NCBI GenBank assembly: GCA_001873635.1
Contig: MNZK01000085.1
Coordinates: 1 to 47,623, forward strand
Length of the DNA stretch: 47,623 nucleotides
Source: Porphyromonadaceae bacterium CG2_30_38_12
GTDB lineage: Bacteria; Bacteroidota; Bacteroidia; Bacteroidales; Paludibacteraceae
Direction: 5' to 3'
Below, piece by piece: positions 1-47,623 of the stretch (positions within the stretch are counted from its first letter, which is position 1; every line of letters starts with the position of its first letter). Under the pieces are notes generated by a model. That model was given only the letters and a program-made list of their open reading frames with translations, had not been told where the DNA came from and did not search any database. The position numbers and the translations under genes are program-made.

Positions 1-366
1 ATTACCGGCAATCATGAATTTTGGCGTACGTTGTTTAACGGTGAGTATGACATTTCCCGAAATTGTTTTGTAGCATTCAACAGATTTTATCATGCTGTTT
101 TTTAATAGTTCACGTTCAATTTCGTCGGTTTGTACGTATGGAAACGATTTGCCAACGGGATTCAAATTTTTCGCTTCAAGAATGTTTGAAATTTCGGTTT
201 CCGATATCAAGGTTGTTTTTCCACCATCTAACAAATTAATATCAAATTGCATACAAATTTTATCATTATTGGCATCGCTATATTCAACAATCATAAAACT
301 GAAATAACCCACTATTAGCAAGATACAAAGGGCTATGAGGATGTTGTAAAAGCTGGATAACTTCAT
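1..366 (-). CDS. ftsQ: Cell division protein FtsQ, N-terminal part (runs off the left edge)
   Basis: The first 122 residues of a bitopic protein are visible. A short cytoplasmic N-terminus is followed by one membrane segment at about residues 8-27, then a POTRA-like periplasmic domain. The stretch ISETEISNILEAKNLNPVGK and the later VECYKTISGNVILTVKQRTP match my memory of Bacteroidota FtsQ, where an ECYKT-SG strand is followed by a V-QR-P strand. FtsQ bridges early and late divisome proteins. I chose the ATG at 364-366 because a good promoter (397-428) lies just upstream. The remaining domain and any ftsA/ftsZ neighbours are beyond the edge. murC, which usually precedes ftsQ, is not upstream here; ssb is. 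Family assignment is fairly sure; the C-terminus is not visible. Confidence 0.8.
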   Translation of the reverse strand, partial: MKLSSFYNILIALCILLIVGYFSFMIVEYSDANNDKICMQFDINLLDGGKTTLISETEISNILEAKNLNPVGKSFPYVQTDEIERELLKNSMIKSVECYKTISGNVILTVKQRTPKFMIAGN

Positions 367-396
367 GAAAAAATAATTGAATTAAGAATAGAGTAG

Positions 397-428
397 CAAA
401 GATAAGATATTTTTTTTTGCAATGCAAA
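397..428 (-). promoter_or_regulatory. Promoter of ftsQ (Bacteroidota type)
   Basis: Read on the minus strand, TTTG (425-428) is followed after 20 bp by TATCTTTG (397-404). This fits the Bacteroidota -33/-7 consensus TTTG...TAnnTTTG. Transcription would start near 390, giving an untranslated leader of about 25 nt before the ftsQ ATG at 366. Confidence 0.65.
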
Positions 429-528
429 TTATTCGTTGGGACTTTAATAGCGAGTTATTTATTTCGTTTTTTTTAGTTGATTTTAAAATTTGCATGCTGT
501 GTTTTTTGCTTGATTATTAGAAATCAAA

Positions 529-556
529 AAAGGCTGTTCTTAATAGAGCAGCCTTT
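529..556 (-). terminator. Rho-independent terminator of ssb
   Basis: A 12-bp stem (529-540 pairing with 545-556, one G-T position) closes a TAAT loop. On the minus strand it is followed by a run of T residues. It lies 23 bp beyond the ssb stop codon. Confidence 0.8.
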
Positions 557-579
557 GAAGTTTAAAATGTGTTTCTAAA

Positions 580-1002
580 TCAGAATGGTAGGTCATCCAC
601 TGCGGGAGGAGGTGCCTGCATGTCGGGAGCTGTTGGTGCCGTAGGTGCAACAGGCGATTCGTGCGATTCTGGCTTTTTCCCTAATAATTGGATGGTTTCA
701 GCCACCACTTCAGTAATGTAGCGTTTCACGCCATCTTTTTCCCACGAGCGCGTTTGAATTTTTCCATCCACATATAGTTGCGAGCCTTTTTTGATGTACT
801 TTTCGGCAAGTTCAGCCAAGCCTCGGCGGGCTACAATGTTGTGCCATTCGGTGCGCTCGGGCACTTGCGTGCCATTTTGCAAGGTGTAACCACGATCGGT
901 AGTAGCTAATGAAAAATTGGCAACAGCCACATCTTTGTCGAAATAACGTACTTCCGGATCTTTTCCGACATTACCGACTAAAATAACTTTGTTTACAGAC
1001 AT
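580..1002 (-). CDS. ssb: Single-stranded DNA-binding protein SSB
   Basis: A 140-residue protein with the normal SSB layout. The OB fold occupies about residues 1-108, starting MSVNKVILVGNVGKDPEVRY and containing TEWHNIVARRG and GSQLYVDGKIQTRSW. A proline/alanine-rich linker (about 111-134) leads to the acidic tip DDLPF. That tip is the docking site for replication and repair partners such as Exo I, RecO and PriA. The protein binds single-stranded DNA as a tetramer during replication, recombination and repair. It appears to be a single-gene unit with a terminator at 529-556. I saw no clear -33/-7 pair upstream, so its promoter is unassigned. Confidence 0.97.
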   Translation of the reverse strand: MSVNKVILVGNVGKDPEVRYFDKDVAVANFSLATTDRGYTLQNGTQVPERTEWHNIVARRGLAELAEKYIKKGSQLYVDGKIQTRSWEKDGVKRYITEVVAETIQLLGKKPESHESPVAPTAPTAPDMQAPPPAVDDLPF

Positions 1003-1098
1003 AAATCGATTTGTTTAATCAGGTTAATAAATAATAATTTTAATTGGGCGTAAAAATAATTTTATTTTTTGAAAAAACAAGGATTTATTCTTATTATT

Positions 1099-2268
1099 TT
1101 ACATTATTTTACTAATGTCTTGTTTGCTTGAAGTTGTGATTGTGCCGGTTAAAACTTCTTTAAGTTTTTCGACAAATAGATCAGCATCGGCTTTGGAAAG
1201 ACATAGCGGAGGCAATAAACGAATAGTATTAGTTCCCGATACGCCTGTAAATATCTTTTTGTCAAACAGCAAACTATGGCGAATATCAGTAACATTTTGT
1301 TCAAACTCAATACCAATCATTAGCCCGGAGCCCCGCAGTTCTTTAATTTGGCTAATGTTGCGTAATTCTTGCATGAGGTAATCACCAATTTTACGGGCAT
1401 TTTCTATTAATTTTTCGGCTTTTATCACATCCAACACCGCAATAGCAGCCGTACATGCTAAATGACTACCACCAAAAGTAGTCCCTAACAGTCCGTAAGA
1501 TGCTTTAAACATGGGATTAATAAGTAGCCCACCTATTGGGAAGCCATTTCCCATACCTTTAGCTATCGTGATTAAATCAGGGCGTACATCGGCATGTTGA
1601 TGTGCAAAGAATTTGCCACTTCGGCCGTAACCTGACTGCACTTCGTCCACAATAAAAATAGCACCATATTCTGTGCACGCTTTACGAAGTTCTTGCATAA
1701 AATGTGGTTGCGGTATGTTAATGCCACCCACTCCCTGAATGCCTTCGATAATAATTGCACATACATCGCCTTTTTTGAGGGAAGCTCGAACAGCATCTAT
1801 ATCGTTGAGCAAACAAAAATCAACTTCGAAGCCCTCGTTGATAGGAGCAACAATTTTTGCATTGTTTGTAACACGCACAGCGGCTGATGTCCGTCCGTGA
1901 AAGCTTTTATTAAAAGCAATTACTTTGCTTTTACCCGTGTGAAAGGAGGCTAATTTAAGCGCATTTTCGTTAGCCTCAGCACCCGAGTTCACCAAAAAGA
2001 GGGCATAATCGCAGTAACCAGAAGCTTTGCCTAATTTTTCGGCTAATTCAACTTGTAACTTGTTCACAACTGAATTGGAATAAAAAATCAATTTTTCAGC
2101 TTGATGCGCCAACTTCTGAACATAATACGGGTGCGAGTGCCCTATGGAAATGACTGCATGACCACCGTACAAATCAAGATATTCGATACCGTGCACATCA
2201 TAGGTTTGGCAATTTATGCCCTTTGTAATTTCAATTTCAAAAAGCGGATAAACATTAAATAAATTCAT
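1099..2268 (-). CDS. argD: Acetylornithine/N-succinylornithine aminotransferase (class III, PLP-dependent)
   Basis: A 389-residue class-III aminotransferase. The start is placed at MNLFNVYPLFEIEITKG because the promoter at 2308-2338 predicts transcription beginning near 2301, and the 14 extra residues of the longer frame are not family-like. Hallmarks are YLDLYGGHAVISIGHSHP near the N-terminus, NSGAEANENALKLA (phosphate binding), FIVDEVQSGYGRSG (the Asp that contacts the pyridine nitrogen) and IAKGMGNGFP with the Schiff-base Lys237. It transfers an amino group from glutamate in arginine synthesis. In Bacteroides-type organisms the substrate is N-succinylated rather than N-acetylated, and the sequence alone does not decide between these. 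No other arg gene is adjacent. Confidence 0.85.
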   Translation of the reverse strand: MNLFNVYPLFEIEITKGINCQTYDVHGIEYLDLYGGHAVISIGHSHPYYVQKLAHQAEKLIFYSNSVVNKLQVELAEKLGKASGYCDYALFLVNSGAEANENALKLASFHTGKSKVIAFNKSFHGRTSAAVRVTNNAKIVAPINEGFEVDFCLLNDIDAVRASLKKGDVCAIIIEGIQGVGGINIPQPHFMQELRKACTEYGAIFIVDEVQSGYGRSGKFFAHQHADVRPDLITIAKGMGNGFPIGGLLINPMFKASYGLLGTTFGGSHLACTAAIAVLDVIKAEKLIENARKIGDYLMQELRNISQIKELRGSGLMIGIEFEQNVTDIRHSLLFDKKIFTGVSGTNTIRLLPPLCLSKADADLFVEKLKEVLTGTITTSSKQDISKIM

Positions 2269-2307
2269 GTGGGTTATTATTGCATTAAGTTTATTAAAAT
2301 TCAATTG

Positions 2308-2338
2308 CAAAAGTAATATTTAATTTCTTTATGACAAA
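2308..2338 (-). promoter_or_regulatory. Promoter of argD
   Basis: On the minus strand TTTG (2335-2338) and TACTTTTG (2308-2315) are separated by exactly 19 bp, the ideal Bacteroidota spacing. The predicted start site is near 2301, about 33 nt before the chosen ATG. Confidence 0.75.
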
Positions 2339-2421
2339 ATATAGTTTAGGAACAAAGTTTATTAAAAGTTTTATTGTAATTTTACAATTCAATACTAATA
2401 GAGTTACAAAAGTTTAATACC

Positions 2422-4095
2422 ATGAAAGAAAATAAAGTGACCATTTACTGTAAAAATACACAATCGTATCACCTTTTTGAAGCAGGAACCACCCTGCTCG
2501 AAATACATAATAGATTGGAAATTAAGTTGAAATACAAGGCTGTGGCAGCACGCGTAAACTACAAAGTAGAGGATTTGAATTTTTCTATTTATAAGCCAAA
2601 AGATATTGAATTCATTGATGCAAGTTCACAATCGGGTATGCGTGTTTATGTGCGAACGCTCACCATGGTTTTAGCAAAAGCAATAGACGAATTGTATCCA
2701 GCGAACTATTTACGCATTGAGCACCCGATTTCAAAAGGTTACTATTGCAAGCTCGAAGGTGCCAACCTCGACATGAACCAAAGCGTTATTGAAAACATAA
2801 AGCTTAAAATGAACGAAATCATTGCTTCTAAAAGCATCATACATTGCGAAGAAAAACAAACCAAAGAGGTCCGAAAAATGTTTTCGGACAAACCCCACAA
2901 TCAAGACAAAGTGTCGCTATTAGACAGCTTCGGAAATCCGTATTGTCGGTTTTTTAGAATTGGCAATTATATCGACTATTATAACGGTGTGCTTTTGCCA
3001 TCGACCAATTATTTAGCTATTTTCGACTTAGTGCCTTATTACGATGGTTTGTTGCTGTGCGTGCCAAACCGACAAAACCCGGTGGAACTCGAAACAGTGG
3101 AGGCAAATCCTAAAATGTTTGAAGTTTTTAAAGAGTTTGTGGGTTGGAATAAAATAATGAATCTGAATAATGTGGGGGACTTCAATGTGGCTTGCTGCCA
3201 CAACCAAACCTTCAATTTGATAAAAATTACCGAGGCATTGCACGAAAAGAAAGTAGCGCACGTTGCCGATTTAATTACGCAACGTACCGAAAAAGTACGT
3301 TTTGTGTTGATTTCGGGACCGTCCTCATCGGGCAAAACCACATTTAGTAAACGCCTTTCTATACAGCTTATGGTGAGCAAATTAAAACCGGTAATGCTTT
3401 CGTTAGACAACTATTTTGTAAATAGGGATGCTACACCCACCGACGAAAACGGAGCTTATGATTTTGAACACCTACATGCGTTGGATTTGACGCTTTTCAA
3501 CGATAACCTGAAGCAACTTCTGGCTGGTAACGAAGTAGAAATTCCAAGTTTTAATTTTGAAGATGGTAAACGCTATTTTAAAGGCAATACAATCAAAATG
3601 AATGAGGATAGCATTCTGATAATTGAGGGTATTCATGCTCTGAATCCTGAATTAATGACCGAAATACCGCCAAGTACTACTTTTAAAATTTACGTTTCGG
3701 CTCTCACAACCATTGCTATCGACAATCATAACTGGGTTCCTACTGCCGACACACGTCTGCTGCGGCGCATTATAAGGGATAATAGGTATCGCAACTATTC
3801 AGCGCGCGAAACAATTGCACGTTGGCCAAGCGTTCGCCACGGTGAAGAAAAATGGATTTACCCGTATCAGGAAAATGCCGATGTTATGTTCAATTCAGCC
3901 TTGCTGTTTGAGCTGGCAGTACTCAAAAGTCATGCAGAACCTCTATTAGCTGAAGTGCCTAAATATTGCGATGAATATACGGAGGCACATCGCATGATTA
4001 AATTTTTGAGTTATTTCAAACCTATTCCCGAACGCGAAATTCCGCCAACATCACTTCTTCGTGAATTTGTAGGTGGAAGTAGTTTCAGATATTAG
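2422..4095 (+). CDS. Nucleoside (uridine-type) kinase with threonyl-tRNA-synthetase-like N-terminus
   Basis: A 557-residue two-part protein. Residues about 1-65 look like a TGS domain, and about 70-220 resemble the ThrRS/AlaRS second additional domain. The C-terminal half is a phosphoribulokinase/uridine kinase P-loop NTPase with the Walker A motif ISGPSSSGKTTFSKRL near residues 297-312. Further on are MLSLDNYFVNRD, GAYDFEHLHALD and LIIEGIHALNPEL, all typical of uridine kinase. The expected reaction is ATP-dependent phosphorylation of uridine or a related nucleoside. The N-terminal tRNA-synthetase-like part has no aminoacylation core and its role is unknown. This architecture is common in Firmicutes and Bacteroidota. 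It is transcribed alone, divergent from argD, with no clear promoter match. Confidence 0.85.
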   Translation: MKENKVTIYCKNTQSYHLFEAGTTLLEIHNRLEIKLKYKAVAARVNYKVEDLNFSIYKPKDIEFIDASSQSGMRVYVRTLTMVLAKAIDELYPANYLRIEHPISKGYYCKLEGANLDMNQSVIENIKLKMNEIIASKSIIHCEEKQTKEVRKMFSDKPHNQDKVSLLDSFGNPYCRFFRIGNYIDYYNGVLLPSTNYLAIFDLVPYYDGLLLCVPNRQNPVELETVEANPKMFEVFKEFVGWNKIMNLNNVGDFNVACCHNQTFNLIKITEALHEKKVAHVADLITQRTEKVRFVLISGPSSSGKTTFSKRLSIQLMVSKLKPVMLSLDNYFVNRDATPTDENGAYDFEHLHALDLTLFNDNLKQLLAGNEVEIPSFNFEDGKRYFKGNTIKMNEDSILIIEGIHALNPELMTEIPPSTTFKIYVSALTTIAIDNHNWVPTADTRLLRRIIRDNRYRNYSARETIARWPSVRHGEEKWIYPYQENADVMFNSALLFELAVLKSHAEPLLAEVPKYCDEYTEAHRMIKFLSYFKPIPEREIPPTSLLREFVGGSSFRY

Positions 4096-4184
4096 ATTTG
4101 TATATCTTTATTTTAAAATTGAAGATTAAAACTTTTAAATCAAAAAATTTAAGCGATTGAAAACTTCACTTAAATAAATTATAT

Positions 4185-4192
4185 TATATTTG
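4185..4192 (+). promoter_or_regulatory. -7 box of the OMP-GNAT-ovoA operon
   Basis: TATATTTG fits the Bacteroidota -7 consensus. The nearest TTG (4157-4159) is 25 bp upstream, so the -33 element is weak or absent. Transcription would begin near 4198. That puts a possible GTG start at 4192 upstream of the transcript and supports the ATG at 4267 for the first gene. Confidence 0.5.
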
Positions 4193-4266
4193 TGCGATTT
4201 TTGTTTCGTCCTTGTTTAATATATCTGTGTTTACAAGAATCAGGTTTGAAAAACAAATTACAGTTT

Positions 4267-5067
4267 ATGCATAGAAATTTATATATCTTATTTCTTTTAA
4301 CTATGATACTCGATTTTAGTAATGCGCAGAGTAGAAATGGGTTATATTCATTTTCCTTGCCAGGTAAGTCATCTATTGTGCTAACAGGAATTGGTCCATC
4401 TTACCTTTTTGGGGATGTGGGTGGCAATAAAGATGCAAAAGGTTTATTTAGCAAAACCGATTTTAATGTGGCTCAAACGCAGTATATGTTTTCGCTGAAT
4501 TACCGTTACATTTTTCAGAACAACATAAGTATAAAGGCAAGTACTCTTTTTGGTAAATTTAATGGTACAGACACGGGTACTCGTAACGATGGTCGTGGAT
4601 TTGCTTTCAACACCAACCTTGCCGTATTGGCTTTACACGTTGAGTATAATATTACCGGTGGTGAATTTGCTGATTACGATACACCTCACAAATTTTATGT
4701 GTTTGGTGGTTTTGGCGCTATGATAAGCAAAGTAAATTTTGAAAGCGCATTCCCATTTCGTGATAATGGTCCTTACATAGATTCACATGGGTCTCATGCT
4801 GTTTTAATCCCAACATCAACGGGCGGCTATGCTGTTAAAATGACTACCGTTACGCCAGCTTTCCCTTTTGGCTTAGGGTACGAATATGACATTTCATCTA
4901 ATATCTCTATCGGATTTGAGTATGTTGTACACGCCTCTTTTAGTGATTACCTTGATGGCATATCTACCGGCTATTCAAAAAACAGAGACTATTTGATGAA
5001 TTTAGACATGATACTCACTTATAAGTTTGGTTCCGACCGTGCCAATAGAAACCGATGGAGTTTTTAA
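4267..5067 (+). CDS. Predicted outer-membrane beta-barrel protein (unnamed family)
   Basis: A 266-residue protein with a signal peptide at about 1-20 (hydrophobic core LYILFLLTMILDF, then SNAQ as cleavage region). The rest alternates polar and hydrophobic residues in short strands ending in aromatic residues, as in an 8- to 12-stranded barrel. It has glycine-rich turns and a final strand near MLNLDMILTYKFG. It resembles the small OmpW/OmpX-like beta-barrel proteins common in Bacteroidota, but I do not recognise a named family. A longer reading frame opens at 4192; I prefer 4267 because of the signal peptide and the promoter position. It overlaps the next gene by 13 nt, so it is probably first in an operon with a GNAT acetyltransferase and ovoA. 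Confidence 0.6.
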   Translation: MHRNLYILFLLTMILDFSNAQSRNGLYSFSLPGKSSIVLTGIGPSYLFGDVGGNKDAKGLFSKTDFNVAQTQYMFSLNYRYIFQNNISIKASTLFGKFNGTDTGTRNDGRGFAFNTNLAVLALHVEYNITGGEFADYDTPHKFYVFGGFGAMISKVNFESAFPFRDNGPYIDSHGSHAVLIPTSTGGYAVKMTTVTPAFPFGLGYEYDISSNISIGFEYVVHASFSDYLDGISTGYSKNRDYLMNLDMILTYKFGSDRANRNRWSF

Positions 5068-5606
5068 AACAACTAACTTTTCAACGATCGTCCAACACGG
5101 TCTATCTTCAACCCATAAGTCAACTTTACTTAAATTGCTTTTCGCTTGGAGAATCGGCTCAGTATGTGGATAGTGTCTATTTGCAACAATACCTTTGTGC
5201 TGTGCTCACTACCGGAAAATCGCTGATGTTTTTCAACAAACAACAGCTGATTGCTTGTTTACTTTATGCGCCATTGACCATTGATACGGATTGCCCGAAA
5301 CAAATAGTAGATGCGTTTCGACCAACAAATTGTGCCTACATTGCCGAAATAATGGTTGATGAACAGTATCGTGGAAAAGGTTTAGGGAAAAAATTACTCA
5401 AAGAGTTTTATAACACGGTGGATAGTTGTATTTATCAACATGCTTTTATTCGTGTTTGGGATAAAAATACCGCTGCTATTGGTTTGTATCAAAAAATGGG
5501 ATTTGAACCTTACACAACCATCGAACAACAAAAAATAAGTGCAGATGGCATAACGCCATTTAGCATGCACAAAATATATTTATATAAAAGTTTAGAATTA
5601 GTATGA
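5055..5606 (+). CDS. GNAT-family N-acetyltransferase
   Basis: A 183-residue protein with the acetyl-CoA-binding motif A as VDEQYRGKGLGKKLLKEF (about residues 97-114; the R-G-K-G-L-G loop binds the pyrophosphate). The later WDKNTAAIGLYQKMGFEPY (about 135-153) is the usual motif B region. It would transfer an acetyl group from acetyl-CoA to an amine; the substrate cannot be read from sequence. It starts 13 nt inside the preceding outer-membrane protein gene, and its TGA overlaps the ovoA ATG as ATGA. Translational coupling to ovoA is therefore likely. By context it may modify a histidine, cysteine or thiohistidine compound, which is inference only. Confidence 0.85.
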   Translation: MEFLKQLTFQRSSNTVYLQPISQLYLNCFSLGESAQYVDSVYLQQYLCAVLTTGKSLMFFNKQQLIACLLYAPLTIDTDCPKQIVDAFRPTNCAYIAEIMVDEQYRGKGLGKKLLKEFYNTVDSCIYQHAFIRVWDKNTAAIGLYQKMGFEPYTTIEQQKISADGITPFSMHKIYLYKSLELV

Positions 5607-7708
5607 AAGACTTAGTAACTAAAACGGTTATGCTTTTTTCGGACAATGCCGAGGCAAAACGACAAGAAATCTTATCTTATTTTGAAAAAACATGGGCTGT
5701 GGATGAAAAACTATACGAACAACTTGCCTCCGATGAAAATTTTTATCACCGAGGCGACCCGCTACGACATGTGCTGATATTCTATTTAGGGCACACTGCT
5801 GTTTTTTTTATCAATAAATTGTTTTTAGCTAAGCTTATTGATGCGCGCATTAATCCTTCGTTCGAATCAATATTTGCTATTGGCGTGGACGAAATGAGCT
5901 GGGACGATTTAGACGAACGACACTACAGTTGGCCTCAGGTTTCGGAAGTAAGAGCCTACCGCGACAAAGCTAAAACTGTGATAACGAAAATAATTAAGAA
6001 TACAAAATTAACGCTACCCATAAAGTGGGATGACCCGTTTTGGATTATCTTGATGGGCATTGAACACGAACGCATTCACTTGGAAACATCATCGGTGCTT
6101 CTGAGGCAGTTGCCTTTGAATGAATTAGTTGCAGGTAGGTTTGGTAGTCGTTGTTTGGAGCAAGGCGAGGCTCCTCAAAACATTTTTCGTGCCGTAGAAG
6201 CCGGAAACATCAAGCTTGGCAAGACAAGCGAACATCCACTTTATGGTTGGGATAACGAGTATGGTAGCTATACCGAACATGTTGCTGCTTTTGACGCAAC
6301 TCAATTTTTGATTTCGAATGCCGAATTTTTAAAATTTGTGGAAAGTAAAGGATATGATGCCCAAAAATATTGGACTGCTGAAGGTTGGAACTGGCGCAAT
6401 TACAAACAAGCGAACATGCCGTTTTTTTGGCTAAAGAAAATCGATGGCTATTGGCTGCGCTTGGTTGCTGAGGAAATTCCAATGCCTTGGAATTGGCCTG
6501 TTGAGGTTAATTATTTAGAAGCAAAAGCCTATTGCAATTGGCTCACCGAAACGCAAGGCAAAACATTCAGACTGCCAACCGAGGCTGAGTGGTATCGTTT
6601 ATTGGCTATTAGTAAGCTACCAAACGAAACAGAATGGCAAATGGCACCCGGCAACATCAACTTGGAACATTTCACTTCGCCATGCCCAGTGGACATGTTT
6701 AAACAAGGTGATTTTTATGATGTTGTAGGCAATGTGTGGCAGTGGACAGAAACTCCTATCACAGGCTTTGCGGGCTTTAAAGTGCATCCCATGTACGACG
6801 ATTTTTCGACACCCACTTTTGACGGTCAGCACAATATCATCAAAGGAGGTTCGTGGATTTCGACCGGCAATGAAGCTACTCATGAGGCACGTTATGCTTT
6901 TCGGCGACATTTTTACCAACATGCTGGTTTTCGCGTTGTTGCTTCGGAAAATGCACTCGTGATTGAAAATCATGAATATGAAACCGATACCGAGGTAGCA
7001 AACTCCTGCGAAGATAATTGGGGAGCTCCATTTTGCACACACGAAAATTTTAGCAAACAACTTGCAACCAAAATTTTGGCACTAACCAAAGATAGAAAAA
7101 TTACTCGTGTGCTCGATTTGAATGCTGATACAGGCAGATTAGCATTTGAACTGGCACAATATTTTGACGATATTACTGCGATTGATTTCACTGCCCGTTT
7201 TATTCGAATGCCTATTCAGTTGCAGCAAAAGGGTTTCATCCGCTATATCATTAAAGATGAGGGAGAGTTGGTTTTCTACCGCGATGTAGTCCTGAGCGAA
7301 ACTGGACTTGAGGCGGGCAAAGACAAAATTCTGTTTATGCAAGATAATGCTAACAACCTTAAATCCATTTACACAGGCTACGACTTAATTGTATTACCTA
7401 ATTTGCTCGAAGAGTTAATTTGTCCCATTTTGTTCTTAAAGCAAATTCATGAGCGCTTAAGTCCTCAAGGCATTTTGGTTATTGCATCTACCTACGATTG
7501 GGAAAGTTACGAAGTGAAACGCGAGCATTGGCCGGGAGGTTTCAAGCAAGATGGCGAACCAGTAACATCTTTTGAGGGCATTCAACAATTATTGTCGGAG
7601 CATTTTACATTGCTCGAAAAGCCCGAAAACGTAATGATAACTCGCTGGATATCGACACGAAAAGCTCGTGCATTCAACACAGAAATCAGCTGCTGGCAGA
7701 AAAAGTAA
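5603..7708 (+). CDS. ovoA: 5-histidylcysteine sulfoxide synthase OvoA with C-terminal methyltransferase domain
   Basis: A 701-residue three-domain enzyme. The N-terminal DinB-like domain carries the probable three-histidine iron site: His64 (YLGHTAVF) plus His155 and His159 in HERIHLE. The central FGE-sulfatase/C-type-lectin domain (about 215-450) includes WNWPVEVNYLEAKAYCNWL, FRLPTEAEW, GNVWQWTETP and GGSWIST. The C-terminal domain (about 500-701) is a SAM-methyltransferase fold. OvoA enzymes couple histidine and cysteine with O2 to form a sulfoxide on the way to ovothiol; the methyltransferase part adds the N-methyl group. Here the SAM-binding glycine loop reads LDLNADTGR, where I expect D-x-G-C-x-x-G-R, so methylation may be lost or changed. 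No ovoB (PLP-dependent C-S lyase) is in the window. The stop is 5 bp from the convergent nspC stop. Confidence 0.9.
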   Translation: MKDLVTKTVMLFSDNAEAKRQEILSYFEKTWAVDEKLYEQLASDENFYHRGDPLRHVLIFYLGHTAVFFINKLFLAKLIDARINPSFESIFAIGVDEMSWDDLDERHYSWPQVSEVRAYRDKAKTVITKIIKNTKLTLPIKWDDPFWIILMGIEHERIHLETSSVLLRQLPLNELVAGRFGSRCLEQGEAPQNIFRAVEAGNIKLGKTSEHPLYGWDNEYGSYTEHVAAFDATQFLISNAEFLKFVESKGYDAQKYWTAEGWNWRNYKQANMPFFWLKKIDGYWLRLVAEEIPMPWNWPVEVNYLEAKAYCNWLTETQGKTFRLPTEAEWYRLLAISKLPNETEWQMAPGNINLEHFTSPCPVDMFKQGDFYDVVGNVWQWTETPITGFAGFKVHPMYDDFSTPTFDGQHNIIKGGSWISTGNEATHEARYAFRRHFYQHAGFRVVASENALVIENHEYETDTEVANSCEDNWGAPFCTHENFSKQLATKILALTKDRKITRVLDLNADTGRLAFELAQYFDDITAIDFTARFIRMPIQLQQKGFIRYIIKDEGELVFYRDVVLSETGLEAGKDKILFMQDNANNLKSIYTGYDLIVLPNLLEELICPILFLKQIHERLSPQGILVIASTYDWESYEVKREHWPGGFKQDGEPVTSFEGIQQLLSEHFTLLEKPENVMITRWISTRKARAFNTEISCWQKK

Positions 7709-7713
7709 GCAGT

Positions 7714-8847
7714 TTACGACATGCGGTTTTTGTAATCTTCGTAGCCAAAACTTCGTAAGAGTTTGAAGCCATCGTTCAAAGTCCACATACCAATGCTTGG
7801 ATGCGAAACGCCATTAAACATGGTAGTTTTTACTAAAGTGTAATGTATCATGTCTTCAAATACAATGCGATCACCTACCTCCAGAGGCTTGTCAAACGAC
7901 CAGGAGCCGTAGTAATCACCCGATAAACAACTATTGCCACCCATGCGGTATGCAGGTTTGCCTGCTATGGCATCGGTGGCATCTTGTATGGCAGGTTTGT
8001 AAGGCATCTCGAGGCAATCGGGCATGTGGTTTGTAAACGAAACATTTAACATAGCCGTTTTTATTCCTTTATTTTCAACAATATCAACGACTTCGGAAAC
8101 AAGCACACCTGTGCGCCATGCAAATGCACTGCCAGGCTCCAAAATAATTTGTAAATGCGGATAGCTTTTTTTGAAATTTTGTAGCAAAGTAATCAGATGG
8201 GCAACATCGTAACCTTCCTTGGTGATTAAATGTCCACCACCCATATTGAGCCATTTTATTTGAGAAAAATACTTTCCAAATTTTTGTTCAACCACTGCCA
8301 GCGTTTTTTCCAAGTCATACGAATTGGATTCGCAGAGCGTGTGAAAATGCAACCCTTCGACACCCGAAGGCAAGCTATCTGGAAGCATTTCAGCCACTAT
8401 TCCCAAGCGCGAGCCAGGAGCACAAGGATTATATAAATCTGTTGTTACATCCGAAAAATCAGGATTAATACGTAACCCACAAGAAACGTGTTGGGCTTGA
8501 GCCTGCGGTGCAAAGCGCTCATATTGCGTAAGGGAATTGAAGGTTATGTGGCTACTGTAAGCCACAATTTTCGTAAATTCGCCTTCGGTGTAGGCTGTGC
8601 TGTAAGTATGCGCTTTGCTGCCCATTTCTTCGTAAGCCAATTGTGCTTCGGCAACCGAGCTGGCAGTAGAATAAGAAATATACTCGCGCACAATAGGGAA
8701 CACGCGCCACAGTGCAAAGGCTTTGAATGCCAATATTATTTCAATACCGGCACGTTCTTTCACCGATTTTATGAGTGATAAATTTTTTCTGAAAGCTGCC
8801 TCATCGAGCACATAGCAAGGAGATGGGATGTTGGAATAATCGATCAT
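7714..8847 (-). CDS. nspC: Carboxynorspermidine/carboxyspermidine decarboxylase
   Basis: A 377-residue fold-III PLP enzyme (alanine racemase-like barrel plus beta domain). The start at MIDYSNIPSPCYVLDEAAF (8847) is used because the longer frame would run into the upstream gene. The Schiff-base lysine is Lys42 in LAFKAFALW. GLHFHTLCESNS, LNMGGGHLIT and NSCLSGDYYG (the active-site cysteine region) are typical of NspC. It decarboxylates carboxyspermidine or carboxynorspermidine to the triamine; in Bacteroidota this is the final step of spermidine synthesis from putrescine and aspartate semialdehyde. The dehydrogenase partner is not in the window. It follows the HAD phosphatase by 34 nt on the same strand and converges on ovoA. 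Confidence 0.93.
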   Translation of the reverse strand: MIDYSNIPSPCYVLDEAAFRKNLSLIKSVKERAGIEIILAFKAFALWRVFPIVREYISYSTASSVAEAQLAYEEMGSKAHTYSTAYTEGEFTKIVAYSSHITFNSLTQYERFAPQAQAQHVSCGLRINPDFSDVTTDLYNPCAPGSRLGIVAEMLPDSLPSGVEGLHFHTLCESNSYDLEKTLAVVEQKFGKYFSQIKWLNMGGGHLITKEGYDVAHLITLLQNFKKSYPHLQIILEPGSAFAWRTGVLVSEVVDIVENKGIKTAMLNVSFTNHMPDCLEMPYKPAIQDATDAIAGKPAYRMGGNSCLSGDYYGSWSFDKPLEVGDRIVFEDMIHYTLVKTTMFNGVSHPSIGMWTLNDGFKLLRSFGYEDYKNRMS

Positions 8848-8881
8848 ACGTTGAAATTTGTTGTTGTTGGGGTGAACGAAA

Positions 8882-9535
8882 TTAGTTGCGAATAAGCTCC
8901 AATAATTCGTGTGCATTGGCTACAAATAGCTCGGCGCCGAAAGCTTCCAACTCCACACGAGGGCGAAATCCCCACAGCACACCTACAAAAGGCACTTGGG
9001 CATTGCTTGCCGTTAGCGCATCGACGCCCGAATCGCCCACATACAACACTTCGGACTTAGCGACATTTGCCAGCGAAATAATTTCTTCTAAAATGCCCGC
9101 ATTGGGTTTTGCCGGATAGCCCTCGCGCTGTCCAAAAACGGCAGTAAACTTAACATCTGGAAAAAAGCGTGCAGCAAGCTCAACTGTAGCTGGATGAACT
9201 TTGTTGGATGCAATAGCCAACTGGTATCCCTTTGCGTAAAGTGTTGATAACAAATTGGCTAAGCCTGGATATGGCTTTGTAGAATCGTCGGTGTGGCTAT
9301 AATAATGTTTCAGAAACTCCATTTTGAGCATCGATAGCATGTCAGCATTTTGCTTATCGGCTGGCAAAGCTCTTTCTAACAATTTATCCACTCCATTGCC
9401 AACAAAAAAACGGTAAGCATCCACTTCGTGAGTGGGCAAGTTATATTGTTGCAAAGCATAATTCACACTGTTAGCTAAATCTTCGATGGTATCCAGCAAG
9501 GTGCCATCGAGGTCGAAAATAATAAGCTTGGGCAT
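8882..9535 (-). CDS. gph: HAD-family phosphatase, phosphoglycolate phosphatase-like
   Basis: A 217-residue HAD hydrolase. Motif I is IIFDLDGTLLDT at the N-terminus (the first Asp is the nucleophile), motif II is LAIASNK, and motifs III/IV surround GYPAKPN and VLYVGDSGVDALTA. The helical C1 cap lies at about residues 16-80. The family normally dephosphorylates 2-phosphoglycolate or similar small phosphoesters; the true substrate is not determined by the motifs. The start at MPKLIIFDLDG (9535) is preferred over one four codons upstream because the family begins just before the DxD motif. It is probably co-transcribed with nspC. Confidence 0.85.
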   Translation of the reverse strand: MPKLIIFDLDGTLLDTIEDLANSVNYALQQYNLPTHEVDAYRFFVGNGVDKLLERALPADKQNADMLSMLKMEFLKHYYSHTDDSTKPYPGLANLLSTLYAKGYQLAIASNKVHPATVELAARFFPDVKFTAVFGQREGYPAKPNAGILEEIISLANVAKSEVLYVGDSGVDALTASNAQVPFVGVLWGFRPRVELEAFGAELFVANAHELLELIRN

Positions 9536-9727
9536 ATCTTGTTTCAATTTTAAATTAAAGTGTTAATCGCAACTTTAACAAATTGAGGTGAAATCGAAGT
9601 TTTATATTTTTCAGTAAAAAACGGGAAGAAAGATTCCTTCTCCTTATTACTAATGGAATAAATATACGACCTTTGCATCATCAATTGCCAAAAATCAGTT
9701 GCAGAAATGAAACACATAACGGAATTG
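9536..9727. other. Long untranslated leader upstream of gph; no convincing gene
   Basis: Between gph and its nearest good -7 box there are about 190 bp with no ORF I can support. A 78-codon minus-strand frame (9550-9786) shows no domain, signal peptide or family resemblance. A long leader is possible, but I recognise no riboswitch. Confidence 0.4.
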
Positions 9728-9735
9728 CAAAGATA
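9728..9735 (-). promoter_or_regulatory. -7 box upstream of gph-nspC
   Basis: On the minus strand this reads TATCTTTG, a full match to TAnnTTTG. A TTG lies about 23 bp upstream (minus sense). Start of transcription near 9721 would give a leader of about 185 nt for gph. Confidence 0.45.
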
Positions 9736-9844
9736 CGAGATTTTTGCATATAATGAATCAAGAAAAAGTAACGTATTTATTGCCAAACATATAGCGACCT
9801 AAAGGTCAATTTGTGCCTGAAGTGGCTGTTTTGGGGCATAAAAA

Positions 9845-9874
9845 AACTTCTGTTATCGAGTGATAACAGAAGTT
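9845..9874 (-). terminator. Terminator of the RRM protein gene
   Basis: A perfect 13-bp inverted repeat (9845-9857 with 9862-9874) around a 4-nt loop, with T-rich sequence after it on the minus strand. It lies 28 bp beyond the stop of the RNA-binding protein gene. Confidence 0.85.
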
Positions 9875-9902
9875 CTTATTTTGTTTTTAGAAATAACTGA
9901 AA

Positions 9903-10148
9903 TTAGTTTTTTGGAAGAGCTTCTTTAACAACCATTGGACGGCCATCAAATTCAGCACCATTTAATTCAGAAATAACTTTTTTTGCAGCCTCATCGTCCG
10001 ACATTTCTACAAATGCAAAACCTTTAGATCGACGAGTTTCGCGATCAATGATAAGTTTACACGAAACTACTTGACCATACTCTGCAATTGCTTCTTGAAG
10101 GTCTTTTTCTCTAACATTGTAACTTAAGTTACCTACGTAAATGTTCAT
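9903..10148 (-). CDS. Small RRM-domain RNA-binding protein
   Basis: An 81-residue protein that is almost entirely one RNA recognition motif. It begins MNIYVGNLSYNVREKDLQEA, with RNP2 as IYVGNL near residues 3-8. RNP1 is KGFAFVEM, followed by DEAAKKVISELNGAEFDGRP and the tail VKEALPKN. Such short RRM proteins are frequent in Bacteroidota and cyanobacteria and have been linked to RNA chaperone and cold-response roles; this copy's targets are unknown. The upstream 30 codons of the longer frame are outside the fold and contain the leader, so the ATG at 10148 is chosen. It has its own -7 box and terminator and therefore looks monocistronic. Confidence 0.93.
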   Translation of the reverse strand: MNIYVGNLSYNVREKDLQEAIAEYGQVVSCKLIIDRETRRSKGFAFVEMSDDEAAKKVISELNGAEFDGRPMVVKEALPKN

Positions 10149-10266
10149 AAATATATAAAAATTAATTGTTTCAAAAGGAACATAATACAACGCATAATTG
10201 ATAAACTTAAGCTTATAGGCAAGAGTTATAAATTGCAAACGAAGAATTACATTTTCTTTTCGGTTG

Positions 10267-10274
10267 CAAAGATA
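10267..10274 (-). promoter_or_regulatory. -7 box of the RRM protein gene
   Basis: TATCTTTG on the minus strand, with a TTG about 21 bp upstream near 10296. The predicted leader is about 110 nt, long for this window. Long leaders are common for cold-regulated RNA-binding protein genes, so leader-based control is possible. Confidence 0.55.
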
Positions 10275-10358
10275 CGTATTTTAAATGAGTTACACAATTA
10301 TATTGTTTTGCAAAAAAAAAGAAATGAATTTTTAATGTTATTTTTTCCCTCTCCTGAT

Positions 10359-11489
10359 TTAGAGGCGATGGTTGAGGCGGTATATCATTTCTGTTTTCCA
10401 GGGCATGAAATCGCCTGCAAGAATGTGTTTTCGAGCTTCGCCAACTAACCAAAGGTAAAACGCAAGGTTGTGAATGGAGGCAATTTGCAAAGCCAAATAT
10501 TCTTTACTCACAAATAAATGGCGCAAGTAGGCTTTTGAGTAGGCTTTGTCGACATAGGAAGTGCCGTTATCGTCCAAAGCTGAAAAATCTTTTTTCCATT
10601 TTTCGTTTTTCATATTCATTACGCCATGCGATGTGAAGAGCATCCCGTTGCGTCCGTTGCGCGTAGGCATTACACAATCGAACATATCCACACCACGCTC
10701 AATGCCTTCGAGTATGTTTTGGGGAGTGCCAACGCCCATCAAATAACGGGGCTTATCGGCAGGTAAAATTTCATTCACTAACGAAATCATTTCGTACATG
10801 ACCTCCGTAGGTTCGCCTACCGCTAAACCGCCAATGGCATTGCCTTCTCTGTTTTGTGAAGCAATAAATTCGGCTGATTGCTTACGCAAATCAGGATACA
10901 CGCAGCCTTGCACAATGGGAAAATAAGTTTGCGAATAGCCATATTTAGGTTCAGTGGCATCGAAGTGAGCCAGTCCTCGAGATAGCCAACGATGGGTGAG
11001 CTCCATCGATTTTTTTGCGTAATGATAATCGGCATCCCCCGGTGTGCATTCATCAAAAGCCATTATGATATCGGCACCAATAGAACGTTGGATGTCCACT
11101 GCATTCTCTGGTGTAAAAAGATGTTTGCTACCATCTATATGCGAACGGAAAGTTGCTCCTTCTTCTTTTAATTTGCGATTAGCCGATAGCGAAAAAACCT
11201 GAAAGCCACCGCTATCGGTAAGTATTGGCTTTTCCCAACCGTTAAATTTGTGCAATCCACCCGCCTGCTCCAGCACGTCGATGCCCGGGCGAAGGTAAAG
11301 ATGATAAGTGTTTCCGAGTATGATTTGCGCCTGAATGTCGTCGCGCAATTCGTGGAAATGAACTGCTTTAACCGAAGCAACCGTGCCAACGGGCATGAAA
11401 ATAGGCGTTTGGATACAGCCGTGGTCGGTGGTTATTAATCCGGCACGAGCCTTTGATTGCGTGTCAGTGTGTTGAAGTTCGAAAGTCAT
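10359..11489 (-). CDS. tgt: tRNA-guanine transglycosylase (queuosine pathway)
   Basis: A 376-residue TIM-barrel enzyme that exchanges guanine-34 for preQ1 in GUN anticodons. Typical segments are MPVGTVASVKAV, LGNTYHLYLRPG, LTDSGGFQVFSL, GGLAVGEP, YLMGVGTPQNILEGIERGVD and MPTRNGRNG. The start at MTFELQHTDTQSKARAG is used because the 21 longer-frame residues are not family-like. Oddity: the zinc-binding C-x-C-x2-C of the usual TGT (E. coli DCYTCRNYSRAYL) reads TSYVDKAYSKAYL here. All three cysteines are absent, although the following His (IHNL) is kept. I think this is shared by other Bacteroidota TGTs. It follows hisH by 77 nt on the same strand and may be the last gene of the pan-hisH operon. 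Confidence 0.95.
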   Translation of the reverse strand: MTFELQHTDTQSKARAGLITTDHGCIQTPIFMPVGTVASVKAVHFHELRDDIQAQIILGNTYHLYLRPGIDVLEQAGGLHKFNGWEKPILTDSGGFQVFSLSANRKLKEEGATFRSHIDGSKHLFTPENAVDIQRSIGADIIMAFDECTPGDADYHYAKKSMELTHRWLSRGLAHFDATEPKYGYSQTYFPIVQGCVYPDLRKQSAEFIASQNREGNAIGGLAVGEPTEVMYEMISLVNEILPADKPRYLMGVGTPQNILEGIERGVDMFDCVMPTRNGRNGMLFTSHGVMNMKNEKWKKDFSALDDNGTSYVDKAYSKAYLRHLFVSKEYLALQIASIHNLAFYLWLVGEARKHILAGDFMPWKTEMIYRLNHRL

Positions 11490-11566
11490 GCTGTTAGGTG
11501 TATTGAGTATGTGGGGCGCAGAAAGCCGGAGCGATGCAGAAATTAGAGTCAAAGCAGTGAAAGCCG

Positions 11567-12154
11567 TTAAATGTCTCGAATAAAATTTTCGAGTATTTTT
11601 TGTCCCATATCGCCCGATTTTTCTGGGTGAAACTGCACAGCATAAAAATTGTCTTTGTGTATGGCGGAGCTATACATAACCCCATATTCAGTTTTAGCAA
11701 TGGCATGCGCACAAGCTTCAACATAGTAGCTGTGAACGAAGTACATGTAGGAATTTTCGGGAACATCGTGCAATAAGGTTGACGAAAGTTGGGTGATGTT
11801 GTTCCAGCCAATTTGGGGCACTTTAAGTCCAACGGCGGGAAAGAGTCGAACGTGTTGGTCAAAAATTCCTAAGCATTTCGTGTTATTCTCTTCGGAAAAT
11901 GAGCACATCAGTTGCATACCCAAGCAAATGCCTAACACTGGTTGTTTTAAACTTTTAATGAGCATGTCCAATCCTTTGTTTTGAAGATAAGTCATTGCTG
12001 ATGATGCTTCACCTACTCCGGGGAAGATAACTTTGTCGGCAGCCCTTATTTCATCCGGGTTGTCAGTTACCAAAGCTTCTACACCAATACGTTCTAGAGC
12101 AAAAAGAACAGAACGGATATTGCCGGCATTGTATTTAATGATAACTACTTTCAT
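11567..12154 (-). CDS. hisH: Imidazole glycerol phosphate synthase, glutamine amidotransferase subunit HisH
   Basis: A 195-residue class-I glutaminase, the normal HisH length. The nucleophile is Cys77 in [10 protein letters not shown], and the catalytic dyad is His176 and Glu178 in VQFHPEKSG. The N-terminus [20 protein letters not shown] is typical. It supplies ammonia to HisF for histidine and AICAR formation. Its ATG overlaps the panD TGA by 4 nt (ATGA), so it is coupled to pantothenate genes instead of hisF or other his genes. A HisH-like amidotransferase for surface-sugar amidation is possible, but such genes usually sit beside a hisF-like partner, absent here. Confidence 0.85.
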
Positions 12155-12504
12155 GAAATAATTCTGTTAGTGGCTGTGTCGGGGAAAATAAGTGCGGGCT
12201 TGAAATGTTTAGCTTCTTCCAATTCCATTGTGGCAAATGACATAACAATCACAATATCACCTGTTTGTACTAATCGTGATGCAGCACCATTCAAACAAAT
12301 CACGCCAGAGGCACGCTCTCCAGGTATAACGTAAGTTTCAAAACGAGCACCGTTGTTGTTATTCACAATGGCAACTTTTTCGTTCGGAATAATTTGTGCA
12401 GCATCCATCAAATCCTGATCGATGGTAATGCTTCCAATGTAATTCAAATTGGCTTCGGTAACCGAAACACGGTGAATTTTTGATTTTAATACTTGTATAA
12501 ACAT
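12151..12504 (-). CDS. panD: Aspartate 1-decarboxylase (pyruvoyl enzyme)
   Basis: A 117-residue proenzyme that makes beta-alanine for pantothenate. It starts [20 protein letters not shown] and contains the self-cleavage site Gly24-Ser25 in YIGSITID; Ser25 becomes the pyruvoyl group. [14 protein letters not shown] and [12 protein letters not shown] match the family core. Cleavage normally yields a small beta and larger alpha chain. It lies 4 nt after panC and overlaps hisH by 4 nt, so the order panC-panD-hisH is a compact operon. Confidence 0.96.
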
Positions 12505-12508
12505 GTTC

Positions 12509-13354
12509 TTAATTGTATCTTACATTATCGATTAATCGTACATTACCGCAAAAAACGGCTATGCATCCTACCGTGGGTTCAAGCCAATTGCTTGCCGTTT
12601 GCAAGCTTTTTGTATCGGCAATTTCAAAATACTCTAATTTCAAATTGGGCACACTCTGAATATGCTCAACCACCCAAGCTGCAAGCTCCTGCGGCGACAT
12701 GGTTTCTTTAAGCTTCTGACTATCAAACAAAATACGCGAAATATTGTTTGCCGTTTCGCGCTGCGAAGAAGATAAACGTTCGTTGCGGCTACTCATAGCC
12801 AAACCCGAAGGTTCCCTTACGATGGAGCAATCCACTATTTTTGTGTCGAATTCCATAAGCTCTGTCATGCGATGGACGATGGCTAATTGCTGAAAATCTT
12901 TTTCACCAAAATAAGCGCGTGTAGGCTGAACGTAATTAAAAAGCTTGCTGACAATTTGTACCACACCGTTGAAATGTCCTGGGCGAAACTTGCCTTCCAT
13001 GACTTTATCCAAACCGCCAAAGTCGAACTCAAAAGTTTGAGCTATTTCGGCTGTTTTGTATATGTCCTGCGCAGCAGGGGCGAAAATAATATCACACGCA
13101 ACTTCTTGAAGCATAGCACTATCTGTATCTAATTTGCGTGGGTATTTTTCTAAATCTTCTGCATTGTTAAATTGCGTTGGGTTTACAAAAATGCTCACCA
13201 CCGTATAATCGTTTTCGGTTACAGCGCGTTTTACTAATGCTATATGACCGGCATGTAATGCGCCCATAGTGGGCACAAACCCAATAGATTTGCCTGTGCT
13301 TTTTATTTTTTTTATTTCAGCATCAAGGGCTTGTGGCGATGAAATGCGTATCAT
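12509..13354 (-). CDS. panC: Pantothenate synthetase (pantoate-beta-alanine ligase)
   Basis: A 281-residue ligase that adenylates pantoate and joins it to beta-alanine. The nucleotidyltransferase HIGH-like motif is [10 protein letters not shown] with His34 and His37. Further markers are [52 protein letters not shown] and the KMSKS-equivalent [11 protein letters not shown]. The ATG at 13354 is chosen because the longer frame overlaps the -7 box at 13394. Its product and that of panD meet in the same pathway, which explains the operon. Confidence 0.96.
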
Positions 13355-13393
13355 GTTGCATGGCTTTTTATAACTATTAATGCTAAACGGCTG

Positions 13394-13401
13394 CAAAAGT
13401 A
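13394..13401 (-). promoter_or_regulatory. -7 box of the panC-panD-hisH operon
   Basis: TACTTTTG on the minus strand, predicted start near 13387 and a 33-nt leader before the panC ATG. No clear TTTG lies 19 bp upstream, so only the -7 half is supported. Confidence 0.5.
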
Positions 13402-13474
13402 CAAAAACTAATTTGGAAAATGGGTTAATGTCTCTCAAATTCTCCCTATGGCTTGCGGTTTTGTTTGTTGCTAT

Positions 13475-14134
13475 TCATATTTTCAGGGCACGTAGTATTT
13501 CGCGTTTACCGGGTGGACCCGATAAACGTTCTACCGAAAAACCACACGCCTGCATGGTGCGCCTTACAATGCCTTTGGCACAGTAAGTGCTTAGGATGGC
13601 ATTTTCATTGCAGGCATTGTATAGCTTGCCAAACTGTTCTGCTGTCCACATTTCGGGTTGCTTGTCGGGCGAAAAAGCATCAAAAAATACCACATCGTAG
13701 TGCTCTATGAATGAAGTGCTAACAAAATCAGTTTCTATTTTGAAAAGTGTAAACCAAGGAGTTATGGGAACTGCAACATTCCAAGCTGCTTGCAGCATGG
13801 TGCGAAATAAGGTTTGGGTTGTTGCATCAAAATTTTGTGAATAGTTCAGTTGCTCGGCTTGGCTGGCATCCACAGGAAATTTTTCGATGCCAGTGTAGTG
13901 AATGCTTTTGCCGTTTTTGCTTGCTGCCACCAAGGCTAATAAGGCATTTAAGCCAGTGCCAAAACCAATTTCTAACACTCGAATTTCATTTTTTGTACAT
14001 TGCTCGAGAGCCGCTTGTATGAAAATGTGTTGCGATTCCTGAATAGCGCCATGCACAGAGTGATAGCTTTCGTCTATTTCGGGCACGTAGAGTGTGTGCG
14101 AACCGTCATTGGTAAAGCGAATTTCAGTGTGCAT
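13475..14134 (-). CDS. mnmD: tRNA (5-methylaminomethyl-2-thiouridine)-methyltransferase MnmD
   Basis: A 219-residue stand-alone version of the MnmC methyltransferase domain (DUF752/Methyltransf_30). The SAM motif I is RVLEIGFGTGLNALLAL; DVVFFDAFSPDKQPEMWTAE and LSTYCAKGIVRRTMQACGF plus GPPGKREILRAL are family signatures. It methylates the amino-methyl group of the wobble uridine, the last step of mnm5s2U. mnmA, which makes the 2-thio group of the same nucleoside, is at 37.6 kb. The gene starts 3 nt after the stop of the hexapeptide acetyltransferase and is probably third in the glycosyltransferase operon. Confidence 0.92.
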   Translation of the reverse strand: MHTEIRFTNDGSHTLYVPEIDESYHSVHGAIQESQHIFIQAALEQCTKNEIRVLEIGFGTGLNALLALVAASKNGKSIHYTGIEKFPVDASQAEQLNYSQNFDATTQTLFRTMLQAAWNVAVPITPWFTLFKIETDFVSTSFIEHYDVVFFDAFSPDKQPEMWTAEQFGKLYNACNENAILSTYCAKGIVRRTMQACGFSVERLSGPPGKREILRALKI

Positions 14135-14137
14135 ACT

Positions 14138-14725
14138 TTATTCTTTTTGAACTTTTTGCTGTTGTAGCTTTTGCAAAATGACGGTATCGGTTTCGACTAC
14201 AAACTTGCTGTTTTCTACATAGCCCCAGCCTTGTGCCGATAAGGCATAGATGCGATTTGTAAGGTTTTGTTTTTGAATAATAACGGGCTTTCCTGCCACA
14301 CAAACGCTATTGTCGGGCATATCACAAGTTACTACTGCATTGGCTCCAACGCGGCAATTGTTACCAATTTTTACGCTGCCAATTATTTTAGCACCCGCAC
14401 CTATCAGGCAATTGTCACCAAGAGTAGGACTGCCAAAACCTTTGGAATCAATGAGCATATTGGAACCTATTGTTACTTGCTGAAAAATCATGCAGTTTTT
14501 GCCTATTGTTGCGCCACCACTGATAAAAATACCATACACACCATGAACAAAATGGATAGGTCCCGCTATGTTCGTTTCAAAGGGCAAATACGAATTGGTT
14601 TCGTGCTGAAAACCTTTCAATAGGAATAGCAGCATGTTTTTTACTGTTTTCGACTTCGCTTTCAAATACCGATTCCGAAGCGAATAATAGCCGCCAAGTT
14701 TTTTAACAACGGGGGAGAATATCAT
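14138..14725 (-). CDS. Left-handed beta-helix (hexapeptide) acetyltransferase, serine acetyltransferase-like
   Basis: A 195-residue protein. An N-terminal helical part (about 1-50) is followed by hexapeptide repeats forming a left-handed beta helix: GVYGIFISGGATIGKNCMIF, VTIGSN, PTLGDNCLIGAGAKIIGSV, KIGNNCRVGANAVV. The loop after it (VCVAGKPVIIQKQ) is the usual acetyl-CoA exit region. The fold is shared by CysE and sugar O-acetyltransferases. The N-terminus is shorter than CysE. The neighbouring glycosyltransferase argues for acetylation of a cell-surface sugar; serine O-acetylation remains possible. Gap to the glycosyltransferase is 47 nt, to mnmD 3 nt. Confidence 0.78.
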   Translation of the reverse strand: MIFSPVVKKLGGYYSLRNRYLKAKSKTVKNMLLFLLKGFQHETNSYLPFETNIAGPIHFVHGVYGIFISGGATIGKNCMIFQQVTIGSNMLIDSKGFGSPTLGDNCLIGAGAKIIGSVKIGNNCRVGANAVVTCDMPDNSVCVAGKPVIIQKQNLTNRIYALSAQGWGYVENSKFVVETDTVILQKLQQQKVQKE

Positions 14726-14772
14726 ATTTCTAAGTGTGAAAGTTTGAAGTTTAAAAGTATGAAGCCTGTTGA

Positions 14773-15849
14773 TTACAGGTTTACTATATCCCGAAAAATT
14801 TCTGAGAGTTTCTTTTCTCTTTTTTCGAATGAAAATAATTCGATAACACGTTGTCGGGCTGCCGATGACGTGTTCATTGTTAATGCTTTTTCGATGGCAG
14901 TTTCAATTTCAGTTACATTTCTATGTTTTACAATTACCCCCGTATCGCCTATTGCATCCGGAATGCCATTAATATTCGACCCAACAGGAACGCATTCCAA
15001 CAACATTGCTTCACTGAGCGTATTGGGCATGCCTTCGGTGATGGAGCATTGTACAAAAACTTTCGCTTGGTTGTAATTTTTACTTAAAATATCCTGCGGA
15101 CAAAAAGAAGGAATAATTTTCAAATTTTTAATTTTTAAGACAGAATAATTTTCTTCCACCCATTCTAAATAGTTGGGATTCATACCAATGAGTATCATTT
15201 GCCATTGAGGGTTGCGTGCTGCCACCTCAATAAATAGGTCGAAACCTTTATTCTTAAAATCACCCAAATGACTCATTGTGCCAACTGTGAGAATCAAATT
15301 CGGTTGCTTTGAAATACTGAAATCGCGCACAAATTTAGTTGAATCGATGCCATTGTAAACCACATCAAACGGCGTTTTAAAACCTCTCACATAATGTTTT
15401 ACGCCATCAATGTGCGGATTGTCAGCATTATAATATCGGTTTTCGTGGTAAATAAGCGATAGGTGGTTGGCAATGACGGTTGTTGCATTGCGCAACGAAT
15501 AAGCTACACACCAGCCTCTGAATTTGTTGCGGTAAACGCCTTTGTTTAATTCAGGATAACAAACTGTTTCTTGTCCGCCAATAAAAATAACGGACTTGTT
15601 TCCCGTTATTCTTGCCAAAAAAGTCATTAATGCTGCATGGTAGTCGGCAAACCAGCACACAAAAACGAACTTGCCTGTCAGTCCTTTCAATAAAAGTACC
15701 CAGCACATGTTAAGCAAATTTTTAAAATACACGGTATTGCCCTTAGCTTGTTCCAAGAGCAATGAGCGCACTTCGAAATGCTTGGACAGCAGCTCTTCAT
15801 CGCCATGTATAAACGACGAATTGTTGGGTTTTACATAAATTATCTTCAT
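14773..15849 (-). CDS. Family-4-like glycosyltransferase (GT-B fold)
   Basis: A 358-residue retaining-type glycosyltransferase. The N-terminal half is diverged (MKIIYVKPNNSSFIHGDEEL), with VIFIGGQETVCYPE in the middle. The C-terminal half is recognisable: LILTVGTMSHLGDFKNKGFD, WQMILIGMNP, and VFVQCSITEGMPNTLSEAML with the E-x7-E nucleotide-sugar motif, then SNINGIPDAIGDTGVIV. It probably adds a sugar to lipopolysaccharide, capsule or another glycan; donor and acceptor are unknown. There is a good promoter at 15871-15903, and the ATG at 15849 lies just inside the transcript. It leads a three-gene operon with the acetyltransferase and mnmD. Confidence 0.85.
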   Translation of the reverse strand: MKIIYVKPNNSSFIHGDEELLSKHFEVRSLLLEQAKGNTVYFKNLLNMCWVLLLKGLTGKFVFVCWFADYHAALMTFLARITGNKSVIFIGGQETVCYPELNKGVYRNKFRGWCVAYSLRNATTVIANHLSLIYHENRYYNADNPHIDGVKHYVRGFKTPFDVVYNGIDSTKFVRDFSISKQPNLILTVGTMSHLGDFKNKGFDLFIEVAARNPQWQMILIGMNPNYLEWVEENYSVLKIKNLKIIPSFCPQDILSKNYNQAKVFVQCSITEGMPNTLSEAMLLECVPVGSNINGIPDAIGDTGVIVKHRNVTEIETAIEKALTMNTSSAARQRVIELFSFEKREKKLSEIFRDIVNL

Positions 15850-15870
15850 CGGTTTGTCATATTTTCGCCA

Positions 15871-15903
15871 CAAAGATAAGGAAACATAGGGATTTTTAGC
15901 AAA
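15871..15903 (-). promoter_or_regulatory. Promoter of the glycosyltransferase operon
   Basis: TATCTTTG (15871-15878, minus strand) preceded at 21 bp by TTTG (15900-15903). Predicted start near 15864, about 15 nt before the ATG. Confidence 0.6.
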
Positions 15904-16296
15904 TTGTGTTTTTTATTGTTGTTACAGATTATTATTTAATAATTTGGCGCTGTTAATTTTATATGACCGGAATTCCATAAGTTTTGAAGCATTTTTGGTT
16001 GAAATTGTACCCACATCAACTGGAAATAAAAAAATTACGATGGATTTAAGCAATATAAAAAAATACAGGTATAAAATTTAATAATTTCAAAAAATCAAAA
16101 TAAATGTAGTTGCTCAACATGGTAAAATTGACTCACTACTTTATTTAATTACTGTTGTAAGTGGCTCATATATAGTATTCTATAAAATAATTGAAAGTTA
16201 CAAGTTATACAAACGAACGATAATACAAACAGTTTTTGTAACAGATACTGAGCGAATATTATCAAGAATACAGTATCCCTTCCGCTACCCCCATCT
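15904..16296. other. Gene-free AT-rich stretch left of the IS66 remnant
   Basis: About 390 bp with no supportable ORF on either strand, no RNA gene and no strong hairpin with a T-run. It lies between a housekeeping operon and a mobile-element remnant and probably contains the IS66 left end. I could not pin down a terminal inverted repeat by eye. Confidence 0.4.
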
Positions 16297-16326
16297 TTTG
16301 GGATTAAATTGACGCAATTATCTTTG
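16297..16326 (+). promoter_or_regulatory. Promoter of the IS66 remnant
   Basis: TTTG (16297-16300), an 18-bp spacer, then TATCTTTG (16319-16326). The predicted start near 16333 lies just before the tnpA ATG at 16342. The promoter looks intact although the genes it drives are broken. Confidence 0.6.
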
Positions 16327-16341
16327 TCGTAAAAAATAAAG

Positions 16342-16728
16342 ATGGTTAACAGGTCAAAAATGAAGTACCGGGCAGCGTACAGCCAGATAATCGAAGATTG
16401 GCGCAGTAGTGGTTTGAATCGTGCAGATTATTGCGTTGCGCATAATTATCACCCCAGCATTTTCGATGGTTGGATAAAGAAAATGAGTCGAGCTGCAGGA
16501 CAATCCAAGTCGGTAAAAAACAAGGTTAAGGGTTAAAAAAAACAGATTCAGCCCAAAGAATCGATTATAGTCCCTTTGAAAATTGAAAATGCGCCTCGTT
16601 TGGCGATTTCTCCCAGCTTTGAGTTGCATTATCCCAATGGCGTAACTTTATCCATGAGTTCGCTACCAATGACCGAAGATTTATCACGCATTGTCCACCT
16701 TTACCGCCCGGAACTATGTTCTCGCTAA
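16342..16728 (+). pseudogene. tnpA: IS66-family tnpA, interrupted by an in-frame stop
   Basis: The reading frame begins MVNRSKMKYRAAYSQIIEDW, a helix-turn-helix-like start typical of Bacteroidota IS66 TnpA. It hits TAA at 16534-16536. Translation in the same frame continues without a gap past the stop: KKQIQPKESIIVPLKI, then FELHYPNGVTLSMSSLP, ending TAA at 16726-16728. The second half is the usual TnpA C-terminus. A single ochre codon therefore splits a 129-codon gene. It overlaps tnpB by 13 nt, as expected for IS66. A run of eight A residues follows the TAA, but the frame does not change, so this is a nonsense mutation and not a frameshift. Confidence 0.75.
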
Positions 16729-17066
16729 ACGAATCGCTGAGTTACTACTATTTGCGCGAGTGTGTTGATATGCGCAAAGGCTTCGACGCCCTGTGTGGAG
16801 TGGTTCGAGGGCAAATGCAGCGCAACCCACTGAGTGGCGAAGTGTTTATCTTTATAAACCGACCTCGCACCACGGTAAAGATACTTCGCTGGGAATCGGG
16901 CGGCTTGGTTATTTACCACAAACGATTGGAACAAGGTAGGTTTGAAGAGCCGGTTTACAATAATCATGACAAAAGTTACCACCTACAGTGGGCGGAATTA
17001 GTCCTGATGATACAGGGGATTTCAATGCAAAACCGAGTACAACGAAAGCGATATAAAATGGGCTGA
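16716..17066 (+). CDS. tnpB: IS66-family TnpB (Orf2)
   Basis: A 116-residue protein of normal TnpB length. MFSLNESLSYYYLRECVDMR, KGFDALCGVVRGQMQRNPLS, GEVFIFINRPRTTVKILRWE and SGGLVIYHKRLEQGRFE are the family core. TnpB is an accessory protein needed with TnpA and TnpC for transposition. This frame is intact, but its partners are broken, so the element cannot move by itself. Confidence 0.9.
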   Translation: MFSLNESLSYYYLRECVDMRKGFDALCGVVRGQMQRNPLSGEVFIFINRPRTTVKILRWESGGLVIYHKRLEQGRFEEPVYNNHDKSYHLQWAELVLMIQGISMQNRVQRKRYKMG

Positions 17067-17162
17067 AAAGTATTGAAAAAAGTGACAAAAAAGTGACAAA
17101 AAAGTGATAAATATATTGCTTTTTTGCTTGCGTATGTCGATTGTTTTTTGTACTTTTACACT

Positions 17163-17566
17163 GTGAATCAAGCATTAAACATACCCAATTTGTCGCCCGA
17201 AGTGTCTCTTTTGTTACAACAAAAAGAGACACTCGACAGACGCTCGACAATGCCATTTTGGATATAAATAACCTTGTAGTATCTAAAAATGACTTGCTTT
17301 ATCAAAAGGATAATGTTATTGCTCAAAACACAAAAATCATTGCCCAAAGAGATGCAACCATTTACGACTTGCAGTTTCAGTTGGCACAATTGCGCCGCGC
17401 TATTTTTGGCAGCAAATCGGAACGACATGTACCCGAAAAAGTAAAACAACTATACGATGCTCTAAAATACAAATACGCTCCTTTCAAAAAGAAAAAATCT
17501 GTAGTACACAAATCGGAACTCGAAGACTCGCAATTAATTGAACAGCATGATTTTTGGTCTGATTAG
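17163..17566 (+). pseudogene. tnpC: IS66-family tnpC (DDE transposase), frameshifted and truncated
   Basis: The original start seems to be the GTG at 17163, giving VNQALNIPNLSPEVSLLLQQ in one frame. Homology then jumps near 17228-17245 to another frame (LDNAILDINNLVVSKNDLL, coiled-coil, then LRRAIFGSKSERHVPEKVKQ), so there is a frameshift. The protein stops at 17566 after about 135 codons. The complete IS66 transposase is about 500 residues with the catalytic DDE core downstream, all of which is missing. The break point abuts a tyrosine-recombinase fragment on the opposite strand. Confidence 0.75.
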
Positions 17567-17574
17567 CTGCAAAA

Positions 17575-17690
17575 AGGGTTAATTGCGCGATTTCTCCGTT
17601 GATTGTAATACGAATCATGATAATGGACTTACCATTCTTTTGAATGGCATTCTTTTTCAAGTAGAAAAGTACTCTGTAAGTTGATTTCAT
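17575..17690 (-). pseudogene. Tyrosine recombinase (phage-integrase family), N-terminal fragment
   Basis: The minus strand starts with ATG at 17688-17690 and reads MKSTYRVLFYLKKNAIQKNG, then KSIIMIRITINGEIAQ. This matches the N-terminal arm-binding domain of Bacteroidota site-specific integrases, as remembered: MKSTFxVLFYLKKN...VMxRITxNGEIAQ. The resemblance ends after about 40 residues near 17575, where the sequence becomes antisense to the tnpC remnant. The core-binding and catalytic domains (R-H-R-Y) are missing. It starts about 265 bp from a tRNA-Lys gene, the sort of site such integrases use. Confidence 0.65.
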
Positions 17691-17894
17691 AACATAATAA
17701 TTTATGGGTTGAAAATAAATATTATCTATGAAAGTAGAGCGGACAAACTGCTGACAATTATGGAAATAGCTAAGACAAATTAGTTAATTCGTTACCTAAT
17801 GTATAGTGGGAAAAACAGGTAATGAATTGGTAACGATTTATTGTCGTTTATGGGTCGGAAAGTAGCTTTTACTGACTTACTATAAAAGCAAAAA

Positions 17895-17923
17895 ACCATT
17901 CCAAATCAATGATTTAGAATGGT
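17895..17923 (-). terminator. Terminator beyond the tRNA-Lys pair
   Basis: A 14-nt inverted repeat with one mismatch (17895-17908 with 17910-17923; the top pairs open to form the loop). It is flanked by A-rich sequence on the left and eight T residues on the right, so it can act in both directions. On the minus strand it lies about 30 bp beyond the second tRNA. Confidence 0.7.
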
Positions 17924-17954
17924 TTTTTTTATCGACAAAACTTGTCATATATTT

Positions 17955-18030
17955 TGGTGACCCAGCTGGGGCTCGAACCCAGGACCCCATCCTTAAAAGG
18001 GATGTGCTCTACCAGCTGAGCTACTAGATC
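17955..18030 (-). tRNA. tRNA-Lys (TTT), second of a tandem pair
   Basis: A 76-nt cloverleaf with CCA encoded. The acceptor stem GATCTAG pairs with CTGGGTC (two G-U pairs). The D arm is GCTC/GAGC, the anticodon stem CATCC/GGATG holds loop CTTTTAA with anticodon TTT, and the T arm is CTGGG TTCGAGC CCCAG. It is identical to the copy 100 bp away and is transcribed after it. Confidence 0.97.
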
Positions 18031-18054
18031 ATCATTTTTTTTAGCTTTTGTTAT

Positions 18055-18130
18055 TGGTGACCCAGCTGGGGCTCGAACCCAGGACCCCATCCTTAAAAGG
18101 GATGTGCTCTACCAGCTGAGCTACTAGATC
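18055..18130 (-). tRNA. tRNA-Lys (TTT), first of a tandem pair
   Basis: Same 76-nt sequence and fold as the copy at 17955-18030, anticodon TTT, CCA encoded. It lies 13 nt after the predicted start site of the promoter at 18150-18180. The 24-bp spacer between the copies is AT-rich. Confidence 0.97.
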
Positions 18131-18149
18131 ATTTTTTTAAAAGCGACTG

Positions 18150-18180
18150 CAAAGGTACGACTTTTTTTTTATCTCACAAA
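18150..18180 (-). promoter_or_regulatory. Promoter of the tRNA-Lys pair
   Basis: On the minus strand TTTG (18177-18180), exactly 19 bp, then TACCTTTG (18150-18157). Predicted start near 18143. One of the best consensus matches in the window. Confidence 0.75.
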
Positions 18181-18252
18181 TGCTTTCTTTAAAACTTTTT
18201 TTTGTGAAGCAAATTTACGTTTCTCTATGCTGAAATATTGATTGAAAATCAA

Positions 18253-19905
18253 TTACTTGTCTCGCTCTCGAATTTCTGTTCTTCTTATTTTTCCGCTAAT
18301 AGTTTTAGGTAGCTCATCTACAAATTCAATTATTCTTGGATATTTGTAAGGAGCAGTAACTGATTTGACGTGATTTTGAATTTCTTTCATCAACGCTTCG
18401 CCAGCTTTTTCTTTAAAATCTTTTGCTAAAATAATTGTTGCTTTTACAACTTGTCCACGAATTTCGTCGGGAACGCCTGTGATAGCACATTCAACCACTG
18501 CCGGGTGAGTCATCAAGGCACTTTCTACTTCGAATGGTCCAATTCTGTATCCAGAACTTTTGATAACATCGTCGGCGCGACCTACAAACCAAAAATAGCC
18601 GTCCTCATCGCGATAGGCAACATCGCCAGTGTAGTAAATATTGTCTATTAAAGCATCATTGGTCAGTGCTGCATTTCGGTAATATCCTTTGAAAAGTCCC
18701 ACGGGATAAGCTTTGTCGGTACGGATTACAATTTGTCCGTGCTCGCCCGGAGCTGCCGATTTACCTTCGTGGGTAAGCAGATCTACCTGATAATGGGGAT
18801 TTGGAAGCCCCATCGACCCTGGTTTTGGTTCTACCCAAGGGGAAGTAAATATACTTAAAGTTGTTTCGCTTTGTCCGTAGCCTTCACGTAGTTTAATGCC
18901 CGTAAGTTTCAAAAATTGTTCGTAAACAGCTGGGTTTAACGCCTCACCGGCAATGGTGCAGTATTCCAGTGACGATAAATCGTACTGTGCCATATTTTCA
19001 CGAATCAGAAACCTAAAAACCGTAGGGGGTGCACAAAGTGAAGTAATGTGGTATTTTTCGATCATACTGAGCATGGCGGAAGGTGTAAATTTTTCGTGAT
19101 CATACACAAAAACACAAGAGCCAACTAACCATTGACCATAGAGTTTTCCCCACACTGCTTTTAGCCAACCCGTATCAGCAATTGTCAAATGCAGGCTGTT
19201 TTGGTGCAGATTGTGCCAGTAACGCGCTGTAACTATGTGAGCCAGTGGATAGATACAATCTAGAATCACCATCTTGGGGTAACCTGTGGTGCCAGAAGTA
19301 AAACTAATAATTAGTGGGTCGTCATTGCTATTTGGATTTTCGACCTTCGTAAATGGAACTGCATTTTTTATACCTACTTGAAAATCAGCCCAGCCCTCTG
19401 GCACAAATGGACCAATGGATATAAGTGTTTTTACCGAAGGAGATTCTGGAAGCGAGTCGTTGATATGTTGAATGATATTCTCGTCGCCAACAGCAATGAT
19501 AGCGTCAATATCGGCAGCATTAGTTCGATAAACTAAATCTTTTTTAGTGAGTAAATGTGTTGCAGGAATGATAACAGCTCCAATTTTGTGCAATGCAATT
19601 ATCGTAAACCAAAATTCGTATCTTCGTTTGAGAATTGCCATCACAATGCTTCCTTTGCCTATTGCCAAACTTTGAAAATAGGAAGCAGCCATGTCGGAAT
19701 ATTTTTTTATTTCACCAAAGCTAAACTCACGACAAGCACCTTGGTCATTTGTCCAAAGTAAAGCACGTTTAGTTGGTTCTTTATCCGCCCAAGCATCCAC
19801 AACATCGTACCCAAAATTAAAATTTGAAGGGATTTTCAGTTTGTAGTTGGCTTTGAAGTCTTCAAAATTCTCAAATTCAGTCTGTTCCAAATATTGTTCT
19901 ATCAT
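18253..19905 (-). CDS. Acyl-CoA synthetase (AMP-binding; medium-chain/acetate-type)
   Basis: A 550-residue adenylate-forming enzyme. The P-loop is ISFTSGTTGYPKMV (near residue 200). Further motifs are GYGQSETTLSIF (A5), YYTGDVAYRDEDGYFWFVGR (A7/A8), DDVIKSSGYRIGPFEVESAL and PKTISGKIRRTEIRE with the catalytic C-terminal lysine. It activates a carboxylic acid with ATP and loads it on CoA. Overall layout is closest to the MACS group (medium-chain or acetate/propionate), but chain length is not readable. The ATG at 19905 (MIEQYLEQTEFENFEDFKAN) is chosen since the upstream codons are not conserved-looking. It follows the M23 peptidase gene by 64 nt. Confidence 0.88.
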   Translation of the reverse strand: MIEQYLEQTEFENFEDFKANYKLKIPSNFNFGYDVVDAWADKEPTKRALLWTNDQGACREFSFGEIKKYSDMAASYFQSLAIGKGSIVMAILKRRYEFWFTIIALHKIGAVIIPATHLLTKKDLVYRTNAADIDAIIAVGDENIIQHINDSLPESPSVKTLISIGPFVPEGWADFQVGIKNAVPFTKVENPNSNDDPLIISFTSGTTGYPKMVILDCIYPLAHIVTARYWHNLHQNSLHLTIADTGWLKAVWGKLYGQWLVGSCVFVYDHEKFTPSAMLSMIEKYHITSLCAPPTVFRFLIRENMAQYDLSSLEYCTIAGEALNPAVYEQFLKLTGIKLREGYGQSETTLSIFTSPWVEPKPGSMGLPNPHYQVDLLTHEGKSAAPGEHGQIVIRTDKAYPVGLFKGYYRNAALTNDALIDNIYYTGDVAYRDEDGYFWFVGRADDVIKSSGYRIGPFEVESALMTHPAVVECAITGVPDEIRGQVVKATIILAKDFKEKAGEALMKEIQNHVKSVTAPYKYPRIIEFVDELPKTISGKIRRTEIRERDK

Positions 19906-19969
19906 ATTATATCTGCTTACAAATAATTTATAAATGCTTTTCAATCATCCACGTAAAAACTTATTACCA

Positions 19970-20941
19970 TTAATCCATCATTTGACCCGAGTTTTCGCTC
20001 ATCTGGATCATACGATCGTAATCGGCTGGCGACAAATCTAAATAGTAAAAATTACGTGGATCCATCACATTCCCACGCAAATGAACCTCGTAGTGTAAGT
20101 GTGGTCCTGTTGATTTACCCGTATTCCCCACTAAGCCAATTACTTGACCTCGTTTTACCTTTTGTCCTTTTTGAACCTTAATTTTGCTCATGTGCCCATA
20201 TAAGGTTAGGTAGCCGTAACCATGACTTACCTGCACACAATTGCCATAACCCTGCTGCCAGCCACTGGCTACCACTGTGCCGCTACCTGTTGCAAAAATA
20301 TCGGTACCTGAAGGAGCCGCAAAGTCCATACCAGCATGAAACCTACGCGAACGATATACGGGGTCGATGCGCCAACCATAGCCGGAGGCCATACGTTTTA
20401 AGTCCTTATTCATAACAGGTTGTATGGCAGGAATACTTTCGAGCATGAGATTTTTGTTTTTGGTTAGTTTTATCAACTCATCGAATGATTTGGACTGCAT
20501 ATAAATTTGCTTGCGTATTTCGTCCATTTTTTTTGTGGTAAGTGATACCAATTCCGAATTTGTCATTTTTAGTAATTGCTCGTAGTAGTTTGTATTGGCA
20601 ATGGTTGCACGTCGGAGTTCTGCCGGAATAGGCTCTGCTTCGAATATAACACGGTATAAATTATTGTCGCGCTCTTGCAAATCAGACATCACTGCTTGCG
20701 CATTTTTTAACTGTTTTTCTAAAACTTTGTATTGAGCTTGCATACGACTTTTTTCTAAACTCAATTGTTTTGCTTCGGGCGAATCGAAGGTGGATACAAA
20801 TACAAAAAAGAATAGAGCTCCTAACGAAATACCTGAAAATAAATGGAGTAAGATTTGTTTTGTTCTGGTGGCAATGCTTTGAACTACGGGCTCGTAATTC
20901 AACGTGTCTGGATTGAAATGAAACTTAATTTTTTTTGCCAT
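19970..20941 (-). CDS. M23-family (LytM) metallopeptidase, membrane-anchored
   Basis: A 323-residue envelope protein. A short cytoplasmic N-terminus is followed by one membrane segment (about 32-50, LHLFSGISLGALFFFVFV) and a coiled coil (about 60-110). The C-terminal LytM domain has the zinc motif RFHAGMDFAAPSG (His202, Asp206) and GPHLHYEVHLRG (His281, His283). All four residues needed for zinc and catalysis are present, so an active endopeptidase on peptidoglycan cross-links is likely. The coiled-coil plus LytM layout is that of EnvC/NlpD-like or MepM-like proteins. It is divergent from alaS with a shared promoter region. Confidence 0.92.
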   Translation of the reverse strand: MAKKIKFHFNPDTLNYEPVVQSIATRTKQILLHLFSGISLGALFFFVFVSTFDSPEAKQLSLEKSRMQAQYKVLEKQLKNAQAVMSDLQERDNNLYRVIFEAEPIPAELRRATIANTNYYEQLLKMTNSELVSLTTKKMDEIRKQIYMQSKSFDELIKLTKNKNLMLESIPAIQPVMNKDLKRMASGYGWRIDPVYRSRRFHAGMDFAAPSGTDIFATGSGTVVASGWQQGYGNCVQVSHGYGYLTLYGHMSKIKVQKGQKVKRGQVIGLVGNTGKSTGPHLHYEVHLRGNVMDPRNFYYLDLSPADYDRMIQMSENSGQMMD

Positions 20942-21009
20942 GCAAACAATATTCTTTTTTTTTGCTCTTTTTTGGCATCAAAATAAATATTTTACGATGC
21001 TCTCTGATG

Positions 21010-21037
21010 CAAAAGTAATAAATTTGAAGTACTTTTG
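21010..21037. promoter_or_regulatory. Back-to-back -7 boxes for the M23 peptidase gene and alaS
   Basis: TACTTTTG occurs on the minus strand at 21010-21017 and on the plus strand at 21030-21037, forming a 9-bp inverted repeat with a 12-bp centre. The two -7 boxes are only 12 bp apart, so each overlaps the other's upstream region. Neither has a clear TTTG partner. Polymerase could probably occupy only one at a time. Confidence 0.5.
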
Positions 21038-21081
21038 CAGACTTAATTTGATATTATTAACCAAGTAAGCAGATTGGTCAA

Positions 21082-21158
21082 AAGTCGTAAGTCGTAAGTC
21101 ATTAATCAACTGTTAGTTGTTTTTTGACTTAACGGCTACTTACAGAAGACATTTGCCA
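21082..21158. repeat. AAGTCGT tandem repeat and imperfect hairpin in the alaS leader
   Basis: (AAGTCGT) occurs about 2.7 times at 21082-21100, followed by a partly complementary GACTTAACGGCTACTTAC near 21126-21143. Together they could form a weak hairpin in the alaS leader. Similar AAGTCGTAAGTC strings occur between genes in other Bacteroidota, so this may be a dispersed repeat and not an alaS-specific element. Confidence 0.4.
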
Positions 21159-21185
21159 TCTGACTTCAGACTACAGATAAATAAA

Positions 21186-23798
21186 ATGACTTCACAGCAA
21201 ATTCGTCAATCTTTTCTTGACTTCTTCGCATCCAAAGGACACAAAATTGTGCCATCGGCACCCATGGTTATCAAAGATGATCCCACGCTCATGTTCACTA
21301 ATGCCGGAATGAATCAATTCAAAAATATTATTCTGGGCAACGATCCGATCAGGTATTCACGCATAGCCGATTCACAAAAATGCTTACGCGTTAGTGGAAA
21401 GCATAATGACTTAGAGGAAGTTGGGCATGATACCTACCATCACACCATGTTCGAGATGCTTGGCAACTGGTCGTTTGGCGATTATTTCAAGAAAGAAGCT
21501 ATTGAGTGGGCTTGGGAATACCTCACGGAAGTGTTGAAGTTAGATAAAGAGCGCCTTTATGTAACTGTTTTCGAAGGTTACGCTCCCGAGAGTTTGGAAC
21601 GCGACAATGAAGCTGCCGCTATTTGGGCACAATTCCTTCCCGAAAGCCGCATTATCAATGGCAATAAGAAAGATAATTTTTGGGAAATGGGCGATACAGG
21701 TCCTTGTGGTCCTTGTTCCGAAATTCATATCGACATTCGCAACAACGATGAGCGAGCCAAAATTGACGGCTTGACCTTGGTGAATGGTTCGCACCCGCAA
21801 GTGATTGAGATTTGGAACAATGTGTTTATGCAATACAACCGTAAAGCTGATGGTTCGTTGGAAGGTCTTCCCGCTAAAGTAATTGATACGGGCATGGGTT
21901 TCGAACGCTTGTGTATGGCTATGCAAGGCGTGCAATCAAATTACGACACGGATGTTTTTACGCCCATCATTGCCGAAATTGGACGAGTTTGTGATGCTGC
22001 TTATGGTAAAAACGAAAAGACTGACATCGCCATGCGCGTGATTGCCGATCATATACGTACTATTGCATTTTCAATTACCGATGGTCAGTTGCCTTCCAAT
22101 GCCAAAGCCGGTTACGTGATTCGCCGAATTTTACGTCGTGCGGTGCGTTATGGTTACACTTTCCTTGGTCAGCGTGCTGCATTTATGTACCGATTGATTG
22201 ATGTGCTTTGCGAAGTAATGGGAAAAGCTTATCCCGAACTGATAGCTCAGAAATCATTGATTGGAAAGGTGATCAAAGAAGAAGAGGAATCGTTTCTTCG
22301 CACATTGGAAACGGGTATTAAATTGCTGGATAAAGTGATTTCAGAAAAAAAAGAAATTAAGAACTCGGAGGTAAGCGGAAAGGTTGCCTTTACTTTATAC
22401 GATACTTTTGGATTTCCGTTGGACTTAACAGAATTGATTCTGCGTGAGAATGATATGACTGTTTATATCGATGAATTTAATTCCGAAATGCAAAAACAAA
22501 AAGACCGAGCACGCAATGCTGCTGCTATAGAAACAGGCGATTGGGTAACAGTTCGCGAGGGCGACAGTGAGTTTGTTGGGTACGATTACACTACATTCGA
22601 TACCGAAATTCTGCGTTATCGCAAAGTGAAACAAAAGAATCAGGAATATTTTCAATTGGTACTTTCAAAAACTCCTTTCTATGCCGAAATGGGCGGTCAG
22701 GTAGGCGATAGTGGTAGCCTGAAATCAGAACATGAAACCATTGAAATTATTGATACCAAAAAAGAAAACAATTTGGCTGTACATATCACATCGAAATTGC
22801 CCGCTGACATTACTGAAACTTTTACAGCCATTATTGATATTGAAAAACGCAAAGCGACCGAATGTAATCACTCTGCTACGCACTTGCTGCACGAAGCGTT
22901 ACGTGAAGTGCTGGGAACACATGTGGAGCAGAAAGGTTCGTTTGTAAATCCCGAAGCATTGCGTTTTGACTTTTCTCACTTTCAGAAAATGACTAAAGAG
23001 GAAATTCGTGCCGTTGAAAGCATTGCCAACCGTAAAATTCGTGAGAATTATGCCTTGGTAGAACGTCGCGATACACCGATTGCCGAAGCAAAAGCCTTAG
23101 GAGCAATGGCTCTTTTTGGCGAAAAGTATGGTGAGACGGTTCGTGTTATTCAGTTTGGAAGTTCGGTTGAACTTTGTGGTGGAACACATGTGAGTGCTAC
23201 CGGAAATATCGGAATGGTGCGTATCGCTGCCGAAAGTTCCATTGCGGCAGGTATTCGCCGTATTGAAGCCATTACAGGCAAAGCAGTGGAAAAACTGTTG
23301 GACGAACAACAAAATACCATCGGCGAAGCCAAAGAATTGCTGAATAATGCTCCTGATATGTTGAATGCTTTGAAAAAAATTGCTGATGAAAATGCTGATT
23401 TGAAGAAAAAAATGGAAGCATTTCAACAAGCTCAAATTATGGCTTTACGCGATAAGCTACTTGCAGAAGCGAAAGAAGTTAAAGGTGTAAAAGTTATAAG
23501 CTATGAAGGCACATTAACAGCCGACCAGACAAAAACATTGGCTTTTCAAATTAGAAATATTCAGCCCGAAAAATTATTTTTTGTAGCAGGATGCTTAGCC
23601 GATGTCAAACCTTCGCTCACTGTATTGTTGAGCGACGACCTTGTAGCAGCTGGATTCAACGCCGTAAATATTGCTCGTGAAGCCGCTAAGGAAATTCAAG
23701 GTGGCGGTGGCGGTCAGCCCTTCTTCGCCTCAGCAGGAGGTAAAAATGCTTCGGGAATCGAAAAAGCTTTGGCTAAAGCCTTGCAGCTGTTTATATAG
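21186..23798 (+). CDS. alaS: Alanyl-tRNA synthetase
   Basis: An 870-residue class-II synthetase of normal length. The catalytic core (about 1-440) has [35 protein letters not shown] and [20 protein letters not shown]. The editing domain has zinc ligands in [10 protein letters not shown] (His562, His566) and CGGTH (Cys664, His668), so mis-charged Ser/Gly-tRNA clearance should be intact. A coiled coil and the C-Ala domain end with [16 protein letters not shown]. The ATG at 21186 starts exactly where the family starts; 23 upstream codons in the same frame fall in the leader repeat. Confidence 0.98.
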
Positions 23799-23826
23799 TT
23801 AGTCGTTAAGGCGTAGGGCAATTTAC

Positions 23827-23872
23827 ACGGCGTGCCATTGGGTTAATGTTACTATCCCAATGGCAGCGCCGT
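23827..23872. terminator. Long hairpin between convergent alaS and the sensor kinase gene
   Basis: The arms 23827-23842 and 23856-23872 pair over 16 bp with a single bulged G at 23866, around a 13-nt loop. The stem is GC-rich for this genome. It lies between two convergent stops and could end both transcripts, but long T-runs are absent. It also looks like a REP-type intergenic palindrome. Confidence 0.6.
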
Positions 23873-23898
23873 TGGTTTTACCTGACGAATCGTTCGTT

Positions 23899-26442
23899 TT
23901 AAAGAAATCGTTTTAAAGTTTCCAGCAATTTTTCTTTTTCAATAGGTTTGGTCAGAAAGTCGTTCATGCCCGCAGCCAAACATTTTTCGCGTTCTTCCTG
24001 CAATGCACCAGCAGTGAGGGCAATTATGGGAGTAGTTTTAGATGTATTAATCTCCAATTTCCTAATTTCAATAGTAGCACTTAAGCCATCCATTTCGGGC
24101 ATTTGCATGTCCATGAGTATCAAATCAGGCGTTTCATCTTTCCATTTGGCAATGGCTTCAACACCATTTTCGGCTTCAATAATTGTAATATTGGGAATGA
24201 GTTTTGTGAGCAAAAATTTAACCAGCAACATATTCATGGCTACATCTTCAGCTACAAGTATTTTAATAGTTGTTGTAGTTTTATCATTTGTAGCTGCTAC
24301 GGTTTTGGTTGTAGGTAGTAAAGGCAATTTTATATTTTTAATATAATTGTATAACTCTTCCGATTTTACGGGTTTGGTGAGCATAAATTGCACCTGATAT
24401 GTTTCGCATTTTTTGTGCAGTTCAGCATCGTCGGACGATGAATGTAGTAGAATTACTGGGAGCTGGTCGGCGGAAAGCATTAACCGTTCACGAAGGTATT
24501 GAATAGTTTCAATTCCATCCATTTCGGGAATGTGATAATCGCAAATAAAAATATCAAAATTTTTGTCGGTACGGAGCGTGTCAATAGCTTGTTGTCCGCT
24601 TTCTACGCAAACACTCTGCAAGCCCCAGTAAGTCAAGGTGTGCTCCAAAATCATGCGGTTGTGCCTGTTATCGTCCAACACCAAACAGCGATAAATGGCT
24701 TTCATTGCCAATGCTTCAGGCTGCTCGGCATACTCAATTTTTGTTTCGATATCAAAATTAAATGTTGTGCCCATTCCTGGCTCGCTCTCAATTTCTATTT
24801 TGCTATTTAGCTTGTTGGCAATCATTTGTGATATAACAAGACCCAAGCCAGTGCCCCCATATTTACGCGTAACACTGCTGTCGGCTTGACTAAAAACCTT
24901 AAACAATTTGCTTCGCTGCGCCACGGAGATTCCAATGCCAGTATCACGCACCGAAAAGCTGAATTTTCCGTAGTTGCCTTCGGTATTTTCATAGCTTACT
25001 TTTAATTCTATTTCTCCTTTTTCGGTAAATTTCACGGCATTTCCCATCAGGTTTGCCAATATTTGCTTTAACCGAACAGCATCCGTGTACGCATAACGAG
25101 GTATATTGGGTGCAATGTTGAGCAGAAGTTCTAATTTCTTTTTATCAGCCGAAAATTTAATTATATCGGCACTCTGATTAAGTAAATCAATGATATCTGT
25201 TTTAATAATTTCGAGTTCCATCATGCCGGCTTCTATTTTCGAAAAATCCAGAATATCGTTAATGATACCCAATAAATTTCTTCCAGAGGCATTTGCATTT
25301 TTTACATACTGAAATTGAACAGCTGTGAGCGGCGTACTTTGAAGCAATTCGGTAAAACCAATTACACCATTGAGAGGTGTACGAATTTCGTGGCTCATAT
25401 TAGCCAAAAATTCCGATTTAGCTTTGTTAGCTTGTTCGGCTAAAGTTTTGGCAACTCGAAGCTCACTTTCGGATTGTTGTAAATCTTTTCGGGCATTGTT
25501 AATGGTTCGAATTATTGACAAAAAAAGAAATATAATAATTAAAATAACTAAAAGCAAACTGCCTATTATGATTAGATTCGATTCATTTTGACTTTGCCAC
25601 AGCGAATCTGTATTTATCGAAAAAACGATACCCGTTTTCTTCCCTAAAATATTTATTGGATAAAAAGCCGAATAGGCATTCACTTTTCCATCAAACTCAA
25701 TGGTATGTTGCTTGGATGATGCCAGATTTTCGTTCAAGTTTTTAGTAAAGTCAACAGTTGCCTTTGTTTTAAAATTTGAGGGCTGCCATACCGAATTATG
25801 TTCGCTGTATTTCATTGCTATAATGGTACCTGTGCTGTCGATAGCCCAATACCACGAATTTTTTCCGATATAAAACTTATCGAAATTGGACGCAATAAAA
25901 CTTTGCATATCAAGGTTGAAATAAATATTAGCAACCACCTGACCGTTAAAATTACGAACGGGCTGTATATAACTAACCTGATTAGCAAGCTGTTGAAGTT
26001 GTGGCTGATGCACTAAATTTTGAAGCGTATCGTACTGAATGGGGGGCGTTAATGTAAAGTAATTCTCTTTATTTCGCACAAACCTGCGGTAGGTTTGCCT
26101 CGAACAAACAGTAACTCCCGAAACAAGCATTTGATTGTGCGAATAAAATCGACGGATACGTTTTATCTCGTCGTCGATGTATTTCATGCGTATTTCGGCT
26201 GAAAATGCCGTGGCATTTGGGTGTAAAAAATACTGAAACTCACGGTTGGCAAATTCAAATTTTACCGATTCTTCGAAATCAGCCGAAGAACTTTCGATAC
26301 TTTTTCCACAAAGTAAAATTTGTTTATTGATAAAATCGGCTGTTTCTTTTCGTTGGTTACTGCTTAGTTTTACGAATTGCCAAACAGATAACGATAAAAA
26401 TATTGCTATTAATACAATAGGAATATATAATTGCTTTTTCAT
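23899..26442 (-). CDS. Hybrid sensor histidine kinase with two receiver domains
   Basis: An 847-residue inner-membrane sensor. The order is TM1 (about 4-22), a periplasmic Cache-like domain (about 25-285), TM2 (about 292-312, [17 protein letters not shown]), HisKA with phospho-acceptor His351 in [16 protein letters not shown], and HATPase with [22 protein letters not shown] and GGTGLGL. REC1 has Asp635 in [10 protein letters not shown] and REC2 has Asp778 in [11 protein letters not shown]. There is no Hpt or DNA-binding domain, so output must go through a separate protein. Its ATG overlaps the stop of the Cache lipoprotein gene as ATGA, which suggests co-translation and a shared role. The signal is unknown. 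Confidence 0.93.
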
Positions 26443-27440
26443 AGTATAATTTCTAACAAATACCAATTCAACTCAGGGATGCGTACAGCAATTACTGTTG
26501 CTTTTTCTCCATTTAACTCTGTTTCAAGGACTTGTTTTTTGTTTTTTAAAATTTCGGTAGCTATGGTTCGTACATTTGCTTCGCGACTTAATGCAAGGTT
26601 GTAGCGTTCTTTGCGAAAGGTGTCCTGCTTAATTGTTTCGATGTATTTATGGTCGTACAAAGGCGGAAACGAAAGCAGGTTAATGACATCTTCCTGGGCT
26701 GTAACAATGCTTCCGCTGTTATCAATAATAATTACCATAGAGCCAATATTATCCTGCAAATAACGTTGCGTAATGGTATTGATAGTTACATCGATGCCCG
26801 GAACACCTACCATTTCGTTCTTGTAGTAAACCGGTGCAATTGCCGAAACCATCCATCCGCGTCCGGCTGGATCTACATAAGGCTCATTTACCCAAAGCGA
26901 TTTCCGTTTGGGGTTGTGTTTTGCATCAGCCAAATAATAAAAATTGAAATCAGGGATATTCATTTTTGCTTCGTATTGCGAAAGTACATCGAAATAGGGG
27001 TAAATTCGGTTGTAGGAATTTTTATCGTTGTAATAAAGCTGTACAATTTCGGGGTATTTTTTTGCCAAGGCTTTAAAATTGGAATCTAATGGCTCTGTGA
27101 AATACACTATATCCTTAATGTTTTGGTTAACGGCTGTAACCCCCGAAACAAACACTGCTGAACCACCATCATTCATTGGCTTTGTAAAAACGCCATTGGC
27201 AGCCAGTTCATATTTGTTGGTTTTTATTGTTGGCAAAACTGCGTTTTGTTTGACATATAAATCTGCAATTTCTTTACCCAATATTTCGACTTCCAACCGG
27301 ATGTTTTTAAAGTCATTGTCAATTTGTGTTGCTTTTGTACTTAATTGCTTTAACTTTAATTCGGAGTCTGGTTTTGTACAACTGAAAAAAGAAATTAAAA
27401 TCACTATCAAAACAGGTATTGTGCTTATCGAATTTCTCAT
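26439..27440 (-). CDS. Cache (PDC)-domain lipoprotein without a signalling module
   Basis: A 333-residue protein with a lipoprotein signal peptide (hydrophobic [13 protein letters not shown], lipidated Cys21). The mature part starts with a short helical stretch and then looks like a double Cache ligand-binding domain. The stretch [20 protein letters not shown] followed by [19 protein letters not shown] is the usual Cache_1 core found in chemoreceptors and sensor kinases. There is no transmembrane helix after the lipid anchor and no kinase, HAMP or cyclase domain. It must therefore act through a partner, most likely the hybrid kinase encoded next with a 4-nt overlap. Whether it sits in the inner or outer membrane is not clear. 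It follows the porin-like gene by 24 nt. Confidence 0.75.
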
Positions 27441-27464
27441 AAGATGTTCTTATTAAATGATTTG

Positions 27465-28181
27465 TTACAGCGAAATAGCAAAAGCCATGTAAAATTTATT
27501 GCTGTTGGGGTTAGCAGCCAAGGTAAGTTTTAATGGAAGCGAAAAAAAGTCGGTGATTTTTAGCGTTTTTTGAGCACTCACGCCTACATGGATAAATGCA
27601 AACTGCGAACTGCCGTAAAGCAAACTTTCGGTGGGCGTGAAGCCTGTAAAAATATTGTACTTTATATCATTCAGTGTTCCCAGATAATTGACCTCAACAT
27701 AAGCTGATTTGTTTAATTCAGAGGCATTTGAAGCGTTGGGGTCGACAGCCGCACCATAAATTATCATGCCTCCGTACACAGTGAACGGGATTTTTTCGGA
27801 GCCATTGTAGCTTACTCCCAACTCGGCAGCATGTCCGGTTTCGGCTTTTTTGAAGTTAAAAAAATCTGGATTTAGTCCTACGTAATCGGGAAAGTACAAA
27901 TCGATAAACTGTAGTGTGAATGCTTTTAACGTATATTTGGCATACATATCAATTTCTTTGAATCCACCTGCCAGTTCGTAGCTGCCCCAAGTACCTAACG
28001 TAAAACCCTTGTAACTAAGTTCTCCCCAGGGCTGCAATGCAGGTAAAGTGCCCTGTGGCAATCCGCGCCATAAATACGATGTTGTTAAATCGGCTCCTAA
28101 CGACAAGCTCAATTCACTTTTATCTTCTGCCTGAATGCTGCCTACAAAGAATGCCACGAGTAATAAGATGTTTGTTTTCAT
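27465..28181 (-). CDS. Porin-like outer-membrane protein (TorF/Gcw_chp-like)
   Basis: A 238-residue protein with a signal peptide (MKTNILLLVAFFVGSIQA, cleavage near residue 18) and amphipathic beta strands to the end. ADLTTSYLWRGLPQGTLPAL followed by GFTLGTWGSYEL resembles the TorF (Gcw_chp) porin family, where an SxYxWRG strand precedes a gap and a W-x-S strand. The last strand KFYMAFAISL fits a barrel C-terminus. Substrate is unknown. It is the first gene of a likely operon with the Cache lipoprotein and the hybrid kinase, so its expression or the solute it passes may relate to that signal; this is inference. Confidence 0.65.
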   Translation of the reverse strand: MKTNILLLVAFFVGSIQAEDKSELSLSLGADLTTSYLWRGLPQGTLPALQPWGELSYKGFTLGTWGSYELAGGFKEIDMYAKYTLKAFTLQFIDLYFPDYVGLNPDFFNFKKAETGHAAELGVSYNGSEKIPFTVYGGMIIYGAAVDPNASNASELNKSAYVEVNYLGTLNDIKYNIFTGFTPTESLLYGSSQFAFIHVGVSAQKTLKITDFFSLPLKLTLAANPNSNKFYMAFAISL

Positions 28182-28230
28182 ACTTATTGATTTAGTTTAT
28201 TGCTATGCTTCTTCAAATTTTAACATTCTA

Positions 28231-28238
28231 CAAATGTA
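28231..28238 (-). promoter_or_regulatory. -7 box of the porin-Cache-kinase operon
   Basis: TACATTTG on the minus strand; predicted start near 28224 and a 43-nt leader to the porin ATG. No TTTG is found 19 bp upstream, so support is partial. Confidence 0.45.
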
Positions 28239-28353
28239 AATGATATAAAGTTTATTGTGTGTAAATGATTTTGTATAAATGCTGTCGCATTTTGTGGAAT
28301 AATCTTGTAGCCAAAAATCGAATTTATATTGAAAGGTATCGACCGTCCAGTTA

Positions 28354-29463
28354 TTACAAACTAATATTATACACCCCTTTGGATACAATTTGTTCGCTAA
28401 TTGTTGCGTTTTTAATCTCGGTAAAGCCATTTTGCTGCCGTCCTATTTCTACCATTATTTTGTTAAATTGATAGCCCGATTCTGTTTTTTGGTGCAGTAC
28501 AAGTAAAAAATAATTGGTTTCAGATTTTATGAGGGCTTCGGTTGGCACGGCATTTACGGGTGCAGACTGTGTGATAATTTCTGCTGTGACCACATTATTA
28601 GCAATTGGTTGAGTGCCATTTTCGACTTTTATAATGGCGTAACAATCGATAGACTTGGTGTCGAAGTTCACCGTTACCCCAACCGATGAAATAACTGCTG
28701 TAAGTTGATTGGCAATGCCTTGAGAACTGAAGCGAACCTCTTGTCCTTTTTTAATGCCTGAAATATCGGATGCGAAAACCGATAAAGCTAATTGAAATTG
28801 CGTGGGGTCGGTTATTTCGATAGCTGCTGTTTGCTGATTGATGTAATTGCCAATGGTGGCTTTTATGCCTGATGCATAACCACTTATGGGCGCACGAAGG
28901 ATGTAAGATGACAAAAATTCTCCGTTTTCGATGTCGTGTGCCGAAAAGCCAGCTGCATGGAGTTTGAGTTGCAGGCTTTTGTAGGTGGCTTCTGCACTTT
29001 TAAAGTCGGTTTCTGCAGCAATATAGTCTTTCTCTGATACGACTTTTTCGTTGTAGAGCGATTGCAGCCGCTGATATTCGCTTTTGGAACGTTTCAATCG
29101 AGCTGTTGCTTCGGCATAGTCGCGTTGGATATCAATCACTTCGGAACCTGAAATTTCTACTAAAGCCTGATTTTTTTGCACAAATGCACCATTGCTAATA
29201 TGTATTTTATTCACTACACCGGCTATGGGAACCGATACATTTGCCATACCATTGGGTTTGGATACGATAGTGCCACTACATTTTACTGTGTTCTCGAAAG
29301 TTTTGGTGCTGACCTCGGAAAGCTGCATGCCTTCGGTAGCAAACTGCTCGTTGGTAACGGTCACATAATTATTGGTAGCTGCTGGTGTGTCTTGCTTTTT
29401 GGTGCAAGCAATTAGGAAAAGCATCAAAACAGCCATGTAGTTATAATAATAAGTTCGTTTCAT
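28354..29463 (-). CDS. RND efflux periplasmic adaptor (CzcB/CusB type lipoprotein)
   Basis: A 369-residue membrane-fusion protein. The signal peptide ends in LMLFLIACTKK, so it is lipidated on Cys20. Then come the barrel-sandwich hybrid (VSVPIAGVVNKIHISNGAFV, QKNQALVEISG), a helical hairpin (about 95-165, rich in E/K/A), the second lipoyl half (APISGYASGIKATIGNYIN) and a beta-barrel domain. It links the pump to the outer-membrane channel. The start at 29463 (MKRTYYYNYMAVLMLFL) is set by the signal peptide; 38 upstream codons overlap the pump gene. It lies 8 nt after the pump gene, so the two form one operon. I see no histidine-rich metal-binding tail. Confidence 0.92.
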   Translation of the reverse strand: MKRTYYYNYMAVLMLFLIACTKKQDTPAATNNYVTVTNEQFATEGMQLSEVSTKTFENTVKCSGTIVSKPNGMANVSVPIAGVVNKIHISNGAFVQKNQALVEISGSEVIDIQRDYAEATARLKRSKSEYQRLQSLYNEKVVSEKDYIAAETDFKSAEATYKSLQLKLHAAGFSAHDIENGEFLSSYILRAPISGYASGIKATIGNYINQQTAAIEITDPTQFQLALSVFASDISGIKKGQEVRFSSQGIANQLTAVISSVGVTVNFDTKSIDCYAIIKVENGTQPIANNVVTAEIITQSAPVNAVPTEALIKSETNYFLLVLHQKTESGYQFNKIMVEIGRQQNGFTEIKNATISEQIVSKGVYNISL

Positions 29464-29471
29464 GGATATAC

Positions 29472-32400
29472 TTATTTTGAAAGATAATTTAATTCGTTTA
29501 CTATGCGTGAGTATTCGCTCAAATTGTTCAGATGGTCGAGTTTGAGTTGTAGGGCAGTTTCGGTGGCAGTTGCCCATTTATAAAAGTCAATTTCACCTTT
29601 ATTGAAACTTGTGTTCGATATTCGGATAATTTCGTTGTACAAAAGTAAAGCCCCATTGTTGTAATAATCCACGCGATCTTTTGCATTTTGAAGTGTAGCA
29701 AGCAATGCTTTTTGCTTGGTACGAAGCATTTCCAATTCGTATGCCACATGTTGATTTTTACTCCTAAGAGCTATTTTAGATGCTTTAATTTTGGAACTGT
29801 GTGCGTTGAAAAATATTGGAATCGACACACCTGCCTCAAAACCAGGATAAATGTGTGTAGGGGTATATTTATTTGTTCCCCTAAAATAATTCAACGACAA
29901 GTCGGGCAATAATTTATTTTGCTCCGTGCGAACCTGCGCACTGCTGAGTTCTTCTTGTAGCTTGAGCCAAGCATAAGTGGCTGATGATTCGGGCGTTTGG
30001 GCTTTGTATGTCAATAGGTTTAATTCGGGCATTACTCGAAATGGTTTTTCACTCCCTATGAGTGTGCGAAGTTTTTGGTAATTATTTTCGGTCGTAATTT
30101 CAATTTCTTTGAGCTGATTGTTTACTTGCACTTGTTTCGCTTTTAGTTGCAACATTTCCAACTGGTTCGTGTAACCCGATTCGCTTTTTAGGCTTTCGTT
30201 ATGGTTCATTATTACGTATAAACTATCTATTTGTTTATAAATTTTTAATTTTTCATGCAATAATTGTATTTCTATGTAGTTAATCGTAACTTCCTTGGCA
30301 ACCAGTTCTTTTTTTAACTGCAATTCGGCTTGGGCTAAGCGTTGTTCGGTTTTTTTAGCTTTGCTTTCGGCACTGTACAAGGTAGGGAAACTGATAGTTT
30401 GCTGTATGCCCCACACTTTTAGTGGATAACCGTTTTCGGCTATATTATTTTGGTCAATGCCATAGCTAATATTTGTTTTGTCTATTGCCCATGCTGAGGA
30501 CACAAGTGCCTGTTTTTCGTCAACGTTTAGTTGCAAGGCTTTCAGTTCTTTGCTGTTAGTCATTGCTGTGTTTATTATTTCGGCAAGGCTTCGTTCATTG
30601 GTTTGTGCCGTGAGCGTAAAAGCTGACAACAAGAGTAAGATTACCATCATACTTTCTTTGTATCGAATAATCCGAAATGGAAAAAACTCCACGCGACGCA
30701 CATTGTAAAACATCTCGAAAAGAATAGGTAAAGCAATCATAGTGAGCATGGTTGATGTAATTAAACCTCCAATCACAACGGTTGCCAACGGGCGTTGCAC
30801 TTCGGCACCTGCACCGTTCGAAATAGCCATCGGCAAAAATCCCATAGCAGCAGCTCCGGCTGTGAGCATTACCGGGCGAAGGCGGCTTGTGGTACCCTGA
30901 ATAATGATTTCGCGCATGCTCAAATTACCCGGATGTTTCAGCTCTTTGAGGTGCTCGATAAGTACAATGCCGTTAAGCACAGCAATCCCAAACAAGGCAA
31001 TAAAGCCCACACCAGCCGACACACTAAACGGCATTCCGCGTAACCAAAGCAACACAACACCACCCACCGTAGCTAATGGAATAGCCGAGAAAATCATAAT
31101 GGCATCTTTGAGCGATTTGAATGCAAAGTGCAGAAAAATAAAAATAAGCAGCAAAGCTACTGGCACCGCTACCATCAAGCGGTTGGTGGCGTTTTGCAGA
31201 TTCTCGAACTGACCGCCATACGAAATATAGGTTCCTGGATTGAGTTTAACCTGTGCATTTACCTTTGTTTGAATATCTTTCACTACCGATTGCAAGTCGC
31301 GGTTGCGCACATTAACACTTACCACTACCCGTCGGTGCGTGTTTTCGCGCGATATTTTGGCAGGACCTTCGGCGTACTCTATGGTAGCCAATTCAGAGAG
31401 CGGAATAAGACGTCTGTTGGGAAGGGGCACTTTCAGTTGTCGAATGTCAGCTATGTCAGTTCGATTATTCTTGTCGAAGCGCACCACCAAGTCGAAGCGC
31501 TTTTCACCCTCGAAAACAACTCCTGCTGCCTCGCCTCCAAAGGCAGTAGCCACGTAGGTATTTAGGGTTTTAATATCCACGCCATAAGCGGCAATCTTTG
31601 CGCGATTATAATCAATTTTTACTTGTGGCAAACCCGATGTTTTTTCTAAAATAATGTCGCTGGCACCGGGGATGTCGGTTATGACTTGTTTTATTTCTAT
31701 CGCTTTTTGTTGGATGTAATCCAAATCATCGCCAAAAATTTTGATGGCAATGTCCGAACGTACTCCTGTGATAAGCTCGTTGAAACGCATTTCGATAGGT
31801 TGGGTAAATTCATAATCTACGCCCGGAATTGCGGATAACGCTTTTTTGAATTTATCAGCTAACTCTTCTTTGCTCTTGGCACTTGTCCACGTATCACGGG
31901 GTTTTAGTTTGATAATCATGTCTATCTCTTCCATCGACATGGGGTCGGTAGGCACTTCAGCAGCGCCAATACGGCTCACCACATTGTCCACTTCGGGAAA
32001 TTTTTTTAGCAGTATTTGCTCCATTCTGGTTGTCATTTCGATGGTTTTGGTGAGCGAAGTTCCCGTCTTGAGCACTGGCTGAATAACAAAATCGCCCTCA
32101 TCGAGTGTTGGTACAAACTCACCGCCTATCTGCGTAAACAAAAATCCAGTGAATAGGAGCGAAACAAGGGCAGTGCCAAGTACCTCAACTTTATGCATAC
32201 ACGCCCATTTGATAACGGGTAAATACGAACGGTGTGCCACATTCATGATCCAATGTGATATGTTTTTTTTGTTGGTTTTGGCTGGTTTCAAAAACAAAGC
32301 AGAAGCAACAGGTAACCAGGTCAAACCCATTATCATGGCTCCAATAATGGCAAAGCAAAACGACAAAGCCATAGGTTTAAACATTTTACCTTCAACGCCC

Positions 32401-33812
32401 GTAAGCGAAAGAATGGGGATAAACACAATAAGTATAATGATTTGTCCAAAAATAGCAGATTTCATCATTTTGGAAGCACCATCCACAGCAATACTATCCA
32501 TCAGGTTTCGATGCTCATCGCCGCCTAAATTATCTATTCGGTGTTTATTGACGGTAATTTTTAAGGCAATAAATTCAACAATAATAACGGCACCATCGAT
32601 AATTATACCAAAGTCGAGCGCACCAAGGCTCATCAAATTAGCATCTACACCAAAAATATACATCATACTAATGGTAAAAAGCAGTGCTAATGGAATCATT
32701 GAAGTAATAACCAATGCAGAACGCCAATTACCTAAAAGCAATAGTACGGTAAGCATAACTATGAATGCACCCAAAATGAGGTTTTCGGCTACTGTAAAAG
32801 TTGTTTTGGCTACCAATTCGCTCCTGTCCACAATAGGGCTAATATGAATACCTTCGGGCAAATTTTTAGCTATGAGTTCCACACGATCTTTCACTTGCCG
32901 TATCACTTCTTTCGAATTAGCGCCTTTGAGCATCATAACCTGTCCCAATATGGTCTCTCCCTTGCCATTGGTTGTAATAGCTCCATAGCGGTTGGCATGT
33001 CCGTATTTTACGGTTGCTAAGTCCTTAACAAGTATGGGTGTGGCGTTCACAGTTTTCACTACTATTTGTTCGATATCTTCTATCGATTTTACCTGACCAT
33101 CGCCACGAATAAAATAGCTTTGGTTGGTTTTTTCGATATACGCTCCCCCCGAAATGCTATTATTTCCATCCAAGGCGTTGTACAATTCCACCAGCGTAAT
33201 ATCCATTGCTGTAAGTTTTGAAGGTTCAACCGCTACTTCGTATTGCTTGAGGTAGCCACCCCAACTGTTAATTTCTACTACCCCGTTTATGCCCGATAAG
33301 CGGCGCTTCACCACCCAATCCTGAATGGTGCGCAAATCGGTGGCTGTATATCGGTTTTCGAAGCCTTTTTCAATATCTAAGGTGTATTGATAAATTTCGC
33401 CCAAGCCGGTAGTGATAGGTCCCATTTCGGGTTCACCGAAGCCTTCGGGTATTTTCGCCGTGGCGCTTTTAATTTTTTCTGCAATAAGTTGGCGAGGAAG
33501 ATAAGTGCCTAATTTTTCGTCGAACACAATGGTTACTAAGGATATACCAAACTTCGACACCGAGCGGATTTCTTTTACGCCGGGCAAGTTAGCCATCTCC
33601 ATTTCAACTGGAGCCGTTATGTATTGTTCAATTTCCTGCGTCGAGAGGTTACCCGAAGTACTTATTACCTGCACCTGATTGTTGGTTATGTCGGGCACAG
33701 CACCCACCGGAATTTGAAATACTGCATACAAACCAAAAGCAGCAATGGTTAGTGTAAACAATATGATAATCAACTTATTGTTGATGCTAAAACCAATAAT
33801 TTTTTCGAGCAT
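29472..33812 (-). CDS. CzcA/CusA-type RND metal efflux pump fused to a TolC-family domain
   Basis: A 1446-residue fusion. Residues 1 to about 1040 are a complete heavy-metal RND pump with 12 membrane helices. In TM4 the motif DFGIIIDGAVIIVE places Asp400, Asp406 and Glu413 exactly as the proton-relay residues of CzcA. That HME1/2-type signature predicts divalent ions (Zn, Co, Cd, Ni) rather than Cu/Ag. From Met1055 a signal-peptide-like segment, MMVILLLLSAFTLTAQT, is followed by about 375 residues of TolC-like helical repeats (AEIINTAMTNSKELKALQLN, LPDLSLNYFRG, GFEAGVSIPIFF). The frame is continuous, so the outer-membrane channel is encoded with the pump. Similar long CzcA proteins exist in Bacteroidota. 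Signal peptidase could release the TolC part, or translation may restart at Met1055. Confidence 0.92.
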   Translation of the reverse strand: MLEKIIGFSINNKLIIILFTLTIAAFGLYAVFQIPVGAVPDITNNQVQVISTSGNLSTQEIEQYITAPVEMEMANLPGVKEIRSVSKFGISLVTIVFDEKLGTYLPRQLIAEKIKSATAKIPEGFGEPEMGPITTGLGEIYQYTLDIEKGFENRYTATDLRTIQDWVVKRRLSGINGVVEINSWGGYLKQYEVAVEPSKLTAMDITLVELYNALDGNNSISGGAYIEKTNQSYFIRGDGQVKSIEDIEQIVVKTVNATPILVKDLATVKYGHANRYGAITTNGKGETILGQVMMLKGANSKEVIRQVKDRVELIAKNLPEGIHISPIVDRSELVAKTTFTVAENLILGAFIVMLTVLLLLGNWRSALVITSMIPLALLFTISMMYIFGVDANLMSLGALDFGIIIDGAVIIVEFIALKITVNKHRIDNLGGDEHRNLMDSIAVDGASKMMKSAIFGQIIILIVFIPILSLTGVEGKMFKPMALSFCFAIIGAMIMGLTWLPVASALFLKPAKTNKKNISHWIMNVAHRSYLPVIKWACMHKVEVLGTALVSLLFTGFLFTQIGGEFVPTLDEGDFVIQPVLKTGTSLTKTIEMTTRMEQILLKKFPEVDNVVSRIGAAEVPTDPMSMEEIDMIIKLKPRDTWTSAKSKEELADKFKKALSAIPGVDYEFTQPIEMRFNELITGVRSDIAIKIFGDDLDYIQQKAIEIKQVITDIPGASDIILEKTSGLPQVKIDYNRAKIAAYGVDIKTLNTYVATAFGGEAAGVVFEGEKRFDLVVRFDKNNRTDIADIRQLKVPLPNRRLIPLSELATIEYAEGPAKISRENTHRRVVVSVNVRNRDLQSVVKDIQTKVNAQVKLNPGTYISYGGQFENLQNATNRLMVAVPVALLLIFIFLHFAFKSLKDAIMIFSAIPLATVGGVVLLWLRGMPFSVSAGVGFIALFGIAVLNGIVLIEHLKELKHPGNLSMREIIIQGTTSRLRPVMLTAGAAAMGFLPMAISNGAGAEVQRPLATVVIGGLITSTMLTMIALPILFEMFYNVRRVEFFPFRIIRYKESMMVILLLLSAFTLTAQTNERSLAEIINTAMTNSKELKALQLNVDEKQALVSSAWAIDKTNISYGIDQNNIAENGYPLKVWGIQQTISFPTLYSAESKAKKTEQRLAQAELQLKKELVAKEVTINYIEIQLLHEKLKIYKQIDSLYVIMNHNESLKSESGYTNQLEMLQLKAKQVQVNNQLKEIEITTENNYQKLRTLIGSEKPFRVMPELNLLTYKAQTPESSATYAWLKLQEELSSAQVRTEQNKLLPDLSLNYFRGTNKYTPTHIYPGFEAGVSIPIFFNAHSSKIKASKIALRSKNQHVAYELEMLRTKQKALLATLQNAKDRVDYYNNGALLLYNEIIRISNTSFNKGEIDFYKWATATETALQLKLDHLNNLSEYSRIVNELNYLSK

Positions 33813-33832
33813 GGCAAAGAAAATTTAATTCA

Positions 33833-33840
33833 CAAAGTTA
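33833..33840 (-). promoter_or_regulatory. -7 box of the metal-efflux operon
   Basis: TAACTTTG on the minus strand; start near 33826, only about 14 nt before the pump ATG. The -33 element is unclear. A separate TAATTTTG on the plus strand (33906-33913) may serve the divergent AddB-like gene. Confidence 0.45.
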
Positions 33841-33950
33841 CTCATTTACTTTAATATTTGTATAAAATATTGTAGCTTATTTATCTATACAAACGAAATT
33901 TTGTGTAATTTTGGAAAAAAAATTGACGAAATACCATTTGTATAATAAAT

Positions 33951-36836
33951 ATGAATTCATTCCTTTTTCGTGTGGCGGAAGCCTACTTTACACATTACAA
34001 GCAAGATATCTCCAATTTTACGTTTGTATTCCCAAACCGAAGAGCGGGTTTGTTTTTTCGTAAATACATTGCGCAGCTCACACCGAAACCTCTTTTTTCT
34101 CCCGAAATATGCACCATCAACGAATGTTTTGAGGCGACAAGCGAACTCCAAAATGCAGATAGGTTAAGCAATTTATTTTTAATTTATCAACTATATAAAT
34201 CCGTGAGTCAAACCGACGAGAGTTTTGATGCTTTTGTGTTTTGGGGCGATATGCTGCTAACTGATTTTGACCAAGTGGACAAATATTTGGTGGATGCCAA
34301 ACAACTTTTTACAAACATTACCGAACTGAACGAGATTGATAGGCTATATAATGTGTTTACTGATAGGCAAATAGAGGCTATACGCCAGTTCTGGAAAAAT
34401 TTTGTTCCTGTTGTCGAAGGCAAAACGAAAGAGGAATTTATTGCTACCTGGAAAGTGTTGTACGAGCTTTATACACAGTTTCGTAATGTGCTACTTGCTA
34501 AAGGCTTAGCTACCGAAGGCATGATGTGTAGGATGGTTGCCGAGCAATTGCAACAGGGCAAACAGCCAAGCTATTTTGCTGGCAAACAGTTTGTTTTTGT
34601 CGGGTTCAATGCGCTAAATCCCTGCGAAAATAAGCTTATGAGCGAACTGCAAAAATCGGGGCAGGCTGATTTTTATTGGGATTATGAAGCCGACGAACTG
34701 CGCGATGCCGAAAATCCGGCATCCCTTTTTTATGCACAAAATGTGCATGTTTTTCATTCCAAATTTAGCTTGCCTGTAGTAAAAACATCCCTGCACGACA
34801 AGCAAATTAAACTCATTGGAATTCCATCAGCGGTAGGAATGACCAACTATATACAGGACATTTTACAACAAATTTCGAACGAAAAACCAGATTCCGAATC
34901 GTGGATAAACACAGCTGTTGTGCTTCCCGACGAAAATCTTCTTTTGCCCATGCTCTACGCTTTGCCTCCAAGTATCGATAAAATTAATGTTACTATGGGC
35001 TATCCTGTAAGCGCAACACCCGTATCAGGACTTATTCACCAGTTGTTCGAACTTCACAGGCGGGCACGAGCTTCCAACAGTCGTGTTTCTTTTTATTACA
35101 AAAATGTGAGCGACATACTCAATCATCAATATGTTTCGACTCTGTGTAACGCTCACGCTCAACTTATTTTACGTAATATATTGAATTACAATAAAATATA
35201 TATTGATAGTACTGAATTGCAAAGTAATACTTTGCTGCAAGCTATTTTTCACGAAGTTGATACAAGTGTTTCATTTACAGCTTATTTGTTACATATACTT
35301 CGCCTGTTGCAAAGTGGCTGGAAACAACTCGATACCGAGGAGCATAGCCACCAGCTTGAGTGTGATTTTCTGTATCAGTATTACCTCACTATCAATCGCA
35401 TTCAGGAAATTATTGCCGAAAAGAGTAACGATGTGGAATTGAGCATGGATACATTAGCGCGTTTAATTCAGCAACTTACGGCTTCTATTACCATTCCATT
35501 TGTTGGCGAACCGCTTGATGGGCTTCAAATTATGGGAGTGTTGGAATCTCGTGGTTTAGATTTCGACCATCTGATTATTCCTTCTTTCAACGAAGGCGTT
35601 TTCCCAAAAAAAACGGCTGCACATAGCTTTATTCCCTACAGCTTGAGCAAAGGTTTCGGGTTGCCAACTTTTGAACATCAGGATGCCATAGCTTCCTACA
35701 ATTTTTATCGCTTGCTGCATCGGGCTAAGCATATTTATTTGCTTTACGACACGCGTACCGATACGAACAAATCGGGTGAAATGAGTCGCTATGTGCATCA
35801 GTTAAATTATCATTATGGCGTTAAGATTGAAAACATTGACCTCAATTACGATATGTCTTACCCTGAAACTAAACCTGTTCAGGTTATCAAAACCCCCGAA
35901 ATTATTGCCAAATTTCAGTCTTTTTTTCGCGATGACGAGGCTGCTAAATATCTTTCACCAAGTTCCATTAAAACCTATATCGAATGCCCGTTACAGTTTT
36001 ATTTGTCGCGCATCGAAAACATAAACAAAACTGACGAAGTACTCGACAAGGTTGAGGAAAGTATGTTTGGTACCTTGTTTCATGAGGTTATGGAGTATAT
36101 TTACAAACCGCTCTCAGGGAAGTTGGTTAGCGCTGAAACTATCGAGGCTATCATAAAAAATCAATTGCTCGTTGATAAATATATACAGAAAGCCTTCTCT
36201 CGTAAATTCTTCAAAAAACAAAACGATGAGTTAGTGTCTTTGGAAGGAGGCAATTTGCTGATTGCAAGTGTTATCCGAAAATATGTACTGAAAGTGCTCG
36301 AAGCCGATAAAAACTATGCACCTTTCACTTTGCTCGGCGCCGAAATTAAAATGAATACACAACTTGATACGCGCTTTGGTAAGGTTAATATCTATGGTGT
36401 GATTGACCGAATAGATAAAAAAGAAGGCAGCGTGCGGATTTTGGACTATAAATCGGGCGCTGGCAATTTGAATTTTAACACCCTAACATCTGTTTTTGAA
36501 CACAACAACGATAAACGACCAAAATATGTGTTACAAACACTTTTGTATGGCATGCTGTTCAAAGCCAACGATGCAAACCAGCTTGTATCTCAAAATCAAG
36601 CTATTGTACCGGGTATTATTTACCTGCGCGAAATATTTAAAGACTCATATTCCACAGCTTTATACAATAAACTCCTTAAAGCCCATGTGGATTCTTATAC
36701 TAATTTAGAGGTCGAATTTGTGGAACATCTAAAGCTTTGTGTGGAAGAAATTTTTGATCCCTCCATTCCTTTTTTTCAATCCGAAAGTATCGAACCATGC
36801 AAGTATTGCTCGTTTACGGGTATTTGTAACCGTTAA
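33951..36836 (+). CDS. AddB-like ATP-dependent nuclease subunit (PD-(D/E)XK, Fe-S)
   Basis: A 961-residue protein with inactive-helicase-like N-terminal domains (FTFVFPNRRAGLFFRKYIAQ, no Walker A) and a RecB-type C-terminal nuclease. The nuclease motif is GVIDRID with Asp819 and LDYKSG with Asp832 and Lys834. Four cysteines fit the AddB iron-sulfur staple: Cys679 in IECPLQFYL, then Cys950, Cys953 and Cys959 in CKYCSFTGIC. With AddA (UvrD-like helicase-nuclease) this subunit would process double-strand breaks for RecA. AddA is not next to it in this window. The ATG is the only good start, about 30 nt after a TAATTTTG box. Confidence 0.88.
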   Translation: MNSFLFRVAEAYFTHYKQDISNFTFVFPNRRAGLFFRKYIAQLTPKPLFSPEICTINECFEATSELQNADRLSNLFLIYQLYKSVSQTDESFDAFVFWGDMLLTDFDQVDKYLVDAKQLFTNITELNEIDRLYNVFTDRQIEAIRQFWKNFVPVVEGKTKEEFIATWKVLYELYTQFRNVLLAKGLATEGMMCRMVAEQLQQGKQPSYFAGKQFVFVGFNALNPCENKLMSELQKSGQADFYWDYEADELRDAENPASLFYAQNVHVFHSKFSLPVVKTSLHDKQIKLIGIPSAVGMTNYIQDILQQISNEKPDSESWINTAVVLPDENLLLPMLYALPPSIDKINVTMGYPVSATPVSGLIHQLFELHRRARASNSRVSFYYKNVSDILNHQYVSTLCNAHAQLILRNILNYNKIYIDSTELQSNTLLQAIFHEVDTSVSFTAYLLHILRLLQSGWKQLDTEEHSHQLECDFLYQYYLTINRIQEIIAEKSNDVELSMDTLARLIQQLTASITIPFVGEPLDGLQIMGVLESRGLDFDHLIIPSFNEGVFPKKTAAHSFIPYSLSKGFGLPTFEHQDAIASYNFYRLLHRAKHIYLLYDTRTDTNKSGEMSRYVHQLNYHYGVKIENIDLNYDMSYPETKPVQVIKTPEIIAKFQSFFRDDEAAKYLSPSSIKTYIECPLQFYLSRIENINKTDEVLDKVEESMFGTLFHEVMEYIYKPLSGKLVSAETIEAIIKNQLLVDKYIQKAFSRKFFKKQNDELVSLEGGNLLIASVIRKYVLKVLEADKNYAPFTLLGAEIKMNTQLDTRFGKVNIYGVIDRIDKKEGSVRILDYKSGAGNLNFNTLTSVFEHNNDKRPKYVLQTLLYGMLFKANDANQLVSQNQAIVPGIIYLREIFKDSYSTALYNKLLKAHVDSYTNLEVEFVEHLKLCVEEIFDPSIPFFQSESIEPCKYCSFTGICNR

Positions 36837-36837
36837 A

Positions 36838-36868
36838 TTGAACCTTTCAATATTATTGTCTATCTTTG
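36838..36868 (+). promoter_or_regulatory. Promoter of the response regulator-mnmA pair
   Basis: TTG (36838-36840), 20 bp, then TATCTTTG (36861-36868), overlapping the end of the AddB-like gene (stop at 36836). Start near 36875 places a TTG start at 36882 very close to the 5' end and favours the ATG at 36900. Confidence 0.65.
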
Positions 36869-36899
36869 TACACGCTAAAAATTGAGTTCAAAAAGAAAT

Positions 36900-37553
36900 A
36901 TGCGACAAATTATTATTGCTGACAACCAGGATATTACCAATGCAGGCTTGCGTTACATCTTGCTTAATATGGGCTTTAAGGACGAAATTGAATTAGCCCA
37001 AAGCAAAATGGAACTGATGACGATGCTCGAAAAAAATAACAATCCCCTTGTTATTTTAGATTTTGCTTTGTTCGACTTTCAATCTACAAACGAATTGATA
37101 ATTGCTGCAAATCGCTATGGTAATGTGGACTGGGTTTTATTTTCGGAAGATTTGAACGATGAGTTTCTAACTTCCGTACTCTACAATACTAACAATATGA
37201 GTGTGCTGCTGAAAAATAATTCGTCAGACGAAATTCAGATGGCTATCAAAGAGGCACTCAAAGGCAGACGTTTTATTTGCAGCTATGTGAGTAATATATT
37301 GTTAGATAATTCAAAAAAAAATGTGCAGCAGCCAACCGCTATCAAACTTACAACGACAGAAATAGAAATATTACGCGAAATTGCTTTGGGAAAAACGACC
37401 AAAGAAATTGCCAATTTGCGTTTTGTGAGCTCGCATACCATCATGACGCACCGCAAAAATATTTTTCGTAAACTTCACGTAAATACGATTCACGAAGCTA
37501 CCAAATACGCCATGCGTGCAGGGCTTGTGGATATGGCTGAGTATTACATTTAA
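36900..37553 (+). CDS. Response regulator, LuxR/NarL-type with diverged receiver domain
   Basis: A 217-residue protein. The receiver domain (about 1-120) starts RQIIIADNQDITNAGLRYIL. The phospho-acceptor position is Asp in LVILDFALFDF, and the conserved Lys is kept in VLLKNNSSDEIQMAI. The acidic pocket reads D-N instead of the usual D-D or E-D. The C-terminal helix-turn-helix (about 150-212) is typical of NarL/LuxR: KLTTTEIEILREIALGKTTK, VSSHTIMTHRKNIFRKL. No histidine kinase is adjacent. It precedes mnmA by 12 nt and is probably co-transcribed with it. Confidence 0.85.
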   Translation: MRQIIIADNQDITNAGLRYILLNMGFKDEIELAQSKMELMTMLEKNNNPLVILDFALFDFQSTNELIIAANRYGNVDWVLFSEDLNDEFLTSVLYNTNNMSVLLKNNSSDEIQMAIKEALKGRRFICSYVSNILLDNSKKNVQQPTAIKLTTTEIEILREIALGKTTKEIANLRFVSSHTIMTHRKNIFRKLHVNTIHEATKYAMRAGLVDMAEYYI

Positions 37554-37565
37554 TTTTAACCCTAC

Positions 37566-38633
37566 ATGAACATTGCAGCTTTATTATCCGGTGGCGTAGA
37601 TAGCTCGGTGGTAGTACACTTGCTCAAAGAAGCCGGCTACACTCCCACTTTGTTTTATATCAAAATAGGTATGGACGATGACGAATTGCTGCATTGTAGC
37701 TCCGAAGAAGACATTGAAATGGCGTCCCTCATTGCTCGTAAATACGGTTGCCGGCTCGAAGTCATTGACCTGCATGCTGATTACTGGGAAAACGTGGTCG
37801 ATTATACCATCCGCAAAGTGCAACAAGGGCTCACACCAAACCCCGATGTGATGTGCAACAAGCTCATTAAATTTGGCGTTTTTGAGCAACGAGTAGGTAG
37901 AGATTTCGACAAAACAGCCACCGGTCATTATGCTACAACGCTCCTCAAAGATGGCAAAACATACCTCGGAACGGCATTAGACCCCGTGAAAGACCAAACC
38001 GATTTTTTGGCACAAATCAATTATTTGCAAGTTTCAAAACTCATGTTTCCAATTGGCAATTTAATGAAGAGCCAGGTGCGCGCTATTGCCTCTGCTGCCA
38101 ACCTACCCAGTGCCAAAAGGCAAGATAGCCAAGGCATTTGTTTCTTGGGAAAAGTAAATTACAACGACTTCATTCGTCGCTATTTAGGCGAAAAAGTGGG
38201 TCCAGTGGTCGATCTCGAAACTGGAAAAGTGCTCGGAAGTCACAAAGGTTATTGGTTTCACACCGTAGGGCAGCGCAAAGGATTAGGGCTTTCGGGTGGT
38301 CCGTGGTATGTCATTCGCAAAGATGTGGATGCCAATATTGTGTGGGTTTCCAAGGGCTTTGATACCGAAAAGCAATATGGCAATGCTTTTTCGATGCACG
38401 ATTTTCACTTTATAACCGAAAATCCTTGGATAGAAACTACAACTCCTACCGATATTACCTTCAAAATACGGCATACCCCCGATTTTACATCGGGACGAAT
38501 TGTTAAAATTGATGATGGCTTTCAAATTTTTTCTTCCGAAAAATTGCAAGGCATTGCGCCCGGTCAGTTTGGTGTGGTGTACGACGCCGATGCCAAAATA
38601 TGTATTGGTAGCGGCGAAATAAAGTCTTTTTAG
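37566..38633 (+). CDS. mnmA: tRNA-specific 2-thiouridylase MnmA
   Basis: A 355-residue enzyme that thiolates U34 of Lys, Glu and Gln tRNAs. The PP-loop is [12 protein letters not shown] near the N-terminus. The two catalytic cysteines are Cys97 ([13 protein letters not shown]) and Cys192 ([11 protein letters not shown]). [15 protein letters not shown] and VPGQ-like [11 protein letters not shown] at the C-terminus complete the family pattern. Its tRNA-Lys(TTT) substrate is encoded twice at about 18 kb, and MnmD at 13.5 kb completes the same wobble base. Linkage to a response regulator suggests co-expression, though I see no mechanism. Confidence 0.97.
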
Positions 38634-38756
38634 TACCTCGCGTTTCAATCATCTTGTTCATAACTTTGGTTGAATAGTAAGTTAGAATATGGTTTTAATG
38701 AATAGATTGTTTATAAATATTCATTGTTTTGTAATGATTATTAACGCAAGATGGCA

Positions 38757-38764
38757 TATATTTG
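38757..38764 (+). promoter_or_regulatory. -7 box of the TonB-dependent receptor gene
   Basis: TATATTTG; the nearest TTTG is 25 bp upstream (38728-38731), longer than ideal. The start near 38771 gives a leader of about 90 nt. No B12-box or other riboswitch signature was found in the leader. Confidence 0.5.
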
Positions 38765-38859
38765 CACCCGATTTAAAACAAGCTTTGTGATAAGGCTATA
38801 TTAAATACTCTTTTAAAATTATTTTTAAGTATAATTCACAAAAAACAAAAATTGATTTT

Positions 38860-41800
38860 ATGATGAAACGAATGTTTTATTTAGCAGTAGCAGTCATTTT
38901 AACGATTTCTGCAACTTTAAATGCCCAAGTAACCACTTCGGGCATTAGTGGAAAAGTAACTTCAGGCAATGAAGCAATTATTGGGGCGACTGTAGTGGCA
39001 ACACATACACTTTCGGGATCAACTTATGGTACTGTATCTAATGCAGATGGTCGATTTAACTTACAAGGATTACGGTCTGGAGGTCCTTATAAGGTTGAAG
39101 TCAGCTATGTTGGATACGTAAAAAATATTTACACTGACATAACACTTTATCTTGGAGAATCATTTAATTTGAATTCAATATTAAAGGAAAGTGCGGTAGA
39201 TATTTCTGAAATAACCATTGTTGGAGACAAACCGTCTAAGTTCGGCACTAACAAAACGGGCGCTTCTACAAATATTTCGCAAGAACAAATGAAAATGTTG
39301 CCAACAATTTCGAGAAGCTTTAGTGATTTTACTCGATTATCTCCCTATTCGGGAGCAAATAATTCTTTTGGTGGTCATGATGGTCGATTAAACAATGTTA
39401 CTATTGATGGTGCAAATTTCAACAATAACTTTGGATTAAGTTCAGCATTGCCTGGAGGTGGAAATCCTATTTCTATTGATGCTATTGAAGAATTACAAAT
39501 TACTATTGCTCCTTACGATGTAAAACAAGCAAATTTTGTAGGAGCTGGTATTAATGCTATTACTAAAAGTGGTACGAATACAGTTAAGGGTACAGCATAT
39601 TCCTATCAACGCAATCAGAATTTGAGAGGAAATAAAGTTGCGGATTTTGATTTAGGATCACGTACTACTGACTCAAAATCTACCTTTGGTTTTAGCATTG
39701 GAGCTCCAATTATTAAAAACAAATTATTTTTGTTTGTAAATGCTGAAACAGAAAACTCTCCAAAACCAATTCACATTTGGCAATTATCTACAGATGGTAT
39801 TGCTAATGCAGATGCAAATATTTCAAGAGTTACTGCCAATGATATGGAGGCCTTCAAAACTGCTCTTGCTGCTTACGGATATAATCCAGGTTCTTACACT
39901 GATTATAGTGGAGGAGAACTTAATAATAAAATTTTAGCTCGTTTGGATTGGAATGTCAACGATAAAAATAAATTTACTATTCGATATAATTACACCAAAA
40001 ATGTTGCTGATGTTGCTACAAACGCTACTTCGACTGCGGGAACTAAAATGACTTCTGGTCGTATATCTAAAAACGCGATGGCTTTTAGAAATAACTCTTA
40101 TTCAGTGGACAATCTTGTCAATTCATTAACTGCAGAGTTAAACACCAAGATTAATTCAAATATGTCCAACCAATTGTTGGGTACTTATACTATGATTCGT
40201 GATATCCGCGGTTCATTATCCGATCCATTCCCACATATTGATATTATGAAAGATGGAGATGCTTTTATGTCAGCTGGTTACGAGCTGTTTTCATGGAACA
40301 ATGGGGTTAAAAACAATGTAATGAATATTACAAATAACTTGACTTATAATGTAAAATCGCATAAAATTACTGCTGGTTTAAGCTATGAAAATCAATATGT
40401 TGCTAATTCATTCCAGCGTTATGGTACTGGCTACTATCGTTTTAAGAGTCTTGCAGACTTTCAAAACGGAGTTGCACCTGAGTCTTGGGGATTAACTTAT
40501 GGATATAATGGTGAATTAAATCCTGTAGCTGATTTACGTTTTGGTCAAGCATCGGTATATGTTCAAGATGAGTGGGATGTTAACTCTAAATTAAAACTTA
40601 CTATCGGTATTCGTGGTGATTATAATATGTATCTCAACGATTTAGTTGAAAATACAGAAATTTCAAAACTTACATTTTTAGATAATAGAAAAATTAATAC
40701 TGGTTTATGGCCTACATCAAAATTGCTTGCATCGCCACGTGTTGGTTTTACCTATGATGTTTTTGGTGATAGAACGTTAAAATTCAGGGGCGGAACAGGC
40801 ATTTTTACAGGTAGAATTCCGTTGGTTTTCTTTACCAACATGCCCACAAATGGTGGAATGGTTCAAAATACTGTTATTAGAAAAGATGGAAGTGCTGATT
40901 TAGCAAAATTGATTGTTAATGGTAAGATTATTACTGATGTTAATCAGATGGTAAGTGCATTAGGTTTACCAACAACTGCCACTGCTGCATTACCAAGTTC
41001 TATTGCGGCTGTTGACCCTGACTTTAAATTACCACAAGTTTGGAAAAGCTCATTCGCAGTTGATTATCAATTTCCATTATCTTTTCCTATGAGTATTACT
41101 TTTGAAGGTATGTATTCAAAAGATATAAATGCAGTAACTCAAATAAATGTAAATATGCCTGACCCAGCAGCTTCAGATTTTAAAAGATTTTCTGGAAAGG
41201 ATAACAGATACATTTATGCTTCAAAACAAATCTATGAAAACGTAAAAGATGCTGAAATTTTAGTCAATACAGATAAGGGCTACGGTTACAATCTAAACTC
41301 AATATTAACTGCTGAACCAATTGAAAATTTAAAAGCTATGTTTGCTTATACACATACTGTTGTGAAAGAAATTTCAGGAAATCCGGGTGCACAAGCTAAT
41401 TCTGCCTGGCAAAATCAAGCTTCTATTGATGGACCAAACGAATTAGGATTGCAGAATTCACAATATGTAACTCCAAATAAAGTGATTGGCTCGTTAACTT
41501 ATTCAATCAATTATGCGAAGTTTTTTGCAACTAATATTGGTATTTATTATGCCGGATATAATTCAGGCAATTATAGTTGGATTTATTCAAGTGATATGAA
41601 TCAAGATGGTGTTAACAATGATTTAATGTTTATTCCTGCTGCTAAAGAAGATATAAAGTTCGTTGATAAAAATGGTTTTACTGCTGCTCAACAAGCTGAT
41701 GCATTTTGGGATTTTATTAATCAAGATCCATATTTAAGTAAAAATAAAGGTAAATATGCCGAAGCTTATTCAGCTGTTTTGCCTTGGGTTAATAGATTTG

Positions 41801-42111
41801 ATTTAAAAATATCTGAAGATATCAAAGTGAAAGTTGGAAAAACTTTTAATGTTCTTCAATTTAGTTTGGATATTCTAAATGTTGGTAATTTTATCAATAA
41901 TTCATGGGGGGTTACAAAAACTTCATCTCCTTCTAATTATGGTAAAATACTTAAGTATGATAGTAAAGATCCTGAAAATGTTCCTTCGTATTCAATGTAT
42001 TACGCAACTATTAATGGTGTGAAAACATTACCTACAAGTTCATTTAGTAATTACAATGCGACATCCAATGTTTGGCAACTGCAACTTGGATTAAAATATA
42101 TCTTTAATTAA
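38860..42111 (+). CDS. TonB-dependent receptor, Oar-like, with N-terminal carboxypeptidase-like domain
   Basis: A 1083-residue outer-membrane protein. Signal peptide MMKRMFYLAVAVILTISATL ends at NAQ. Residues about 28-110 form the carboxypeptidase-regulatory-like beta sandwich (SGKVTSGNEAIIGATVVATH, SNADGRFNLQGL, VSYVGYVKN). The plug (about 130-250) contains GAGINAITKSGTNTVKGTAY, and the rest is a 22-strand barrel ending in WQLQLGLKYIFN. This layout matches the Oar/OmpA-like receptors of Bacteroidota; the ligand (siderophore, peptide, glycan or vitamin) is unknown. There is no SusD partner, so it is not a typical polysaccharide locus. A terminator follows at 42141-42174. Confidence 0.88.
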   Translation: MMKRMFYLAVAVILTISATLNAQVTTSGISGKVTSGNEAIIGATVVATHTLSGSTYGTVSNADGRFNLQGLRSGGPYKVEVSYVGYVKNIYTDITLYLGESFNLNSILKESAVDISEITIVGDKPSKFGTNKTGASTNISQEQMKMLPTISRSFSDFTRLSPYSGANNSFGGHDGRLNNVTIDGANFNNNFGLSSALPGGGNPISIDAIEELQITIAPYDVKQANFVGAGINAITKSGTNTVKGTAYSYQRNQNLRGNKVADFDLGSRTTDSKSTFGFSIGAPIIKNKLFLFVNAETENSPKPIHIWQLSTDGIANADANISRVTANDMEAFKTALAAYGYNPGSYTDYSGGELNNKILARLDWNVNDKNKFTIRYNYTKNVADVATNATSTAGTKMTSGRISKNAMAFRNNSYSVDNLVNSLTAELNTKINSNMSNQLLGTYTMIRDIRGSLSDPFPHIDIMKDGDAFMSAGYELFSWNNGVKNNVMNITNNLTYNVKSHKITAGLSYENQYVANSFQRYGTGYYRFKSLADFQNGVAPESWGLTYGYNGELNPVADLRFGQASVYVQDEWDVNSKLKLTIGIRGDYNMYLNDLVENTEISKLTFLDNRKINTGLWPTSKLLASPRVGFTYDVFGDRTLKFRGGTGIFTGRIPLVFFTNMPTNGGMVQNTVIRKDGSADLAKLIVNGKIITDVNQMVSALGLPTTATAALPSSIAAVDPDFKLPQVWKSSFAVDYQFPLSFPMSITFEGMYSKDINAVTQINVNMPDPAASDFKRFSGKDNRYIYASKQIYENVKDAEILVNTDKGYGYNLNSILTAEPIENLKAMFAYTHTVVKEISGNPGAQANSAWQNQASIDGPNELGLQNSQYVTPNKVIGSLTYSINYAKFFATNIGIYYAGYNSGNYSWIYSSDMNQDGVNNDLMFIPAAKEDIKFVDKNGFTAAQQADAFWDFINQDPYLSKNKGKYAEAYSAVLPWVNRFDLKISEDIKVKVGKTFNVLQFSLDILNVGNFINNSWGVTKTSSPSNYGKILKYDSKDPENVPSYSMYYATINGVKTLPTSSFSNYNATSNVWQLQLGLKYIFN

Positions 42112-42140
42112 TCCCTTGTTCTTGTCCCTATTTATTTTTG

Positions 42141-42174
42141 AAAGGCTATCCAAACTATTTGGGTAGCCTTTTTT
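42141..42174 (+). terminator. Terminator of the TonB-dependent receptor gene
   Basis: Stem AAGGCTATCCAAA with TTTGGGTAGCCTT (one G-T position) around a short loop, followed by T-rich sequence. Confidence 0.8.
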
Positions 42175-42225
42175 CTCTCTATACCTTTTTATTACGGAAA
42201 AATTTCCATAATAATGTTGTTTTTC

Positions 42226-42256
42226 TTGGTAATGAGCATGATAAATTGTAAATTTG
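42226..42256 (+). promoter_or_regulatory. Promoter of the methylmalonyl-CoA mutase operon
   Basis: TTG (42226-42228), 20 bp, then TAAATTTG (42249-42256); start near 42263, about 29 nt before the mutA ATG. A short palindrome GGAAAAATTTCC (42196-42207) lies just upstream and could be an operator. Confidence 0.6.
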
Positions 42257-42291
42257 CAGCCGCTTAGAAAATTTCAAAAAAAACGTATAGT

Positions 42292-44181
42292 ATGGCAGAA
42301 AAAAAATTAAATTTATTCACTGAATTTCCATCCGTTACTACCCAGCAATGGATGGATAAAATCACCGCCGACCTGAAAGGTGCCGATTTTGACAAAAGGC
42401 TCGTATGGAAAACAAACGAGGGCTTTGCTGTAAAGCCTTTTTATCGAGCAGAAGACATTGAAAGCCTGAAAACAACCGATGTTGTGCCAGGAAAATTTCC
42501 TTACGTTCGGGGTACAAAACCCAATAACGATTGGTATGTACGTCAGGATATTGAAGTAACCGACGTGAAACAAGCCAATGCAGTAGCACTTGATGTGCTG
42601 TGCAAAGGAGCAACTTCGTTAGGCTTTAAACTTCAAAAGAAAGATTTAAGTTCTGATTTTATCGCAACCTTATTGAAAAATATTGCCGCAAATTGTGTGG
42701 AGCTTAATTTTTCTATTTGTGTAAGCCGTGCGGCAGATTTAGCCTCTATCCTGACTGACTATTTTAAGTCGCAAAACATTGACACAAGCAAATTAGAAGG
42801 TTCAATAAATTTTGATCCCATGAATCGTATGTTGCTATCAGGCAAGGAACTTTCCAAAGAAGATATTTTTGTCCGAGCAAAAGCAACCATTCAAGCGTCA
42901 TTAGATTTGCCAAAATATCGGGTCATTGGGGTAAACGCCATTACATTAAGCAATGCTGGAGCCTTTGATGCTCAAGAGTTGGGTTATGCCTTGGCTTGGG
43001 GAAATCAATACCTTTCGATGATGATTGAAGCCGGTATTGAGCCCTCAATTGCTGCTAAAAAAATTAAATTTAATTTTGGTGTAGGTGGCAACTATTTTAT
43101 GGAAATTGCTAAATTTCGTGCGGCCAAACTCCTTTGGGCAAATGTGGTGGATGCCTATCAGCCTAAATGCTTGAAAGATACTTGTTCGCATACCGTAGAT
43201 GGCTTTTGTAAATGTGCAGCAAAAATGTACATTCATGCCGAAACTTCGACATTCAACAAAACTATTTTCGATGCCAATGTAAACATGCTTCGTACCCAAA
43301 CCGAAGCTATGAGTGCAACCTTAGGTGGAGTAAATTCACTTACCGTTACTCCTTACGATGCTACTTACAAAACGGCGGACGAATTTTCGGAACGAATTGC
43401 CCGCAATCAACAACTGTTATTAAAAGAAGAATGTCATTTTGATAAAGTAGCTGACCCTGCTGCTGGTTCATATTACATTGAAACTTTGACCAACGAATTA
43501 GCTGCTCAGGCTTGGAAATTATTTCTTGATGTTGAGGATAACGGCGGTTTCTTTGATGCTATCACTTCGGGTTCTGCTCAAAAAGTTATAAAATCAACTG
43601 CTTCAAACCGCTTGAAAGCCGTTTCGAGCCGTCGTGAAGTTTTACTGGGTACGAATCAGTTTCCGAATTTTAACGAAGTTGGTGCAGCTAAAATAACTTT
43701 TGCTCAGGCAGCTGACTGTGGTTGCGACCATAGCGGAACTGAAAAACTATTACCTGTTCGTGGTGCTACGGAATTTGAAGCTTTACGCTTTGCTACCGAA
43801 GCTGCTGCTAAACGTCCGAAAGCGTTTATGCTAACCATTGGAAACTTAAATATGCGTTTGGCGCGTGCTCAGTTCTCGTGTAACTTTTTTGCTTGTGCTG
43901 GTTACGAAGTGATTGATAATCTTGGTTTCAAAACCGTGGAAGAAGGTGTAAGCGCTGCTCTGGAAGCAAATGCCAACATTATTGTACTTTGCTCAAGCGA
44001 CGACGAATATGCTGAACTTGCCCCTGCGGCTTACGAAGTTTCAAAAGGAAAAGCAATTCTTGTTGTTGCCGGAGCTCCTGCTTGTGCCGATGAGTTAAGA
44101 GCGATTGGTATCGAACATTTTGTAAATGTAAAATCGAATGTGCTGGAAACATTGAAAGGTTTTAATTCGAAATTATTTTAA
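42292..44181 (+). CDS. mutA: Methylmalonyl-CoA mutase small (non-catalytic) subunit
   Basis: A 629-residue protein with the mutase barrel fold and a degenerate B12 domain. TQQWMDKITADLKGADFDKR and NPNDWYVRQDIEV-like residues mark the N-terminus; RIARNQQLLLKEECHFDKVA and DPAAGSYYIETLTNELAAQA are barrel signatures. The C-terminal domain lacks the D-x-H-x-x-G cobalamin motif, as expected for MutA. With MutB it interconverts succinyl-CoA and methylmalonyl-CoA (propionate metabolism). Cys293, Cys298, Cys306 and Cys308 cluster in a short insertion near the barrel. The stop overlaps the left inverted repeat of the GxxExxY cassette. Confidence 0.95.
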   Translation: MAEKKLNLFTEFPSVTTQQWMDKITADLKGADFDKRLVWKTNEGFAVKPFYRAEDIESLKTTDVVPGKFPYVRGTKPNNDWYVRQDIEVTDVKQANAVALDVLCKGATSLGFKLQKKDLSSDFIATLLKNIAANCVELNFSICVSRAADLASILTDYFKSQNIDTSKLEGSINFDPMNRMLLSGKELSKEDIFVRAKATIQASLDLPKYRVIGVNAITLSNAGAFDAQELGYALAWGNQYLSMMIEAGIEPSIAAKKIKFNFGVGGNYFMEIAKFRAAKLLWANVVDAYQPKCLKDTCSHTVDGFCKCAAKMYIHAETSTFNKTIFDANVNMLRTQTEAMSATLGGVNSLTVTPYDATYKTADEFSERIARNQQLLLKEECHFDKVADPAAGSYYIETLTNELAAQAWKLFLDVEDNGGFFDAITSGSAQKVIKSTASNRLKAVSSRREVLLGTNQFPNFNEVGAAKITFAQAADCGCDHSGTEKLLPVRGATEFEALRFATEAAAKRPKAFMLTIGNLNMRLARAQFSCNFFACAGYEVIDNLGFKTVEEGVSAALEANANIIVLCSSDDEYAELAPAAYEVSKGKAILVVAGAPACADELRAIGIEHFVNVKSNVLETLKGFNSKLF

Positions 44182-44201
44182 ACACGGAGACACAAAGACA
44201 C
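44176..44201 (+). repeat. Left inverted repeat of the GxxExxY cassette
   Basis: A 26-nt sequence with core AACACGGAGACAC, internally built of GACACAAA-like units, overlapping the mutA stop codon. It is the inverted complement of 44647-44672 with one mismatch out of 26. Confidence 0.85.
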
Positions 44202-44208
44202 AAAGTAA

Positions 44209-44598
44209 ATGAATAAAGAAGAGTTAGATAATATTGGAACTAAAATTGTGGATGCAGCATATTGCGTACATAAAGAATTTGGACCAGGATTATTAGAGTC
44301 TGTTTATGAATTTTGCTTGATAGAAGAATTGAAGTCAAGGAACTTAACTGTAAATAGTCAAGTAAGATTGCCATTAAATTATAAAGGTAAGACTTTGAAC
44401 AAAGAATTTATAATTGACCTTTTGGTTGAAAATGAAATTATTATTGAACTAAAAGCAGTTGAATTTGTACTGCCAGTACATGAAGTTCAACTACTTACTT
44501 ATATGAAACTTGCCGATAAAAAACTTGGATATTTGATTAATTTCAATGTTCCATTAATAAAAGACGGCATACAACGTAAAATACATGGCTACTTCTAA
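44209..44598 (+). CDS. GxxExxY-family protein (PD-(D/E)XK_3 nuclease-like)
   Basis: A 129-residue protein named after its motif, here Gly27-Leu-Leu-Glu30-Ser-Val-Tyr33 within [12 protein letters not shown]. Further on, Asp70 ([10 protein letters not shown]), Glu80-Leu-Lys82 (IELKAVE) and Gln94 ([11 protein letters not shown]) fit the catalytic pattern of PD-(D/E)XK phosphodiesterases. The family is linked to that superfamily in Pfam (PDDEXK_3) as I remember it. Function is unproven; no methyltransferase or immunity gene is beside it. It lies between mutA and mutB and starts 27 nt after the mutA stop. Near-perfect 26-nt inverted repeats frame it, so it looks inserted. The gene is intact. Confidence 0.88.
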
Positions 44599-44604
44599 TA
44601 ATTA

Positions 44605-44626
44605 AAACACGAAGACACAGAGATAC
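44605..44626 (+). repeat. Third, diverged copy of the cassette repeat
   Basis: Directly after the GxxExxY stop, core AACACGAAGACACAG; same orientation as the left repeat with several mismatches. With the right repeat (44647-44672) it can form a hairpin with an 20-nt loop in the mutB leader. Confidence 0.7.
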
Positions 44627-44646
44627 CAAGTTAATATTAAAAAACC

Positions 44647-44672
44647 GTGTCTTAGTGTCTCCGTGTTTAAAA
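44647..44672 (-). repeat. Right inverted repeat of the GxxExxY cassette
   Basis: Complement of the left repeat at 44176-44201, 25 of 26 positions identical. It ends 36 nt before the mutB ATG. Confidence 0.85.
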
Positions 44673-44708
44673 AATTGTCTTTGCGTTCACAAAAACATAT
44701 TAAAAAAA

Positions 44709-46835
44709 ATGAAACCAAATTTTAAAGATATAAATATCAAAGAAATTTCAAACATAGGCACAGCTCCTAAAGTTGAAAGTACATGGTTGACTCCTGAGCT
44801 TATTCCGGTGAAACCATTTTATACAAAAGAAGATATTGCCGGCATGGAGCATTTGAACTATGCTGCCGGTCTTCCTCCATACTTGCGCGGACCTTACTCG
44901 GTAATGTACGCTATGCAGCCTTGGACTATCCGTCAGTATGCCGGATTCTCTACTGCTGAAGAATCCAATGCTTTCTACCGTCGCAACTTAGCTGCCGGAC
45001 AAAAAGGTCTTTCAGTAGCGTTCGATTTAGCTACGCACCGTGGCTACGATGCCGATCACGAACGTGTGGTGGGCGATGTGGGTAAAGCGGGCGTGTCTAT
45101 CTGTTCGGTTGAAGATATGAAAGTTTTGTTCGATGGTATTCCATTGAATAAAATGTCGGTGTCGATGACCATGAACGGTGCTGTGCTTCCTATTCTTGCG
45201 TTTTACATCAATGCAGGTTTAGAGCAAGGTGCTAAATTAGAAGAAATGGCCGGAACTATCCAAAACGATATTTTAAAAGAATTCATGGTGCGCAATACCT
45301 ATATTTATCCACCAAAATTCTCGATGAAAATTATTGCTGATATTTTTGAGTTTACATCGAAAAAAATGCCGAAGTTCAATTCAATTTCTATTTCGGGTTA
45401 CCACATGCAGGAAGCTGGTGCAACTGCCGATATTGAATTGGCTTACACCTTAGCCGATGGGCTTGAATACCTTCGTGCCGGCGTAAATGCAGGTATGGAT
45501 ATCGACTCGTTCGCTCCACGTTTGTCATTTTTCTGGGCTATCGGTATGAATCACTTTATGGAAATTGCCAAAATGCGTGCTGCACGTATGTTGTGGGCAA
45601 AAATCGTAAAACAATTCAATCCTAAAAACCCAAAATCATTGGCATTGCGTACACACTCGCAAACTTCAGGTTGGTCATTGACCGAGCAAGATCCGTTCAA
45701 CAACGTGGGTCGTACTTGTATCGAAGCAATGGCTGCTGCTTTGGGTCACACACAATCGCTTCACACCAATGCGTTGGATGAAGCTATCGCGTTGCCAACC
45801 GATTTCTCGGCTCGTATTGCTCGTAACACACAAATCTACATTCAACAGGAAACTGATATTTGCCGTGAGGTTGACCCTTGGGCTGGTTCATACTACGTTG
45901 AATCTTTGACGAACGAATTGGCTGAAAAAGCATGGGCGTTGATCGAAGAAGTAGAAAAATTAGGCGGTATGGCTGCGGCTATCGAAACTGGTGTTCCCAA
46001 AATGCGTATCGAAGAAGCTTCTGCACGCACACAAGCTCGTATCGACTCGGGAAATCAAATTATTGTGGGTGTAAACCAATATCGTTTGGAAAAAGAAGAC
46101 CCCATTGATATTTTGGAAGTCGATAACACAGCTGTTCGTATTCAACAAATCGAACGTTTGAAACAATTGCGTGCTAATCGCAATGAAGCTGATGTGCAGG
46201 CTGCTTTGGCTGCCATTACCGAATGTGCCCGTACCGGAAACGGTAACTTGTTAGAATTAGCCGTTGAAGCTGCCCGCGTGCGGGCTTCATTGGGAGAAAT
46301 ATCAGATGCCTGCGAAGCAGTGGCAGGTCGTTATAAAGCAACTATTAGAACAATTTCAGGCGTGTATTCATCAGAAACTAAAAACGATGCAAATTTCCAA
46401 CGTGCTTGCGAGCTTACCGAGAAATTTGCCCAAAAAGAAGGTCGTCGTCCCCGCATTATGATTGCTAAAATGGGTCAGGATGGACATGATCGTGGTGCTA
46501 AAGTTGTAGCAACGGGCTATGCCGATTGCGGATTCGATGTGGACATGGGACCCTTGTTCCAAACACCTGCCGAAGCCGCCAAACAAGCTGTTGAAAACGA
46601 TGTTCACGTGTTGGGCGTTTCGTCATTGGCTGCCGGTCATAAAACATTGATTCCACAAGTTATGGACGAATTGAAAAAACTTGGTCGCGAAGATATTATT
46701 GTAATTGCAGGTGGAGTTATTCCGGCGCAAGACTACGATTATCTGTACAAAGCGGGTGTTGCAGCCATTTTTGGCCCAGGTTCTCCTGTAACTAAAGCAG
46801 CTTGTACTATTTTGGATATTTTGTTGGAAGAATAA
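44709..46835 (+). CDS. mutB: Methylmalonyl-CoA mutase large (catalytic, B12-binding) subunit
   Basis: A 708-residue protein. The start at [17 protein letters not shown] (44709) is used; a longer frame would begin inside the inverted repeat. The TIM barrel contains [20 protein letters not shown], the substrate-binding [32 protein letters not shown] and [20 protein letters not shown]. The C-terminal B12 domain has [10 protein letters not shown], with His593 as the lower cobalt ligand, and [16 protein letters not shown] plus [17 protein letters not shown]. It is the catalytic half of the mutase in propionate and succinate metabolism. It is separated from mutA by 527 bp including the GxxExxY cassette. 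A terminator follows at 46876. Confidence 0.97.
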
Positions 46836-46839
46836 AACT

Positions 46840-46864
46840 GCCCCCTAACCCCCTAAAGGGGCTT
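46840..46864. repeat. C4-5TAA/CCCCTAAAGGGG intergenic repeat
   Basis: CCCCCTAACCCCCTAAAGGG and the following G form a short C/G-rich palindrome just after mutB. Very similar strings are frequent between genes in Bacteroidota, so it is probably a dispersed repeat. Confidence 0.5.
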
Positions 46865-46875
46865 AAAGAAAGAAA

Positions 46876-46919
46876 AAACGGACTTAGCTCGATTAGGAGG
46901 TGAGTCCGTTTTTTTTTCT
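46876..46919 (+). terminator. Terminator of the mutA-mutB operon
   Basis: A 9-bp stem (46876-46884 with 46903-46911, AAACGGACT/AGTCCGTTT) with an 18-nt loop followed by a run of T residues. It is 41 bp beyond the mutB stop. Confidence 0.8.
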
Positions 46920-46981
46920 TATTTGCAAAAAAATATCTTCAAAATATTTCAATATCATTAAACATTTTACATCTTTGTACT

Positions 46982-47050
46982 ATGAAACGAACAATTATAA
47001 CTTTTGAAGCATATTTTGAAGATTTCATCGCGGATTGTGTTGGTGAATAA
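46982..47050 (+). pseudogene. Possible N-terminal remnant of a RelE/Gp49-like toxin gene
   Basis: An open frame of 22 codons, MKRTIITFEAYFEDFIADCV, ends in TAA. The start resembles phage-derived Gp49/RelE-type proteins, which often begin M-K-R-x-I-x-x-F-x-x-Y-F-x-x-F. The frame breaks where the AT-rich, repeat-bearing region begins. A TTTG-rich promoter-like sequence precedes it. It may be a truncated gene or chance; the evidence is a single short motif. Confidence 0.35.
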
Positions 47051-47091
47051 TGGCTGCGAAATAAAACAAAACCTAAGACAATCAAGAATAT

Positions 47092-47439
47092 AAAGTGGTC
47101 AATATGCTCCGAAATAGCGATAAATCGCACGCTAAAAAGCAACTAAAATATCAATACACGCGACCAAAGTGGTCAACATGCTCCGACATCCCGAATGCTT
47201 CGGGGGCAAAAAGCGCTGAATGTTTGATTAAAACAAAACTGGTCAGCATGCTCCGAAATAACGGTGACAGTGAGCCAATAAATTGCTTTTTCTTGCTTGC
47301 TAAATCAGCAAAATCGAATATTTATTTTCTTTGATTGTAAAAAGTGGTCAGTATCCGCCGTAATGTCAGTAAAATCTATTGATTCTAATGCTCAATTCGT
47401 GCAGATTTTGTTTCGGTCGAAAGTGGTCAGTATGCTCCG
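47092..47439 (+). repeat. Array of five 20-nt repeats, IS21-end-like (AAAGTGGTCAGTATGCTCCG)
   Basis: Five copies in the same orientation lie at 47092-47111, 47166-47185, 47236-47255, 47341-47360 and 47420-47439, each with zero to four differences from the consensus AAAGTGGTCAGTATGCTCCG. A sixth, weak copy may sit near 47446. Starts are 74, 70, 105 and 79 bp apart. IS21-family elements of Bacteroidota carry several repeats like GTGGTCAnTnTGCTCCG near their ends, upstream of istA, where the transposase binds. No istA or istB frame is visible before the window ends. The irregular spacing and unrelated spacers argue against a CRISPR array. Confidence 0.6.
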
Positions 47440-47623
47440 TTTTATCCAATTGGTCCAACTATAGCGACAAATAATTCAGTCGATTGGTCTATTATTGCCC
47501 AAATTATTGTTGCTATTAAATAAATAGCATTTAATGCTAGCATTATTAGTGTTTGTAATATTCTTGACTATGCAAGAATGGCAATATTTCTACTTTAATT
47601 TTTATTGTTTTCTTCTTTTTGAG
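47440..47623. other. AT-rich tail without a supported gene
   Basis: No convincing ORF on either strand. There is one small perfect palindrome (47525-47539, TAGCATT/AATGCTA with a 1-nt centre). The stretch may be the start of an IS21-type element whose transposase gene is beyond the edge. Confidence 0.4.

What the first reader, a model, noticed from the sequence alone, without database searches (positions are those of the whole stretch)
44176..44672. GxxExxY nuclease-like gene framed by 26-nt inverted repeats and inserted between mutA and mutB
Seen: a 129-codon GxxExxY gene lies between two subunit genes that are normally adjacent. The left arm (44176-44201) and right arm (44647-44672) are inverted and match at 25 of 26 positions. 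A third, diverged copy follows the gene. The left arm overlaps the mutA stop and the right arm lies 36 nt before the mutB ATG, so both reading frames are spared. Known: GxxExxY proteins belong to a PD-(D/E)XK-like family of unknown function. Inference: this is a small cassette that inserts between genes with inverted GACACAAA-type repeats, possibly moved by its own nuclease or by something acting in trans. It carries no transposase.
Basis: partly seen in the sequence, partly recalled or inferred. Interest (0 to 1): 0.72.

Follow-up and report, generated by a model that had tools for sequence, protein, structure and literature searches.

The report
Nuclease gene framed by matching words
A small gene for a DNA-cutting type of enzyme sits between two metabolic genes inside mirror-image arrays of a short DNA word; the word goes with the enzyme's subtype, and the unit comes and goes between related species like a mobile element.

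Summary
A 129-aa GxxExxY gene (TIGR04256/PF13366, RecB/Cas4-like fold) lies between mutA and mutB inside inverted arms, which are tandem arrays of a 7-nt word (here CRCNRAG at 8-nt spacing). The frame is general: arms exceed shuffles in 72 of 97 cassettes from the genus and order and in 66 of 77 loci from many phyla. The word follows the protein subclass: GxGLLE 81 of 87 CRCNNAG, GxGFLE 22 of 26 CRCNNAT, then 18 of 18 armed GxGFLE loci in a later sample. Between arms the fixed word positions rarely differ, the free one often, with no G-U signature: recognition sites rather than an RNA stem. Cassettes mostly lie sense, directly behind stop codons. In one genus the mutA-mutB junction is empty or holds a GxxExxY, S23/IVS or ORF6N gene, with at least 16 changes on the mutB tree; cassette and mutB genealogies differ. 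No target duplication was found. Best reading: a selfish unit that works like RAYT/REP but with a Cas4-like nuclease. Association and turnover are shown; recognition and nuclease-driven movement are inferred.

The parts
44176..44205 (+). left array: three words CACGGAG-A-CACAAAG-A-CACAAAG (44183-44205), starting at the mutA stop codon (TAA 44179-44181)
   Evidence: sequence; inverted repeat I1; pattern scan
44209..44598 (+). GxxExxY protein, 129 aa, subclass GxGLLE; conserved E30, D70, E80, K82, Q94, Y98
   Evidence: TIGR04256 and PF13366; alignments; model pLDDT 96.3, pTM 0.89; fold nearest SSO0001 4ic1
44677..44688 (-). GAACGCAAAGAC, a word of the other GxxExxY lineage that lies at this place in G002, G008 and G022; read here as a possible remnant of an earlier cassette (inference)
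   Evidence: compare L067 and L073 right ends and L084
42292..44181 (+). mutA, upstream host gene (left array begins at its stop)
44709..46835 (+). mutB, downstream host gene

Best explanation
A selfish single-gene cassette of about 0.5 kb. It encodes one small RecB/Cas4-like nuclease and is framed by inverted arrays of that nuclease's own recognition word. Proposed working: the nuclease binds its word arrays and cuts or nicks there, perhaps on hairpin or single-stranded DNA; repair by recombination or template switching then copies the cassette into the same junction of other strains (homing-like) and sometimes to new places. Expression would come by read-through of the host operon, which would account for the sense position directly behind stop codons. 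Gene-less word hairpins would be remnants or non-autonomous copies. Shown here: the frame, the link between word class and protein subclass, constraint on the word rather than on pairing, turnover at a junction, three like copies in one genome, purifying selection. Inferred: binding, cleavage, the part of cleavage in movement, and expression by read-through.
For: Arms in 72 of 97 cassettes of relatives (mismatched pairs 12 of 291) and 66 of 77 loci of many phyla (mismatched 25 of 231, displaced flanks 2 of 65). Word class against subclass 81/87 and 22/26; later sample 18 of 18 armed GxGFLE loci, 23 of 26 in all. Protein-word correlation r 0.33, permutation maximum 0.063; far-flank control -0.05. 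Mismatch between arms by word position: C 4%, R 10%, C 1%, N 36%, R 9%, A 4%, G/T 4%, other 24%. No excess of G-U-compatible changes. Junction turnover, cassette dS unlike mutB dS in both directions. Three like cassettes in G024. Active-site residues kept in 44 of 44 aligned proteins; dN/dS 0.02-0.14 in 29 estimable pairs of 34. Gene-less hairpin with the same words in the same genome (G016:4339-4429).
Against: No binding, cleavage or movement was observed. 25 of 97 and 11 of 77 loci lack arms at the threshold. No target duplication. Presence of S23 and ORF6N genes in the same junctions allows movement by a third party. Replacement at one junction could be plain homologous recombination through mutA and mutB. 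The word-subclass link is post hoc and not corrected for phylogeny, and protein and arms are inherited together. Junction labels taken all together are clustered on the tree (18 changes, shuffled mean 24.7, 0 of 200 as low), mainly through the undetermined and empty groups. Word arrays in 0.8 Mb of G016 are only moderately in excess (59 against 36 control).
Confidence: 0.5

Rival explanations
1. RNA-level intervening sequence: the arms pair in the operon mRNA, RNase III cuts the stem out, and the cassette is tolerated because both neighbours are spared, as for 23S rRNA IVS elements.
For: The transcript folds strongly with the arms paired (MFE -124.7, z -5.9). Sense position in 68 of 73 (GxxExxY) and 30 of 31 (S23) resolved cases. 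S23 elements of rRNA have terminal inverted repeats with tandem heptamers and are cut by RNase III (PMC4990558, passages).
Against: No G-U asymmetry in GxxExxY arms (108 against 115, 104 against 114); the free word position is not kept complementary; the word follows the protein. For S23 the G-U count leans towards RNA without significance (63 against 49, p 0.22).
Confidence: 0.2
2. The arrays are operators: the protein binds them to control its own expression or that of the operon, and the cassette spreads only by homologous recombination of neighbouring DNA.
For: Arrays lie close to the start codon and behind the upstream stop; word-protein link; recombination could give the dS pattern.
Against: Does not explain the inverted array behind the gene, the kept nuclease residues or three like cassettes with unrelated flanks in G024.
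Confidence: 0.18
3. Passive cargo: a factor acting in trans moves any frame with suitable ends, and the enclosed gene (GxxExxY, S23, ORF6N) is interchangeable.
For: Three unrelated families occupy one junction; gene-less frames exist.
Against: Ends differ by enclosed family (S23 arms period 7 or 8, GxxExxY words spaced 8 and more) and by protein subclass, and several kinds occur in one genome.
Confidence: 0.08
4. Mutational by-product: template switching in hairpins keeps the arms alike and slippage makes the words; no protein recognition.
For: Outer flanks of L145 and L201 look inverted beyond the arms (by eye).
Against: Over all loci the 12 nt outside the arms are not more inverted than mismatched pairs (2.85 against 3.19). 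The same word class recurs in many phyla and follows the protein.
Confidence: 0.04

Closest known systems
RAYT/REP units (PMC2817692; abstract and other passages seen)
   Same: One gene for a DNA-cutting enzyme flanked by two inverted short repeats that vary with the protein; gene-less copies of the repeats elsewhere in the genome.
   Different: RAYTs are tyrosine transposases of the IS200/IS605 type and REPs are palindromes with a GT(A/G)G head; here a PD-(D/E)XK protein and arrays of 7-nt words.
23S rRNA intervening sequences with S23 ORF (PMC4990558; passages seen)
   Same: Small ORF inside terminal inverted repeats with tandem short repeats; no transposase; called selfish. The S23 cassettes found here in the same junctions have the same ORF family and heptamer arms.
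   Different: The window gene is GxxExxY, its word spacing is 8, and the place is an operon junction and not an rRNA helix.
TAACTGA heptamer repeats of Beggiatoaceae (PMC4679880; abstract, outline and passages seen)
   Same: Intergenic tandem heptamers, patchy across phyla, in look like the S23-cassette arms.
   Different: Described as direct repeats with a proposed translational role; its main text has no '23S', 'S23' or 'intervening'. The GxxExxY words differ.
Cas4 / lambda exonuclease fold (4ic1, 6m9k)
   Same: Fold and, from recalled knowledge, the E-D-ExK-QxxxY residue pattern.
   Different: Stand-alone 129-aa protein between word arrays; no CRISPR or recombination partner was looked for.

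Membership tests
GxxExxY protein TIGR04256 / PDDEXK_3 PF13366 | profile score over the curated cut-off | tested here: met
   141.9 bits (cut-off 35) and 138.1 bits (cut-off 22)
PD-(D/E)XK nucleases, RecB/Cas4 type | active-site residues and fold | tested here: met
   D70, E80, K82, E30, Q94 invariant in 44 sequences; Foldseek best hit 4ic1, E 4.2e-4, TM 0.50 on the query; nuclease activity itself not tested
RAYT/REP unit | tyrosine (HUH) transposase gene | tested here: not met
   Pfam and NCBIfam give only PDDEXK_3 and GxxExxY at E <= 0.001
RAYT/REP unit | gene flanked by inverted repeats that vary with the protein | tested here: met
DDE insertion sequence | transposase and target-site duplication | tested here: not met
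   the cassette's ORF is not a transposase; no duplication excess, 130 loci
23S rRNA IVS element | S23/IVP ORF and location in rRNA | tested here: not met
   ORF is GxxExxY; it lies between mutA and mutB. S23 cassettes in sister species meet the ORF criterion
23S rRNA IVS element | excision of the RNA by RNase III | not testable with these tools
   only predicted folding
homing endonuclease element | copies itself into the empty allele | tested here: inconclusive
   occupied and empty alleles and discordant genealogies at one site; the process was not observed

The most novel reading that the evidence does not exclude
GxxExxY proteins, present in many phyla and without an assigned role, are the enzymes of a separate class of mobile element: single-gene cassettes whose Cas4-like nuclease reads inverted arrays of a subclass-specific DNA word at the cassette ends and drives its own spread. 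S23 'rRNA intervening sequence' elements would be a parallel class with heptamer arms that lives largely between protein genes, the rRNA examples being the special case.
Probability: 0.45. Interest if true: 0.9.

Novelty: new variant of a known kind. Interest (0 to 1): 0.78.

Why it matters
GxxExxY is a widespread protein family for which the searches here found no assigned role. The data tie it to a DNA word and give a sharp test: GxGLLE proteins should act on CRCNNAG arrays, GxGFLE proteins on CRCNNAT arrays. If so, a fold known from DNA repair and CRISPR spacer processing (recalled) would be the enzyme of a common small selfish element. The function and origin of IVS elements, called unclear in PMC4990558 (passage), could then be studied where their S23 relatives lie between ordinary genes.

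Tried and rejected
Target-site duplication: none for GxxExxY; S23 shows a weak excess at k=5 (7 of 29 against 3.4) and k=6 (4 against 1.3), not followed. Maintenance as an RNA stem: not supported for GxxExxY by G-U asymmetry or by mismatch position. Inverted outer flanks, seen by eye in L145 and L201, did not hold over all loci. Rfam on 43900-44900: four matches, all far under gathering scores. PDB by sequence: one weak hit, 4ic1, E 0.47. Fixed octamer for the whole family: rejected, spacing varies outside the GxGLLE class. First flank table did not turn loci of minus-strand hits; orientation statements rest and later. The dispersed repeat of about 300 nt in the own genome (13 matches) was considered as a non-autonomous partner; similarity runs about 50 nt beyond the words, so this is open.

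Literature: searches listed no paper that I recognised as describing these words or flanking repeats of GxxExxY genes. Listings were read by title and start of abstract; passages of five papers were opened. Supplements, preprints and most subscription journals were not searched.

Full report
What is there. The ORF is a GxxExxY protein. They are arrays of a 7-nt word: three on the left (44183-44205), two clear and one diverged on the right, and a further sense array (44605-44630) that forms a gene-less hairpin with the right one. Three matches of the arm pattern against none in 100 shuffles speak against chance.

The frame is general. 40 of 60 genomes (own included) have a GxxExxY match; the own genome has six matches at five places, of which those on C26, C84 and C118 contain stop codons and those on C110 (the window) and C58 do not. 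I fetched flanks for a large part of the full-length hits, not for all. Of 101 distinct cassettes in these loci, 97 had enough flank; 72 of the 97 have inverted arms above the 99th percentile of shuffles, against 12 of 291 mismatched flank pairs. For S23 it is 29 of 36 against 15 of 108. By their record titles they come from many phyla, among them Proteobacteria, Acidobacteria, Planctomycetota, Verrucomicrobia, Chloroflexota, Cyanobacteria, Cloacimonadota and Bacteroidota. 77 had enough flank; 66 of the 77 have arms, against 25 of 231 mismatched pairs and 2 of 65 displaced flanks. These loci were found through GPGLLES-type patterns and say nothing on other subclasses.

An unbiased scan of 0.8 Mb of one genome held as a single contig (G016) gave 45 inverted frames of score 20 or more; 12 hold an ORF of at least 80 aa. 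Of these, six are 400-600 nt long: two GxxExxY (one broken), three S23, one other (121 aa, in a palindrome cluster). The other six are 677-1113 nt, match neither family, and three of them share one 211-aa ORF. A locally shuffled 60-kb piece gave none, the real one 26 window pairs.

The word follows the protein. Among loci with arms, GxGLLE proteins have mostly CRCNNAG (81 of 87; 3 CRCNNAT, 3 neither), GxGFLE mostly CRCNNAT (22 of 26; 2 CRCNNAG, 2 neither), GxGFQE never mostly CRCNNAG (0 of 13; 3 CRCNNAT, 10 neither). Without arms, and so outside this count, were 28, 13 and 2. In relatives alone the first two are 25 of 29 and 22 of 26. Fisher's p is 1.2e-17 without correction for phylogeny, and the rule was made after seeing arms. 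Both kinds occur in one genome (G024: L027 CACATAG, L145 CGCGGAT), so host composition is not the cause. I then searched 247 genomes drawn over the phylum with one GxGFLE protein (120 with a match) and took the 30 loci returned: 19 of 30 have arms; 18 of 18 GxGFLE loci with arms are CRCNNAT, 23 of all 26 GxGFLE loci, the other 3 having neither word; the one GxGLLE locus has CRCNNAG with arms just under the threshold; mismatched pairs passed in 4 of 30. Protein identity and arm similarity correlate over 130 cassettes (r 0.33; 0.18 for pairs under 55% identity; permutation maxima 0.063 and 0.086); far flanks do not (-0.05).

DNA sites rather than an RNA stem. If pairing were what is kept, the free position of the word would match between arms too. 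It differs in 36% of 260 words, while the fixed C, C, A and G/T differ in 1-4% (in the reverse direction 35% and 1-5%). The words were picked in one arm by the consensus and the pairs come from a local alignment, so the rates are relative. Changes that RNA would tolerate as G-U are not in excess (108 against 115 in 72 loci; 104 against 114 in 60). The transcript would still fold strongly (z -5.9), so an RNA role is not excluded; for S23 the count leans towards RNA without significance (63 against 49).

Position. Where both neighbours could be called by a long-ORF rule, 68 of 73 GxxExxY and 30 of 31 S23 cassettes point the same way as both; 28 and 5 were unresolved. In the many-phyla set it is 47 of 63, with 14 unresolved. 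Left arms begin at the upstream stop codon: median +3 nt (GxxExxY, 64 loci) and -1 nt (S23, 25 loci).

Turnover. mutB was found in 41 of 48 genomes of the genus. Of 40 mutB loci examined, 32 were labelled: 10 GxxExxY, 10 S23, 3 ORF6N, 3 short inserts without ORF (one clearly of heptamer arrays, L080), 6 without cassette (5, 5, 5, 19, 19 and 55 nt); 8 were not determined because mutA was not recognised upstream or the contig ends. In L069, L075 and L084 the cassette lies beside mutB but mutA was not recognised. One ORF6N protein was checked by profile; the other two were matched by eye. The three ORF6N junctions L072, L081 and L090 end in a stretch like the right arm of S23 cassettes, as if one insert had followed another (by eye). 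On the mutB tree the labels need at least 16 changes; GxxExxY (9) and S23 (8) are as scattered as shuffled labels (9.1, 9.0), while the empty group is somewhat clustered (4 against 5.7) and all groups together are clustered (18 against 24.7). It is a tree of one short gene, with 9 of 37 inner branches unresolved. Cassette and mutB disagree in both directions: G035 and G070 have mutB dS 0.70 and cassette dS 0.18; two S23 rows (L083, L186) 0.84 and 0.22; while the window and G002, nearest in mutB dN (0.010), have cassettes at dN 0.35.

A second junction, before a gene that looks like pdxB (name recalled), was examined in 30 loci: GxxExxY in three (one with the upstream gene not recognised), S23 in three (likewise one), gene-less arrays of these kinds in three (L372, L375, L376), C-rich hairpins of another kind in at least six; the rest hold a longer gene or were not resolved. 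Within G024 three cassettes at unrelated places are 83-84% alike, with similarity ending at the arms or within about 50 nt of them. No target duplication was found. The protein is under purifying selection (dN/dS 0.02-0.14 in 29 estimable pairs of 34).

The enzyme. G25, G27, E30, Y33, D70, E80, K82, Q94 and L109 are invariant in 44 sequences. The model (pLDDT 96.3, pTM 0.89) is nearest to SSO0001 (4ic1, E 4.2e-4, TM 0.50) and lambda exonuclease. That SSO0001 is a Cas4 and that Q-x3-Y marks this group is recalled.

Mechanism. I commit to a nuclease-driven, homing-like selfish cassette that reads its own word arrays, at 0.5. Firm: the frame, the word-subclass link, the turnover. Likely: recognition of the word by the protein. 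Inference: cutting as the motor. It would work like a RAYT/REP unit (PMC2817692, abstract and passages) but is not one, since the tyrosine transposase is absent. In anatomy it resembles the 23S rRNA IVS (PMC4990558, passages), whose tandem heptamers inside inverted ends match the S23 cassettes seen here.

Noticed in passing
L069, L071, L074, L075, L079, L083, L086, L093, L094, L186 beside mutB; L096-L125 elsewhere: S23/IVS four-helix-bundle genes in operon junctions inside inverted arrays of heptamers (29 of 36 with arms), far from rRNA.
   Followed up: partly
L072, L081, L090 between mutA and mutB; L073 upstream part: ORF6N genes in the same junction, with a palindrome TTATCACAATTTGTGATAA nearby in L072, L073 and L090; possibly a third kind of small cassette.
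   Followed up: no
G000 C53, C30, C80, C71, C63, C118, C2, C116 (L357-L369): Dispersed non-coding repeat of about 300 nt, 13 matches in the own genome, carrying inverted CACGAAG words.
   Followed up: partly
G000 C38 near 60991-61013 (L040), G016:4339-4429: Gene-less hairpins made of the words, the first between two genes directly behind a stop codon, the second with the words of the cassette at G016:50630-51106.
   Followed up: partly
L377, L379, L381, L387, L389, L398 before the pdxB-like gene; L193 before mutB: Another kind of gene-less hairpin (CCCCTAACCCCTAAAGGGG type) in the same junctions.
   Followed up: no
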